Origin: Sacculina carcini
Taxonomy: Eukaryota; Arthropoda; Thecostraca; Sacculinidae
DNA length: 64,000 nucleotides
Assembly: GCA_916048095.2 (NCBI GenBank)
Contig: OU696583.1
Location: 2,703,001-2,767,000 of the forward strand
Direction: 5' to 3'
Below, in pieces: positions 1 through 64,000 of the stretch. The position numbers and the translations under genes are program-made. The first letter of the stretch is position 1, and each line of letters starts with the position of its first letter. The notes beneath the pieces were generated by a model, which worked only from the letters and a program-made list of their open reading frames with translations, was not told the DNA's origin and did no database searches.

Positions 1-440
1 TGTGGCTGTTGCACAAATGGACCAAACTACACTGGACAACTGATTTCGACAAGGTGAAATGATGTCGTTGTTCTCAATTGATATTTTCCACCATCAATGC
101 TCGCTTGCAAGTGAAATCTACTGACGGCAACTTGCAAACAGCCCATTCTCAGATATAAAACTAACAGCCGCACAACTTCCACACGAATTCTGTTATTCAA
201 CGCGACGTTTTTACAAGTATTTATGCTAAAACTAATGCTTTAATATATTTGCATATAACGCGTTTTGAGTCGGATTTTTGCAACTGCAAAAAAACTGGAC
301 GTTACGATTTATTTTGTTACTCGAATCAACTTGGTTTAGTTCGATTTTATGGAAATAGTCAATCACAAGTTGAATGCAAGAAAAATGTGCACAATATGTA
401 ATTTTCGAGAGCGGCTCTGTTTGACATTATACCACAACTG
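1..440. other. AT-rich non-coding stretch
   Basis: No convincing gene or repeat is seen. If the otp-like gene continues on the minus strand, this is its intron or downstream sequence; the next otp exon (rest of the homeodomain) is not visible and should lie beyond the left edge. Confidence 0.4.
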
Positions 441-444
441 ATGC

Positions 445-545
445 CAGGCTTTATGGGGCCCGCCGAATTCAATGGTGGTGACCCCGATTATATATAAAGC
501 ACCATTATAACAGAGGTTCGACTTTGGGAAAATGCCTGGAAAATA
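445..545. repeat. Fragment of dispersed repeat 'R3'
   Basis: The stretch containing TATAAAGCACCATTATAA and GTTCGACTTTGGGA is shared with 38592-38790 and 49933-50215. The other copies also carry a segment ending in CAGCCCCTCGGTCTCCGG. Its class is unknown. Confidence 0.5.
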
Positions 546-882
546 TCTGTCTTGTTGCATGCCTAGAAAGCATCAATGGAACATATGGCCTATAAAAAGT
601 AGTTTTTTCCAATAAACATGTAATTTTTCGACAAAAATGTCATTTTCCGCTCGCACAATAGCGTCGTTTCTTAGTGATATTTTAAATATGTTCGCTCTAT
701 GCTCCGCCGAGCCCCGCATCTTTTTCCTAGTCCAGCCCTGCCTCTTCAGCCTCCCACCGAGAATAAATCCTAGCGCAGCCACTGTTCACAGGGAGGGATA
801 CAGGCAGATAGTGACGTTGCATCAATGGGCCACATTTTGGGACAGAGAAATCAGTGTTTGGCTGTGCATCTATGTCTGGCAC

Positions 883-1154
883 CTGTACGCGGGCTTCGGT
901 GAGTCCTGTCCGCGTGGCGATCTCCTCCCGAAGAAACACGTCCGGATAGTGGGTGCGCGCGAAATGCCCTTCCAACGCCGACAGTTGCGACGGCGTGAAG
1001 CGAGTCCGGTGTCGCTTCTGCTTCTGGACGGCCGCGCCGCCTCCGCTGATGGCCGTGACGTCGTGGTGCGCGTGACCGACGGATCCGACGTCGACGGACG
1101 CCAGACGAGGTCCGGCCGTCGCTGCAGCACCACCTCCACCGCCTACGCCGCTCA
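883..1154 (-). CDS. otp: Orthopedia-like PRD-class homeobox gene, internal exon (N-terminal 46 residues of homeodomain)
   Basis: The minus strand encodes a Gly/Ala-rich leader followed by [15 protein letters not shown], then helices 1-2 with [13 protein letters not shown] and GLTEARVQ. The reading frame stops matching exactly at codon Gln46 of the homeodomain, where CAG is followed by gtgcca, a plausible splice donor at 882-881. The [12 protein letters not shown] start is characteristic of Orthopedia, a transcription factor of neuroendocrine/hypothalamic-type neurons. Changes from the usual Otp helix 1-2 sequence ([10 protein letters not shown] instead of AQLNELER-F) mark a divergent lineage. 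The exact 5' edge is unsure: AG dinucleotides near 1155-1151 are possible acceptors. The rest of the homeodomain (helix 3) is not in the window downstream. Another PRD-class gene is possible but less likely. Confidence 0.8.
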
Positions 1155-1340
1155 CTTCACACCATCATGCACGCGCACACAACAAGACCCAGTGACACAC
1201 GCTATCGGTGTATGTTCAAGGCAGAATGTGGATCGTGTTCCATATTGTGATTCTGATTCATTATCCCAGGATCGATCGCCATACCCCCAGAATTTACCGA
1301 TCTACATTCTACAGAATTCGTAGATTCTTTGAAGCCGTAT

Positions 1341-1643
1341 ATCCAGGCCCCCAGGATTTCTGGGGTTATGGGGTGCATATAACCACTGCACAAATTGACT
1401 GCAGAAATGAATATACAATTACACTCTACGATAATTCTGCTGAGTTCAGTTAATTGGTTATGTCGTCATCAAAACGAGCATAGCAAAAAGTGGCAATACA
1501 GAAGTGTGTGTCTGCAATTATGTAAGATATGCCTTTTATTGAGGTATGTGTGTTGTTATTGAATAGGCCGAAAATCGTTGAGGGTTCCATGCAATTGACT
1601 AACTGAGCCATCCTTCCCGAGCCTCGATACAAATCTACGCCCC
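1341..1643 (-). repeat. Dispersed ~300-340-bp repeat, family GTAGATTTGTG, minus copy
   Basis: On the minus strand it starts with GGGGCGTAGATTTGTATCGA, carries GGATGGCTCAGTTAGTCAAT and TTGCTATGCTCGTTTTGATG in the middle, and ends near a CTGGGG-rich segment. The same block order is seen at 3838-4177, 29408-29703 and partly at 34853-34992. There is no coding capacity. The class (SINE or MITE) is unresolved. Confidence 0.7.
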
Positions 1644-2210
1644 TGATAAGCACGGCAAAATTATACGCTTCATTCGTTATAAAAGAATACAATGAATATT
1701 AATTCAGTAAAACACTTCAGCCGTAAATGGTTATTGTTATTTTGTCTGTGCGTTTTGTTTAATTATATTATATTTAAAACACACGATCAGCTTATGTTTT
1801 TATGTGAGTAATATATTAAAAAAAGTGCCGGGTTTTTGCATGAAATAACACTATGTTTATATGCGTTTAATCAACTAATTCTTGGTGTTTGTTGATGTTA
1901 GGTCAGGTAGGTTGATTTGGTTGGCTGACGAGGTGGGTATTCTAGAACTCTAGCAGGCAATCTGGGCCATGGTGGTCGTACTGAAAGGTTGATTCACTGA
2001 AAAGCCTCAATTTGAACGGCATGCCGTTCTATTTTTCAAACCTTCACCCGGTATTGCCGCTTAGTTAGAGGTGAAGTTCAAATGGTGCCGCTCTATTTCT
2101 CGCCCAGCTAGTCAGAATATCGAGAAGATTCGGTAACTTTTATGGATGAACCAGGCAACGCAAGCATATTTATTTAACAAAAGACACAAATTCAGGGTGA
2201 TTAATGGTTA
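1644..2210. other. Non-coding stretch
   Basis: No gene seen. Around 2023 and 2085 a short motif (GCCGTTCTATTT / GCCGCTCTATTT) occurs, and again near 2750 beyond the MITE at 2219-2677. This suggests the MITE split an older repeat. Confidence 0.3.
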
Positions 2211-2218
2211 GTCATGGC

Positions 2219-2677
2219 TAGAGTTGGGAATTTTATGTGATAATTTTCGGCTTTTTATGCTTTGATTATGTGACAAAAAATGCTACATGTATGTATAATC
2301 CCAAAATTCCCAAAAAGCCAATGTCACGTGCACCTAGCTTGGAGCGATTTGATCTGCATAGCGAGTTATTGCAGACCCTCTGAAGCCCGTTGTGGGAGTT
2401 GAGAATCTATCAGGAACGTTGCTATATGTCCATTGTTAGCGTTGCTAGTGTTAATATTGCACCTAGATGCAGTGTTCGAGTGTATCATAACATGTTGAAT
2501 CCGTGATCTGTGTATTTAAAACTATTCACACAATCAACAATTACTAATTCCTGGCGCAACCTATATAATTATATATTACAATATTTTTCAGTGAAAATGA
2601 GATATCATGATTTTGCTTAAAAATGACATTTTTGTGAAAGAATATTTTTATGTGATCACATAAAATTCACAACTCTA
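2219..2677. mobile_element. hAT-type MITE with TAGAGTTG termini (459 bp)
   Basis: The left end TAGAGTTGGGAATTTTATGT and the right end (reverse complement TAGAGTTGTGAATTTTATGT) are near-perfect inverted repeats. The flanks are GTCATGGC (2211-2218) and GTCACGGC (2678-2685), an 8-bp duplication with one transition. Terminal TAGNG and 8-bp duplications are typical of the hAT superfamily. It has no transposase. Related fragments lie at 25419-25558 and 26830-27288. Confidence 0.85.
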
Positions 2678-2689
2678 GTCACGGCAATG

Positions 2690-3837
2690 GCCAAAAGAGA
2701 AGAATTCATCAAAGTTACGTTTAATTAGGGATGACGTTCAATTAAAGGGTGCCGTTCTATTTTTTAATTGTTCCTTCAAGGTGCCACTATATCCGACGGG
2801 CCGTTCAAATAAAGGATTTTCGGTCGGTCTATACTCACAAGAATTGCACAAGTATGAAGCATATAATATTATATCCCCCAAATTAAGACGATATTTTCAG
2901 AGAGAAAAAATTCACTAATATAATACGCTTGCTCAAAGAAGGTGAATTTGAGATGAATAAGATTATAAACATCATCAAATAACGGCTGCCTGACATATAC
3001 AATTAACTTTTATGATATAATTTTCAATTTGATTAATTAGTTTTCACTCTTTCGGAAACAATACACAAAATTTCACGGTTTTATTTCAAGTACGAGCTGT
3101 CTACATACATGGATGTATTTGTGCGTATTTGCCTAGCTCTCTCTCACAGCAAGTATATGACATCAAGACTTCCAGAAATACAGCTCTTTTTGCTAAGCTG
3201 TGACACATATTGCTCCGGTTTGACAGTAGCTAATTATGTACGAGTATTGATCAACGTGTGTTGGTGTTCGTTGCATCAACCTGCCACTCCGTACAACAGC
3301 TATTGACATCATCGTGAATCAATGTGACAACACTGCTGAATTTTAGGTTTCAATATCAATTATTAGCCGAGAATAGAAGCAGAATTGGATAACTGTTAAT
3401 TTTCGCATCAACATTATAAAACATCATTTTGTGTGATCACAAAACCGAGCAGAATTTGAGTCGTTATTTGACAGTTAGGATGGCTTGAATTAAAGTTCTA
3501 GGATAAAGTTGAGGATTCTCAGGATTGAAATTCTAGCTTAAAGTATAGACTAAAACTCTTTCTTAGGATTCATGAAGTAGCTAGCTTATGATTGAAGTTA
3601 TAATACCAGGAACAATTCTAACCAACCATTGGCAGCAATAGGTAAGAGGACGAACAGTTCTATTCCATAGAAGAGGATTGATCCCAACTCCACTAGTGGT
3701 AGGCGAGCACCTTCCAGGTGGTACGCCAACACTTTGGTGGTCATTAACAATTTTGTTATATATTACTTCACAAAAATGTCCAGTGTCTAACACAAGACAA
3801 TCTAGCAGCAATTTGTGCGAGTGTTACCAGATACGTG
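2690..3837. other. Non-coding stretch, no feature recognised
   Basis: AT-rich sequence with many stops in all frames. I see no homology, TIR or microsatellite beyond the short motif near 2750. Confidence 0.4.
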
Positions 3838-4177
3838 GGTGTAGATTTGTGTCGAGGCTAGGGGGGATGACAGTCATCATGCATTTGTGTACAAGGATGG
3901 CTCAGTTGGTCAATTGCATGGGACCTTGAAACATATTGAGCCTATTCAATTACAATACACATATCTCAAGGAAAAGTATATTGCGTAGTATAATTTTTCA
4001 CATATTTATAGTTTTTTTATATTTTCGTGTATTGTTATTTTTGCTATGCTGATTTTGATGACAATATACCCAACGAACTGAACTCAGCAGAATTCTCGAG
4101 AGTGTAATTGCATATTCATACCCCGAGCCAATTTGTCGAGGGGTAAATATACCCCCATACCCCCAGGATCTACGTCG
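3838..4177 (+). repeat. Dispersed repeat, family GTAGATTTGTG, plus copy
   Basis: Starts GGGTGTAGATTTGTGTCGAG, contains ATGGCTCAGTTGGTCAATTG and TTGCTATGCTGATTTTGATG, and ends CCCCCAGGATCTACGTCGAT. The ends share an imperfect inverted GTAGAT, so it may be a MITE. It is the same family as 1341-1643 and 29408-29703. Confidence 0.7.
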
Positions 4178-4738
4178 ATGACTAGATGCCACCCACCTGG
4201 CCCCAGCGGCTCGCCTTTAAATGCGAATTCAGTGTTCTACTTGAACTATTATGTAAATTATCAGGTGATATCTGATCGAACTGAGTTTCACTGGAACCAG
4301 GTGGTAGGCGGCGACCATACGAGACCTCCGAGTGGTACTCAATCACAAAAAGAGGTGGGATGACCACTGATATACACGATACAAGATACATCAGCTAGAT
4401 GTTTCTCTATATCTACCAATATACGTGGGTACGATTCTGACTGGACACTTGGATTATTACACCTGGCAACTGGCACCACGCCTGGCAACACTGACCGATA
4501 GACTGGGAGACAGCCGCAGTCAGCCGCATGTCGTGAACGCGTCACAATTCGATCACCATTGGACGCGCGTCAACAAGTGGTCGACGTACGCTGTGTCAAG
4601 GCGTCAATTCACGGCCGCGAGTAATTGATATAAACCAGAGTTATGAAGCCATAACACCAAATGAAAGCCCGCTCCACGGCTGGCGTGCAATGAGCTGTGC
4701 AGAGCCGACGGTGTATTGCCGGCGTGGGCGGTGATTTC

Positions 4739-4810
4739 GACCAATCAGAGCACGCCATTGGCCTGCGTGGATTGTCTCGTCGGCCAATCAGAAAGCAGTA
4801 GCCCAATGCT
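4739..4810. promoter_or_regulatory. Cluster of CCAAT/ATTGG boxes (candidate promoter-proximal region)
   Basis: CCAATCAG occurs near 4741 and 4784, with CCATTGGCC between them. They sit in a locally GC-richer patch (about 4480-4960) with a CCGCCCACGCC-like box on the minus strand. The patch is upstream of the otp-like exon on its strand, so it could be part of that gene's promoter. No TATA box, start site or first exon can be shown. This is inference only. Confidence 0.2.
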
Positions 4811-4979
4811 ACCGCTTAGTCCCCAGGGACAGTGTGAAATTGTACTAGCCATCAGCATCAATGCCATCGAAGATGCGCAGTGCAAAATTGAAAACAAACA
4901 GTGCAGAAATCGCCAGCGCTCTGAAATGCAATTCAAAATTCGCTAGCTATCGAGCCACTAGAGCGTGAAATCGTTCTAA

Positions 4980-5825
4980 TATATATCATAGATTAACGTC
5001 TATACAGAGACAGAAAACATCATATTCCTATAATAAGAAGAATATTCCCATAATAAAAAAACAAAATAATTTCTTGATCGATAAGTTTTAGCCGAATTAA
5101 GTTTTAGCGTTTATGCTGCATCATAAGGGAGTGACAGATTAATAAACAACAATAAATATTTTAATTAGTATATACTAGTTAAAATAGGGCAAACCTCAGT
5201 ACATTCGTACATACATAGTACATAGACACATATCCATACGCACAGTACATCCAAACATACTTGGAATACTTAAGTACATGCATATACAATAGAATTCATA
5301 TTTACATTCATAAATACGTAACAAAATATCTTCAGATGTACGTATGCACAAACACAGGACATTCTACGTATATATACAGAATATTATTTCCAGTACAATA
5401 CACTTTTCAAAAGTATACAAAGTATACAAATATATATGAAGTATACAAGAACGAATAAATTGTTAATAGTTGTTAATTATTATAAATGTTTTTTTCTAAA
5501 TAGTTCTTGATAAATAAAGTGATATATAAAAAGTTCAGCATAGTAAAAAATACAATGTGTAAAAATTTCAAATATTAATAATATTTCTTAATTCACATCA
5601 TATTTTTGATCAAGCGACAATTTAAGCGGAAATACAAAAATATTTCTACTTGATCGGCTCACAAATGGGCGGGAAGGAAAATGAAAATATTTGATGTATG
5701 ATATACTCAGTATGAATCTTATACAATTCTTTGATGGTGGAAATTTCTAGAATAGTTCAAGTCTCATTAAAATTTGTTTTTTCATATTATTGTTTATTTA
5801 AACAATATTCAATTTATTTATTCAG
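4980..5825. other. AT-rich low-complexity stretch
   Basis: Contains a degenerate TACATA/ACACA-rich tract at about 5200-5450 and many homopolymers. No gene seen. Confidence 0.5.
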
Positions 5826-6005
5826 TTCAGAGGTTTACTAAAAGAAGTCATGAAGATTTTTTTCGGTATAATTTGTTGATATTAGCATTATCGCAAATAC
5901 GTTGCATAATGATGCATGTACATGACTGATCGCCCACAAATTCAGCCCACCCCCCAAAAAATATAGTTCAGCCGCTCCCAAAATTGCACTCTGGATCCGC
6001 CACTG
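5826..6005 (-). mobile_element. Partial MITE, family 2 (GGATCC termini)
   Basis: Ends in GCACTCTGGATCCGCCACTG. Interior blocks GATGCATGTACATGACTGAT and GTTTACTAAAAGAAGTCA match the other family 2 copies (28946-29214, 48074-48314, 50343-50589, 53028-53294 and the nested copy 17836-22402). One end is missing. Confidence 0.75.
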
Positions 6006-6038
6006 TAGCATTATTTTTATATTTGTATATTAATGCCC

Positions 6039-6079
6039 CTGAAGATGACTTTTATGAAAGTCGAAAGTTGCCTCGGCTA
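6039..6079 (+). ncRNA. Possible hammerhead ribozyme core in a Penelope-like remnant
   Basis: CTGAAGA fits the CUGANGA box. It is followed by a 6-bp stem (GACTTT/AAAGTC) with a short loop, then GAAA, and the next bases allow A-U and G-C pairs of a minimal stem III before a UA cleavage dinucleotide. Hammerheads of this compact type are known in Penelope-like retroelements. Stem I pairing looks poor, so this may be a decayed or chance core. Confidence 0.25.
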
Positions 6080-6174
6080 AAATCAGTTTCTCATTTGAAT
6101 TCTGACAAAACATTTTCTGTAGACCAGAGAAAACTGGTGAGAAATATGGCGAAGTATTATTATTAATTTTGTTA

Positions 6175-6290
6175 TTATTATTAATTACAGGCAACTCCAG
6201 TAGCATGGGGGAAGAGTGCAAGCACTATTACCACCCTGCGGTGGCCCAATGTGTACCGGATGCGCCCAAAAGATTCAGAGAGAAAGAGAG
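6175..6290 (+). repeat. Dispersed repeat 'R4', plus copy
   Basis: AGTAGCATGGGGGAAGAGTG through CACCCTGCGGTGG and TGTACCGGATGCG is present in reverse orientation at 14225-14330. It may be a retroelement 3' region, since it follows the putative Penelope-like core at 6039. Confidence 0.6.
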
Positions 6291-6611
6291 TTTGGAAAGA
6301 AAACAAATCTAGAAAGAGAGTTGGAAAAGAAAATAATAAATATCAACAATCACCAATATATATGATTTAATATTAAAATTAAATTTAAAAAAAATATTTA
6401 ATGTCTAATAACACTGATCAACAACCAAAATGCTTCCGAGACCAAAGTAGCATTTTTTGTATAATTCTAGGATGCTGGTAACAAATATCATGGTTAAAAT
6501 TGTTTGGTAGCTCTACTTTTCATGATACGCCTACATGTCTCAACAGGTTCCTACAGGCTGGCGAAAGTGTATACTCACTACGCTCACAGGCTCTCTGCCC
6601 TCAGTATTGTT

Positions 6612-6690
6612 CCATCAACAACAACAACAACAACAACAACATGTATTTGATATAGCGCACTTTCGAGGGCAAAGGCGCGAGCAGGAGCAG
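6612..6690 (-). repeat. LINE 3'-end fragment with (AAC)n
   Basis: Read on the minus strand, a sequence like GCGCTATATCAAATACATGT runs into (TTG)n. The same junction ends the LINEs at 25560-26290 (plus) and 44975-46672 (minus, its start), so this is a detached LINE tail. Confidence 0.55.
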
Positions 6691-6780
6691 AGTAATAAAA
6701 ATGTAGACACAGAGCGGTATGAAGACCAAAATAAGGAGCACAAATCGACAGAAAGTACATGGGTGCTTGCAAAATTGAAT

Positions 6781-6866
6781 ACATACATACACACAAACAC
6801 ATACACACGAACACATACACACGCACATATATACACATACACATGCATACACATATACATATATGA
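6781..6866. repeat. Degenerate (CA/TA) microsatellite
   Basis: Imperfect ACACATACACA tract directly before the pseudogene at 6880. Confidence 0.8.
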
Positions 6867-6879
6867 ATAGTGTAATGTA

Positions 6880-7310
6880 AAATTCCCTTAGTTGAGCGAC
6901 GCAAAGATAAGAGAGGGAGTTTCTATTGGTCCTCAGATTCGAGAGCTTCTTAAAAACGATGAATTTGCATCAGCTCTCCATGGGGAGGAGAAAGCTGCTT
7001 GGAAGGCATTCAAGTTAGTTACAAAGGGATTTATCGAAAGCAAAAGGGAGAGAAACTATGAGGAATTGGTGGAAAACCTCATCAAGGCTTACAAGATCAT
7101 GGGATGTAACATGTCACTCAAAATCCACTTTTTGGATTCACATTTAGAATTTTTCCAGCAAACTGTGGAGCAGTTAGTGACAAACATGGTGAAAGATTTC
7201 ATCAAGATATTTCAACCATGGAAGAGAGGTACCAGGCTAAATGGAACACAACAATGCTTGCAGACTATTGCTGGACACTGACTAGAGACGATTTTTTTAA
7301 ATTCAATCAC
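6880..7310 (+). pseudogene. Fragment of domainless multicopy invertebrate protein family, frameshifted
   Basis: Recognisable blocks are SDAKIREGVSIGPQIREL, EEKAAWKAF, GCNMSLKIHFLDSH and, after a one-base frame change near 7160, HGERFHQDIS and MLADYCWTLTRD. These are hallmarks of a large family of uncharacterised proteins that is highly multicopy in arthropods, cnidarians and other invertebrates and is probably carried by mobile elements. I know no enzymatic domain for it. Here an in-frame stop sits just before SDAKI and only the C-terminal half is present. A more complete but also broken copy lies at 56735-57690. Confidence 0.75.
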
Positions 7311-8030
7311 CGAAAGACTGCAACAGGAGCCAACCCAGGTGGATTATCGCTCCTTAGATTATCGCCTCCTTAGACTCTTCAGCCTGTTATAAGCGTCAAG
7401 CAAAAAGGCATAGAGTAGATATGGATGATAATTCAAAACAATCACATATACTGTATATTTAAATATATTGATCAAATATTACATGCCTCGTATCTTTGAA
7501 CATGTAGCCAATACACATTTTTAAACGTGATATTTGGATTCATTCAATGAAAATACATAAAAATCAACTAATCCCATTTAAGAAGCACACAATGCACTCA
7601 AAATTTGTTGAAGGGTGTCATTTCAATAATTAATCAGTAGTACAAATAACAATTTTTTTTTAACTAATTTATCAATTGTACAAATCTCGAAAAGTTAATC
7701 AGTATGTTCACTCAGTAAGATGAAGAATATTTCTTATAATTATATTTTTAGCTCTTTTCTGCCCCAATATTTATTGTCGGCATGAATTCAGCTTGATGCC
7801 CGGTCGCTTACGACTAATATACAATTATTTTAGCTGAATTTTTAACACCACTTCATGTCTATGGAGATTAGGCAGTGATACGCACTCATACACGTGCACT
7901 GTATCTATTATCCTAGCGTAATATGCGGGGATTTGGGAACATAGGAGTATCGTTCGATACGCCTTACATCTAATACGACATTAATTAAACCGTGCCTTCT
8001 ATATTGTTCTCTGGATGCGTCCGTAGTTAC
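7311..8030. other. Non-coding stretch
   Basis: AT-rich, no gene or repeat recognised. It borders the minisatellite directly. Confidence 0.4.
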
Positions 8031-9196
8031 GTGTCAGTGGTGGCGTGTCAGTGGTGATGTGTCAGTGATGTCGTGTCAGTGGTGTCGTGTCAGTGGTGTC
8101 GTGTCAGTGGTGTAGCGTCAGTGATGTCGTTTCAGTGGTGTCGTGTCAGTGGTGTCGTGTCAGTGGTGTCGTGTCAGTGATGTGGTGTCAGTGGTGTCGT
8201 GTCAGTGGTGTCGTGTCAGTGGTGTCGTGTCAGTAGTGGTGTGTCAGTGGTGGCGTGTCAGTGGTGGTGTGTCAGTGTTGTCGTGTCAGTGATGTCGTTT
8301 CAGTGGTGTCGTGTCAGTGGTGTCGTGTCAGTGGTGTCGTGTCAGTGGTGTCGTGTCAGTGGTGGTGTGTCAGTGGTGTCGTGTCAGTGGTGTCGTGTAA
8401 GTGGTGTCGTGTCAGTGGTGTCGTGTCAGTGATGTGGTGTCAGTGGTGTCGTTTCAGTGGTGTCGTGTCAGTGGTGTCGTGTCAGTGGTGTCGTGTCAGT
8501 GGTGGTGTGTCAGTGGTGTCGTGTCAGTGGTGTCGTGTCAGTGATGTCGTTTCAGTGGTGTCGTGTCAGTGGTGCCGTGTCAGTGGTGTCGTGTCAGTGA
8601 TGTCGTTTCAGTGGTGTCGTGTCAGTGGTGTCGTGTCAGTGGTGGTGTGTCAGTGGTGTCGTGTAAGTGGTGTCGTGTAAGTGGTGTCGTTTCAGTGGTA
8701 TCGTGTCAGTGATGTCGTGTCAGTGGTGTCGTGTCAGTGATGTCGTTTCAGTGGTGTCGTGTCAGCGGTGTCGTGTCAGTGGTGGTGTGTCAGTGGTGTC
8801 GTGTCAGTGGTGTCGTGTAAGTGGTGTCGTTTCAGTGGTGGTGTGTCAGTGGTGTCGTGTCAGTGGTGTCGTGTAAGTGGTGTCGCTTCAGTGGTGGTGT
8901 GTCAGTGGTGTCGTGTCAGTGGTGTCGTGTCAGTGGTGGCGTGTCAGTGGTGTCGTTTCAGTGGTGGTGTGTCAGTGGTGGTGTATCAGTGGTGGTGTGT
9001 CAGTGGTGTCGTGTCAGTGGTGTCGTGTCAGTGATGTCGTTTCAGTGGTGTCGTGTCAGTGGTGCCGTGTCAGTGGTGTCGTGTAAGTGGTGTCGTTTCA
9101 GTGGTGGTGTGTCAGTGGTGTCGTGTCAGTGGTGTCGTGTCAGTGGTGGCGTGTCAGTGTTGGTGTGTCAGTGGTGGTGTGTCAGTGGTGGTGTGT
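8031..9196. repeat. 14-bp minisatellite, about 83 units
   Basis: Tandem copies of GTGTCAGTGGTGTC with point variants (GGTGGTGTG, GATGTCGTTT, GGTGGCGTG, GTGTAAGTGG) run for about 1.17 kb. Almost no length change interrupts the period. Because 14 is not a multiple of 3, every plus frame cycles through all three phases and encodes the same 14-residue peptide repeat (SVVSCQWCRVSGVV-like). All three plus frames are therefore open for long stretches with no sign of being genes. Confidence 0.95.
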
Positions 9197-9405
9197 ATAC
9201 ATCATCAGGAAGATAACTTCGGATCATGAAGATCTCAAGACAAAACCAAAGATCAAAATCACAAATGCAAGCAAATACAATCAGATGAATTAATTTGTAA
9301 TTAATAAGTAATTAATAATAACAATAATAAAGTGTTTCTCTTTATCACCTCCAATCAACTCCAACTGCTTTCTACGCCCTGTACGAGAGGAATGCATAAT
9401 TTAAA

Positions 9406-9542
9406 CAGTGGCGGAGCTAAGGAAGGAAACTTGAAGGGGCTATCCGTGAGCCCTATGCCAAGTCCTTGAGCTTCTCAAAAAATCCTAATCAAGAACATTT
9501 CGAGTGTGGTTCCTCATGTTCCTCATCCTGGCGCCGCCACTG
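9406..9542 (-). mobile_element. MITE family 1 (CAGTGGCGGCGCCAGG termini)
   Basis: Begins CAGTGGCGGAGCTAAGG and ends CCTGGCGCCGCCACTG. The interior CATTTCGAGTGTGGTTCCTC is the family hallmark on the minus orientation. It is shorter than the roughly 190-bp usual length. Confidence 0.8.
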
Positions 9543-9596
9543 ATTCAAAGTCACTTTATTGATCTCATGTAGAAGAACCGTGAAGAAAAGCTTGTG

Positions 9597-9935
9597 GACT
9601 CCGTGGTGTAGTGGTTAGCACACCCGCCTCACAAGCGGGAGGACCGTGGTTCGAATCCCGGCGGAGCAGAATTTCATTGGGCGAATTGTATAATCCAATA
9701 GCCCCTGTCCACCCAGCAGTAAATGATGGTACCAGATATCAGTCATGTGTTGTGTCATGCATTCTGGGGAGATGGCCCTCTCTAATACGTCTTACTTCCT
9801 TGTGGCGCCATAGCGTGGAGAGGGTCGGTTCTGCGGTGAAAGCGAGCTGCACGGGGCACACCTGTGTGTTCATAAGCTTCGGCTTCTTCCCGTGTAGCAG
9901 CTGTTACTTGAGGCTTTTAACCTTAACCTTTAAGC
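9597..9935 (+). mobile_element. tRNA-derived SINE, copy 1 (~340 bp)
   Basis: The head GACTCCGTGGTGTAGTGG...TTCGAATCCCGGCGGAGCA resembles tRNA-Val(CAC), with anticodon loop CTCACAA flanked by CCCGC/GCGGG. Perfect internal pol III boxes are visible: A box TGGTGTAGTGG (9604-9614) and B box GGTTCGAATCC (9648-9658). T-stem and acceptor mismatches show it is not a functional tRNA gene. The body (CACCCAGCAGTAAATGATGG, GTGGAGAGGGTCGGTTCTG, AAGCTTCGGCTTCTTCCCGT) and a short (TTAACC)n-like tail are shared with copies at 15879, 27291 and 56188. Confidence 0.92.
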
Positions 9936-10028
9936 GTATTTGTTCAGCGGATTGTTGCTCAACTTGAACAAACAATTTTCCGTGCAACTCCTAAATATTT
10001 TCCCTGTGTTCGGATTTAACGTTAATAT

Positions 10029-10322
10029 CAGCAGTTATCAACCTTATTGGACGTACTGAACCCCACACGCTCCATACAGGCATTCATCGAACTTTTTTAT
10101 TTGAAGTGTTATGAAAACAGTCACAAATCACGTACGATCAAGACAGTCACACAAGTAGGCTACTACTGAGTGGACCGAGTTGCTTGCAGCACAGATATCA
10201 AGACCAAGCGATGTGGCGTGATTAACTGCAGCCAATGATGACCAAGTAGAGCTTGACGTCACGAATCATACGAGTGGGTGAACCAGACTGCCGAACAATC
10301 GGACCCAGGTTGAGAACGACTG
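10029..10322. mobile_element. hAT (Charlie/SPIN-like) MITE, 294 bp
   Basis: The left end CAGCAGTTATCAACC and right end GGTTGAGAACGACTG are inverted repeats of the classic Charlie-type CAG(N)GGTTCTCAACC terminus. The flanks GTTAATAT and ATCTATAT agree at 5 of 8 sites, as expected for an old 8-bp duplication. No coding. Confidence 0.7.
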
Positions 10323-10330
10323 ATCTATAT

Positions 10331-11156
<826 letters not shown>

Positions 11157-11539
11157 CAGCATCGGACGCAATGTTTGGGCGGATTTGTTCTGCATTGTAA
11201 TGCATTGGACGACGTGAGATGACCTGCCATAAATCATCGATGCGCCCAGCCTGCAGAGTGGCTGCTGGACAATGCACTTGTCCGAACAGCCGCTAAACCT
11301 AAGCAAAGCCGGTCGAATGTGTGCGTGTTGGGACAATCAACAGAGCTGAAATATAAAAAAGCGCTATGTACGAGTATATAACAGGACACACAAACATACG
11401 ATGCAAACATACAATGCACACACACAATGTAAAAGATTATGAGAATACAATGATAAATGACAACGTATGACAATATGACACCGTTCAGACATAACACTCT
11501 GGCCGCTACATTACACAATAGAAGCTGCCTCATCCCGTC

Positions 11540-12195
11540 TCATCTCACGTTGAAACATGTACGTTTTGAGAGATTTTTTTGAACAAAATATACGAGTACT
11601 TCCCGAATTTCGTACGCTGATCGGGTGTTTATAGAGCTGATAATTAGGACTGATATTATTGATTGAGCCGGGCTCATTCAGCTCTCTGCAACGCAAAATA
11701 TACCTTGTATGCACTCTGCGTTCATTTGTAACTTTAGTTGATAACATATCCATAATATAACCAGGTTTTTTTAATAACAGCGCTATGAATACAAGTGAAC
11801 ATAACTTGAATTCGATTCTGTCATCAATTATCAGTCGATGAAGCTGCCTCAGGTAAGGTGTAGTCGGGATGTGAGCTGGTAATTTATATATCAATCAAGC
11901 ACAACGATTCATCACTGATTGCAGTCTACTCAATTGGTATTTAGGCGGACCCAGAAGAATCGAGTTGCAATAGTGCACATGTTTGATTACGAGACTATGC
12001 ACGAGGATTGATAAAGATTCCAAGTTGAAATATCTCCTAACAGCATATAAGTTCCGCAGCTGTAAATGACATATTTTGACGACGTGCGATATATGCTCAT
12101 CGAAGGAAAAACATTAATTAAGGATGACACCGAGACAACGATAGCTACGCACGAGCTGAAATTTAATGCCACCTAGTACGATGTCATATAAAACC
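11540..12195 (-). pseudogene. LINE reverse transcriptase C-terminus, broken
   Basis: On the minus strand from about 12180 down: GIKFQLVRSYRCLGVIL, FSFDEHISHVVK, HSLVIKHVHYCNSILLG, PKYQLSRLQSV, then YLRQLHRLIIDDRIEFKLC. This is the thumb/connection region typical of L2/CR1/Jockey-group non-LTR retrotransposons (usual pattern LGVILD..L....H, LDYCN, RLQ..QN, LHWLP...RI.FKL). In-frame stops (after VIL and after NRCA) show it is dead. Upstream domains are missing. A possible 3' tail remnant lies beyond. Confidence 0.8.
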
Positions 12196-12254
12196 CTTGC
12201 CGGCAAATTGCAATGAACAATCATCGACGAAAACACACAACAAATAAATATATA

Positions 12255-12621
12255 AACACACACACACACATTCAACACACACACACATTACATTACATTA
12301 AGACAGTTATATCGCGCTTTTCACCCGAGGGTCTCAAAAGCCCTGACACACACACAAGCACAAGAGTCATACACATTCACAATCACGAGCACACACACTC
12401 ACACACATACACACAGACAAAACAGACAAGTACATATACGCACAAGCACAAACATACACTCACGTTTACATACTCTAAAACACAAAAATACACACGCACA
12501 TACATATTGAATAAGATAGCACAGCAGACATACAGCACAGAACACAACACAACATACAACACATAAAGACAACACAGCAGGCATACAACGACATACACTC
12601 AGATTGACAAATCACAACACA

Positions 12622-12665
<44 letters not shown>
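12255..12665. repeat. CA-rich microsatellite cluster with a retroelement tail
   Basis: Several imperfect CA tracts, including a clean (CA)n at 12626-12663. Between them, ATTACATTACATTAA precedes TATATCGCGCTTTTCACCCG, a pattern usual for CR1/L2-type 3' ends. Confidence 0.75.
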
Positions 12666-12668
<3 letters not shown>

Positions 12669-12769
12669 AAATACATATATAAACGGCATGAGAGATGATC
12701 AAATCGTGTTCTGTTGTCAAGCGAATAAAAGAGAGCATTGGAAGGAGGAGAAGCATGATTCAGGATGCA

Positions 12770-12835
12770 GGGAGTTAATTATCACAGGTTAATTATCACA
12801 GGTTAATTATCATAGGTTAATTATCACAGGTTAAC
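12770..12835. repeat. 14-bp tandem repeat, ~4-5 units
   Basis: Units of GGTTAATTATCACA. It abuts the MITE fragment at 12840. It shares a period with the 8031-9196 minisatellite but not its sequence. Confidence 0.9.
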
Positions 12836-12839
12836 AGGC

Positions 12840-12909
12840 TGGACACATTTTTGGGAGGTTTCAGCTCGTCCAAGCCGCTCCCCTCTCGCCCCGCCTGGCG
12901 TCGCCACTG
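12840..12909 (+). mobile_element. MITE family 1, right-end fragment
   Basis: GGACACATTTTTGGGAGG...CCTGGCGTCGCCACTG matches the right third of family 1. The left part is missing. Confidence 0.75.
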
Positions 12910-12914
12910 AAAAC

Positions 12915-13990
12915 AAATAATTTTACAAGCAAATGCTCAACTGCAGACGAGAAAACTCAAAAACAGTCAATTTAAATTATAATATTTAATGTTCCTGGTT
13001 TTTGTGTGTACGTTGTGCTTTAGGTTGTTATAAATAGTTTGCTTTTTCTCCTTCAAAAATATTTGTTAAATTTTTTATGTTGCTTATTGAAAAATTATCT
13101 CCGATTTATCCACTCGACACAATTGGCTACATCATACGTCCGCACCGCAGGCTAGTAAACACGCTAGTAAAAACAGTGCCTGTTTAGAAAAACGTGCTTA
13201 GACATTCTGATGACGTTTTCAACGCATTGCAATAGATAGAACAGTAATATGAAGTAAATAAAATAAAAGTACCAAAAAATTCAATTTGTGTTCAAATCAT
13301 ATATAAATCAACTCTTTTGTATTATTTCTTATTAACTTCTATACTTTGTATCATATTATTCACGACACATGTAATAAAATATAATCTAATCTAACAATTA
13401 TGATAACACAACACTATCACATCCATATCACACTTTTCCGACACACAGGAAAGAGCGAATGATTGTGAGAGTGAATCAGTGAGAAAGAGAGAGAGACTGA
13501 GTGCGCTTGCGGTTGGCATGGTTTTGCTATTAACTTTCAGCGACCCGAAGTTGCCTCGCACTGACTTCACAGAGGGGGCAGTTCCCTGGGGGCCTCGACT
13601 GCTGACGCGTGCTAATGGTGGCTGCGTGGAAATGCTGTTGTCTATATGTTAGCCTGTCACACGAACGTATTGTGCTCTGTTGAGTGTGCGCATATGTGTG
13701 TCTATGTGGGTCTATGTGTGTGAGTGTGAGAGTGTGTTTCGCTAGTGGTTCAGGTCTCCTGGGAATTTTGTTGACAAATCAAGCCGGCAGATGGCGCACT
13801 GCAACAAGAAAAGCTCATTTTATATTTACGCACAATCTCACGTGCGCTCTCAGGCTTATATATATATACTTTCATACAGATGTTTGTATATAACAGATGT
13901 AGTGGTGTATATAATTGTGTGTGTGTGTTTTTTCATTTTTCAAAAACACAAATTTATTCACAAATACGTACACAATTTACAACACTGAAC
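12915..13990. other. Non-coding stretch
   Basis: The first half is AT-rich. 13440-13800 is more GC-rich (GAGAGAGAGA, then CAGCGACCCGAAGTTGCC) and free of recognised repeats, so it could be unique host or regulatory sequence. No exon is recognised. Confidence 0.35.
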
Positions 13991-14224
13991 AATGTGTGTG
14001 TGTGTGTGTGTGTGTGTGTGTTCATCCATATAATCTATATCTATACAAGCCTCTTAAAGATTCCACTGACTTAACTCTTCCCAATAGAAATATATCTTCT
14101 GTGAATAAAAAGATTTTCTACGTGTATGGTAGATTGAAAGTTTTTCAATATCAATAAGAACATTGTTTTGTTGTTTATTGAATTGCTTATTTTTATTCAT
14201 TATTTTGTTTTCGAACTATCTTTC

Positions 14225-14330
14225 TCTCTACAACGATTGGGCGTTATCCGGTACACATGGAACCACCGCAGGGTGGTAATAGTGCACTTGCACTCTTCCC
14301 CCATGCTACTGTATTTGCCTGTAATTAATC
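14225..14330 (-). repeat. Dispersed repeat 'R4', minus copy
   Basis: Reverse complement of 6175-6290, with CCGCAGGGTGGTAATAGTGC and CTTCCCCCATGCTACTG. Confidence 0.65.
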
Positions 14331-14513
14331 AATCTATAGTTTATTGCACACAAATCTATAGTGTATTGCACACAGGAAGGCGAAAACTTACAAACCTATA
14401 AATTCGTCCCGTACAGATTTCTTCCGACAATTATGATGAATTTACTCTATTGGCTCTGCACACGATACTTCTGACTGTGATCTGACAGCGGCATTGAAAA
14501 TCACTCACCTATA

Positions 14514-14725
14514 CAGTGGCGACACCAGGATTTGCCCGGCGGGATGCTGAGCTAGGAGCTAAGGTAAAATATGCGGCCGCTCGGCGAACCACAAGGAACT
14601 ACATTACAAAATGCTCATGGCTTATGGTTCATGGTCGGGATTTTTATCAGATTCAGGAGGGGGGAGTTTGGCACATTTTGGGGGAATTTCAGCCCCTCCA
14701 AGCCCCTGCCCTAGCGCCGCCACTG
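14514..14725 (+). mobile_element. MITE family 1
   Basis: Begins CAGTGGCGACACCAGGATTT and ends CCTAGCGCCGCCACTG. Interior AACTACATT...CATGGTCGGGATTTT and GGCACATTTTGGGGGAA match the family. Confidence 0.88.
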
Positions 14726-14939
14726 CTCTTAAGCCTCGGTAGATTTAGCATTCAAGTGTTCATTTGCTCAATATGCTAATGCTTACACCAGCGCATATGA
14801 ACAAAAACGCAAAACAAACCACATGTTCCTGCATAATTCAATACTTTTTATATATAAAAAACAAAACAATATTTTCTGCATTTTCAAATATTCACCTCGT
14901 CGATGTTTGTGCATTCTTTCTGTTTGTAATCGCGTTATA

Positions 14940-15053
14940 TATGTGTGTGTGCTGGTGTGTGTGCTGGTGTGTGTATGTGTGTGTGCTGGTGTGTGTGTGT
15001 GTGTGTGCTGGTGTGTGTGTGTGTGTGTGCTGGTGTGTGTGTGTGTGTGTGCT

Positions 15054-15087
<34 letters not shown>

Positions 15088-15278
15088 TGCACGAGGTGCA
15101 TTACAGCAGCGTCGTTAGTCAGGTACTTATCAATTCTAATTAGCCACACAGCGCTGACACGCACTCATTCCTCTCTCTCTGCTTTCTACTTTTTCCCTTC
15201 CTCTCTCCCTTCATATATCTAATCGTGCTTTCGTACACTCTTTGTTCCATTCTTTCGGTTGATGTGTGTGTGTGTGTG

Positions 15279-15324
<46 letters not shown>

Positions 15325-15411
15325 CTGTGCTGGTCGCATCTCATGCTACACCCCCCTCACCTCACCCCCGCCCCCCAGCCCAGAGGGAGATGTAGACGGG
15401 GGAGAAGTGTG

Positions 15412-15480
<69 letters not shown>

Positions 15481-15586
15481 GAGTCTGTCAGTCCGGTCTC
15501 ATCCGACGTAAATCACCGCTTTACTGCAATTATGTATTCATACAACTCGCTAATACATACACACACAGCACACGCACATACACACA

Positions 15587-15649
<63 letters not shown>

Positions 15650-15754
15650 GCGCATGCACATATATTCGCACAAATGGAAAGGAGAGAAGGTGAAATGAAA
15701 CGAACGTGGGTGTATTAGTGATCAAATTTGTTGATTTCACAATGTCAGCGTGTT

Positions 15755-15828
<74 letters not shown>

Positions 15829-15830
15829 GA
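14940..15830. repeat. Cluster of TG/CA microsatellites
   Basis: Tracts at about 14942-15086 (TG with regular CTGG interruptions), 15264-15321 (TG), 15412-15479 (TG), 15585-15647 (CA) and 15760-15828 (TG). One tract is CA on the plus strand and the rest TG, so the region can form inverted pairs. Reading frames through them are composition artefacts. Confidence 0.95.
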
Positions 15831-15878
15831 GCAAGTTCATAAACTCCCTCTCATACGATTATTTTGTTTCTATTTTTA

Positions 15879-17823
15879 GACTCCGTGGTGTAGTGGTAGC
15901 ATACCCGCCTCACAAGCGGGAGGTCCGTGGTTCGAAACCCGGCGGAGCAGAATTTCATTGGGCGAATTCTACAATCCCACAGCCCCTGTCCACCCAGCAG
16001 AAAATGATGGTACCAGATATCAGTCATGTGTTGTGCCTAGTGATGCAAAAAAACGTTTTTTTTTGTTGCGGTTTTTTTTGCAAAAAAAACATGTTTTTTT
16101 AGGGTTTTTTTTGGTTTTTTTTTGGGTTTTTTAGAATTAGCCCCAATTGTCATCGGATGTCAAATTTTAGTACATAGAAATGAGTTCAATTGATGTTTTG
16201 TACATCTTTACGTGTCTTATTTCAAAGATAATTTGATAATAGTATAAAAAACAAGATTATTTATCAATAAATACCTAAGGAGACTGTTTGAAAGTGCATC
16301 CGGGTCCGGTGGTTTAAGCTTTTTCATTGAGAAAACCCATGTTTTTAAAGATGGTTTTAATTATGTGGATATTTGAAATAATTTGTCAGCATAACAAAAC
16401 AAATTCATTGAATAATCATGTTTTTTTTAAAGACACCATGTTTTTTATGAAAAAATGCAATTATGTTTTTCAAACTGGTTTTAACTTCGTTTTATTAATG
16501 TACAGGTCCAGAAAATGTTGGCAGCAGAACAAGACAAGCTAATTGGTTGGTCAAGTGTTTTCTTTGACAAACGTTCATTTAAACTAACGCTTTTTTAATG
16601 AAACAATGTTTTCTAAAACAGTATCTATGTAAGATAGATTTGATTGATGTACGTTCAAATAACTTTTGTATAGCAAGTAGCCTGCTGGTACGTATAAGCG
16701 GCTGGTTAAACCACTTAATTTAAACTGTTCTTTTAAACCATGGTTTTTTTCAAATTACATTTTTTGCAAAAACTGTTTTCGTAGATGTAGAGAATGCGAA
16801 AAAAATTGGCGGCAGATCAATGAAAGTTTAACCAAATTAACTGTTTTTTATTAGTAACCTGTTTTTAGAACTGGTTTTATGGATGATGGTTTCTTTGATG
16901 TAGTTATTTGTGTTCAAATACTTTTTTGTACATCAAATATATTTCCTCAGTTGTTTTTTTCCTACACGAAAATATTGTCCGTTTTTCTGGTCCGTTTTTC
17001 TGGTCCGTTGCCACTGCGACCCGCTTTTATTCGTAGTCTCATTAGGGACACTAAGTTTGTGTGCATATTCGTAGTATTTGTGTAAATATTTGCAGTGTTT
17101 GTACTCTTATATTTGCAAATAATTGATCTGCTGAATGAAATGATGAAAGTTATTATAACCAACGTAGTTAATTTCTGGCAGTAAAAAGTTAATGTGTAAA
17201 AAATAAAAATAAATTATGCCACCTGTTGTTTTTTTTAAAACAGTTTCAGATTTTAGCATAAAAAACGGTTCTCAAACCCTGCTTTCTTACACAAGGATTA
17301 ACTCAATAATTGAATGCAAAACTGTACTGTACATAGAAGTGCCGCACAGTACCGTGCAAACAATGATATTAGGCCTTTCAGACACATTATAACAATTATA
17401 TTGTGCATATTTAATGATAATTCAATTTGATAGGGACACTAATAGCATGAATAACCCATGTGTTGATAAAAATAATTCATTTAACATCCCAAATATATCA
17501 TTTCCATAATTTGAATTCTTTGCATGACTCTTAAAAAAAACAAAAAGAACGTGTTTTTTTTGGTCGCGGTTTTTTTTGGCACAAAAAACGTTTTTTTTTG
17601 TTGAAAAAACGTCGTTTTTTTTTAGGTCGCATCTCTAGTTGTGCCATACATTCTGAGGAGGTGGCCCTCTCTAATACGTCTTCCGTCCTTGTGGCATCAT
17701 AGCGTGGAGAGGGTCGGTTCTGTGGTGGCAGCGAGCTGCACGTGACACACCTGTGTGTGTTCATAAGCTTCGGCTTCTTCCCGTGTAGCAACTGTCACTT
17801 AGGCATTTAACCTTTAACCTTTA
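15879..17823 (+). mobile_element. tRNA-derived SINE, copy 2, split by a hAT insertion
   Basis: The head with A box TGGTGTAGTGG and B box GGTTCGAAACC starts at 15879 and runs to about 16037. The SINE body resumes at 17638 (GTTGTGCCATACATTCTG...GTGGAGAGGGTCGGTTCTG) and ends with AACCTTTAACCTTTAG. Removing 16038-17637 and one 8-bp copy gives the continuous SINE order seen in copies 1, 3 and 4. Confidence 0.93.
16038..17637. mobile_element. Non-autonomous hAT element, 1600 bp, with perfect 8-bp target duplication
   Basis: Ends TAGTGATGC... and ...GCATCTCTA are inverted repeats (8 of 9). GTTGTGCC is duplicated exactly at 16030-16037 and 17638-17645. The interior is AT-rich with many GTTTTTT runs near both ends and TTTAAACCA blocks, without a transposase-length frame. 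A truncated minus-strand relative lies at 40489-41477. The TAGNGATG terminus and 8-bp duplication place it in hAT. Confidence 0.93.
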
Positions 17824-17897
17824 GCATCAAATTTTCACTGGCGGATCCAGGGGCGGGGCTCAGGGGGCTGAAGCTCTCCTCCCCATCAACTCATAAC

Positions 17898-19121
17898 TAG
17901 GGCTGTCAAAAGTTAATAAAGTTACTTTTTCACCTAAAGGTCACTTTTTCATAAGCTACCTAAAACTGCATGAAAAAGTTGTGTACGATAATTATTAAAA
18001 AAGTTATTAGGTTACCAAAAGTTACTTTTTCATCGTTAGGTTACTTTTTTGCTTTTAAGGTTACTTTTTTATCGTCAGGTTACCTTTTGTTATTTTTCTT
18101 GTTATTAGGTAAGTTAACCACGAAGTTTGGTGACTTTTTGCAGATAAGAGGCACAAATACGGTATATATGAGGATAAAATAGGAAAAGAGATGGAATATT
18201 AGGTCTGAAGATCAAGAAATGTCAACATTTATGCTGTTAGGATTTAGCAATTGATATTCATCTTAATATCCGTGCTACTCGATATTTATACGTTTTTGGG
18301 TACGCAGGAAAGTGTAATTCCATTTTAGTAAATGTCCACGAACCGGAGGGTGTCGTGAGATGTTTGGAGCGTGGTATAGTACGATGTGTGAGCTCTCTAT
18401 ACCAGATACTGCACTGTAGCACTTGACAATACGTATTTACTTTAACAGGAATTTGCAAGTGATTTTCAGGGCGTGAGATAGCGCCATTATCCCACGTTTG
18501 ACATATGGGAGGACGGGGGGCATTCACACATGCAGTGTTTACGCTACTGTAGTACGTGCTATTTGATAAAAAGTTCCATTGAAAAAATATAAAGAACATT
18601 ATTGCGACCATTACTAAAAATATTTACATTTGCAATTAGTGTATTTCGCATTTGTATGAGCTTTCCACTTAAAATTATATTTTGATGGTTATGCTCCTTT
18701 TTTCGATGTTAGCTAAATTATGTTAAGTCACTTTTGGTTGTTTGTCGTAAAAATGGTACCAGATCGGAGAGAGGATGGGAAAGTAGTACCAACTCGGAAA
18801 GAGGATAGAAAAGAAGGACTAGTGTATTTTCTTCCTTCAGAACTGCAAACAGAAATTGACCTTTTTTGAAGGAGGTTATTTTTAGGTTACCTTTTTATTG
18901 ATATTAGGTTACTTTATATGTTCACAAACAAACAACAAGCAAACCGTGTATTTCGCATAGCGCACTAATCAGCAAAGGCGTGATAAACATGTGATAAAAC
19001 GATACAAAAGTGATAATAACTTTACAACTCAGGTTATTTTTAGGTTACCTTTTTAGGTTACTTTTTCTCGAAAATAAAGTTACTTTTTTCTGATTTTTAG
19101 GTTACTTTTTTGACAGCCCTA
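17898..19121. mobile_element. Non-autonomous hAT element, 1224 bp, with perfect 8-bp target duplication
   Basis: Ends TAGGGCTGTCAAAAGT... and ...ACTTTTTTGACAGCCCTA are inverted repeats. CTCATAAC is duplicated exactly at 17890-17897 and 19122-19129. Both ends carry many subterminal copies of AGGTTACTTTTT, as expected for transposase-binding subterminal repeats of hAT elements. Near 18927-18960 it carries a LINE-tail-like block (AACAAACAACAA, then GCATAGCGCACTAATC). A related chimeric fragment is at 23785-24110. Confidence 0.93.
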
Positions 19122-19683
19122 CTCATAACCAAGAAGCTCACTAAAAGAAGTCAAGAAGAAATATATATTTCCGTATATTTTTTTATTATATAAGCATGAT
19201 CGCAAAGACTTTGCCTAGTGATGCATGTACATGCGAGATAGAATTAGGGGATTTTTTGAAAAGTCAATCTCCAGATGTGATGGGCTTGGTAGAAACCAAA
19301 CTGAATTCAGACGTTGAAATCAAGCACCTTGAACAGGGGGGATATAGGCATTTTAGGAGAGACAGGGAGGGCAAACATGGCGGAGGGTTAATGATTTTGT
19401 TAAGGAAGGATATAAACTCAATATTTTTAGACATAGAATAGGTATGCAAAAGTTAGATAGGGATAATTTTACAGTTTGGGATAATTAAGGCAAGAGGGGT
19501 CATGGAAAAAAACTGAAAAAGATCAGATGGTTGAGAGATTTTAAGAAGTATAGTTTCCCATATAGGTGTTTTGATGTCTGGAATCAGTTAGGGGAGAATA
19601 TTTTAGGAACTAAAGCGTAGGAGCATTTAAAGAAAGACTGGATAGTGTGAAATACTGGGAATTTCAAGGAAGATAGGTTAGAG

Positions 19684-22248
19684 CAGTGATTCTCAACCCT
19701 CGGCACGCGTGCCGCATGCGGCACAGTAAGGGTCTGAGTGCGGCACAGCTAGCACCAACCGATCAGTCAGTTGAAAAATATACTTCATAAAACAAGACGA
19801 TAGCATTATTAATATGGAATTGATGAAAAAACATTAAGAATATCAATACTACAAAATGGCTATAAAAACAATATAGTAAAAAATTAGAAAAATGCTGGAC
19901 TCGAACCCTCAAACTCGCAAAATGATGACAGCGACTAGCAACTGCGCTACAATCGCAGACGACAGAGTATGTTTATGCATTGTTTTATGGGGGTGCGATA
20001 ATTTTGGTAGGAAAAATATTTTAGCATGCTAGCACGATAATCTGGGTTTGCGATTCTGGCAACGTTGCAATCCACACGGCAGTTGGGCGTTAGCTGGTGT
20101 AGTAGTGGGATGTGTCTATAATTGCTCCTGCATGATTCCCTGCTGCACACACTGTTAAAGCATATTGTTCTTTTTTTGTCATTCATTGTGGGTACATATT
20201 GTGAGTACAACAGTATGTCTGGCCATACTAAGAAGAGAAAGATCGCCGAGGAGAACCGCGGATTCAAAGAGTGCTGGACCAACGAATTCTTTTTCGTGGA
20301 AGACAGAGGCAACATATTCTGCTTGATCTGCAATGAGAAGGTGTCCTGGCCCAAAAGAGACTGTATCAAGAGGCACTACGGAGCCAAGCACAGCAAGGAC
20401 TACAATGGTCTGGTGGGACCGCAGCGCGTGGATAAGGCCAAGGAGGTGATGGACCAGCTCGGCAGTCAACAGAAGCATTTCGTCAAGCCGGGCAATACCA
20501 ATGAAGCTGCCACGGAGGCCAGCTTCAAGGTGGCCGCGATCATTGCGAGGCGTATGAAGCCTTTCTCAGATGGAGAGCTTGTCAAGGAGTGCATGATGGC
20601 TGCCCTCGAAGTCATGTGCCCTGAGAAGGTCGCCGTCATCAACAAGATCAGTCTGAGCAATGACACAGTGACGAGGAGGATCGAAAGCTTGTCCAAGAAC
20701 CTGACTGAGCAGCTCCACTACTTGGCAACGAAGTTTTCTTACTTCGCTTTGGCCCTCGACGAGTCAACGGACTTGAATGACACGGCCCAGTTGGCCATCT
20801 TCGTGCGAGGCATCGACACCAACTTCAACGTGACAGAGGAGCTGCTGACTGTACGCTCCATGAAGAGCAGCACCACGGGCGAGGAAATCTTTAACGAGCT
20901 GAAGGCTGCCATGAACGACGCCAAATTCGACTTCAATCGCCTCATCGGCATTGCCACGGACGGTGCACCGTCCATGTTGGGCACGGGTCGCGGTCTCCAG
21001 GGCTATGTGATGGTGGAGTTGGACCGCCAGGGTCTGTCGCACGAGCACTTGGTGTGGTGCCACTGCATCATCCACCAGGAGGCCCTCTGTGCAAAGATTT
21101 TCAATGTCAGTTTCAAGGAAGTGATGAGTAAGGTAATCGGCCATGTCAATCACATCCGCTCCCATGCCATGAAGCACAGGCAGTTCAGGCAGTTTTTGTT
21201 GGAGTTGGATGCCCGCTACGGTGATGTCATCTACTTTTCAGGTGTGCGCTGGCTGAGCAGGGGACAAACGCTGCAGCGCTTCTGGGTCCTCAGAACCCAT
21301 CTATCCATGTTCTTCGCCATGAAGGGCATCCCGGCACCCGAGCTAGAGGACCACAAGTGGCTTTGTGACCTCGCCTTCCTCGTTGACATCACCGAGAAGC
21401 TGAACACCCTCAACGTGGCTATACAAGGCCGTAACAAGCTGGTCCACGAACTGTTTGCCCACATCAAGGCCTTCCAAACCAAGCTGCAGCTGTGGCAAGC
21501 TCAGCTGGAAAGTGGAAATCTGGCCCACTTCCCCTCCCTAAAGAGCCAGAAGGAGCATGGTGACGGCGAGTTCAGTAGCTTGCGCTACGCATCTGAGGTT
21601 TGCAAACTACAAAAGGAGTTTGACCCGAGGTTTAAAGATTTCCGCGCGAGGAACTCTGACTTTGAGCTCTTCAGTGTGCCGTTCAACGTCGACGTGTCTC
21701 AGGCACCGATTGAGCTGCAGTTGGAGTTGTGCGACCTGCAGGCCAGCATTGAGCTCAAGGGACAGTTTGTTGACAAGGAACTGGTTGACTTCTACAAGAG
21801 CCTGCCCCGAGCCACCTTTCCCAACCTGACCAAGAATGCTCAGAAGTTCATTTCTCTGTTTGGTTCCACCTATTGTGCAGAGCAGTTCTTCTCAAAGATG
21901 AAGAACACCAAGACAAACAAGAGAATTGCTCTCACGGACGCCCACTTGTTGGCTTCTCTCAAGATCGCGTCGACGCATCTGCAGCCGGACTTCAAGGCCA
22001 CCATGAATGAGCAGGAGTTTCAATCATCGCACTGGTAATCTTTGCGATGATTGTGGTGTGGTACACTGCCATGTAAAAATGTTTCTATGTGACACAAGAT
22101 AATAAAACGTTGAGAAACACTGTTTTAGACAAAAGTCTCGAGACAAAAGTTGATGACCTTTTTTTAGACAAATGTCCGGAGGGTGCGGCACACTCAGTCT
22201 AAAATGTTCCAATTTGGCACAGTGGGCCAAAAAGGTTGAGAAACACTG
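19684..22248 (+). mobile_element. Apparently complete autonomous hAT transposon, 2565 bp
   Basis: Termini CAGTGATTCTCAACC and (reverse complement of right end) CAGTGTTTCTCAACC match at 14 of 15 positions. GGTTAGAG is duplicated exactly at 19676-19683 and 22249-22256. It encloses one intact transposase gene (20215-22038), followed by an AATAAA signal near 22100. A second GTTGAGAAACACTG sits internally near 22110-22123, so the right end has a partial internal duplication. The intact gene and perfect duplication indicate a recent insertion. The terminus is that of the Charlie/SPIN group. Confidence 0.95.
20215..22038 (+). CDS. hAT transposase, Charlie/GTF2IRD2-ZBED-like, intact (607 aa from Met at 20215)
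   Basis: It catalyses cut-and-paste movement of the surrounding element. The N-terminal 75 residues form a BED-type zinc finger (CLICN...HYGAKH). The catalytic RNase H-like domain shows the first Asp in LALDESTD, the second Asp in GIATDGAPS, and a Cys/His motif WCHCIIHQEA. The C-terminal hAT dimerisation region has LFGSTYCAEQFFSKMK. No stop or frameshift interrupts it. The frame is open from 20122, but MSGHTKKRK at 20215 is the likely start because it begins with the basic segment before the BED finger. GC-rich third positions contrast with the AT-rich flanks, consistent with recent arrival. Relatives include vertebrate GTF2IRD2, which was domesticated from this group; here the intact TIRs argue for a live transposon rather than a host gene. 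Confidence 0.95.
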   Translation: MSGHTKKRKIAEENRGFKECWTNEFFFVEDRGNIFCLICNEKVSWPKRDCIKRHYGAKHSKDYNGLVGPQRVDKAKEVMDQLGSQQKHFVKPGNTNEAATEASFKVAAIIARRMKPFSDGELVKECMMAALEVMCPEKVAVINKISLSNDTVTRRIESLSKNLTEQLHYLATKFSYFALALDESTDLNDTAQLAIFVRGIDTNFNVTEELLTVRSMKSSTTGEEIFNELKAAMNDAKFDFNRLIGIATDGAPSMLGTGRGLQGYVMVELDRQGLSHEHLVWCHCIIHQEALCAKIFNVSFKEVMSKVIGHVNHIRSHAMKHRQFRQFLLELDARYGDVIYFSGVRWLSRGQTLQRFWVLRTHLSMFFAMKGIPAPELEDHKWLCDLAFLVDITEKLNTLNVAIQGRNKLVHELFAHIKAFQTKLQLWQAQLESGNLAHFPSLKSQKEHGDGEFSSLRYASEVCKLQKEFDPRFKDFRARNSDFELFSVPFNVDVSQAPIELQLELCDLQASIELKGQFVDKELVDFYKSLPRATFPNLTKNAQKFISLFGSTYCAEQFFSKMKNTKTNKRIALTDAHLLASLKIASTHLQPDFKATMNEQEFQSSHW

Positions 22249-22719
22249 GGTTAGAGGGTGGGCTGGAGACAGGATAGTACGAGCATAGCTCATCTCTTGT
22301 AGTAAACAAATAGGTGAGTACATGACTGATCGCCCCCAGAATTCAGCCCCCCCCAAAAAAAATATTCAGCTCCCTCAAAATTGCACTCTTGATCCGCCAC
22401 TGCCAATTTTTATAGCAACTTTTGCAGACTGCTTTGGACAATTTTGTGTTTTATCGCTGTCATAATGGTCTATGTCAATGCGTTACTCCAAACAACGCAC
22501 ATTTCTTGTTTGAAATCGGCCAAAACAATTAAATTAAAATGAAATGAAATGAAATGAAATTAAACTAAATGTATTGCCACCTTTTATGTCAAAGTACAGG
22601 ATTTAGATGCACGGAAATCAAATATGCATGTAAATGCAATATAAACATGCAAAATACCCGACATTGTCGTGTCAGTATTCACAGCCAAGCATTAAATAGC
22701 GCACTGGTTCACGAGGATG

Positions 22720-23316
22720 AGAGCGCAGTCTTGACGAAAACTGTTTGATATTGGCGGCTGTTATGACGAAATTCGGTAGTCGGTTGAAAAGTCGCGGGGC
22801 TGAGAACTGGAATGATCTAGCCCACCATGATGATTCTGAAGTCGCTCTCAACTCGACAAGAGAACCTGATTGACGCGTGTCGTGACAGTGGTTGTTGTAT
22901 TGAAGTCAGCCTAATTTGTTGAGGTAATTTGACGTGGGTGTCCTAGAGGCTAATTTGAAAATGAAACGACAGCTACGGTGTAGTATAGTTTGAAGGGGGC
23001 GGTTGATTTTTTGGGAAGAGAATAAAACAAGGAACAGCAATGATTGAGATAAGGAAATATTAAAGCATTTACCAGTAAAGTGGCAAATTTGATGTCAATA
23101 GAATTTCGGATGGTATAGAAGTTTCGAAGAATGAAGTTGAATTTTTTAACTGTTCGTGAGATTTGGCGTGAGAAGGAGGAATCGGTATCAAAAATAACTC
23201 CAAGGCTCATGGCATGTGTTGAGAAGTTTAAATCGGGGACATCCACTAGGAAATTAGGAGATTTAAGAGGCAGAAACTCAGTTTTAGAGGAGTTCACTAG
23301 TAGCGATCTATTATAA
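22720..23316 (-). pseudogene. L2/CR1-like LINE reverse transcriptase fragment
   Basis: The minus strand encodes LNSSKTEFLPL-like (MNSSKTEFLPLKSP), MSLGVIFDTDSSFSRQIS, and ALIFPYLNHCCSLFYSLPKK. These match the post-YADD part of L2-type reverse transcriptases (K(T)EFL, LGVIFD..LSF..HI, LDYCNSL). The catalytic YADD is not retained here and the C-terminal part is degraded. Confidence 0.75.
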
Positions 23317-23784
23317 TAGAATATATATTATTATTAATTATTTAGGTTATTAATTATTAAGTAATAATTATTACCCCAGGTCGAGACCGTTTGCGGAGTA
23401 AGATCACGGAACATTTTCGTACAAGTTGTATGAGCTGGAGCTTCGGTGTTGAGTGAGAATTTGCCAAGGATGGGGCAAGTATTGACAGTGTTCTCAGTGT
23501 TGACACCGTTTTCAAATCGGCAGTCAGTTCTCGCAGCCCTTGGATTCTTGATAGCTATATGAAAACATAAAAATACAAACGACGTAATAAATTTTTTATT
23601 CAAAATTCATTCATATAAATAATTTCAAGAGGATTAAGCAAAACTACGTTTTTCAGGGAAAGCATAATGCATAGGTTAGACATATTATTTCTTAAGAAAA
23701 AGTTACAGGAGTCCTCGCACCCCCTTGTCTTGCACCACGGTAACACCCACGGACTTGCACCCTCGGTTAAGAACTCTTCCACTA

Positions 23785-24110
23785 GGCTGTCAAAAGTTAA
23801 TCAGGTTATTTTTTCCAAGCCAAGCCCCCTCAACATTTTCCTTAGCCCCCCCTCAGCCCCCCAATAGGAAAAAGCCTGGCGCCGCCACTGGTCCCCTGTC
23901 TTTATTTCGGCTGTCCTTTCATCGCTCGGTTACTTTTTGTAAATTTGCCTGCTATTAAATAACTTGATGGTGGTTATTAGTAACTTATTCTGCAAATAAA
24001 TGGTATAAAAGCGGAATGAATAACGATATAATTCGAAAAAATATGTAATGAGGCGTGGAGATACTTTTTAAGCTACTGTTTCTCAAAAATAAAGCTACAT
24101 TTTCGAGAAT
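23785..24110. mobile_element. Chimeric fragment: hAT (TAGGGCTGTC type) with inserted MITE family 1 right end
   Basis: TAGGCTGTCAAAAGTTAATC and later GCTCGGTTACTTTTTGTAA and CTCAAAAATAAAGCTAC resemble the ends of the 17898-19121 element. Between them, about 23816-23890, lies a MITE family 1 right end finishing CCTGGCGCCGCCACTG. Confidence 0.65.
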
Positions 24111-24164
24111 TATCCTTACAATAATGACCATATATTTTTTGGATCAACATTTTTGGCTTGAAAT

Positions 24165-24348
24165 CAGTGGCGGCGCCAATGCGAGGATATGCGGGGACTG
24201 AATCCCAAAAAATCCCAAAACCCTCTTGAAGCCCCTGATTCCTGACCATCATCATTTCTAATGTAGTTTCTCACCTTTCGCCAAGCCTCTGCATCTTATT
24301 TCTAAGTCCCCTCAGCCCCCCGTCCTGAAAATCCTGGCGCCGCCACTG
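24165..24348 (-). mobile_element. MITE family 1
   Basis: CAGTGGCGGCGCCAATGCG to CCTGGCGCCGCCACTG. Interior ATTTCTAATGTAGTTTCTCA is the minus orientation hallmark. Flanks CTTGAAAT and GTTGGCAT match at 5 of 8. Confidence 0.88.
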
Positions 24349-24540
24349 GTTGGCATCGCAAGGAAAATTCATTTTTGTGTTGAATTCAAGCGTAGCCCGC
24401 CCTCTATTTTATGTGCACACATAGCGTGTCTACCAGACTCACACACGCACACACAAACAGCGTACACCAGAGACACCCATAGCACAAACACGGACACGCC
24501 AAACTCAGTTGTATTCAGGAAGAATTAACTAAGCGGAATC

Positions 24541-24726
24541 GCCAGAGGGGCTTCAAGGGGCAAAACCCACAAAAATTAGTCAAGCTCCTCCTGAATCCCC
24601 CTCCAAGAAAACTATCACCATGAACATTTCGAGTATAGTTCCATATATTTCGTCACTCCCCAGCGACTTTTTCATTAGCTTCACTTCGCCCCTCCCCCTA
24701 CTGAGCAATTCCTGGAGCTGCCACTG
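24541..24726 (-). mobile_element. MITE family 1, degraded
   Basis: Interior AACATTTCGAGTATAGTTCC and right end CCTGGAGCTGCCACTG; the left terminus is eroded. Confidence 0.75.
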
Positions 24727-25141
24727 CATTAACTCTATCGCTATTCTATTCATCTCAGTTTGTCCCCAGGCAAAAATAAAACGTAATGCCAGTGGGCTGC
24801 TGAGGTAATAGAGGAGCCGTAATACACACAGACATCAGCTTGCATTATCCGCTAGCAAACCTTTGTGGTTTAATTATTTCGGGGGAGAAGGATAGAACAG
24901 AAGACAGCTGCATTAATACAAGGGGGGTGACAACCCTGTTGGGTTATCGCTCCACCCTTGGTGTGGCAGTGCAGGGAGGAAAGACGCAGAGGAGTCCGCT
25001 TTTAGTCGCCTCTTACGACACGCAGCGGGTACGGCGGCAGTATTCTTATCCCCTGACCGCAGGTATATTCCCTTAGTGCTTGATTAGCAGTTTTTGAGCG
25101 CTGTTGATGCATAACGGAAACGCGCTCATTCGACTGTACAT

Positions 25142-25336
25142 CAGTGGCGGCGCCAGGGTTTGTCGGGTGGGGGCTGAGGAAGGGATGAGGAAAAATATGC
25201 GGGGACTTGGCGAAACATGAGGAAATGTTTATGATAATGTTTATGGTAAGATTTTTAGGGATATTTAAAAGCGGGAGAGTTGGCAAGTTCTTAGGGGGCT
25301 TCAACCCCTCCAAGCCCCAGCCTGGCGCCGCCACTG
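25142..25336 (+). mobile_element. MITE family 1
   Basis: CAGTGGCGGCGCCAGGGTTT to CCTGGCGCCGCCACTG, perfect 16-bp termini apart from the G/T step. Confidence 0.92.
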
Positions 25337-25418
25337 CCTACACTTCTGTAGCCGGGCAGACAGCAAGGCGTGCCATATAATCTGAACAGCCTGTCGTGCG
25401 TGATCGAAATGTCATCAG

Positions 25419-25558
25419 TAGAATTTGGAATTTTATGAGATATGTTTTGGCGTTTCGTGTTTTTATTATGCGTCACAAAAATGTCGCATTATTTGCATTT
25501 TAAGCATGTATCCAGCGATCCACAAAATGTCAGATTATTTGCATTTTAAGCATGTATT
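25419..25558 (+). mobile_element. Left-end fragment of the TAGAGTTG hAT MITE family
   Basis: TAGAATTTGGAATTTTATGA and the following TTTTGGCGTTTCGTGTTTTT resemble the left end of 2219-2677. A 34-bp segment (CAGATTATTTGCATTTTAAG-like) is duplicated locally. Confidence 0.5.
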
Positions 25559-25559
25559 T

Positions 25560-26290
25560 TTTTTAAATTCTACTGGCTTCCTATCATCCCACGAATTCAT
25601 TTTCGCCTTTGCTGTCTCATTTACAAGCTTCTGCATGATCCTCACCAACCTTCTTATCTTGCTAATCTTTTGTCTTCCACTGATTCACACTCTTCTCGTC
25701 GCCCTCTTCCTCTCGCTTGTCCTCGTGCATCTAACGAATCTTCCTGGTCCTCTAAATCGTTCTTTTTTACGCCACTCGCTTGTATAATTCTCTTCCCTCT
25801 CATATCATCCGCGCCTCTACATTCCGGTCATTCCGCCTTCATCTTCGCCTTTACCTTTTTGATATTTCATTTGATCCCGTCTCTCACTCTCTCTCTCCTT
25901 TCGCCTCTCTTTGGTATTGTTTCAACTATTTCTCCGTCTCATGATTGCTTCAATTCTCCTCGTTGTCTTATTTTTCCCTGTCTTGAGCACAGTTACTGCT
26001 TCCTTTCCTTCCTTACTGCTATATTTTTCCTATTGTGAATGTTCTCTGTAATGATTCTCTGTCGATTTTATTGTTCGAACATACCACTTAATTTTGGATC
26101 TGTGCTCTTTGTGCTTGTGTTTGCTATTTACCCATTTTGGTTGTTTTGTGACTTCACGCTCTTCTACCTGTTCATTTATCCCTTATTCTTTACAATTGTC
26201 GTTTTACCTCAATTGATGTCTTCCCTTTTCGCGCTTGTGTTTTACCGGCGCTATAGCAAATACACGTTGTTGTTGTTGTTGATGTATCCA
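25560..26290 (+). pseudogene. L2-like LINE, 3' part of ORF2 and tail
   Basis: WLPIIPRIHFRLCCLIYKLL, PSYLANLLSS, SRRPLPLACPRASNESS and KSFFF..T..YNSLPSHI-like codons follow the C-terminal pattern of L2 LINEs (LHWLPI..RI.FKL..L.YK.L, PPYL, RSLRSS, W.SLP). A frame change occurs near 25780. The unit ends in a T-rich region with GCGCTATAGCAAATACACG followed by (TTG)n, the same tail as at 6612 and 44975. Confidence 0.8.
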
Positions 26291-26389
26291 GCGACATTCT
26301 ATTTGGGAACCACCCTCAGGCAGGCGAAATTTTCGTAGTACGTGGCAAAAGTTTCACCTTGATTGGGCCCTTCTGATAATGTTGGAGTG

Positions 26390-26545
26390 CAGTGGCGGCG
26401 CCAGATAATCTTCCGGTGGGGGGTTGAGGGGGACTATGGAAAAATATGTGGGGGCTCTCTGAAACATGAGGAACTACACTCGAAATGTTCATGGAAGAGG
26501 TGCCACTGTAGGGGGGCCATTTTGGAATTTTGCTTCGAGGCACAA
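26390..26545 (+). mobile_element. MITE family 1, right end lost
   Basis: CAGTGGCGGCGCCAGATAAT, GAACTACACTCGAAATGTTC and GGGGGCCATTTTGGAA are present; the terminal CCGCCACTG is absent. Confidence 0.8.
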
Positions 26546-26829
26546 TGCTTCCATGATTCGATTCTGCATGTATAGTTGATATGATGCTCTTCGAGTGAGC
26601 AGCCGATTTGTTGTATCGATCGAGCTGCGACTTGTGGCCAGCGCACATGTTTTTTTCACATGCAACGCAAAATATTGTTTTCTATCATTCATGTTTTCCC
26701 AGAAAAACAATGATATGAAAAATTCACGTTGAATTCTTTTAACACTTTGAGCGTAACGATACAATACAGACACACGCCATTTGAGGAATTTGTGGTGAAT
26801 AATTTCCGGAAATATAAATATAAAGTACA

Positions 26830-27288
26830 TGTATGATCCTACCTTGCCAAAAAGCCAATAGCATGTGTTTCTAGCTTGAAGCGATTGGATTACACACATT
26901 AAACCACAACCACAACCCATATTGTAGTACCCATATCAAGTACCCATATGGTATACCATCGTCCTTCGCTCTTCGTGTCCAGACTTGAGAAGTTATCAGG
27001 AACGTTGCTATATTTTCATTGTTAATGTTGTTGGCGTTAATATTGAGCCAATAAACATTATTTGAGTGTATTATTAATAATCATTATTTGAGATTCTCAT
27101 GATGTTATGATTCTCAGATTCTCAACTCAACTATAGATACTAAACTCAAGATGTTATGATTCATAACATCTTGAATCCGTGATCCGTGTAATTACAATTA
27201 TTATCCAGATAAATTTATGCAAAACACAGCCTATAGTATTATATATGTGGACAACATTTTCAGTGAAAATGGCATTTTATGTTTTTTG
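26830..27288 (+). repeat. Degraded relative of the TAGAGTTG MITE interior
   Basis: Shares AAAAGCCAAT, ATCAGGAACGTTGCTATAT, TTGAATCCGTGATC and TTTTCAGTGAAAATG blocks in order with 2219-2677. It stops exactly where SINE copy 3 begins, so the SINE probably inserted into it. Confidence 0.65.
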
Positions 27289-27290
27289 TG

Positions 27291-27606
27291 GACTACGTGG
27301 TGTAGTTGTTGGCACACCCGCCTCACAAGCGGGTGATCCGTGGTTCTAACCACGGCAGAGTAGAATTTCTTGGGCGAATTCTATAATCCAATAGCCCCTG
27401 TCCACCCAGCAGTAAATGATGGTACCAGATATCAGTCATGTGTCATGCATTCTGGAGAGGTGGCTCTTTCTAATACGTCTTCCGTCCTTGTGGCGTCATA
27501 GCGTGGAGTGTGTCGGTTCTGCGGTGGCAGCGAGCTGCACGGGGCACACCTGTGTTCTTAAGCTTCGGCTTCCTCTCGTGTAGCAACTGTCAATTAGGCC
27601 TTTACT
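27291..27606 (+). mobile_element. tRNA-derived SINE, copy 3
   Basis: Head GACTACGTGGTGTAGTTGTT with degraded pol III boxes (GGTTCTAACC). The body is as in copy 1 through AAGCTTCGGCTTCC and CAACTGTCAATTAGGC; the tail is lost. Confidence 0.9.
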
Positions 27607-27609
27607 CAG

Positions 27610-28600
27610 CCTGTCACTCAGTTACAACGTGCTAGATCTTGACAGCACAGCTGCATCAGGCCTGTGAGTCAGTAGTGTAGCGTGGGGATGCGGGAACTAA
27701 TTGAACTAACTGAATGAGGTAAGTGGATCAGGTCAAGATCGATTGAAAATAATGATCTTCTCCGATTGAATGACTGGAAGCACGAGCTATTGTAAGAGGT
27801 TCGTCTTTACAGCTATATCTACATATGGACTTGCGAATTTCTTCACAGTCACCTTGAAGCGCACGGTCTTTTGCGACTAAGGCACTTGCCACAAGCATAC
27901 ATGATGTGAGAGATGGCCAAAAATGTATCGTCCCGGGCAGCGGATAGCCTAGCCACGCCAATGCTACGGATTAATTTGTTCCGGCACTGAAAAACGTTGG
28001 TTTAATTTCGGATAATACACAGACAGCTGCAAAAGCCCATTAGTCGTGTCACAAAAACATGACCAGTTTATATTATACTACTAACATGCTGTAGTTTCTA
28101 CATTTACCCGACCAAATGACGAGAGCGGCGCAAAAATCTCTAAATGATTTTGTAAATAGTAAAAATCTGCTTCGTGTCGGTTTTGTCTTGCACAGCACAG
28201 TAATTACTTTCGGATAACCTTTGTACTTTTTTTCAAACGCGCAAACTGGCAAGGAGTGTTGCATCTTTATGAAGACAGGTGCCGACAATGAAAAATGCTT
28301 GTTGTAAAGCAGTATGAATGAACACAAATGTCGCCTGCTGCTAAGTTTCGCGCGCAATTTAAGAACGCTCCCAAAAGCGCTGTAAACGCCTAGAATGATA
28401 TTTCTATATTTTTGAAACTTCAATAAATGAAAAATTGTCTGTGTGAAATATTTTTTGTGATCTCATAACATCCAAAAAAGTGTTTTTTTGATGAATTTCA
28501 GCGTTATAAATGAGCTCAATTTAATGTTCTTAAATCCTTACACATTTAGCCTAGACCGTGCCTTTGTGGGTGTCTACTCCGTGCCTGCGTTCATTGTGCA
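27610..28600. other. Non-coding stretch
   Basis: Only short frames. A 116-codon minus frame at 28073-28423 has no recognisable motif and I do not call it. No repeat recognised. Confidence 0.35.
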
Positions 28601-28631
28601 TATTCATTCCGGTTAGAAGCGTTTCTACACG

Positions 28632-28790
28632 GCTAAGGGAGGGAGGCTAAGAAAAAAAGGGGGCTTGGCGAGTAACTACACTCGGTTATGTCCATGATCA
28701 GACTATTTGGGGACTTAGAGGAGCTGGAAACGTTCTTGGAGTACTTCAGCTTCTTCAAGCCCCCTCTCGCCCACCTTGACGCCGCCACTG
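28632..28790 (+). mobile_element. MITE family 1, left end degraded
   Basis: GGGGGCTTGGCGAGTAACTA, CAGCTTCTTCAAGCCCC and GACGCCGCCACTG match the right two-thirds of the family. Confidence 0.75.
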
Positions 28791-28945
28791 CTCAATAAGA
28801 AGGGAAATTCCACACACCAACTCGTCTGGCGTTTCCATTGCACGTATCGTACAAAATTGTTGAATTCAAGCATGATTCATGAGGCATGACTTACACCTCA
28901 GCGCTGGCAAAATTTCCATCGCTTGAATGTAATTATTGTCGGCGC

Positions 28946-29214
28946 CATTGGCGGATCCAGAGTGCAATTTTGGGGGGTACAAGTGACTAGGTAGTGTATG
29001 AAGGACATGACTTGGTAGATTTTTCAATGATATATACACACATTTACACACTCAATATGCGCGAATATGATTTGCCATAATGCTTATATCAACAAATTCC
29101 ACATATACATATTTTTCTTGACCTCTTTTAGTGAACCTTTTAGTTATAAGGAGTTGATGGAAAATTGGGGGGTTTGACGGCCCCTAAGCTCCCCATCCCC
29201 TGGATCCGCCGGTG
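28946..29214 (+). mobile_element. MITE family 2
   Basis: CATTGGCGGATCCAGAGTGC to CCCCTGGATCCGCCGGTG. Interior TATGATTTGCCATAATGC, TTGACCTCTTTTAGTGAACC and GGAGTTGATGG match other copies. This is one of the most complete in the window. Confidence 0.88.
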
Positions 29215-29407
29215 GTCTTCGCGCTGCTAGCTATAACACAACACGCCACTGGCATCGGTTCTACAAAGCAGACTGAAGCAAGCCTGACTCAAAACACATA
29301 CTGGCCAAGATTCAGCACTGTGGAAAATTGTCCAACCCGTAGCCGCTGTCGTTGGTGTAGCAATCGGCCAAGATTTGCCCCTATGCTAATCTCTTCCTCA
29401 ATTACAA

Positions 29408-29703
29408 GGGCGTAGATTTGTGTCGAGGCTCGGGGAGATGACAGTCATCATGCATTTGTGTTCAAGAATCGCTCAGTTGGTCATTTGCATGGGACCCTAA
29501 GCGATTCTGTGTCTATTGAATTACACACACACACACACCTCAATGAAAACAAATTGGCATATAATTGCATACACACACACATTTTTCTTGTATTGTTACA
29601 TTTTTGCTATGCTAATTTTGATGACCACATGAACCCAATGAACTAAGCTCAGCACAATGATCGGACGGTGTAACTGCATATTCATACCCCTAGCCAATTG
29701 TTC
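29408..29703 (+). repeat. Dispersed repeat, family GTAGATTTGTG, plus copy
   Basis: GGGCGTAGATTTGTGTCGAG, TCATCATGCATTTGTGTTCA, GCTATGCTAATTTTGATG and GTAACTGCATATTCATACCC follow the order seen at 3838-4177. CA tracts are expanded inside. Confidence 0.75.
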
Positions 29704-30205
29704 AGTTTTCTCGCAAAATCACAAACAAAAGTATACTTTTAATTGTCAAATTTGAAATATATGTGTAAATAGTTTACATTACCCGAGGTTACATTTTACC
29801 GATTACAAACGTTCAGCTACGCATAGATTGCAGCCATTGCATATATTTCAATGTATATTAGTATATTTGCAAGGGAAAAAACGTTTATTGCTCGCCCACT
29901 TTGGCTGCGAATTCATATGCAAATGAAGCCGCTCTCTGTGAGATATTTTATCGCCATCTTGAATCAATGACAAACACCAAGCGTGTATATTTATTCATTC
30001 ATTAGAACAGGCACATACAAAAATTGGCAGCAAATATATCGCAATAGAAAGGACCCCAAGCGCATAAACAATGTGAAACAAACATTTGAACAGTAGGCAA
30101 TATATTGAAATAATGTTGAATAAATGTTGAAAGCAAAATCGTATTTAAGTAAGTATGTTGTAATGACACACATACACGCTTCGCAATAGTATCCACCCAT
30201 AAATC
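29704..30205. other. AT-rich non-coding stretch
   Basis: No gene or repeat recognised. Confidence 0.35.
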
Positions 30206-30206
30206 A

Positions 30207-30207
<1 letters not shown>

Positions 30208-30269
<62 letters not shown>

Positions 30270-30324
30270 ACACACACATACACACATACACACACATACA
30301 CACACATACATACACACACACATA
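30208..30324. repeat. (CA)n microsatellite with CATA interruptions
   Basis: Clean CA run then ACACATACACAC variants, directly bordering a LINE reverse transcriptase fragment. Confidence 0.95.
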
Positions 30325-30329
30325 CTGTC

Positions 30330-31195
30330 CTCAAGTTCAAATTCAAATTCACAATATACGCAGATGACACGACACTCACATTAACCGATCCAAATTTACA
30401 CAATTTACTTTCTGTCGCAGAAAATGAACTGTATAACATCTATCAGTGGATTTCTTCAAATAAGCTCAAATTGAACTTGAACAAGACTCAATATATTTTC
30501 TTCCAAAATAGATCGAGAAAATTGACATTTCCACCTTTAACACTGGACGGTAGATTGCTGAAACAAGTTCAAATAACAAACTTTCTTGGAGTCACTATTG
30601 ATGAAAATATGAATTGGTATGCACATATTGAAAACGTCTCAAATATAATTTCAAGAACATGTGGTATATTACACAAAGTTAAACGTTCACTTACACAGGA
30701 ATGCATGCGTAGTATATATTTCACTCTCATTTACCCCCACCTCATATATTGTGTACCAATCTGGTCATGCACGTGACCATCTTATTTAAAACGAATAAAA
30801 GTTGCACAAAACAAAATTATTAGATGTATTATGAAGCTAAAAAAGTTTTATTCAACAACAAATTATTACTCAGCAATGAAATTACTACGTTTCGGCTCTA
30901 TACGCGAATACTTCATAATCCTTTTTGTCTATCGGCTACTATACGAACATAAGGAGATCAATAAAAATTTTCTATCGCTTGGACAACCGTTATCACAATA
31001 TCAGAAACAATAATGACCTTGCGATACCAAAATTCAGAACAAAATTTTTTCAAAACAGCCCATTATATCAAGGAGCAGACATTTGGAATAATTTATCTTC
31101 GGAAATAGATTTCTTAGAAACATCTACCTCACTAAAACAGCTCAAAAAGATACTGAAAAATCATTTCCTGAATAAAAATGACGCCGAGCATTAAC
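30330..31195 (+). pseudogene. LINE reverse transcriptase fragment (Jockey/L2/CR1 group)
   Basis: Begins in the catalytic block: KFTIYADDTTLT, then WISSNKLKLNLNKTQYIFF, ITNFLGVTIDENMNWYAHIE, YFTLIYPHLIYCVPIW, then LKRIKVAQNKIIR and, in another frame, PLYQGADIWNNLSSEI. This is the palm-to-thumb part of a non-LTR reverse transcriptase. An in-frame stop follows WSCT (about 30772), and a frame change occurs near 31000. The 5' part is cut off by the microsatellite. Confidence 0.85.
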
Positions 31196-31306
31196 ATTTT
31201 CCTGCAATGATAACGGATTCATTTTCATATTCGCCCGCGTATTGATTGTTTATCTTTTTCTGCATTTACTGCGATCTGGGCATATGTATGGAGGTATGTA
31301 CGTGTG

Positions 31307-31309
<3 letters not shown>

Positions 31310-31377
<68 letters not shown>
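31310..31377. repeat. (TA)n microsatellite, ~34 units
   Basis: Uninterrupted TA run; self-complementary. Confidence 0.98.
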
Positions 31378-31386
<9 letters not shown>

Positions 31387-31558
31387 CATGTGTAAATATT
31401 CTATCTCGTGTTAATTGATTGTTAATTGAATCCGTTTCATTCATTATTACATGTTCGTCTAAGAGCAGTTGCTCGACGAACATAGCCGTATGTCTATTTT
31501 TTTCTGATGATTTTCGTGTGAACTGTTTTTTTCCTGGCAATACATTTACAATTTACAA

Positions 31559-32182
31559 TCATTTACAAACCGGGTCCGAATATATGAATTGATTTTTATC
31601 GGGATATAAATTAGCCAGTCGAAGAAGAACGACTGCTGAATTGACTATTGACTTTATCCTTCTTATATTATTCATAAAATTTTTTGGGCACGTCGCCCAA
31701 TTCTGCAGACGTGTCTTAAACTTGTTCATTTTATCAACAATTTTGTTAATTACACGGCGTTGATTGAAAGTTTTGTTTGATAAATCTTCGGTACACTTTT
31801 TAAGACGTAACAAAACCGTGCTATAATTTTGTTTCAGATCGTTAAAAAATTTGCACAAATTGCCGACTGTATGTCCACTAGCATTCTTGAGATTTGCAAG
31901 TCCATTTTGTAGCTGAACCCAGTGATCAGCTGTCTTTACTAATGATTCACTTTCTGAACTGTCACCGTCCTGCTGAACTGTATCTCCTCCATCAAGCGGC
32001 GCTGATTCTGAGCGGAGTCCGTGTTGACGAGGCATCTTTCCACCATTCAGATGACTCAGGACAGCCAAACTCAAGTCCTCAAATGAGTTAGTGTTATTTT
32101 CGCCGGTACACTGCACAGCTCTCCAAATACAACATGTCTGGGGCACAAAAAGCATTTTAACAGGACAATATTTGTTAAGCAC
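31559..32182 (-). CDS. Unrecognised ORF, up to 207 codons
   Basis: I do not recognise this product. The frame is open for 624 bp, with an internal Met (MPRQHGLRSES) about 50 codons in. It has an acidic/serine patch (DGDSSESES), then Lys/Asn/Leu-rich helical stretches (NLCKFFNDLKQNYSTVLLRL, VINKIVDKMNKFKTRLQNW) that could be coiled coil, and ends NQFIYSDPVCK. There is no signal peptide, transmembrane segment or catalytic motif. It lies about 500 bp from the P-superfamily element but outside its TIRs, so it is not part of that insertion. It could be an exon, a transposon-derived ORF1-like protein, or chance. Confidence 0.35.
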   Translation of the reverse strand: MLNKYCPVKMLFVPQTCCIWRAVQCTGENNTNSFEDLSLAVLSHLNGGKMPRQHGLRSESAPLDGGDTVQQDGDSSESESLVKTADHWVQLQNGLANLKNASGHTVGNLCKFFNDLKQNYSTVLLRLKKCTEDLSNKTFNQRRVINKIVDKMNKFKTRLQNWATCPKNFMNNIRRIKSIVNSAVVLLRLANLYPDKNQFIYSDPVCK

Positions 32183-33122
32183 GCATTCTCAAGCTGCTAC
32201 GACAATGAAGACATTAACATTTCAATCAAACTAGGAAAGAATGTGTAATCAAGTGATGAGTATTTTGTTTTTCAGCTCAAATTGACCTAAAAATATTGCC
32301 TAGACGCCGACACAAGCAATTATTTTCCACTGGGACCATTGCAATGCAATCTACTGTTGCAAGAGAACTATCTTGCAACAATGGCTTCACATTATTCTCC
32401 TGTCCATTCTTCTGTTATTGTAATTCACCCAAATGGTCATGTGTTAACATTTTAGAATCCAGAACAAGTGAACTCCATACAACTGACTTTTTGCAGCTCG
32501 TAAAAAGTTAACTTTCCAGCTTCCAATCGAACACGTCTACGTAGCATTCAATTGAATTCAATTAATTGGACACAGCTGACGCTTGTTGGGCGATCATTTA
32601 GACAAGTGCTTCATAACCTATGGGGAATTCCCCACTGCTGGGAAATGGAAGAGTTGCCAAGTGGGAAGCTGAAAGTCGGGGACAGAACAGGACAAATGTG
32701 AGTTTTTATCATAGACTCCTTTAAGGAAGGACTGGAACGCCCCTGCTCGGGGTTTTTAACTTGAGTCCGAAAGATTAACTTGAGTTCTGGAATAAAATGA
32801 CTTCTAGAAGAGCTAGAAACACGTTCTATGGGTCAAAATGGGAGTTTTTGAGGACGCTGAGTGCAATCGTCACATTTTCAACACCAACTGAGGTCATCTC
32901 TAAGGTCAAAGGGTCATATTTCAAGGTCATATTCGTGAATTTTGATCATTTTTGCTCGTTGCTTGTGTGTAACTTTTGTGTGTAACTAAAATAAGAAATA
33001 AAGAACGGTACCTATTTCTCATAACAACAGAACTCAAAGACATTAACATTTGATTAGATGAACATCGCTAGATGGAGAGCCTTTCTTGTCTCCTGAGGCA
33101 TCCCACAGCCTTTTTCACTTCC

Positions 33123-33624
33123 TTAGCCTTTGTCACTTACATTGAGGACGTGAGCTTTCAATAGAATGTTAGCTAAAGTCGTACATGCTGCATTATTAGT
33201 AGCTAAAGGTGCATCTACAAAAGATAACAATTCAGCAAAATGAAAACGGCAATGCATTTCAGTCATGGCATGCAAATTATAGGCATTATGTACAAAAAAC
33301 GCTTGAAATAGTTGGCACACTCAGTCCACCTCTATTCAAATGATCTAAGAACTCAGATGACACCTCGTTACCATCTTCATCACCCATGATATCCTCCATA
33401 CTAGTGCTATTACCATATTTATGAACAAGATATCCAGCCAAATATACAACTTTATGCTTAAGGTTATCAGCAAACCTCAAGAGCTCCCGAGTTTCTTGAG
33501 GAACGATCTCGTCAATGAGTTCACTTCGCTCATCTGGATTTATGAAAGAAGTACAATTCTTGTCGCAATCAAGCACACGAGAACTAGATTCTGGCATAAT
33601 GTCATGCTTTAGAAGTGTCTGCAA
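33123..33624 (-). pseudogene. P-element/THAP9-like transposase, C-terminal fragment, frameshifted
   Basis: Minus-strand frames show LKHKVVYLAGYLVHKYGN, then FLDHLNRGGLSVPT, and after a frame change near 33300 FFVHNAYNLHAM. LAGYL..K followed some 30-40 residues later by L.RGGL..P is the C-terminal signature of P-type and THAP9 transposases. A further minus-strand piece at 33888-34074 (KRRVLPCKKLAAHELSELL) probably belongs to the same gene. The THAP DNA-binding domain and catalytic core are absent, so it cannot be active. Confidence 0.75.
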
Positions 33625-33639
33625 ATTTGTAACTTTTGC

Positions 33640-33843
33640 TCATTCATCATCATCATCATAACATTCATCATAACATCATAACATTCATCATAACATCATA
33701 ACATTCATCATAACATTCATCATAACATTCATCATAACATTCATCATAACATTCATCATAACATTCATCATAACATTCATCATAACATTCATCATAACAT
33801 TCATCATAACATTCATCATAACATTCATCATAACATTCATCAT
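33640..33843. repeat. 12-bp tandem repeat inside the P element
   Basis: About 15 copies of CATTCATCATAA with a few CATCATAA half units. On the transposase strand 12 bp keeps frame and encodes repeating MMNV, so it is an in-frame expansion between the two transposase fragments. Confidence 0.95.
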
Positions 33844-34364
33844 CTTTAACCACTCACTCATTGTCTGGGTGAGAATGATGGTGCCTTCGCTGATGCCCAA
33901 TGAATTCTTGAAGGCAGCTTCAATAAGGAGTTCACTCAGCTCATGGGCAGCAAGCTTTTTGCAGGGTAAAACGCGTCTCTTGGAAGGCTTGTTTGGAATG
34001 TTTGAGTAATACAATATTTGACAATATATATTAAATTTGAACAGCTTTACAGACTTGCCTCTTATTATAATCATCCATCTCTCACCATTTATGAGCTACA
34101 CACAAAAAACGAGCAAAAATGATCAAAATTCACAAATTTGACATTGAAATATGACCTTTTGACCTTGGAGATGACCCCAGTTGGTGTTGAAAATGTTACT
34201 GTTGACCTCAGTGTCCTAAAAAAACATTTTGACCCATAGAACGTGTTTCTAGCTCTTCTAGAAGTCATTTTATTCCAGAACTCAAGTTAATCTTTCAGAC
34301 TCAAGTTAAAAACCCCGAGGTCGTGACGTTCCAGTCCTTCCTTAACGGAGTCTATGGTTTTTAT

Positions 34365-34520
34365 CCATTCAAATTCGTTTACTATTGTTTCTAATGGCCT
34401 CTTGACATATACTTTGATGTAGCAGCTGAATTTATTGAATCTATCAGCGATATTGTGGAAAATGAAGAGATGACTCATTAAGAAGTGGGGAATCAGAGAA
34501 AAAAAGATTAAGAACCACTG
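34365..34520 (-). mobile_element. hAT terminal fragment interrupted by the P element
   Basis: On the minus strand it starts CAGTGGTTCTTAATCTTTTT, a Charlie-type hAT terminus, and runs to the P insertion at 34364. The continuation should resume below 32702, but I could not identify the other terminus. Confidence 0.55.
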
Positions 34521-34852
34521 ATTTAGACCGTGCAACAGAAACACCATTGATACACACACACATACACACAAGTTTAGTGTCATTGTCAAATTGCAAACAG
34601 TGTATACAGCGCAAAACTCACCAGTAGCACGCCGAGCAATGAACCGGTTGAGGTCATATTGAGGTCCAAGTTTTTCACTGGTGCGCAGCGGGCTTCTGTC
34701 AGCGACTGCTGTTCGAAACGAAGTGCCGTCAGTGGTGCTGTATAGACAGACGTGGACCACGGTACCGTGCCCAGCCGACCCGCCATTAAGGTGCGCCAGC
34801 ATACTGTGTGCTGTGCGCGAGTGCAAAAACCACGCAATGCCAACTGCCATGG

Positions 34853-34992
34853 GCGTAGGTAGGGGGTATGGAATATCCTGGGGGTATGGGGGTATATACA
34901 TCCCCGACAAATTGTCTGAGGGTATGATTATGCAATTATACCCCCGATAATTCTGGTGATCTCGGTTCATTGGGTATATTATCGTCAAAATC
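34853..34992 (-). repeat. Dispersed repeat, family GTAGATTTGTG, partial minus copy
   Basis: GGGCGTAGGTAGGGGGTATG, then CTGGGGGTATGGGGGTATAT and TATGCAATTATACCCCC, ending TTGGGTATATTATCGTCAAA, correspond to the far end of the family. Confidence 0.6.
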
Positions 34993-36669
34993 AGTTCGTC
35001 GGCGGTTTGACCTTATATGGCTGGAGACACCTGACAACCCTGGTTACCAGGTTGTCTTGCAAGAAACTCTTGCGAGAGAACTTGTGTTTCGCCTGTGTAG
35101 CGAGGGGGCGCAATGCCTAACATCTCTACATTGCGAGGCCTTGCAGCATTACGACTCCGTTACAGTTGAACTGGTTGCATTTGTTGCAACTGAACGCTAA
35201 TATTAGCAAGATTACTGTGCGTGCATCACTGGTGAACACAGTGCAAATTTGAGAAACAAGAACAGTTCCAGGTAATCAGAAATTATTTGTTTCCAGTAGC
35301 AGAAGCGACAACGCCATATTTGACATTGTCAATACCATCTATGAAAGTGACAGGGAGGACATGTGGAACTCAAATGACAATGAGATTATTGAAGACAATG
35401 GAGATAATGAACAGACATCAGTGCCGTATTACGATTACTCCACTGATAATAAGTTTGTGAATATGCTAACTGCTATTTAGAAGTTACTGCAAATGGAGAT
35501 CGACGGAAATGGTGAGTGTGGCGAAAATGATAAAACTGAGTTAGACACTCAGTCAGATATGGAGCCATCGGAAGGTGCGACATCACTCGTGGCTTATTAT
35601 GATTCCTGGAAGGAAAATCCACAAGAGCGACGAATCGGGGGAGTCTGGAAATACCGCGAAACAGACTTGAGCGCACATCATCGCTTTTCCGCACAAGAGC
35701 AGCAAAAACCTATAACAAACAGCTATAATTTCGTCACAATATCCATTCACTTCAAACTATTCCGGTCTCTTGTTTGCTAGCTAGACTAGTCTTACATGCA
35801 AGCTGTTGTTTTATTGTATACATTTGGATTATAATATCTTATTATTTTTATTTTATATTTTATTTTCTTAAGACAAATTTTCAATAGATTTTATCTGTAT
35901 AACTATAAAACGTTGATGCCAAATTCTGTATAACTTATGCCATTTTTTACACGTGATTTCGACCATGTTCACAAATGTAAATGTTTGCACGAAAAACCAG
36001 ATGTGGATTGCAAATATATTGTTTGAATTGAATTGAATTGAATTGAAAATATGTTTGTGAATACGCTGACAGTGATTATGTGATGTATATTTTCGTGTAT
36101 TTGTGTCTCGAACTGCTTATGAGCGTGTATATATATGTGTGTGTGTGTGTATGTATGCCTGCGTGTACACGGTGTAACCTTGACAGTAGGTCACGGATTG
36201 ACCGGTGGAAGGGAGTTGTGTGTGTATGAGTGTGAATGGCGCGAGGTATGTGTTATTGAGTGGTGTGGCGGATATATGCGTGTTAATATTGAGGTCGTCG
36301 TGAACTTCGTGTGGTATTCTGTTTTCCTTGGCCAATTATTGTCTGGAAAACTGTACTAGTTCATTCATTAATCAATAAAATAACTTGTTACTGGTGTCTC
36401 ACGTTGAGGAATGAAGTGACAGACACAAAAACTGCTTCAAGAAGAGATTGATGGCATTGAAGACGAGTGCGAGGAAGACCAAATTTAAAATATCACTCAT
36501 TACACTGTGGGTAAAACGGTGCAGTTATTGGACACGGCACAATCCAACGTGACGAGCTGCGCTAATCGCAACGATAACAAATTTATCACCATTTTGATGG
36601 CTATTCAGGGATTACTTCAGCTCGAGATCGATGGAGTTGAAGAATAAAATGAAGTGGATTCAAGAGAAC

Positions 36670-36930
36670 CACTTGCGGATTCAGAGGGGGGCTCAGGGGG
36701 CTGAACCCTCCCCCAAAACGTTTCCATCAACTCATAACTAAGAGGCTCACTAAAAAGGTCGACAAAAATATCTTTCTGCAGAATTTGCCGAATTAATTAA
36801 TTAGAATTTGCTAAATTGTGCCGAATTCTTTCTGCAGAATGAAGCATTATCGCAAAAACGTAGCATAATGTTGTGTGCACCCTTAAAATTAATTCAGCCC
36901 TCCCAAGGCTGCACTCTGAATCCACCACTG
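36670..36930 (-). mobile_element. MITE family 2
   Basis: CACTTGCGGATTCAGAGG to GCACTCTGAATCCACCACTG. Interior CATCAACTCATAACTAAGAG and GCATTATCGCAAAAACGTAG match. Confidence 0.82.
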
Positions 36931-36969
36931 AAGAGAACATGACTCCACGCTGAACACCAGTGACAGTGA

Positions 36970-37196
36970 CATCCAGCAGGGGCCAGGGAGCTGAACCCGT
37001 CCCCCCTTCAAAAATTCCCATCAATTACTCATAACCAAGAGATTCACTCATTCATCAAGGAAAAGGATCTTTTTGTAGAATTTGCTAATATAAGCAACAT
37101 CGCAAGCCATATTGGCGCATAATGTGTTTATCATTGAAGAAATGTCGGCCTCCAAGATCATTCAGCCACCCAAAATTGCACTTCGGATCCTCTACT
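36970..37196 (-). mobile_element. MITE family 2, adjacent copy
   Basis: CATCCAGCAGGGGCCAGGG to GCACTTCGGATCCTCTACTG. Its right end is also present in duplication B (42551-42610), so the insertion predates the duplication. Confidence 0.75.
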
Positions 37197-38293
37197 GCTG
37201 GAAATTGAAAACAACTAAAAAGACTGATTCATACAAGACCAGTTGCGATACACAGTCGGGTATTGGTGATATGAAGTCGACATCAGGAAGAGAAATGTCA
37301 GACACAGCCAACTACGATTACTCCGGTGAAAGCGGGCTCGTGAATACGCAGACAACAATTCAGAAACTGCTACAACTGGATATCGATAACACCGGATGTT
37401 GATCAAGACAAACGCAGTCGGATACACAGTCCGATATGAACGCAACTATATAGACATCGGAAACTGCAGTGTCAGAGGTGACTGATAGTTTTGTTTCTGC
37501 TGAAACAAGCAATGAATTTGCGTGAGCCTCACACTTAATGCATTACAACAACGAAATAAACACGTTTATAGAAACATTAGGTCTTTATGTGACTTCCCGG
37601 CAATCTCAAGCTGTGCGGACAGGACGAAGAGATGAAAGATGTCAGCGGCCTAATTTGTCATCGCGACTGTCAGGGTCCGTGTTTCTGGGCGAACTCGTGG
37701 TTCCATAAGCCATTTGCCTTACCTGGTGTGAGGGCACCTCCAGGAATGACCCGCTGATCCGTTTCACGTTCAGTGGGTAGGAATTGGTTTATGATATATA
37801 TTATGGTAATTATAATAACAATGTGTCCGAACAATTATCTTCACAGAAATCAAATATTATGCATTACATTTAATCAAAATGGTTGTCTAACATTCTTCAC
37901 GTATGCCGTATATATTTCAAACGATATATATATATTTGTGTGTTGTGAATAAGTTCGCAATTGTCCACATTATGCAAATGTAAGACGCATTCAGTCGTTT
38001 CATTCAGCAGAGTTATTTGACACTCCTCGAATTCTTCGTTGAACGCATTTGCGCGTCGAAGTTCGCGTGACCAGTACTGACACGTGTTGGTGGTTGTACC
38101 ACCCTGTGCCAGCCACCGACAATAACCACAGCGCAAAAGTATCGCCAAATATAAAAAATACATAAAATAAGTGAGCGTATTTTGTCCGTGCGTGTTTGTG
38201 TGTGGGCCTGGCGACTAACAAGCATCAGGCATGAACACTGTGTACACTGGTGCACAGACCATCAGCCCTTCACGATCAATTTAACCACACAAC

Positions 38294-38463
38294 CAGTGGC
38301 GGCGCTAGGAATTTCCCGGTGGGGTTCAATAGGGGGGACTCAGGAAGAAAGATGCGCGACTTGGCGAAACATGAGAAACTGCATTCGAAATTTGCATGAT
38401 CAGAAAGTTTGGGGGTTGAATTTCAGCCGCTCCTAGCCCCCTCCCCCCTTGGCGCCGCCTCTG
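38294..38463 (+). mobile_element. MITE family 1
   Basis: CAGTGGCGGCGCTAGGAATT to TTGGCGCCGCCTCTG. Lies in the part of copy A absent from copy B. Confidence 0.88.
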
Positions 38464-38591
38464 CTGCAGATCACTATGCATACCATCAGAAATAAAATCG
38501 ACTCATTGATATACTTACAATATCTCTCAGCTTTACTGCAGGTTATTGTTGTACGTTGTTGGTGGGTATTGTGAGTGTTTTTGAGCAGGAC

Positions 38592-38790
38592 CGATACGAG
38601 GTCCTATGGGCCCTAATTATAAATACAGCACCATTACAATAGGGGTCCGACTTTGGGACAATCCATTTACGAGCAGCCCCTCGGTCTCCGGTTATGTTGG
38701 GGACTTTAATGCGCTACTTTATGATAAATTTCAATAGCATGCGTGGGACAACGGGGACCCTCAACAATCGTCCCCCCCCCCCTCCGGCCA
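38592..38790 (+). repeat. Dispersed repeat 'R3'
   Basis: TAAATACAGCACCATTACAA, GTCCGACTTTGGGACAAT, AGCAGCCCCTCGGTCTCCGG and CGCTACTTTATGATAAATTT are shared with 49933-50215. A poly-C tract follows. Confidence 0.75.
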
Positions 38791-39033
38791 GCGAGTTCGG
38801 GGGGAAGGGAATTGCTACGGCTCTGTCTTTGAGCACTGCCGATCCCGTTTCATCTCGCCTCATTTCCAATACATCTTGATTTTCTAATGCTATCTCTCTC
38901 TCTCTCTTTCTCTCTCTCTCTGTCTCTTAATGATCTTGGTACAGATGGATCACAGTTATGCGTGTATATTGTTTGCACTTTTCACAATTTGTTCTTCGTC
39001 AAGCGCTTTAATAATGTCATTATCATGATAATT

Positions 39034-39080
39034 CAGTGGCGGCGCCAGAATTTTTCCGGCGGGGAAGATAGGGGCTGAGG
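39034..39080 (+). mobile_element. MITE family 1, left-end fragment
   Basis: CAGTGGCGGCGCCAGAATTT then GGGGAAGATAGGGGCTGAGG; the rest is replaced by a TG microsatellite (about 39116-39177). Confidence 0.75.
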
Positions 39081-39116
39081 TTGTAGTGTATCATTCACGT
39101 TCATGTATATATGTGC

Positions 39117-39178
<62 letters not shown>

Positions 39179-39772
39179 CTACTTCTGTATTGAGATGTAT
39201 GTCAGTGTGTATATTCATCTTCTAGCGACAAATTCCGTGCGGTTATTGTCGCTAGTAGATCAGCACTTCGTGCGTCTCGTAATCTCGTAATAAATTTCAA
39301 TTTGTAAGAAGTTTTGCCTATATATTGAATAATCCTCATCTAGTTTTTAGCTGTGAAACGCTTCGTTTGTGTGTGTGTGTGTGTGCCCAAGTATGTGTGT
39401 TCGTGTACGTGTGTTGTTTGTGTGTATGCGTGTAAGATTGCTATTGCTATACAATTCGCACAAATGATACGATGGCATTCTCGCAGGATAGCTTCCAGCA
39501 ATCATTCGACTGAATGACATGGTGTATAGAATCAATGTAAAAAACAAACAATTATCAATGTGAATATATAAAAAAGTCACTGTGAATTACAAATAAGCTA
39601 CGTAGTCACACGTATATAGGCAGGGCTGCATCGTCTTGTGAACTGATGATTAAGCACAAATTGAAAATATGAATGAGTGCGTTTTTTGAGGTAAAATTTT
39701 CATTCACTCTGTGATAAAGTCTAACAACACAGATTTTACTAATCTACGCACACATGGACCCGTCCACACATG

Positions 39773-39776
<4 letters not shown>

Positions 39777-39822
<46 letters not shown>

Positions 39823-39919
39823 GCAGCAGAATGCAAACGTCAAATATCCCCGTTTCTATTCCTTCCATTCTCAGATCGGTCTTTTAGAGGAGGCACATAC
39901 ACTATGCACGAATGTCTGC

Positions 39920-39966
<47 letters not shown>

Positions 39967-39983
39967 TGTATGTTTGTGTGTGT
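39777..39983. repeat. Paired CA and TG microsatellites in duplication A
   Basis: (CA)n at 39777-39820 and (TG)n at 39924-39983 flank a unique 100-bp segment. The corresponding tracts in copy B are longer (44116-44253, 44357-44452). Confidence 0.92.
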
Positions 39984-40202
39984 AGAGGTAGGGCGGTTGC
40001 TACATTTCTGCTTTTGTCTTTGCTCATCTGATTGCGTTCCACGTCACCTCATTTCCATTTGTATCTTTCACTTCTAATGCTATCTCTTTTTCTCTTGTTA
40101 ATCTTGGTGCAGGTGGATTGCAGTCATGCGTTTATATTTTTTTAACTTTTCACAATTTATTCTTCTTCAAGCGCTTTAATAAATGCTATCCTCATGATAA
40201 TT

Positions 40203-40390
40203 CAGTGGCGGCGCCAAGATTTTTGCAGTGGGGGTTAAGTAGGGGGGCCAAGGAAAAAGATGCGAGGATTTGGCGTAGCATGAGGAGCTGCACTTGAAAT
40301 GCTTATGGTCAAGATTTTGGACAAAGGTGGGCTCAGGAGGGGCTTGGCACATTTTTGGGCAATTACAGCCCCTCCTTTGCAACGCCACTG
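40203..40390 (+). mobile_element. MITE family 1 (in duplication A)
   Basis: CAGTGGCGGCGCCAAGATTT to TTTGCAACGCCACTG. It is the same insertion as 44669-44856 in copy B. Confidence 0.9.
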
Positions 40391-40488
40391 ATTCTAGCTC
40401 TAGGTTGTGACTGTCGACGATAGAGCGAAATGTACAAAGAAACGGTGAACAACGCTTATAGAGAACGCTGCCTAGCATTGCGCCTCGA

Positions 40489-41477
40489 CACAAACTTAGT
40501 GTCCCTAATGGGACTACGAATAGAAGAGGGTCATATTATTCAGAAAGGCAATCCTGACCAGAAGAACGGGCAATATTTTCGTGTGGGAAAAAAACGACTG
40601 AGGAAATGTATTTAGGGTAAAAAAAGGTATTTGAACACAAATAACTACATTAAAGAAGCCATCATTCATCAAGCCAGTTCTAAAAACAGATTATTAATAT
40701 AAAACCAATAAAATTGGTCCGACTTTCCTTGATCTGCTGCCAATTGTATTTTCAAAATCTCTACATCTACGAAGACCGTCTTGAAAAAAAATCGATTTAA
40801 GAAAAAAACATGGTTTAAAAAAACAGTTGAAATAAAGTGGCTTAACCACCCGTTTATACCAGCAGGCTACTTGATATACAAAAGGTATTTGATCAAATCT
40901 ATCTTCCATAGAGACTGCTCTAGAGAACATTGTTTCATTAAAAAAGCTTTAGTATAAATAAACGTTTGTCAAAAATAAACACTCGACCAACCAACTTGGC
41001 TTGTTCTGCTGTCAACATTTTCCGAATCTGTACATTAATACAACGAATATATAACGAGTCTTAAAAACATCATTGCATTTCTTCATGGAAAAACCATGGT
41101 TTCTTTATGAAAACACATGATTACTCAATGAATTTGCTTTCTTCTGCTGAGAATTTATTTCAAATATCCACACAATTAAACCATCTTTAAAAAAAACATG
41201 GGTTTTCTCAATGAAAAAAAAACTAAGCCAGCGGACCCGTATGCTCTTTTAAACAGTCTCCTGGGATATTTATTGATAAATATTTTTATTTTTTCATAAT
41301 ATTATCAAATTATATTTGAAATAAGAAACGTAAAACATCCATTGAACTCATTTTTATGTAACAAAACCCAACATCCGATAAAAATTAGGGGTAATTCTAT
41401 GAAAAACATATATTTACGAAAAAATATTAACATGTTTTTTGCAAAAAACGCATAAAAAAAGTTTTTTTGCATCTTAA
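40489..41477 (-). mobile_element. Truncated copy of the 16038-17637 hAT family
   Basis: In reverse orientation, ACACAAACTTAGTGTCCCTA, CGAAAATATTG-like and GGTATTTGAACACAAATAAC blocks match the interior of that element. The terminus is near 41476 (GCATCTTA, compare GCATCTCTA). The opposite end is cut off at the duplication edge. Confidence 0.8.
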
Positions 41478-41799
41478 ATTCACACGTTATCTTTCCACGA
41501 GTTAATGTGTCATCAACACACACACACACATACACACGCGCACACACACATCAAAATGTTGTCTGTTTTATATGGACGTCTTTGTGTCGGGCGGGAGACG
41601 GAGTGTATGGCGGTGTGTGGCAGTGTTTGGACATCTGTGGCGAACTCGTGATTATGTCCGTGTTCATAAATACACATATTGTGTTTGGTAGTGTCATTGG
41701 TTACACCGGAGCCAAAAACCAATAACACCACACATACAAACACGTCTAGCGTGTGTGTATGTGTTTGTATGTGTGTGTATGTAACATGTGATTCACCAG

Positions 41800-42362
41800 C
41801 AGGGCTGCCAGGCTTGGCCTTTTAAGATCAAATTGGCTTTTTTCGGACGACGTTGGCCTCGTGGATATTCTATTTAAAGGCCAAACATACTTTTGCCTTT
41901 TTTTACTTTTTTGTCGAAAGCGATTATTGCTGTTTTCTATCGTAAATTATTTTTTGTTATTTGAATAAATAAAAAAGGAGCGTCGTGGGATGCATACAAG
42001 TCAATAACACCTGCCAGGGATCTGGCTGAACAAGGTAGTGAGGATCTGGATGAAAGGTTGCATGCACACTTCTAGCAAGCTCATTAATCATTGTTGTGTA
42101 CAGTATCACTTTGCACCATTTATTATCCATTTATGTATTTGCTGTCTGCTTTCGTTTTATTATGCTTATAAATGTTAATTCTTATCCATTGCTGTGGAAT
42201 AGAGCGGTCGTAAGAATTCAACCATAGCACATTTGTTCAACAAGGAAGCGGGTCTAACACCCAATTTTATAAGAGGCAATCATATCATGTTCGCTCCATG
42301 TTCACGTTTTGGGAACGTTAACCTTACTGTGTTTCGAGGTTGGCCTTTTTTGTCCTCTTTTT
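41800..42362 (+). mobile_element. Probable hAT-like fragment with CAGGGCTGCCA terminus
   Basis: CAGGGCTGCCAGGCTTGGCC is a plausible hAT terminus, and GGCCTTTT/TTGGCC motifs recur at both sides (for example TTGGCCTTTTTTGTCC near 42345). The right terminus is missing where duplication B starts. Confidence 0.4.
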
Positions 42363-44115
42363 CGTCGGCGGTTTGACCTTATATGGCTGGAGACACCTGA
42401 CAACCCTGGTTACCAGGTAGCCGTGCAAGAAACTCTCGCGAGAGATCTTGTGTTTCGCCTGTGGGGGCGCAATGTCTAACATTTCTACATTGCGCCTCCT
42501 TGCAATATTACGACTCCGTTACAGTTGAACTAGTTGCATTTTACAGTTGAAAAAATGTCAGCCTCCAAGATCATTCAGCCCCTCAAAATTGCACTTCGGA
42601 TCCTCTACTGCTGGAAATTGAAAACAACTAAAAAGACTGATTCATACCAGACCAGCTGCGATACACAGTCGGGTATTGGTGATATGAAGTCGACATCAGG
42701 AAGAGAAATGTCAGACACAGCCAACTACGATTACTCCGGTGAAAGCGGGCTCGTGAATACGCGACAACAATTCAGAAACTGCTACAACTGGAGATCGATA
42801 ACACCGGATGTTGATCAAGACAAACGGAGTCGGATACACAGTCCGATATGAACGCAACTATATAGACATCGGAAACTGCAGTGTCAGAGGTGACTGATAG
42901 TTTTGAATCTGCTGAAACAAGTAATGAATTTGCGTGAGCCTCACAATTAATGCATTACAACAACGAAATCAACACGTTTATAGAAACATCAGGTGTTTAT
43001 GTGATTTTGCCGCAATCTCAAGCTGTGTGGACAGGACGAGGAGATGAAAGATGTCAGCGGCCTAATTTGTCATCGCGACTGTCAGAGTACGTGTTTCTGG
43101 GCGAACTCGCGGTTCCATAAACCAATTGCCTTAACTGGTGTGAGGGCACCTCCAGGAATGACCCGCTGATCCGTTTCACGTTCAGTGGGTAGGAATCGGT
43201 TTATGATATATATTATGGTAATTATAATATAAATGCGTCCGAGCAATTATCTTCCCAGAAATAAAATATTATGCATTACATTTAATCCAAATGGTTGTCT
43301 AACATTCTTCACGTATGCCGTATATATTTCAAACGATATATATATATTTGTGTGTTGTGAATAACTTTGCAATCGTCCACATTATGCAAATGTAAGACGC
43401 ATTCAGTCGTTTCATTCAGCAGATATATTTGACACTCCTCGAATTCTTCGTTGACCGCATTTGCGCGTCGAAGTTCGCGTGACCAGTACACGTGTTGGTG
43501 GTTGTACCACCCTGTGCCAGCCACCGACAATAACCACAGCGCAAAAGTATCGCCAAATATAAAAAATATAAAAAATAAGTGGGCATTATTGTCGCTAGTA
43601 CGTCCGCACTGCGTGCGTTTCGTAATCTCGATATAAATTTCAATTTGTAAGAAGTTTTGCGTATGCATTGAATAATCCTCATCTAGTTTTTAGCTGTGAA
43701 TCGCTTCGTTTGTGTGTGTGCGTGTGTGTATGTGTGTTCGTGTACGTGTGTTGTTTGTGTGTATTTGTATATGCGTGTAAGATTGCTATTGCTATACAAT
43801 TCGCACAAATGATACGATGGCATTCTCGCAGGATAGCTTCCAGCAATCGTTCGACTGAATGACACGGTGTATAGAATCAATGTAAAAAACAAACAATTAT
43901 CAATGTGAATATATAAAAAAGTCACTGTGAATTACAAATAAGCTACGTAGTCACACGTATATAGGCAGTGCTGCATCGTCTTGTGAACTGATGAATAAGC
44001 ACAAATTGAAAATATGAATGAGTGCGTTTTTACAGGTTAAATTTTCATTCACTCTGTGATAAAGTCTAACAACACAGATTTTACTAATCTACGCACACAT
44101 GGACCCGTCCACACA

Positions 44116-44137
44116 TGAACACACACACACACACACC

Positions 44138-44232
<95 letters not shown>

Positions 44233-44373
44233 GTACACACACACACACACACAATGCAGCAGAATTCAAACGTTAAATATCCCCGTTTCTATTCCTTCCA
44301 TTCTCAGATCGGTCTTTTAGAGGTGGCACATACACTATGCACGAATGTCTGCGATTGTGTGTGTGTGTGTGTG

Positions 44374-44433
<60 letters not shown>

Positions 44434-44452
44434 TGTATGTTTGTGTGTGTAG
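44116..44452. repeat. Paired CA and TG microsatellites in duplication B
   Basis: CA tract 44116-44253 with AAACAC interruptions and TG tract 44357-44452. Both are clearly longer than in copy A. Confidence 0.93.
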
Positions 44453-44668
44453 AGGTAGGGCGGCTGCTACATTTCTGCTTTTGTCTTTGCTCATTTGATT
44501 GCGTTCCACGTCACCTCATTTCCATTTGTATCTTTCACTTCTAATGCTATCTCTCTGTCTCTTGTTAATCTTGGTGCACGTGGATTGCAGTCATGCGTTA
44601 TTTTTTTTGAACTTTTCACAATTTATTCTTCTTCAAGCGCTTTAATAAATGCTATCCTCATGATAATT

Positions 44669-44856
44669 CAGTGGCGGCGCCGGGATTTTTGCAGTGGGGG
44701 GTTAAGTAGGGGGGCCAAGGAAAAAGATGCGAGGACTTGGCGTAACATGAGGAGCTGCACTTGAAATGTTTATGGTCAAGATTTTGGAAAAAGGGGGATC
44801 AGGAAAGGCTTGACACATTTTTGGGCAATTACAGCCCCTCCTTTGCGACGCCACTG
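44669..44856 (+). mobile_element. MITE family 1 (in duplication B)
   Basis: CAGTGGCGGCGCCGGGATTT to TTTGCGACGCCACTG. Confidence 0.9.
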
Positions 44857-44974
44857 ATTCTAGCTCTAGGTTGTGCCTGTCGACGATAGAGCGAAATGTA
44901 CAAAGAAACGATGAGCAACGTTTATAGAGGTCGCTGCGTACCATTGCGCTTCTACAGAAAAATCAGTTTCAACA

Positions 44975-46672
44975 AACAAACAAACAACAAACCATGTATT
45001 TGGTATAGTGCACTAATTTGCAAAGGCGCGAAAAAGTACAAAATATATCAAAATATGGTATATAAAGTGATAGGGGCTCAAAAAGAACAAAATTATATGA
45101 GCTGAAGTGAAAAGGCACAAAAAAATCAAGACCAGGAAGTATATACAACAATCGAGAAAATCAAGAAAATATATACAGCGCATGATCAGAGGCGAGAAAA
45201 AATAAAAAATGGGATCAGAGAATGCAGCTGACAGAGAAAATATTTAATTTTGGGGTTGAGAGATAAGCCAAAAAAGAGTATCAGCAATTTGTATAGGGGT
45301 AAGTGGGCGGCGACGGAAGAAACAGTAAGTATATATGAAGGGATGCCGGAAAGGAAGAGAAGGATTTTTTTCAGTAGAATGTGATGAGGAAGAGAGTTAT
45401 AAAGTCGGGGAGCAAAAAAGTAGAAGGATTTGGCTGACCAGTTAGACTCGTGGTCTGCAGGGGGACATACGAGGGGCACAGGACGGCGACTTAAAGGACG
45501 ATCAGAGGGAGTTAGAAGCGAATACAGGTAAGAAGGTGGAGAAGGAGTATGGAGAAGTTTATAGACAATGCAGAACAGCTTATGGTGGATCCTGGACAGA
45601 GCAGGCAACCAGCCAAGTTTACGAATATGGGCGGATGTGGGTGACTTGGGGGGAAGACGAAGGACAAAGCGGCAAGAAAGATTTATTATCGACTGGAGAG
45701 AGCGGATGGATTTTAGAGGAAGGTGAAAAAATAAAGAATTGCAGTAATCGATATGCGAAAAATATATGAATTAACTAGGAGTAGAGCGGATGCCTCATCA
45801 AGATGAAAGCGGATCGGGTACAATTGACGTAAACAAAACGGCAGGAACGTGTAATTTTGAAAATGTGTTGAGCGAATGTCAGTGTGGGGTCAAATTGGAC
45901 TCCTAGATTACGAATCTGTGAGGAAAAAAGTATATCTACTGAGCATGGAGTAATTTTGAGAGGATGGAAAATCAGATAAACAGTTTTCCTAGGGTTCAGT
46001 AGAAGATTTCGAGAGTGTGCCCATTCAGCTACGTGGGAGAGAACTTTAGGAATTAGGTTAGTATTGGCCAAAGAAAAAGGAAAATATATTTGTATGTCAT
46101 CCGCATATATGTGAAAGGAGATGGGATAGCTGCGGAGAATAGGACAGAGGGAGGAAATGTACAGATTAAAAAGAAGAGGACCGAGAAGGGAGCCCTGTGG
46201 GACTCTGGATTCAAGTGGTCGAGGTGAGGAAAGTTCAAAATTACAGCGCACAGAATAGGAGTGATCAGTGAGATAGGAGGACATGAGACATAGCGCCGAG
46301 GAGGAGACACCAATATGGCATAGGTCATCACAAATAATTGAGTGGTTGATGAGGTCGAATGCTGAGGAAAAGTCAAGAGAGATGAAGAGAACAGATTGAC
46401 CTGAAAAGAAAGAAGCGAAAATGACATTCAGTAGAGACAGAAGGAGGGTTTCAGTTGAATGATTAGAGACAAAGCCAGACTGACAGGGATCGAGAGCAGA
46501 ATATATACAAGGGCGAAGTTGAGAAAGGATAGCAGCTTCCAAAAGTATAGAAGGCAGAGGGAGCAAGGAGATGGGTCTGTAACTGCTCGGAGTGTTGGCA
46601 TCAAGGGGAGGTTTCTTAAAAATGGGAGAAACAATGGCATGCTTGGAGGCCAGAAAAGTCCAGTTTCAGCAT
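44975..46672 (-). mobile_element. L2-like LINE, reverse transcriptase to 3' tail, 5'-truncated and frameshifted
   Basis: Going down the minus strand from 46672: SPIFKKPPLDANTPSSYRPI (palm entry), LEAAILSQLRPCI, FISLDFSSAFDLINHSII with the first catalytic Asp, PQGSLLGPLLFNLYISSL, FHIYADDIQIYFPF with the catalytic YADD, WAHSRNLLLNPRKTVYLIF and RNLGVQFDPTLTFAQHIF. After a stop near 45775 and frame changes come HHKLFCIVYKLLHTPSPPSY and FAPRLYNSLPHHI. The end runs into a TATAGTGCAC-type block and (TTTG)n near 44975-45015. Endonuclease and ORF1 are absent. This is the best-preserved LINE in the window. Confidence 0.9.
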
Positions 46673-46688
46673 TCGAAAGTTTCATCGG

Positions 46689-46864
46689 CAGTGGCAACGC
46701 CAGGGAAACTTGGAGGAGCTGAAACTATCCCAAAAATGTTCCAAGCTCTCCCCTTGAACTCCTCCAAGAACATCCTTACCAAGCATTTCGAGTGTAGTTC
46801 CTCATGTTTCGCCAAGCTCTCGCCAATATTTTTCTTCACTGGAAAAATCCTGGCGCCGCTCTTG
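46689..46864 (-). mobile_element. MITE family 1
   Basis: CAGTGGCAACGCCAGGGAAA to CCTGGCGCCGCTCTTG. Interior AAGCATTTCGAGTGTAGTTC. It lies directly at the 5' truncation of the LINE. Confidence 0.87.
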
Positions 46865-47082
46865 TTTGACGCTGAAATCATTTTGCACACGTATACTATA
46901 TTTCCGTATAGAAGAGGACGTACACGTTGAAAGTGTACCGTTTTTATCAAACAAGAATCGCACATAATACAAGACTTTATGACAGATGTCACATAAAGAC
47001 ATTCAGTAGTGTACTTCTACGTTGCTTTTTGTACGTCTGGTCGGGAGTGTTCTGATTTTGCTAGTGTTTTACGGCTTTATTT

Positions 47083-47084
<2 letters not shown>

Positions 47085-47176
<92 letters not shown>
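47085..47176. repeat. (CA)n microsatellite, ~46 units
   Basis: Uninterrupted CA run. Confidence 0.98.
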
Positions 47177-47178
<2 letters not shown>

Positions 47179-47508
47179 CGCTAAGCCGGCAAATTACTCT
47201 TGTGCGCCGCTGCGCTGGTGCTAAACAAATAGACTCTCGACAGGAAATTGTCTCGAGGACGTGAATGTAAACAGTACACAATGCGATATGATAGCTGGCT
47301 GGATTATACAACTGGCGTTAGAAGTGGCACCGCCGTTGCCAGGTGGCCAAACACTTGACTTCTTTTGAGAACAAACAACTGAGACTTCAGAGACTTCTTT
47401 GAGACTTCTTGAGGAGTTTCTCTGAGGCCTTATTCACGCCCCGTCAACCACAAAATACGGCTAGTGGAAGTTTTCTGCACGGCGCTCACTTTGCTCCGCT
47501 CCTTGAAG

Positions 47509-47709
47509 CAGTGGCGGTTCCAAGGGTGAGGAGCTTCTCGGAGGGGCTGAGGCCTTCCGCATATGTGCCAAGTTCCTCCTGAGCCCTTTGAAAAAATCAT
47601 GATCATGAGCATTTCTAGTGTAGTTCCCGTCATGTTTCACCAAGTCCCGCATTTTTCCTTAGCTCCCCCCCTCCCAGCCCCCAGCGAAAAAATCCTTGCG
47701 TCGCCAATG
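47509..47709 (-). mobile_element. MITE family 1 with visible target duplication
   Basis: CAGTGGCGGTTCCAAGGG to CCTTGCGTCGCCAATG. Flanks CCTTGAAG and CTTTGGAG match at 6 of 8 positions, both differences being transitions. Confidence 0.87.
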
Positions 47710-48073
47710 CTTTGGAGTCATATTGGCAACAGAAAAAAGATGAAAATGCTGTGGATTGCCGACCGGAACATAACTATAAATTAACATAAATATAGAACAT
47801 AACATAAATTTAGAACGACTGGAAAATTGCCGACCCTTGGATATTGCACATCGTCAGCATCATCACATTTGTAGATTTTCCAGTCGGGCTAAATTTTTCA
47901 ATGACTAATTTCGATCAAAAGTGGAAAAAGAATTAACTTACAATACATAAAAATAACGACTTGAACCATTCAAGAATAAAATACAATTCAAAATGGTAAA
48001 GCACTGAAGAGTCGAGGTAATCTATCCCGCTGAAGAGTCGATGAAATATCTATCCCGGTGCATCTTGAACGAG

Positions 48074-48314
48074 CAGGAGCGGATCCAGAGTCCAATTTGG
48101 GGTGGGGGGACTGAATTTTATATAAAAATATATATACACACATTTACAAACGCATTATGCACGAATATGTTTTGCGATAATGCTTATATCAACAAACTCT
48201 ACACACAATTATTTTCCTTGACCACTTTTAGTGAATCTCTTGGTTATGAGGAGTTGATGGAAACATTTAGTGGAGGGGGGCTTCAGCCCCCTGAGCCCCC
48301 TGGATCTGCCAGTG
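48074..48314 (+). mobile_element. MITE family 2
   Basis: CAGGAGCGGATCCAGAGTCC to CCCTGGATCTGCCAGTG. Interior GAATATGTTTTGCGATAATG and TTTTAGTGAATCTCTTGGTT match. Confidence 0.87.
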
Positions 48315-48319
48315 TGAAC

Positions 48320-49348
48320 GAAGACTTGATCGTGTGCCTTCCAAGAATGATGAAAAGACTAAATGGAAGAATCATTTTGCGGACGATCTCTTCACATCGT
48401 AATGCAGCTTGGCTGATTTCAATAAGCAAGGCGATATGTTTACCTTGTCGTTATTCAACATCAAAAGACTATAGGATTCGCCAAGCCCAATAATCGACAC
48501 TGTTTGTGAGCGTGCTGGCAGTGTCAAATGGGAAATCGCCCCCGTGTATGTGTGTGTGTGTGTGTGTCCGTGTGTTGGGAGGCGAATCAACGCCCCAACG
48601 ACAACCGCGCCAGAATCGTCTGCAAATTGAGTCTGGCCTGCGCTGCAGCCGCCTCCGCTAAGCTCTCCTGTTGACGCACGGTCGTTGGCGTTCTTTTATC
48701 TCGGTAGATTTCATTAGATTGTGTCCACACAATTGTGCAGTGTTTATTGTCGACTCACTGGCCGTCGGCAAGCAGACGTGCACGTGCCGGCTGTAGGTTG
48801 GCACACGCGCACGCATACAGGCACGTGTGGCGCGCGGGATATGCCTCGGGCCGCTCCACCCAATAATATGTTAATTGTGTTTGCCAACACGCAAAGCGTC
48901 GGTCGTACTATTGGCAGCCACCTCTCTCCGCTCTCCCACTTTCATCTGCTGTACTCTGTGATCTTCGCTGAGTCATTAAACGCCCATTCGATTGCATCTA
49001 ACACAATTTGGCCGGCGCACACACGCGCGGCAAGCGTGTGTCAGTGAGCAAATCACGACCGCTTAACGACGCGGTTGGCCACGCCAATGTTGCCAGTTGT
49101 CGGTGCTGCCAAACGGACTGGCAGCACAAACGCGGCAAATTTGCGCCAAAGTTTGTTCGGCTGTCTCAATTCAGCGCTGATTATGTTCAAGTACAGCTCT
49201 CTCTCCCTCTCTGTGTATGTGTGGGCGTGTGAGAGAGATTGAGAGAGAGAGAGAACTGTGTGTTGATTGTTGAAAGGACGAGTTAGCAGACATTACGAAC
49301 GTAACAAGTGTCTTCTAATGCACTGTATCTGTCTGACTCGTCTCCATT

Positions 49349-49350
<2 letters not shown>
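48320..49350. other. GC-richer unique-looking stretch
   Basis: Apart from a short TG tract near 48545 and GAGAGA near 49230, I see no repeat family. 48590-49190 is GC-richer than most of the window. It sits about 2.4 kb downstream of the rx-like 3' exon on rx's strand, so it could hold cis-regulatory sequence of the rx-otp interval. No exon recognised. Confidence 0.3.

Positions 49351-49352
<2 letters not shown>

Positions 49353-49420
<68 letters not shown>
49353..49420. repeat. (CA)n microsatellite
   Basis: Uninterrupted CA run of about 34 units. Confidence 0.97.
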
Positions 49421-49428
<8 letters not shown>

Positions 49429-49505
49429 CAGTGCATTGGAGCCAAACCGCCCCTGCCCGACTTCAGTGTTGCAGCCGCTAATGATCGAACCTATGCAGCC
49501 ACAGC

Positions 49506-49710
49506 CAGTGGCGGCGTCAGAATTTCCCCCAAGGGGGGGGGGGGGGGGCTGCAAGGGCTGCAATATGCAAGGATTGGCGAAATATGAGGAACTGCACTTG
49601 AAATGTTTACGGGCAAGATTTTGGGTAAGAGCTTAAGGGGGTACATTTTTATTGGTGGTGGGGGGACTTGGGTCAACTCCAGAACCTGCCCTTCCTTAGA
49701 GCCGCCACTG
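49506..49710 (+). mobile_element. MITE family 1 with visible target duplication
   Basis: CAGTGGCGGCGTCAGAATTT to AGAGCCGCCACTG, with an internal poly-G tract. Flanks GCCACAGC and GACACAAC match at 6 of 8. Confidence 0.88.
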
Positions 49711-49932
49711 GACACAACAGATATACAGAGCTATTGAGCTATTGAGCTATTGAGCTAGACCAATAGCAGCAGACGGCAGCTGGCATAATTCACCAATCAC
49801 GATGGATTGTTGCTGGGAGATTGAATCATCAATGTTGATGTGATGATTGCCGCTACCCGAGCACGACTTGGAATGTGTATAATGTGCGCATTTGCACAGT
49901 GTGCGTGCATAATTTCACTGATTGCAATCAGA

Positions 49933-50215
49933 GCCGATACAAGCTATAATGCCCCCCCTCCCCCCCCCCCGATTATAAACGGAGCACCATTTTAATAGGG
50001 AAATTTATTTTAGGAAATTGCAGTTACGAGCAGCCCCTCGGTCTCCGGGGGATTCACGGTACTTTTATGCGCTACTTTATGATAAATTTAAAGTTTATAC
50101 AACGGGCCCCTCAACTCGTGAGGCAACGGGGCCCCTCAACACGTGAGGCAACGGGGCCCCTCAACACTCGGGACCCCCGGCCGGAAGGTTCGGAGGGCGG
50201 CTTCTACGGCTCTGT
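49933..50215 (+). repeat. Dispersed repeat 'R3' with a 25-bp tandem block
   Basis: Shares AGCAGCCCCTCGGTCTCCGG and CGCTACTTTATGATAAATTT with 38592-38790. At about 50099-50168 a 25-bp unit containing GTGAGGCAACGGGGCCCCTC is repeated about three times. Confidence 0.75.
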
Positions 50216-50342
50216 TTGTATTTGTAATATTGTAACTCATATAATTTGCACATATATTTGTACATCTGTGAATGTACCATTGTGAGTCAACAGTTGTGTA
50301 TTCTTGTGCAGTTAAATACCCAATATTATACCCTCTCCCCAG

Positions 50343-50589
50343 CACTGGCGCATCCAGAGGGGACGCTCAGGAGGCTTAAGCTCCCAAAAATGTTTTCATC
50401 AACTCCTCATGACCAAGAGGTTCACTAAAGGGAGTGGAAATTTTTTTTTCTAGAATTTGCTGATATAAGCCTTTTTGCAAGGACGTTGTATGATGACGCA
50501 TGCACATGACTGATCGCCCCCAAGATGCAGCCTCCCCTCCAAAAAAAGAATTCATCCCGTCCCAAAGCTGCACTCTGGATCCGCCCCTG
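50343..50589 (-). mobile_element. MITE family 2
   Basis: CACTGGCGCATCCAGAGGGG to GCACTCTGGATCCGCCCCTG. Interior GAATTTGCTGATATAAGC and GCACATGACTGATCGCCCC match. Confidence 0.87.
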
Positions 50590-51550
50590 CTTACCAGCCC
50601 TCAAACCATACACACATTCACAGGATGTATTCAGAGGGACACACAGCAAATTTTCGCAATGTCTATATATTCAATAAATAAGTCGATACTCAGTATTGCG
50701 TGGTCACTCCAGTAACAGTTTCGTACAGTCGCTAGTCTGACTCGGTTGTGTTTTAATCAACAAATACTCTATATAATGTTCTCATTGTGCGTTTGAAGCA
50801 TATTCCACCACACGCGCCCATGTGAATGCCAGGGTACATTATTTTCATGCAAACGTGATGGTTCCTAAGAGAATGGTTTAGTTTGAAGGGAAAATACTGT
50901 CACAAAATTCGGTCGGTAATAAACAACGGAAACACACAATTTTTCTTTAAGAAATCAAATTCTCAAAGTTTAGTGGAGAAGTTGTAGGTGTTTCATACAA
51001 GTTATTTCCGATTCCTATTTGGCGTTCGATGCGTTCGTTTGTACAACATTCAGCGTTTCATAGTTGATCACAAACTATCCGAGAAAACAGTGTCTGAATC
51101 ATTGATAATACAACGAGCATATTTCATCGCTTGCATTTGCAGTATGCAACGGGGATGTTGCAAATTTATATTAAATACCATTGTCCTTCAGCCTAAATAT
51201 ATATGAAATACCATTGTCCTTAGATACCATTTGCTTAAAAAACACGTATTTTGCCGAACCATTCGATGTGAAACAACGAATCCAATATACAGTACAAATA
51301 CAGCATCTACCTATCACTTTGAGTACGCAAAGCTCTTGAGAGTGTGTCATGAAAACTTCTTGCAAAATCCGTCTTCTCAGCCACGCCAACAGCCGGCGAT
51401 ATTCTTGATTATATTTCTTCTGCTGCTGCGCACGCCGTGGTAGCATTTATTTGCTTTCGATGATCTGTTATGGTACGAAAAAAATCGAGTCAACAATTAG
51501 TGCGGTCAATGAAACTGACTTTCAAGAAATCCAGTCATTCACTCGTCCCA
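50590..51550. other. Likely rx 3' flank / UTR
   Basis: No recognised repeat or gene. On the minus strand this follows the rx-like stop codon, so it should contain its 3' UTR or, if the exon is spliced further, its next intron. AATAAA-like signals are present but not decisive. Confidence 0.35.
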
Positions 51551-51555
51551 GTTCT

Positions 51556-52002
51556 CTACGCCCGCTGATCTACTTCGCTCAACGTGCTGCGAGTCGCTGG
51601 AGAATGAGATGGCTCTGCGACCGAGCTGCTCCGGGACGCCGGCGGTGTCTGCACAGGCAGCTGTCGCGGCATTCGACCGAGAGAATCGTCGATCAGGGAT
51701 GAGGAGATGACGCCCGTCGTTCTCCCGGGCAGATGAGTGCCGGCGGCCGGTAGATAACTTGGATACGGAGTGTGGGGCTGTGCGAGGTATCCGGGCAAGG
51801 CGTGCATCATCAGACTGGACGGCAACAGACTTCCGGCCAGCCATGGCTCTAAACTGACGGCCAGTGAAGGGAGATGTGCTATGGCAGCGGCCGACGGAGG
51901 ACCGGAAGGTCCGCCCAGCGGAAATTCGTGCTGAAGTCGCAGCTGGCTCGCCTCCATCTTCTCCTGTCGTCTCCATTTGGCACGTCGGTTCTGAAACCAT
52001 AC
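51556..52002 (-). CDS. rx: Retinal homeobox (Rx/Rax)-like gene, 3' exon: homeodomain helix 3 and C-terminal tail
   Basis: The minus strand has the acceptor TTTTGCAACAG followed by GTATGG, coding VWFQNRRAKWRRQEK, which is homeodomain residue 47 onward. RRAKWRRQEK is typical of Rx. Downstream, VSLEPWLAG, HALPGYLAQP and PYPSYLPA correspond to the LEPWL, LPGF and YPSYL motifs of Rx proteins, the eye and forebrain selector family. The frame ends at TAG (51558-51556) after SEVDQRA. The C-terminal OAR motif usual in Rax is not seen in this exon. It may be lost, or lie in a further exon reached from a weak donor such as GAA|GTAGAT. The upstream exon with helices 1-2 was not found and should lie at a higher coordinate on the minus strand. 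The intron position (46/47) is the same as in the otp-like exon. Confidence 0.85.
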   Translation of the reverse strand, partial: VWFQNRRAKWRRQEKMEASQLRLQHEFPLGGPSGPPSAAAIAHLPSLAVSLEPWLAGSLLPSSLMMHALPGYLAQPHTPYPSYLPAAGTHLPGRTTGVISSSLIDDSLGRMPRQLPVQTPPASRSSSVAEPSHSPATRSTLSEVDQRA

Positions 52003-52009
52003 CTGTTGC

Positions 52010-52357
52010 AAAACAGCATTGAAAGCCCATCAGAAACGAATGAAATCCTCCGAGCCAATAGCTATCTAGCTTGGAGACAAGAATAGAATTACATTGCCCA
52101 GAACTCTAAAAGATTTCCATTCGTCTTCTATCTGGCAGACAAAGCGCCATGTTTAGCATAGTTCTCTGTTTGTTTCCTTCAGAAATTTGCACTAGTACCA
52201 ATAGTCGACCGAGTATTGCCAGTTTAATGATACACATATATTTTTTTAATCCTTATATGGATTGCAAAAATGTACTTGCATATCTACGCATGTACGCATG
52301 CATTTGAATGTTCCGTGAGTGTGTGCGTGTTCATATGGTCTGTCTGTATGTGTTTGG

Positions 52358-52398
<41 letters not shown>

Positions 52399-52399
52399 T

Positions 52400-52439
<40 letters not shown>

Positions 52440-53025
52440 CTGGCTCTGTGAATGTAGCGACAAACATCGAGGAATGTGAAGCGTGATAGCCTGGCTATAC
52501 CAAACCAATGCACACAACGAATGCACAAATCTCATGCACATACAAACACACACACTGTCTCTAACTCACAAACACACACGAACACGGACAGACACATGCA
52601 CAAGAATTGGCCGTTTGTAACTGGATATCAGATGAGACTGCGCCGATGCCCGAACACAGCGGGACATATCACCGGCTCCATTATCAGCCAACACAATGCC
52701 AGCGTGAATTAGCTCGATCACAACGCCGACGCTCTCGCACACGCTCTAATAGGACTCGGCTTGCTCCGCTTCCACTCGACGAGTGCGGGCAAGCGGAGCC
52801 GAATCAAATGGACAGAGCGAAAGGGCAAAAGAATCTGTGAACTGGCCGAGAGAAAGAGTACTGAGTGGTGAAGAGTCTGTATATGCTGCTGTCCTGTCTG
52901 TGTCGGGGCGGGTACGAGATGATCGGGATGGAGATGTGCACGCAAGATTACCGCGTCGCCGCGATGTGATGTGAGGACGCGCCGAGCACCAAAGCAAAAA
53001 TACCACTGGGGGCGGTTGCTGCTGA
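52010..53025. other. rx intron or upstream region with TG microsatellite
   Basis: TG tract at about 52358-52438 with TTTG interruptions and CA-rich sequence after it. 52600-53000 is GC-richer, with no recognised exon. The missing rx homeobox 5' exon was not identified here. Confidence 0.4.
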
Positions 53026-53027
53026 TG

Positions 53028-53294
53028 CAGGAGCGCATCCAGGGTGCATTTTTTGTGGGGGGCTGTATTATGTATGAGTGACTAGGTAGCGTGTGAAGGG
53101 TGTGACTTGGGTCTTTTTTCAATGGTATATACACACATCTACACATACAATAATGTACGAATACGCTTTGCGATAATACTACAGAACAATATTTCTTGAC
53201 CTTTTTTAGCGAGACTCTCGGTTATGAGGAGTAGATGGAAATATTTTTATTTGAGGGGGGTTCAGCCCCTAAGCCCCCTCTGGATCCGCCAATG
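53028..53294 (+). mobile_element. MITE family 2
   Basis: CAGGAGCGCATCCAGGGTGC to CCTCTGGATCCGCCAATG. Interior GAATACGCTTTGCGATAATA and GTTATGAGGAGTAGATGG match. Confidence 0.87.
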
Positions 53295-53624
53295 TGACGC
53301 TGCTGCTGCTGCCTACGCCATTGGACCAATAACCAGCTGCATGGCCAAGCATGCACGTGCAGCCAGCGTGAACTGGTTCCCAGCGGTCGATTGCGCTCAG
53401 CGCGCGGGACATTTGTTGAGGGACATTTCCGTCGGCCGCGTGTAAGCCGACACTAGCTGAGGCCGCCGCTAATTACAAGTGCTCCCTGGTTGTGAATTGT
53501 GAATAAACGCCGGGGCAGTGAAAGAGAATTGTGATGCGGCAGCACGACGCCGTGTTGATCTGCAGTAGAGCAATTGAAACGACGTGCGCGCGTCGGTAAA
53601 CATCCAGCGCACAGTTCGGCGCGG

Positions 53625-53960
53625 CAGTGGCGAAGCTAGGCTGTCTGCCGGCAGGGGAGGTAATTTTTTGCTACCCTCCGCCATGTATGCTTGAGGGCCA
53701 CTTAGCCGTAAGAGACTGTGCGTTTCATCACGACTGTTAAGGGAATTAGCAAGTCCATATGTCGATATAGCTGAAAAGACGAACACCTTGTAATAGTGAA
53801 TGCTTCCAGTCACCTAATCGGAGAATATGATGAAGTAGTATATTAAGAAATGCTGCTCAGATATACCGTTAATTCAACGTTTTCAGCAGCTCTTGTGCCG
53901 CCCCCTAAATCATGCAGCCCGAGGTTGACCGCCCCCCGGCATCCCCACGCTTTGCCACTG
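53625..53960. mobile_element. MITE family 3 (CAGTGGCGAAGCTAGG termini), 336 bp
   Basis: CAGTGGCGAAGCTAGG and ...CCACGCTTTGCCACTG are inverted. Flanks CGGCGCGG and CAGTGTGG match at 5 of 8, all differences being transitions. It shares only the CAGTGGCG start with families 1 and 2. Confidence 0.7.
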
Positions 53961-54520
53961 CAGTGTGGTCGGCTAGTGGGAAACGGGGATGTTACGTCTA
54001 GGGTACGTTTTGTCTAGCTTCTGTCCCGGCTCATTCTATTTCTTTGTTAGGTCATATAAGGCTGGATTAGGATAGATTAGTTAGGCTGGGCTAGTTAGAA
54101 CGTGCCCTGGTTTCCGCTAAAGCAAGTACCGGTCACAAGATATCTTCCTGGTTTGATAGCCAACATGTTAACTGTTGGTCATTGGTCATACACGTATTTG
54201 CAAATGATTGAAGCGTGTACTGGAACGTCCGAAGCTTGTGAATCAGCTTAGGTAGATACCCGGCAGGACATTGAAATATTTCGTAGGTCTGCAAGTACAA
54301 GAAACAGCAATCTAACGAGAAATACAAGGTGATCTTAGCTGGTATGAGATGTAGTGAAGACAAACGCAATAACGCACAATGGGACAGATGGCTGACTTAA
54401 ATCCGAGCAAAGTGGTGGCCCAGTGGAGCGGCTTCTTGAACGCAGCCTTTCCGAATAACTCAGTGTTTAATAAGCTTCAATTATCCTGGCTCAAGAAGGT
54501 CCTTATCTTATACATCATAC

Positions 54521-54702
54521 CAGTGTCGGTGCCTATTTTTTGTGCAGAAGCTGAGGAGGGGCTAAGGAAAAAGATGCGATTGCTTGGCGAAATATGAAGA
54601 ACTACACTCGAAATGTTCATGGTCAGGATTTTGGGGGCTCAGGAGAGATTGTCACACTTTGGGAAGCTTCAGCCCCCCAGCTCCCTTTTGGCGCCGTCAC
54701 TG
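54521..54702 (+). mobile_element. MITE family 1
   Basis: CAGTGTCGGTGCC to TTTTGGCGCCGTCACTG. Interior GAACTACACTCGAAATGTTC. Confidence 0.85.
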
Positions 54703-55493
54703 TTTTATACTGTTGAAACGCCTGATGATGTTTGTCCATGAATTTCTTGCTCAATTAGCTCTACTCAATTGCAAGCTGTTTTAGGTCGCTTCATCCGTTC
54801 ATCTTGAATATCTACTGAACACATTGCTTGCATGCTTCAATTTGCACATCGCTCTTACTCCATTTATATCTTTCGGCAGACAGAAAACACAACGTAATCC
54901 GTGAGCCGCCTACATTTTCTGTGTCTTAAGCATTCGCAACAACAGGAAATCCGCGTGAATTTAAGCATTGGTAGAGCATTAAACCCGTAGAGCATTGTTT
55001 TCCAGCCTGGAGTACATCACCTCCGGGGGCGATTATTAGATAAATTACAGCTGCCGAGAATTACCTCCTGGGAGAAATTTAGCAATTTTTCGGGAGTAAT
55101 GGAGAGGTGCGAAAGAAACGAGAATTCCTCAACTAGCTCCAAATATGCAACTCCAACCATCTCACTGATACACTTGACATCTTTGATGAGTCATTAGAGA
55201 TGCAAAATATACTAACACAATACATAAAATAAATTATCACCAGTGCCTTAGTTTAGCCATACATATATCAATGCTGACAACATTTTGTTAAAGGAGGAAC
55301 ATGTTTAATATGGCATAACAAATTGGTTAACAAGCCGTTGGGAACCACTGTCCGTAGAAGCATCATTGGCTCACTCTGCACCTGACATAACGTGCCCGTG
55401 CCGGTCGATCGAATGTGAAGATGATTGACACGCTCCTTAGACGCGGCAGCCACACACATCACATCACCATTCAACAGCGACAGTCGACTAATT

Positions 55494-55556
<63 letters not shown>

Positions 55557-56187
55557 GAGCATGCGGAGCCTATAGGACTTAACCACCGGCAGTCCATCAG
55601 GAGTGGCTTTTGGAAAAGAATTAAGATGTGCCTGATAGTAAACGGTGGTGGTTGATTAAGTCGACATTCAGGACCGGAGGTAGCGAGGCAGCGGGCGATA
55701 AGTGGGCGCGATTATCAGCGTGAAATGCTGCCAGTCAGGACAGGCGACAAATTAGCCGGCGACTTATGGATTTCACCAGACATTTGGCGAAATTACAAAA
55801 TTGACAACCGGCAGTGAAGTTCCACCAAAATCTACCTCCACTTCTCGAATTTCTCGCATAAATATTGTTTTAATTTAGAGAATAAAATTAGTCATTATGG
55901 ATGCTCATAAGTAAAGACAAATTTAGTGACACGGTCATAGACACGGTCAAGTACACACACAAACACGCAGGACTACGCACGTGCTCCGGAAATGATCAAA
56001 ATATTAAACAAAATCAAGCATGTGTATTGACTGATTACACTATTTTACAACGAAATTGAAGCAAGCACAAGAATACCCGCTCTTATATCATTTAGGGGTG
56101 CTGAATTCAAATTTGAAATCCGTTTTTACTCATCGTCTCTGGTTATTTATACATGCATATTGTGCATTTAGTGAATATACGGTACAT
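54703..56187. other. Non-coding stretch with a (CA)n microsatellite
   Basis: A clean CA run lies at about 55495-55555. Otherwise no gene or repeat recognised. Confidence 0.4.
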
Positions 56188-56547
56188 AAAGGTTAAAGGT
56201 TAAGTGGCATAAGTGGCATAAGTGGCATAAAGGTAAGTGGCAGCTGCTACACGGGAAGAAGCCGAAGCTTGTGAACACACAGGCGTGCCCCGTGCAGCTC
56301 GCTGCCACCGCAGAACCGACCCTCTCCACGCTATGGCGCCGCAAGGAAGTAAGACGTATTAGAGAGGGCCGCCTCCCCAGAATGCATGATACAACTCATG
56401 ACTGATATCGGGTACCATCATTTTCTGCTGGGTGTACAGGGGCTGTGGGATTGTAGAATTCGCCCAATGAAATTCTGCTCCGCCGGGTTTCGAACCACGG
56501 ACCTCCCGCTTGTGAGGCGGGTGTACTAACAACTGCACCACGGAGTC
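56188..56547 (-). mobile_element. tRNA-derived SINE, copy 4
   Basis: On the minus strand the head GACTCCGTGGTGCAGTTGTT starts at 56547 with B box GGTTCGAAACC. The body is as in the other copies. The tail has (AAGTGGCAT)n-like and (TTAACCTTT) units (56190-56240). The A box is slightly decayed. Confidence 0.92.
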
Positions 56548-56734
56548 CACATATAGGCGTATTTGCATTTAGTGTGAATTCTAATATTATGATACTTATG
56601 GCTTATCTTTTGCTATTATGCACTCAATATAAGTGATATCATGACAATATACATATAATTATATATCATGACGGATTTTAGCAGTTTGAGGGATCGAAAC
56701 AAAGACCTTACTTACTTTTTCAACATAAGAAATA

Positions 56735-57690
56735 AGTTTTGGTACTGCACAAACATACCTGGCTTGTTCAGGTTTCTTGGTTTGCCAAATACTCCTTCAT
56801 ATTGGCGTCGCTAAGTCTTAAGGCTGTGCTTCTGCAAAACGGGAATAAACCTCCCAGCATTCCCATTGCACACTCTGTTCATCGAAAAGAGTCATATACC
56901 AATATGGAGCTTCATTTAGAAACTATTTTATTACAGCGAGTACCAATGGAGTCGGGGTCGGGACCTCAAGATCATTGGTCTACTTCTGGGTAGACAAGCG
57001 GGCTTCACAAAGTATTGCTGTATTCTCTGTCTCTGGGACAGTGGAACTGTATCCCAGCATTACAAGCAGAAGGACTGGAGAAAATTTTGTTCCTGGCGAT
57101 TACAGCGTCAAGGCAATCTTCTGGTGGACATGAATAGAGTGCTTCTTCCACCTCTTCACATCAAGCTTGGCTTAATGAAGAAAGTCGTGAAGGTGTTGGA
57201 CAAAAATGGTGCTGCCTTCCAACACTTGTCTACTGTATTTCCTGGTCTTAGTGTTTCTAAACTCAAAGAGGGCATCTTTGTCGGACCTCAGGTCCGAGAA
57301 GTGCCGAATGACACTGATTTTGAGGAGATTCTTAACTTAAAGGAACTGAGAGCATGGGAAGCATTCAAATCAATATGTAGTGGTTTATTTGGTAACACAC
57401 GTATACCAGATTACCAAGTCTGTGCTGAGAAGTTGGTAAAGTCTTACGACGATATGGGGAGCCGAATGCCAATCAAGATTCATTTTCTTCATGCCCACCT
57501 CAACTTCTTCCCACCAAACCTTCGAGCATTGAGTGATCAGCATGGATAAAGATTCCACCAGTACATTACGAAGATGGAGAGCAACTATTAAGGCAAATGG
57601 AACCCCGGCATGATAGGAGACTTCTACTGAATGCTCTTGCGTGACATCCCGGAGGCAAAATACACCAAATCGTCTAAGAAAACACACTTT
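56735..57690 (+). pseudogene. Decayed copy of the domainless multicopy invertebrate family
   Basis: Blocks in order, in shifting frames: CTNIPGLFRFLGLPNTPSYW, LKAVLLQNGNKPPSIPIAHS, GRDLKIIGLLLG, FTKYCCILCLWD, NRVLLPPLHIKLGLMKK, GIFVGPQVRE, MPIKIHFLHAHLNFF, then RFHQYITKMES and AKYTKSSKKTHF. This order matches the long uncharacterised proteins seen in hundreds of copies in many invertebrate genomes. At least three frame changes and several stops make it a pseudogene. It overlaps most of the region missing from the copy at 6880-7310. No terminal repeats were identified, so how the family moves is unclear. Confidence 0.8.
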
Positions 57691-57699
57691 TGGATGTGT

Positions 57700-58397
57700 G
57701 TGGTACTATGAATTGTGTAATTATGTCATCCAAGTATATATATTTAATCAGTATTATTTATCTATCCTGTTATATCTGTTTTAAGCTGCTGCAACTCTTT
57801 AAATGTGCACATATATTGTCTGTTTATATTAAAATGAGACTATTTAAAAGCCAGAAAACTAGAGGTGATAGAGCAAACCCACATCTAAATTTAAATTCAG
57901 CACATCCAAATTAGCAAAAAAACACCTATCCCCAATCTTGCCTCAGACCGAATTTTAACTTGTAATCCAGTGTAATTGATAGAATTCGCATTTTCGTTCG
58001 TGTTGGCTATTTTAGAATTTGTAAAAAGGCAGCTAGCTATAATTGATTCCTTCATAGTTCAACAAACAACTTCCCATTGCTTCCACTATCCATTTTTACT
58101 TCAGTATAATTCAGCAGATATAATGAGCGGTACCACATAAATAATTTCATTATCTTTCAACCACAAAAACGTTTGAAAAATTAACTTGAACAAAAATTTA
58201 TCTGTGGCTAGTGAAGGTTATTTTGTAGGACTTACACGAGTTTTAGCAAAATAAGCATTGCAATGAGAAGTGAACACATTTCTGTATGATATTCATCTGC
58301 GGTTTGAGCACGACTCAAGTACCTGCAAGTGTTCTCCGACAAGTGGAATCTGATAAACCAACATCCATCAACAATTCACCATTAAGAATCATCCAAG
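57700..58397. other. Upstream region of the 58398 ORF
   Basis: AT-rich, no repeat recognised. An in-frame TAA lies five codons before the ATG at 58398, so the ORF's start is bounded. No clear TATA box or TIR. Confidence 0.4.
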
Positions 58398-60281
58398 ATG
58401 CATACTCATCCTCCTAGTGAAGTGATGAATGAAGTGTTTGTCCAATTGCTAACATCGCTTGGACTTACGAGTGAGGCTATCAAGATCAGCAACAATCTCG
58501 ACAGTAGCAGGAAATGGGACATGTTCCTTGCTCGAGACCAAGTTATCCGTTGTGGCCCGACGTGTTACGTGCAACGTCTTAGCCAAGTCGTCCACAGGGC
58601 AGCATCCACCAAGAAGACTCGTGATGTCGTTGAGTCTTGCTGCAAGCAACTGTCTTGGCTGCAAGACCTACAAGTAAGTCTGCGAACATACAGCAGAGAG
58701 TGGATGGTGGAGTTTGTCTACAAGTACAGCGGACTCTCTGTACTACTGACCTTCATCGAGTGGTCTCTGGTAGCCTTCGAACATATAGAAGACAAAATCA
58801 GCACCACACAGCAGCGCAAGTTTACTTTTGGTGCGCGCAAGAAATGTACAAAGAGATCGGCCGATTTCAACACTCTGGCACTGGTGATTCAGCACAGCCT
58901 GATGTGTTTGAAGGCAATATCTGCTGATCAAGTGATCGGTGCATCGTTCGCTGAAGAAAAGCGAATTTTGAAACTGCTGATGAAGTGCGTGCTCATTGTG
59001 CAGCAAGAGCAGACAATCAGCCTATGTCTTGAGCTGCTCACCAGCCATCGCTTGAGCAGTAAAATCAAGAACTGCTACCTGCTTCAGCTGATCGCCATCT
59101 GCGAAATACCCAGCTGGAAGCAGGAGCAATTTACGCAGAAACTGCTGACGCGTGGTGAGAACAACTCCCCGTCGTTGCAGTGCGCTGTCGAACCGACAAC
59201 ATCAATAAAACAAAACCGGACTGTTGAGCGGCCATTGTCAATAGCCAGTGAAGCGACTGATAAAGCAGTCGGAAAATTAGAATGTGAGATACTCCAGACC
59301 GAGGAAACAACGATCATGAAATCTGGCGACATTCCAGATGAAGCTGAAACAAGTCCCGCTGATGCAATGGTGGTTGATTCCGCAGCCAGCGAGTCATTCA
59401 GTGAACGTGAGGAAGACAAGGAGAATGACTCGGCTGATGGAACAGCCAAGGAATCGACCGATGCAGAAGCTGATGACAAATCAGCCGCCCAGAAACACAG
59501 CATCACACCAAATCTGTCATCAATTTCCTGTAGCAACAGTTATGTTGTTGTAGACGGAGAAATTTCATCAGAATCAGCAGAGAGACAAGTTGAGCAGGCA
59601 GCTCCAGTGGCCGAGAGTAGTCTTTGCACTCTCTCTGGCAACGAGTGGCTGGACGATATCGTAGTCGACCAGTACCTCGCCTCGATGTCAAGCTCCCAAG
59701 TTGTCGCATTGAGCGTGCATGTGACAAGCATGCTCAGCTGCAGTTCACCGTCGACATCGGCTCTCAGGGCCGAGTTTATTCGCGGTGGAATCCAGCAATG
59801 TCCGATATGGCTGGTTCCGCATTGCGAGAACGAAATACACTGGGTGTTGTATGTCATAGTCTTGCCATGGAGACATCTCATTTATCTGAACTCCATGGGA
59901 GGCGCGCCAAACGACAGCGACGTCAATGCCGTGTTCCGGCTGGTGGAGGCAGCAGAGTCCGACCATCACGACTGCAAGCAGTGGCGGTTGATGATGCCGA
60001 CGGTGATACCCCGGCAGAATGACTCATCTTCGTGCGGCCTGTACGTGTGCTGGTTTGCCCAGCTCATTGCTCAGGGAAAACTCAAGTTCTCCGCCGGCCA
60101 AATGCGTGGCAAAGTGAAAGCCTGCCTTGAAAAAGAGAGAAGTCAGTATTCGTCATTCCTCTTCTGTCTCGAGCAAGAATCAGAGCAATCGTTTAAATCA
60201 GTGAGCTGGACAAAGACAACAGAGCACGTCGATGCCGTCGACTGCCTGCTGGCTATTCATCGGCACTTCGTCGCTCAATAG
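58398..60281 (+). CDS. Intact 627-aa ORF: formin-type GBD/FH3-like region joined to a Ulp1/SENP-like cysteine protease domain
   Basis: Residues ~38-235 resemble the Rho-GTPase-binding/FH3 region of formin-like proteins: RKWDMF, a long helix to WLQDLQVSLRTYSREWMVEF (87-106), SGLSVLLTFIEW, then DFNTLALVIQHSLMCLKAI and LCLELLTSHRL as FH3 repeats. Residues ~285-400 are acidic and Ser-rich (REEDKENDSADG), probably disordered. Residues ~413-590 resemble C48 proteases: NEWLDDIVVDQYL (415-427), IHW with His481, YLNSMGG with Asn498 where Asp is usual, and RQNDSSSCGLYVCWF with Gln540 and Cys546. The spacings (17, 48, and 6 from Gln to Cys) fit Ulp1. FH1 and FH2 actin-assembly domains are absent. Suggested activity is removal of a SUMO-like modifier or polyprotein cleavage under Rho-type control; that is inference. 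No introns, and the ATG follows an in-frame stop. It could be a host retrogene or a transposon/virus-derived gene, but no TIR, transposase or capsid gene is seen nearby. Confidence 0.75.
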   Translation: MHTHPPSEVMNEVFVQLLTSLGLTSEAIKISNNLDSSRKWDMFLARDQVIRCGPTCYVQRLSQVVHRAASTKKTRDVVESCCKQLSWLQDLQVSLRTYSREWMVEFVYKYSGLSVLLTFIEWSLVAFEHIEDKISTTQQRKFTFGARKKCTKRSADFNTLALVIQHSLMCLKAISADQVIGASFAEEKRILKLLMKCVLIVQQEQTISLCLELLTSHRLSSKIKNCYLLQLIAICEIPSWKQEQFTQKLLTRGENNSPSLQCAVEPTTSIKQNRTVERPLSIASEATDKAVGKLECEILQTEETTIMKSGDIPDEAETSPADAMVVDSAASESFSEREEDKENDSADGTAKESTDAEADDKSAAQKHSITPNLSSISCSNSYVVVDGEISSESAERQVEQAAPVAESSLCTLSGNEWLDDIVVDQYLASMSSSQVVALSVHVTSMLSCSSPSTSALRAEFIRGGIQQCPIWLVPHCENEIHWVLYVIVLPWRHLIYLNSMGGAPNDSDVNAVFRLVEAAESDHHDCKQWRLMMPTVIPRQNDSSSCGLYVCWFAQLIAQGKLKFSAGQMRGKVKACLEKERSQYSSFLFCLEQESEQSFKSVSWTKTTEHVDAVDCLLAIHRHFVAQ

Positions 60282-60535
60282 AATTACGTCCTGTGAAGAC
60301 GTGATTACGCAAAACGTGGCATACTTATTGTTTACCGTGTGTGTTTGTGTGTGTGTGTGTGTGTCTGCGGTACACAATACACGGATACAAATTACACTCA
60401 TGTGTGATATTATAATTAAGCTGCGTTATAATTTGTAATTGTGCACTGACACGTGTCACACATACTGCTCAGAGCTATTTCAGAACTGCTCAAAAAACAC
60501 CCACAACAAGCAAAACTCAAATGTACACTCTACAT

Positions 60536-60837
60536 CAGAGGTTCCCAATCGGTGGGTCGTGACTCCCTAGGGGGGCTGCGAAGCCACTTCAGGGGGTTGT
60601 GAGAGCCACCTGGAAAAAAATTATCATCCGAATTTGCAAAAAATTCAATGTTGTGAACAACTGATTCTTTTCTTTGTATTTTCGAAAAAAATCAATAACG
60701 ATGACCTTCAAGTATTGAATGTTTTAAGAATTCAGTATAAAGGTGTTTTTTAACTTCTCTTATTCGTACTGGAGGGTCATAGAGCTCTCCGGATCTGTCC
60801 TGGGGGTCGCGGAGCAAAAAAAAAATGATAACCCCTG
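60536..60837. mobile_element. hAT MITE, 302 bp
   Basis: CAGAGGTTCCCAATCGGTGG and, reversed, CAGGGGTTATCATTTTTTTT. Flanks CTCTACAT and CACTATAT match at 6 of 8. The GGGTCGTGACTCCC block near the end is typical of Charlie-type elements. Confidence 0.8.
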
Positions 60838-62190
60838 CACTATATAAAATTTTAAATAATTTTAAAATCCAAGCAGCTAATTCAACGCGCAATTTTACTG
60901 AGAAAAAATTTACTTCTCAACTTGATTTCCGGCAAAAATTTGTCCATTTTAAAGTGCAATAAACCCTATATTTTCGAAATCAGCAAGCAAAACTGCATCT
61001 ACCGCCATTTTGCACTAACTGGAGTAAAACACACTTAAAAATCGATACACCATAATGTACAGTAAGCGTTAATCTGCAAAAACATTGATAAAATCAATAC
61101 ATGAATACACGTCAGATCAAGCATAAATAGCAATACTTATAGTAATAGCAAAATAGCGTGATAGCACAATTTTTTTAATTCAATATTTACTCATACAGAT
61201 TGGAGTTCCTGTGTGAAAATAGTTGTTAAAAATATATATATACACTCACACACATATATATATATATATATACTAGCATTAAAACCCGCCCGTTGTGCGG
61301 AGCAATTCATAACATGAATAACTGCCCGCGGGACATTTTTATTTCATAAAAATGAGCCATCGCTTCGTTTGCGTTTGAAGCCCCTGATCATTGAACCAGC
61401 GAACCATGAACCAGCGCAATTATGTCACCTCATATTCAAGCATACATACACAGACAGACAGATAATTTCTTCTTTATGTATATATATAGCATTAAAACCG
61501 CATTAAAACCCGCCCGTTGTGCGGAACAATTCATAAAAACATTGCAAGTTAAAAATAAATAAGGCAAACTCATGAAGACCTTAATCAATTAAAAAGTCTA
61601 AATTTAATTATTTTTAATTTTATTTTGACAAAATATTTTCACTCAACCCGCCTCATATTTAAACCCGCCCGACGTGTGGAATAATTCAGAACTCGAACAC
61701 CATCCGTTCTGGTTCTTGAAGTCAAATCCATTAGTTTTGTATATGAATTCATTCTATACGGTGAAATTGAACGTTTTATTGCTACCCGCGGGACATTTTT
61801 ATTGCATAAAATGAGCCATCGCTTCGTTTGCGTTTGAAGCCCCTGATCATTGAACCAGCGAACCATGAACCAGCGCAATTATGTCACCTCATATTCAAGC
61901 ATACATACACAAACAGACAGATAATTTCTTCTTTATGTATATATATAGCATTAAAACCCGCCCGTTGTGCGGAGCAATTCATAACATGAAATTCATATTC
62001 AATTCGTAAAAAAATATGGAAAAATTAAATGAAATAGGGTACACTCATAAAAATATTAATCAATTGAAAATTATAAGTTTAATTATTTTTATTTCGACAA
62101 AATATTTCCCCTCAGTCCGCCTGAGTCATTTTTATACCCGCCCGTCGTGCTGAATAATTCAGAACTCGAACACGATCCGTTCTGGATCTT

Positions 62191-62823
62191 GAAGTCAAAT
62201 CCATTGGTTTTGTGTATGGATTAATTCTACAGGGTAAATTGAACGTTCTATTGTCTATAGTTGCTGCCCGCGGAGCATTTTTATTTGTAAAAAAATACCT
62301 TTTTCAAATGAACCATTTGAAAAAAATGAACTAAAAAATGGAAACACCTTTTTTAAACCCGCCCGTCGTGGGGAACAATTCATACAATAAAATTCATATT
62401 TGAAGTCAAATCCATTGGTTTTGTGTATGGATTAATTCTACAGGGAAAATTGAACGTTCTATTGTCTATAGTTGCTGCCCGCGGAACATTTTTATTTGTA
62501 AAAAAATACCTTTTTTAAATGAACCATTTGAAAAAAATGAACTAAAAAATGGAAACACATTTTTTAAACCCGCCCGTCGTGGGGAGCAATTCATACAATA
62601 AAATTCATATTTGAAGTCAAATCCATTGGTTTTGTGTATGGATTAATTCTACAGGGAAAATTGAACGTTCTATTGTCTATAGTTGCTGCCCGCGGAACAT
62701 TTTTATTTTTTAAAAAATTACCTTTTTTTAAATGAACCATTTGAAAAAATGATCTAAAAACACTTTTTAAACCCACCCGTCGTGCGGAACAATTCATACA
62801 ATAAAATTCATATCAAATCCATA
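62191..62823. repeat. Three tandem 211-bp units
   Basis: GAAGTCAAATCCATTGGTTT recurs at 62191, 62402 and 62613, exactly 211 bp apart, with near-identical units containing GAACGTTCTATTGTCTATAG and one GC-rich core each. Confidence 0.92.
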
Positions 62824-63311
62824 AAATATAATGAATACAAATTGAAAAGCAAAAAATGTAACCTATAAATATCTTAACCAATAGAAAAGTCTAAATGTGA
62901 ATATTTTTGTTCTTATTTTGACAAATATTATCCCTCAACCCGCCTGATATATAAATCTGCCCGTCGTGTGGTATAATTCAGAACACAAACACGAAACAAA
63001 CAATGAAAGATGATGAAATCTTTTCATCAGAATGTTTCCAAACTATGTTTATTACTTAACATCATTCCCCAATATCATTTGCTTAAGTACTATTTCACTT
63101 TTACCGCTATAATATTTATTGTTAAAATTTATATATTTTCCGCTATCATTAAAACCCAATATAACCTGAGTCAAACCTACCCAACCCAACCCAACCATTC
63201 AATCTTGACCGCTCTCAGCCTAGTCTGAGGTGATTTAACTTATTAGTTTGTGATCACAAAATATACTGATGCGATCATAATTTGTAATCAGAAGACTGAG
63301 ATTATCTACCC

Positions 63312-63370
63312 CAGGGGTCCCAAACACGCGGCCCACAAATACTTTTCTCTCAACCCGCCAATATAGTATC
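63312..63370 (+). mobile_element. hAT left-terminal fragment
   Basis: CAGGGGTCCCAAACACGCGG followed by CCC resembles the CAGGGGT(C/T)CCAAAC...GGCCC start common in Charlie-type elements. The right end was not found before the window edge. Confidence 0.45.
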
Positions 63371-64000
63371 GGGACCAAACTGAAAGGTAGCTAAATTCAC
63401 ATTTGTTGCATAATGCGATATAATTATACACCATTATCATATTATCTCATAATTCCCGGTTAATGCTTCCACTAATGCATCATATTCATACAGTTGTTAT
63501 TTTTTGGATTACACCGATATTACAGCCCTTGATATTACAGCCGATATTATATTATGCAATCTATATTCAGCTACGTATTATTCCTAATACATATATCATC
63601 AGATCGCAAAATATATTTAAAGGTTCACATCATTCTCCAAAATCATTTGCTTAAGAGCTATTCTAATTTTATCGCTAGAATATTTACTGCTAGCAAAATA
63701 TCATATACCTCGCTATCATTTAAACCCACTCTTTATAGATACATTTAATTCGCCCGTCGTGCGGAACAGTTCATAAAATATAATTAATATTCAATTCATA
63801 AAAAAATTAGTGCAAATTGAAAAAGAAAAACAAACCCACAGGAAAGTTATAGCTAATATAAAAGTCTAAAAGTGAAATTTATGTTTCAATTTAGAAAACA
63901 TGTTTTTCCACAACACTATCAAAACAATGCAACCTTCTGTCATCTCTATAATTCCAGGTTAATGCTTCCGCTAAAACAGCATAAGTTGGCATTACATGAT

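Follow-up and report, generated by a model that had tools for sequence, protein, structure and literature searches.

The GTPase-binding domains (GBDs) of formins act as autoinhibition switches of actin nucleators, and in the Cdc42–Par6–aPKC module PKC iota/zeta is linked to a Rho-family GTPase. The Pfam model Drf_GBD spans the G region and part of the DID (PMC5047451); in FMNL2, residues K73, E111, D219 and H222 contact Cdc42, and armadillo repeats 4–5 are also used (PMC4432619). GBD/FH3 modules outside formins are already known (PMC555941, PMC5047451). Among the C48 peptidases, SENP1 relies on the triad H533–D550–C603 and on a Gly-Gly tunnel with W534 as its floor and W465 as its lid (PMC5030089), and Rac1 is described in a review as SUMOylated by PIAS3 and deSUMOylated by SENP1 (PMC7140047). 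The protease pS273R has been assigned to the same Pfam family, PF02902 (PMC10318531), and its residues His168, Asn187 and Cys232 are described as responsible for activity (PMC9866604). Finally, Ulp1 is present in Ginger1 and Mutator transposons (PMC2836005) and in Cryptons (PMC3212892).

The gene analyzed here lies in a 64-kb stretch of Sacculina carcini DNA (referred to as the window) and joins a formin-type GBD to a SENP-like protease. We found no formin–Ulp1 fusion in the literature surveyed at the level of titles and abstract openings; protease and Ulp go unmentioned in PMC555941, PMC5628938 and PMC2386819, as does protease in PMC5047451.

Anatomy of the reading frame

The open reading frame (ORF) extends from an ATG at 58398 to a TAG ending at 60281, with an in-frame TAA 12 bases 5' of the ATG (Table 1). 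Its 631 stop-free codons are far beyond chance expectation: the longest stop-free frame in 100 simulated 64-kb windows had 261 codons, or 393 with the composition of the ORF, and the five alternative frames of 58398–60281 contain 14 to 34 stops. In every part of the ORF, codon usage outscored each of 500 nucleotide shuffles; in the N-terminal part and the linker the true frame was not clearly favored, reverse frames scoring higher. The linker showed a strong three-base periodicity (7.9 at 59298), the start of the ORF a weak one.

The original prediction, made from the nucleotide sequence, was of an uninterrupted 627-codon frame with a bounded start, in which a formin GBD/FH3-like region and a Ulp1-like protease are separated by a disordered acidic linker within a single intact intronless ORF. 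Most of this description stands: the ATG, the TAG and the upstream TAA delimit the frame, the profile search returned both Drf_GBD and Peptidase_C48 above their curated cut-offs, and the 150 residues of the linker (251–400) comprise 33 D/E against 13 K/R, with 35 S/T and 2 aromatic residues. The FH3 part does not, Drf_FH3 being absent from the results of the same search, and the mobile-element alternative offered with it fares poorly (see below), whereas the GBD/Ulp1 fusion, the residue numbering and the Asp-to-Asn change in the catalytic triad were all recovered.

Table 1. Coordinates of the GBD–protease gene and of sister genes (window positions, unless a locus number precedes them)
Feature	Position	Strand	Basis or remark
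Whole ORF, GBD – acidic linker – C48 protease	58398..60281	+	627 aa + stop; 631-codon stop-to-stop frame
Diaphanous-type GTPase-binding domain, FMNL-like, residues 5–215	58410..59042	+	Pfam Drf_GBD; FMNL matches
Acidic Ser/Thr-rich linker, residues 251–400	59148..59597	+	Composition; dN/dS 0.87
Ulp1/SENP (C48) catalytic domain, residues 406–561	59613..60080	+	Pfam C48; SENP1 alignment
W417-L-D-D420 = SENP1 W465, D468	59646..59657	+	W417, D420 invariant in 11/11 copies
His481-Trp482 = SENP1 H533-W534	59838..59843	+	11/11 copies
Asn498 at SENP1 Asp550 position	59889..59891	+	Asp in 8/11 copies
Gln540 to Cys546 = SENP1 Q597 to C603	60015..60035	+	Q540, C546 in 11/11 copies
Unit common to the window gene and seven close copies	57969..60433 (L001 1072-3536)	+	~430 bases 5' of ATG to ~150 3' of stop
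First AATAAA 3' of stop	60958..60963	+	677 bases away, outside shared unit; weak candidate
GBD + one to three kinase domains, intron-free frames	L013 2994-9740, L019 2049-6995, L016 1889-4408, L032-L041
GBD, proline-rich stretch, FH2 in one 867-codon frame	L024 4889-7489 (C25:6.167 Mb)

Other searches with the protein returned nothing: Pfam had no match on the linker stretch 59148–59579, nor on the 627-residue protein for FH2 or DAD (E up to 1), and the NCBIfam and PHROGs profiles gave none for the ORF protein. AlphaFold models made without an alignment were of low confidence (mean pLDDT 45.0 and 50.8) and had no Foldseek match at E ≤ 0.001. Within the window, the sole further tblastn match had an E of 8.4. 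Outside its own genome, no homologue was found in protein databases (candidates scored: the 8000 best-sharing for the whole protein, 1229 for residues 1–250 and 652 for residues 400–600), viral contigs or prokaryote genomes, collections that are poor in animals; this absence carries little weight, because not even a SENP or a formin was recovered from the protein databases.

The GTPase-binding domain

Drf_GBD (PF06371) matches residues 5–215 with 31.9 bits (E 1.2e-7; cut-off 30.1), and with 35.3 bits when this part is scanned alone. The nearest solved structures are those of FMNL2 (4yc7_B, residues 8–135, E 2e-8; 34 of 124 residues identical) and FMNL1 (4ydh_A, residues 7–176, E 2e-6). A compositional effect is excluded both for this match and for that of the protease, because shuffled sequences score far lower: the GBD reaches 36.6 bits against a best of 15.0 in 20,000 shuffles, and the protease 38.6 bits against 11.5. 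Drf_FH3 (PF06367) gave no match on the separate parts at a max_evalue of 10, a search in which the program's filters discard most weak matches, and residues 141–251 matched no formin in the PDB. A likeness of residues 185–241 to SYK kinase (E 0.17–2.1) was taken as chance; when residues 1–250 were compared with the PDB at E up to 10, the remaining 19 matches were all to SYK kinase (E 0.66–0.75).

Three FMNL2 residues, W61, R115 and W121, are retained as W40, R96 and W102 in the window protein, and K73 is represented by R51. The FMNL-type Cdc42 contacts are altered, since the positions of E111, D219 and H222 are occupied by Q92, L162 and Q165; armadillo repeats 4–5, those that FMNL2 uses, were not detected in the window protein. 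The GBD probably has a Rho-family partner, Cdc42 not being assured as such.

The C48 protease domain

Peptidase_C48 (PF02902) matches residues 465–561 with 51.4 bits (E 1.6e-13; cut-off 20.7), and with 53.9 bits for the part alone. The nearest solved structure to residues 406–561 is SENP1 (E 7e-9; 41 of 155 residues identical, or 26%), followed by SENP2, SENP5 and Ulp1. In the alignments, the predicted catalytic residues His481, Asn498, Gln540 and Cys546 fall opposite H533, D550, Q597 and C603 of SENP1, so that the predicted catalytic numbering is correct; the Q597/C603 register is that of the longer SENP1 chain, u28998, the 6nnq chain being one residue short.

Among 13 positions compared across the 11 intact copies of the gene (see next section), 11 are invariant, including W417, D420, H481, W482, Q540 and C546 in the protease and W40, R51, R96 and W102 in the GBD. 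The two exceptions are position 165, which is variable, and position 498, which has Asn in the window copy, L002 and L003 and, in the other eight, the triad Asp of Peptidase C48. Asn498 is a derived change in three of 11 copies of an otherwise canonical family, and no hallmark of that family.

The three Asn copies invite the reading that the fusion is real and selected but that the C48 domain of these copies, or of all of them, binds SUMO without cutting it, the protein being a Rho–SUMO adaptor. We regard this as unlikely: all 11 copies have the Cys, the His, the Gln and both tunnel Trp, eight of the 11 have the full Cys-His-Asp triad, and for pS273R, a PF02902 member (PMC10318531), an Asn is described among the residues responsible for activity (PMC9866604).

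Copies of the gene and their selection

Rather than standing alone, the fusion recurs at many loci: at least 11 intact full-length GBD–protease copies, each with both domains, lie on five contigs of the own genome (a 264-Mb assembly of 43 contigs, in which the window is C18:2703001–2767000), the window gene included, and these copy numbers are lower bounds, 70 of 273 candidates having been scored. The original prediction named the lack of any homologue with both domains as grounds for rejecting it; these copies are such homologues. Eight copies, including the window gene (L001), are 89–100% identical and three are near 60%. The seven close copies of the window gene (89–93% identity; five on contig C18, one on C22 and one on C9) share its 631-codon stop-to-stop frame, which is thus found in eight of eight close copies on three contigs. 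The distant copies, L009, L010 and L011, have frames of 693, 711 and 759 codons; the domains were assigned by Pfam for L009 and, for L010, L011 and L002–L008, by reference to those of the window gene. The family also decays: several matches on C18, C16 and C3 contain stops, and L031 is divided into two frames.

The comparison of dN/dS among copies, suggested with the original prediction, revealed purifying selection on the GBD and the protease and weak selection on the linker. With the NG86 method, the 28 pairs of the eight close copies gave 0.24 for residues 1–250, 0.37 for residues 401–600 and 0.87 for the linker, with a whole-frame mean of 0.43 (dN 0.034, dS 0.079). The whole-frame value was about 0.4 against L009–L011 (L001 versus L009: dN 0.274, dS 0.678). 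That selection is purifying at the N-terminal and C-terminal ends alike implies that the sensor and the enzyme are both used; what the one binds and the other cleaves is inferred.

These data bear on the idea that the copies are amplified retrocopies without function, or stem from an artefact of assembly. The coding frame is indeed intron-free, whereas several formins of the same genome appear to be split into exons (FH2 and GBD pieces at 4.55–4.60 Mb of C9 and 5.66–5.69 Mb of C21), and some copies are broken. Nevertheless, the copy comparison largely refutes this idea, which we consider highly improbable: dN/dS is well below 1 in both domains of the close copies and about 0.4 against the distant ones, and the frame is conserved in all eight close copies across the three contigs. 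No poly-A tract with a flanking duplication was recognized 3' of the stop.

Relation to mobile elements

The original prediction also offered that the gene might be cargo or an accessory of an undescribed mobile element. The copies would then be carried by an element with a Ulp1 gene, in the manner of Ginger1, Mutator or Crypton transposons, in which Ulp1 is known (PMC2836005, PMC3212892). The many scattered copies with a common unit and the repeat-rich surroundings are compatible with such an element, as are two weak pairs of repeats that bracket the ORF: 22-nt arms at 58303 and 60473, 73% complementary, and 19-nt direct repeats at 57903 and 60625, 89% alike (among the 20 listed of 24 direct-repeat families). 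The bracketing repeats are, however, of chance size, and Pfam detected no transposase, integrase or recombinase either in the ORF or in any of the 39 other frames of at least 60 codons that overlap 54500–64000. The stretches shared between copies end differently from pair to pair, reaching up to 3.8 kb for L006 versus L007; of the seven close copies, L005 shares the common unit from about 305 bases before the ATG and L002 in separate pieces. Unequal ends of this kind suit segmental duplication better than a mobile element whose ends are fixed. In addition, the closest relatives of the protease are cellular SENPs, and sister GBD genes occur in clusters, on C4, C11, C15 and C25. Carriage by a mobile element is therefore quite improbable, although less so than an amplification of dead retrocopies. 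Altogether, the artefact, retrocopy and mobile-element explanations lose ground because intact copies, selection and unequal segment ends are observed.

A larger family of GBD–effector genes

A much larger GBD–effector family is present, of which the window gene represents one branch. Drf_GBD was found at 142 places in the own genome (147 candidates, all scored) and in none of 14 control genomes. Stop-free frames of at least 300 codons contain 127 of these 142 matches and, three frames having two GBDs, number 124, with a median length of 803 codons. Besides the window's, 29 GBD frames out of the 142 matches were scanned with Pfam: 19 contain one to three kinase domains each (L012, L013, L016–L019, L025, L026, L030 and L032–L041), one a C48 domain (L009), one an FH2 domain (L024) and eight nothing further over the cut-off (L014, which is partial, L020–L023, L027, with two GBDs, L028 and L029). 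Note that L014 and L012 are clipped at the locus edge, that L015 lies outside the Pfam scan and that the GBDs of L024 and of several kinase frames score just below the curated cut-off (26.7–28.8 bits).

The kinase of L016, the one compared with solved structures, is nearest to PKC iota (506 bits, E 1e-150), followed by PKC beta (326 bits, E 6e-96). Ten single-kinase frames all have the lysine motif, and the catalytic loop reads HRDLK or YRDLK in nine of them, L036 having HRDLN. Their dN/dS is 0.30 for the GBD, 0.46 for the kinase and 0.68 for the linker (45 pairs from 10 of the 19 kinase frames).

In a tree of 31 own-genome GBDs and two FMNL fragments, which excludes L032–L041 and comes with a long-branch warning, three clades stand out: the 11 protease GBDs (99/99), those of kinase frames with L027, L014 and L015 (13 rows; 100/99), and four GBD-only sequences (100/98). 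From these separate clades, each effector was probably acquired a single time, with multiplication afterwards. L024 has a single frame that comprises GBD, FH2 and a proline-rich stretch; that a retrocopied formin lies at the root of the GBD family is a reasonable guess. Although several formins look split into exons (see above), nearly full-length single-frame FH2 matches, with no listed GBD nearby, also exist at 9.39 Mb of C9, 7.18 Mb of C16 and 6.62 Mb of C26 (the last with stops).

A big expansion, clusters, fast linkers and intact copies together with broken ones are the usual look of immune or reproductive receptor families. The GBDs might accordingly monitor what state Rho GTPases are in and trigger a kinase or a protease, either as guards against microbial tampering or in gamete or cell competition. 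Selection on the GBD is purifying, not diversifying, which speaks against such receptors, and we hold this reading, in both variants, to be about as doubtful as that of an adaptor.

Other features of the window

The window resembles animal DNA: besides the homeobox, hAT-like and tRNA-like sequences described below, it holds reverse-transcriptase frames and long CA/GT tracts. Two homeobox half-exons lie on the minus strand, one at 727–1164, which encodes homeodomain positions 1–46, and one at 51556–52029: VWFQNRRAKWRRQEK. They probably belong to different, perhaps tandem, genes, since they follow each other in reverse order along the minus strand. An intact 610-codon frame related to hAT transposons is found at 20206–22035 (+), with a Dimer_Tnp_hAT score of 20.9 bits, just below the cut-off of 21.4. 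Relics of one repeat protein occur at 6892–7281 (+) and 56920–57549 (+), with 39% identity over 95 residues and no Pfam match over the cut-off.

Just outside the unit shared by the copies, a stretch of about 300 bp (60536–60837) starts with CAGAGGTTCCCAA, ends with AACCCCTG and has flanking 8-mers identical at six of eight positions; we take it to resemble a non-autonomous hAT-type insertion, and it includes the ten-A run at 60816–60825. Further on, 61255–63800 is a repeat island with the core CCCGCCCGTYGTGCGGAACAATTCATAA, consisting in part of a 211-bp tandem array (62189–62813). Finally, four tRNA-Val(CAC)-like sequences, at 9597, 15879 and 27292 (+) and at 56475 (−), are probably the heads of one SINE family.

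Discussion

In our best reading of its sequence, the window gene encodes a new Rho-linked deSUMOylase-like protein, with activities that are putative. More generally, we give a probability of roughly 0.6 to the ORF being a working member of an expanded receptor–effector family in which the formin GBD steers enzymes to Rho-family GTPases. Such a family would stem from an intron-free gene with an FMNL-like region, comprising the G subdomain and the first armadillo repeats, that increased in copy number within the genome and acquired different effectors. In the protease branch, a SENP1/2-type Ulp1 domain would be held on a flexible, fast-changing acidic linker; the GBD would most likely bind an active Rho-family GTPase and so recruit the protein, whose C48 domain would deconjugate SUMO, or a modifier related to it, from that GTPase or adjacent proteins. 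The sister branches would follow the same scheme with a PKC-iota-type kinase. In this scheme, we infer GTPase binding, the identity of the GTPase, protease activity, the modifier and expression.

At a wider scale, and with somewhat less than even confidence, the genes may represent a modular superfamily built on one formin-derived module that senses active Rho-family GTPases and occurs in at least 120 intron-free frames of one animal genome. This sensor would be paired with a SUMO-protease or with between one and three PKC-type kinase domains and, in one instance, retained alongside FH2, so that Rho signaling would be wired to deSUMOylation and polarity-kinase activity without the usual adaptors. 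The formin GBD would here be a reusable sensor whose enzymes are exchanged and, if the proteins work, would provide a direct link from Rho signaling to different enzymes. The combination of expansion, a sensor and an enzyme under purifying selection, and fast linkers raises the question of what pressure favors more than 100 Rho-sensing genes in a single animal. Should the GBD bind GTPases, the kinase branch would be a natural shortcut of the Cdc42–Par6–aPKC module, and the protease branch would offer a direct test of Rho-to-SUMO coupling, Rac1 being a known SENP1 substrate (PMC7140047).

The comparison with known systems delineates what is particular to this gene. FMNL1 and FMNL2, the closest solved relatives of residues 7–176, likewise have an N-terminal GBD, but the window protein shows no match to FH3, FH2 or DAD, ends in a protease, is encoded without a coding intron and differs at several Cdc42-contact residues. 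With SENP1, SENP2 and Ulp1 it shares the catalytic His, Gln and Cys, both tunnel Trp and the W-L-x-D motif, whereas its N-terminus is a formin GBD and Asn replaces the triad Asp in three of 11 copies. Dictyostelium RasGEF-L/V and the ecdysozoan Multiple Wing Hairs (MWH) also carry the formin N-terminal module without FH2; in the former, however, it is joined to a RasGEF, and Drosophila MWH has a DID and a DD with no predicted G domain, no protease or kinase being mentioned for either in the excerpts of PMC5047451 and PMC555941. Ginger1, Mutator and Crypton elements share the PF02902 domain (PMC2836005, PMC3212892), but theirs accompanies a transposase or recombinase, and none was found around the window gene. 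The kinase-bearing frames among the scanned sister genes, finally, parallel the Cdc42–Par6–aPKC module. Both couple, or would couple, a Rho-family GTPase to a kinase, which is PKC iota/zeta in the module and PKC-iota-like in L016, the one compared, except that the sister genes hold the GBD and the kinase in one frame, without Par6.
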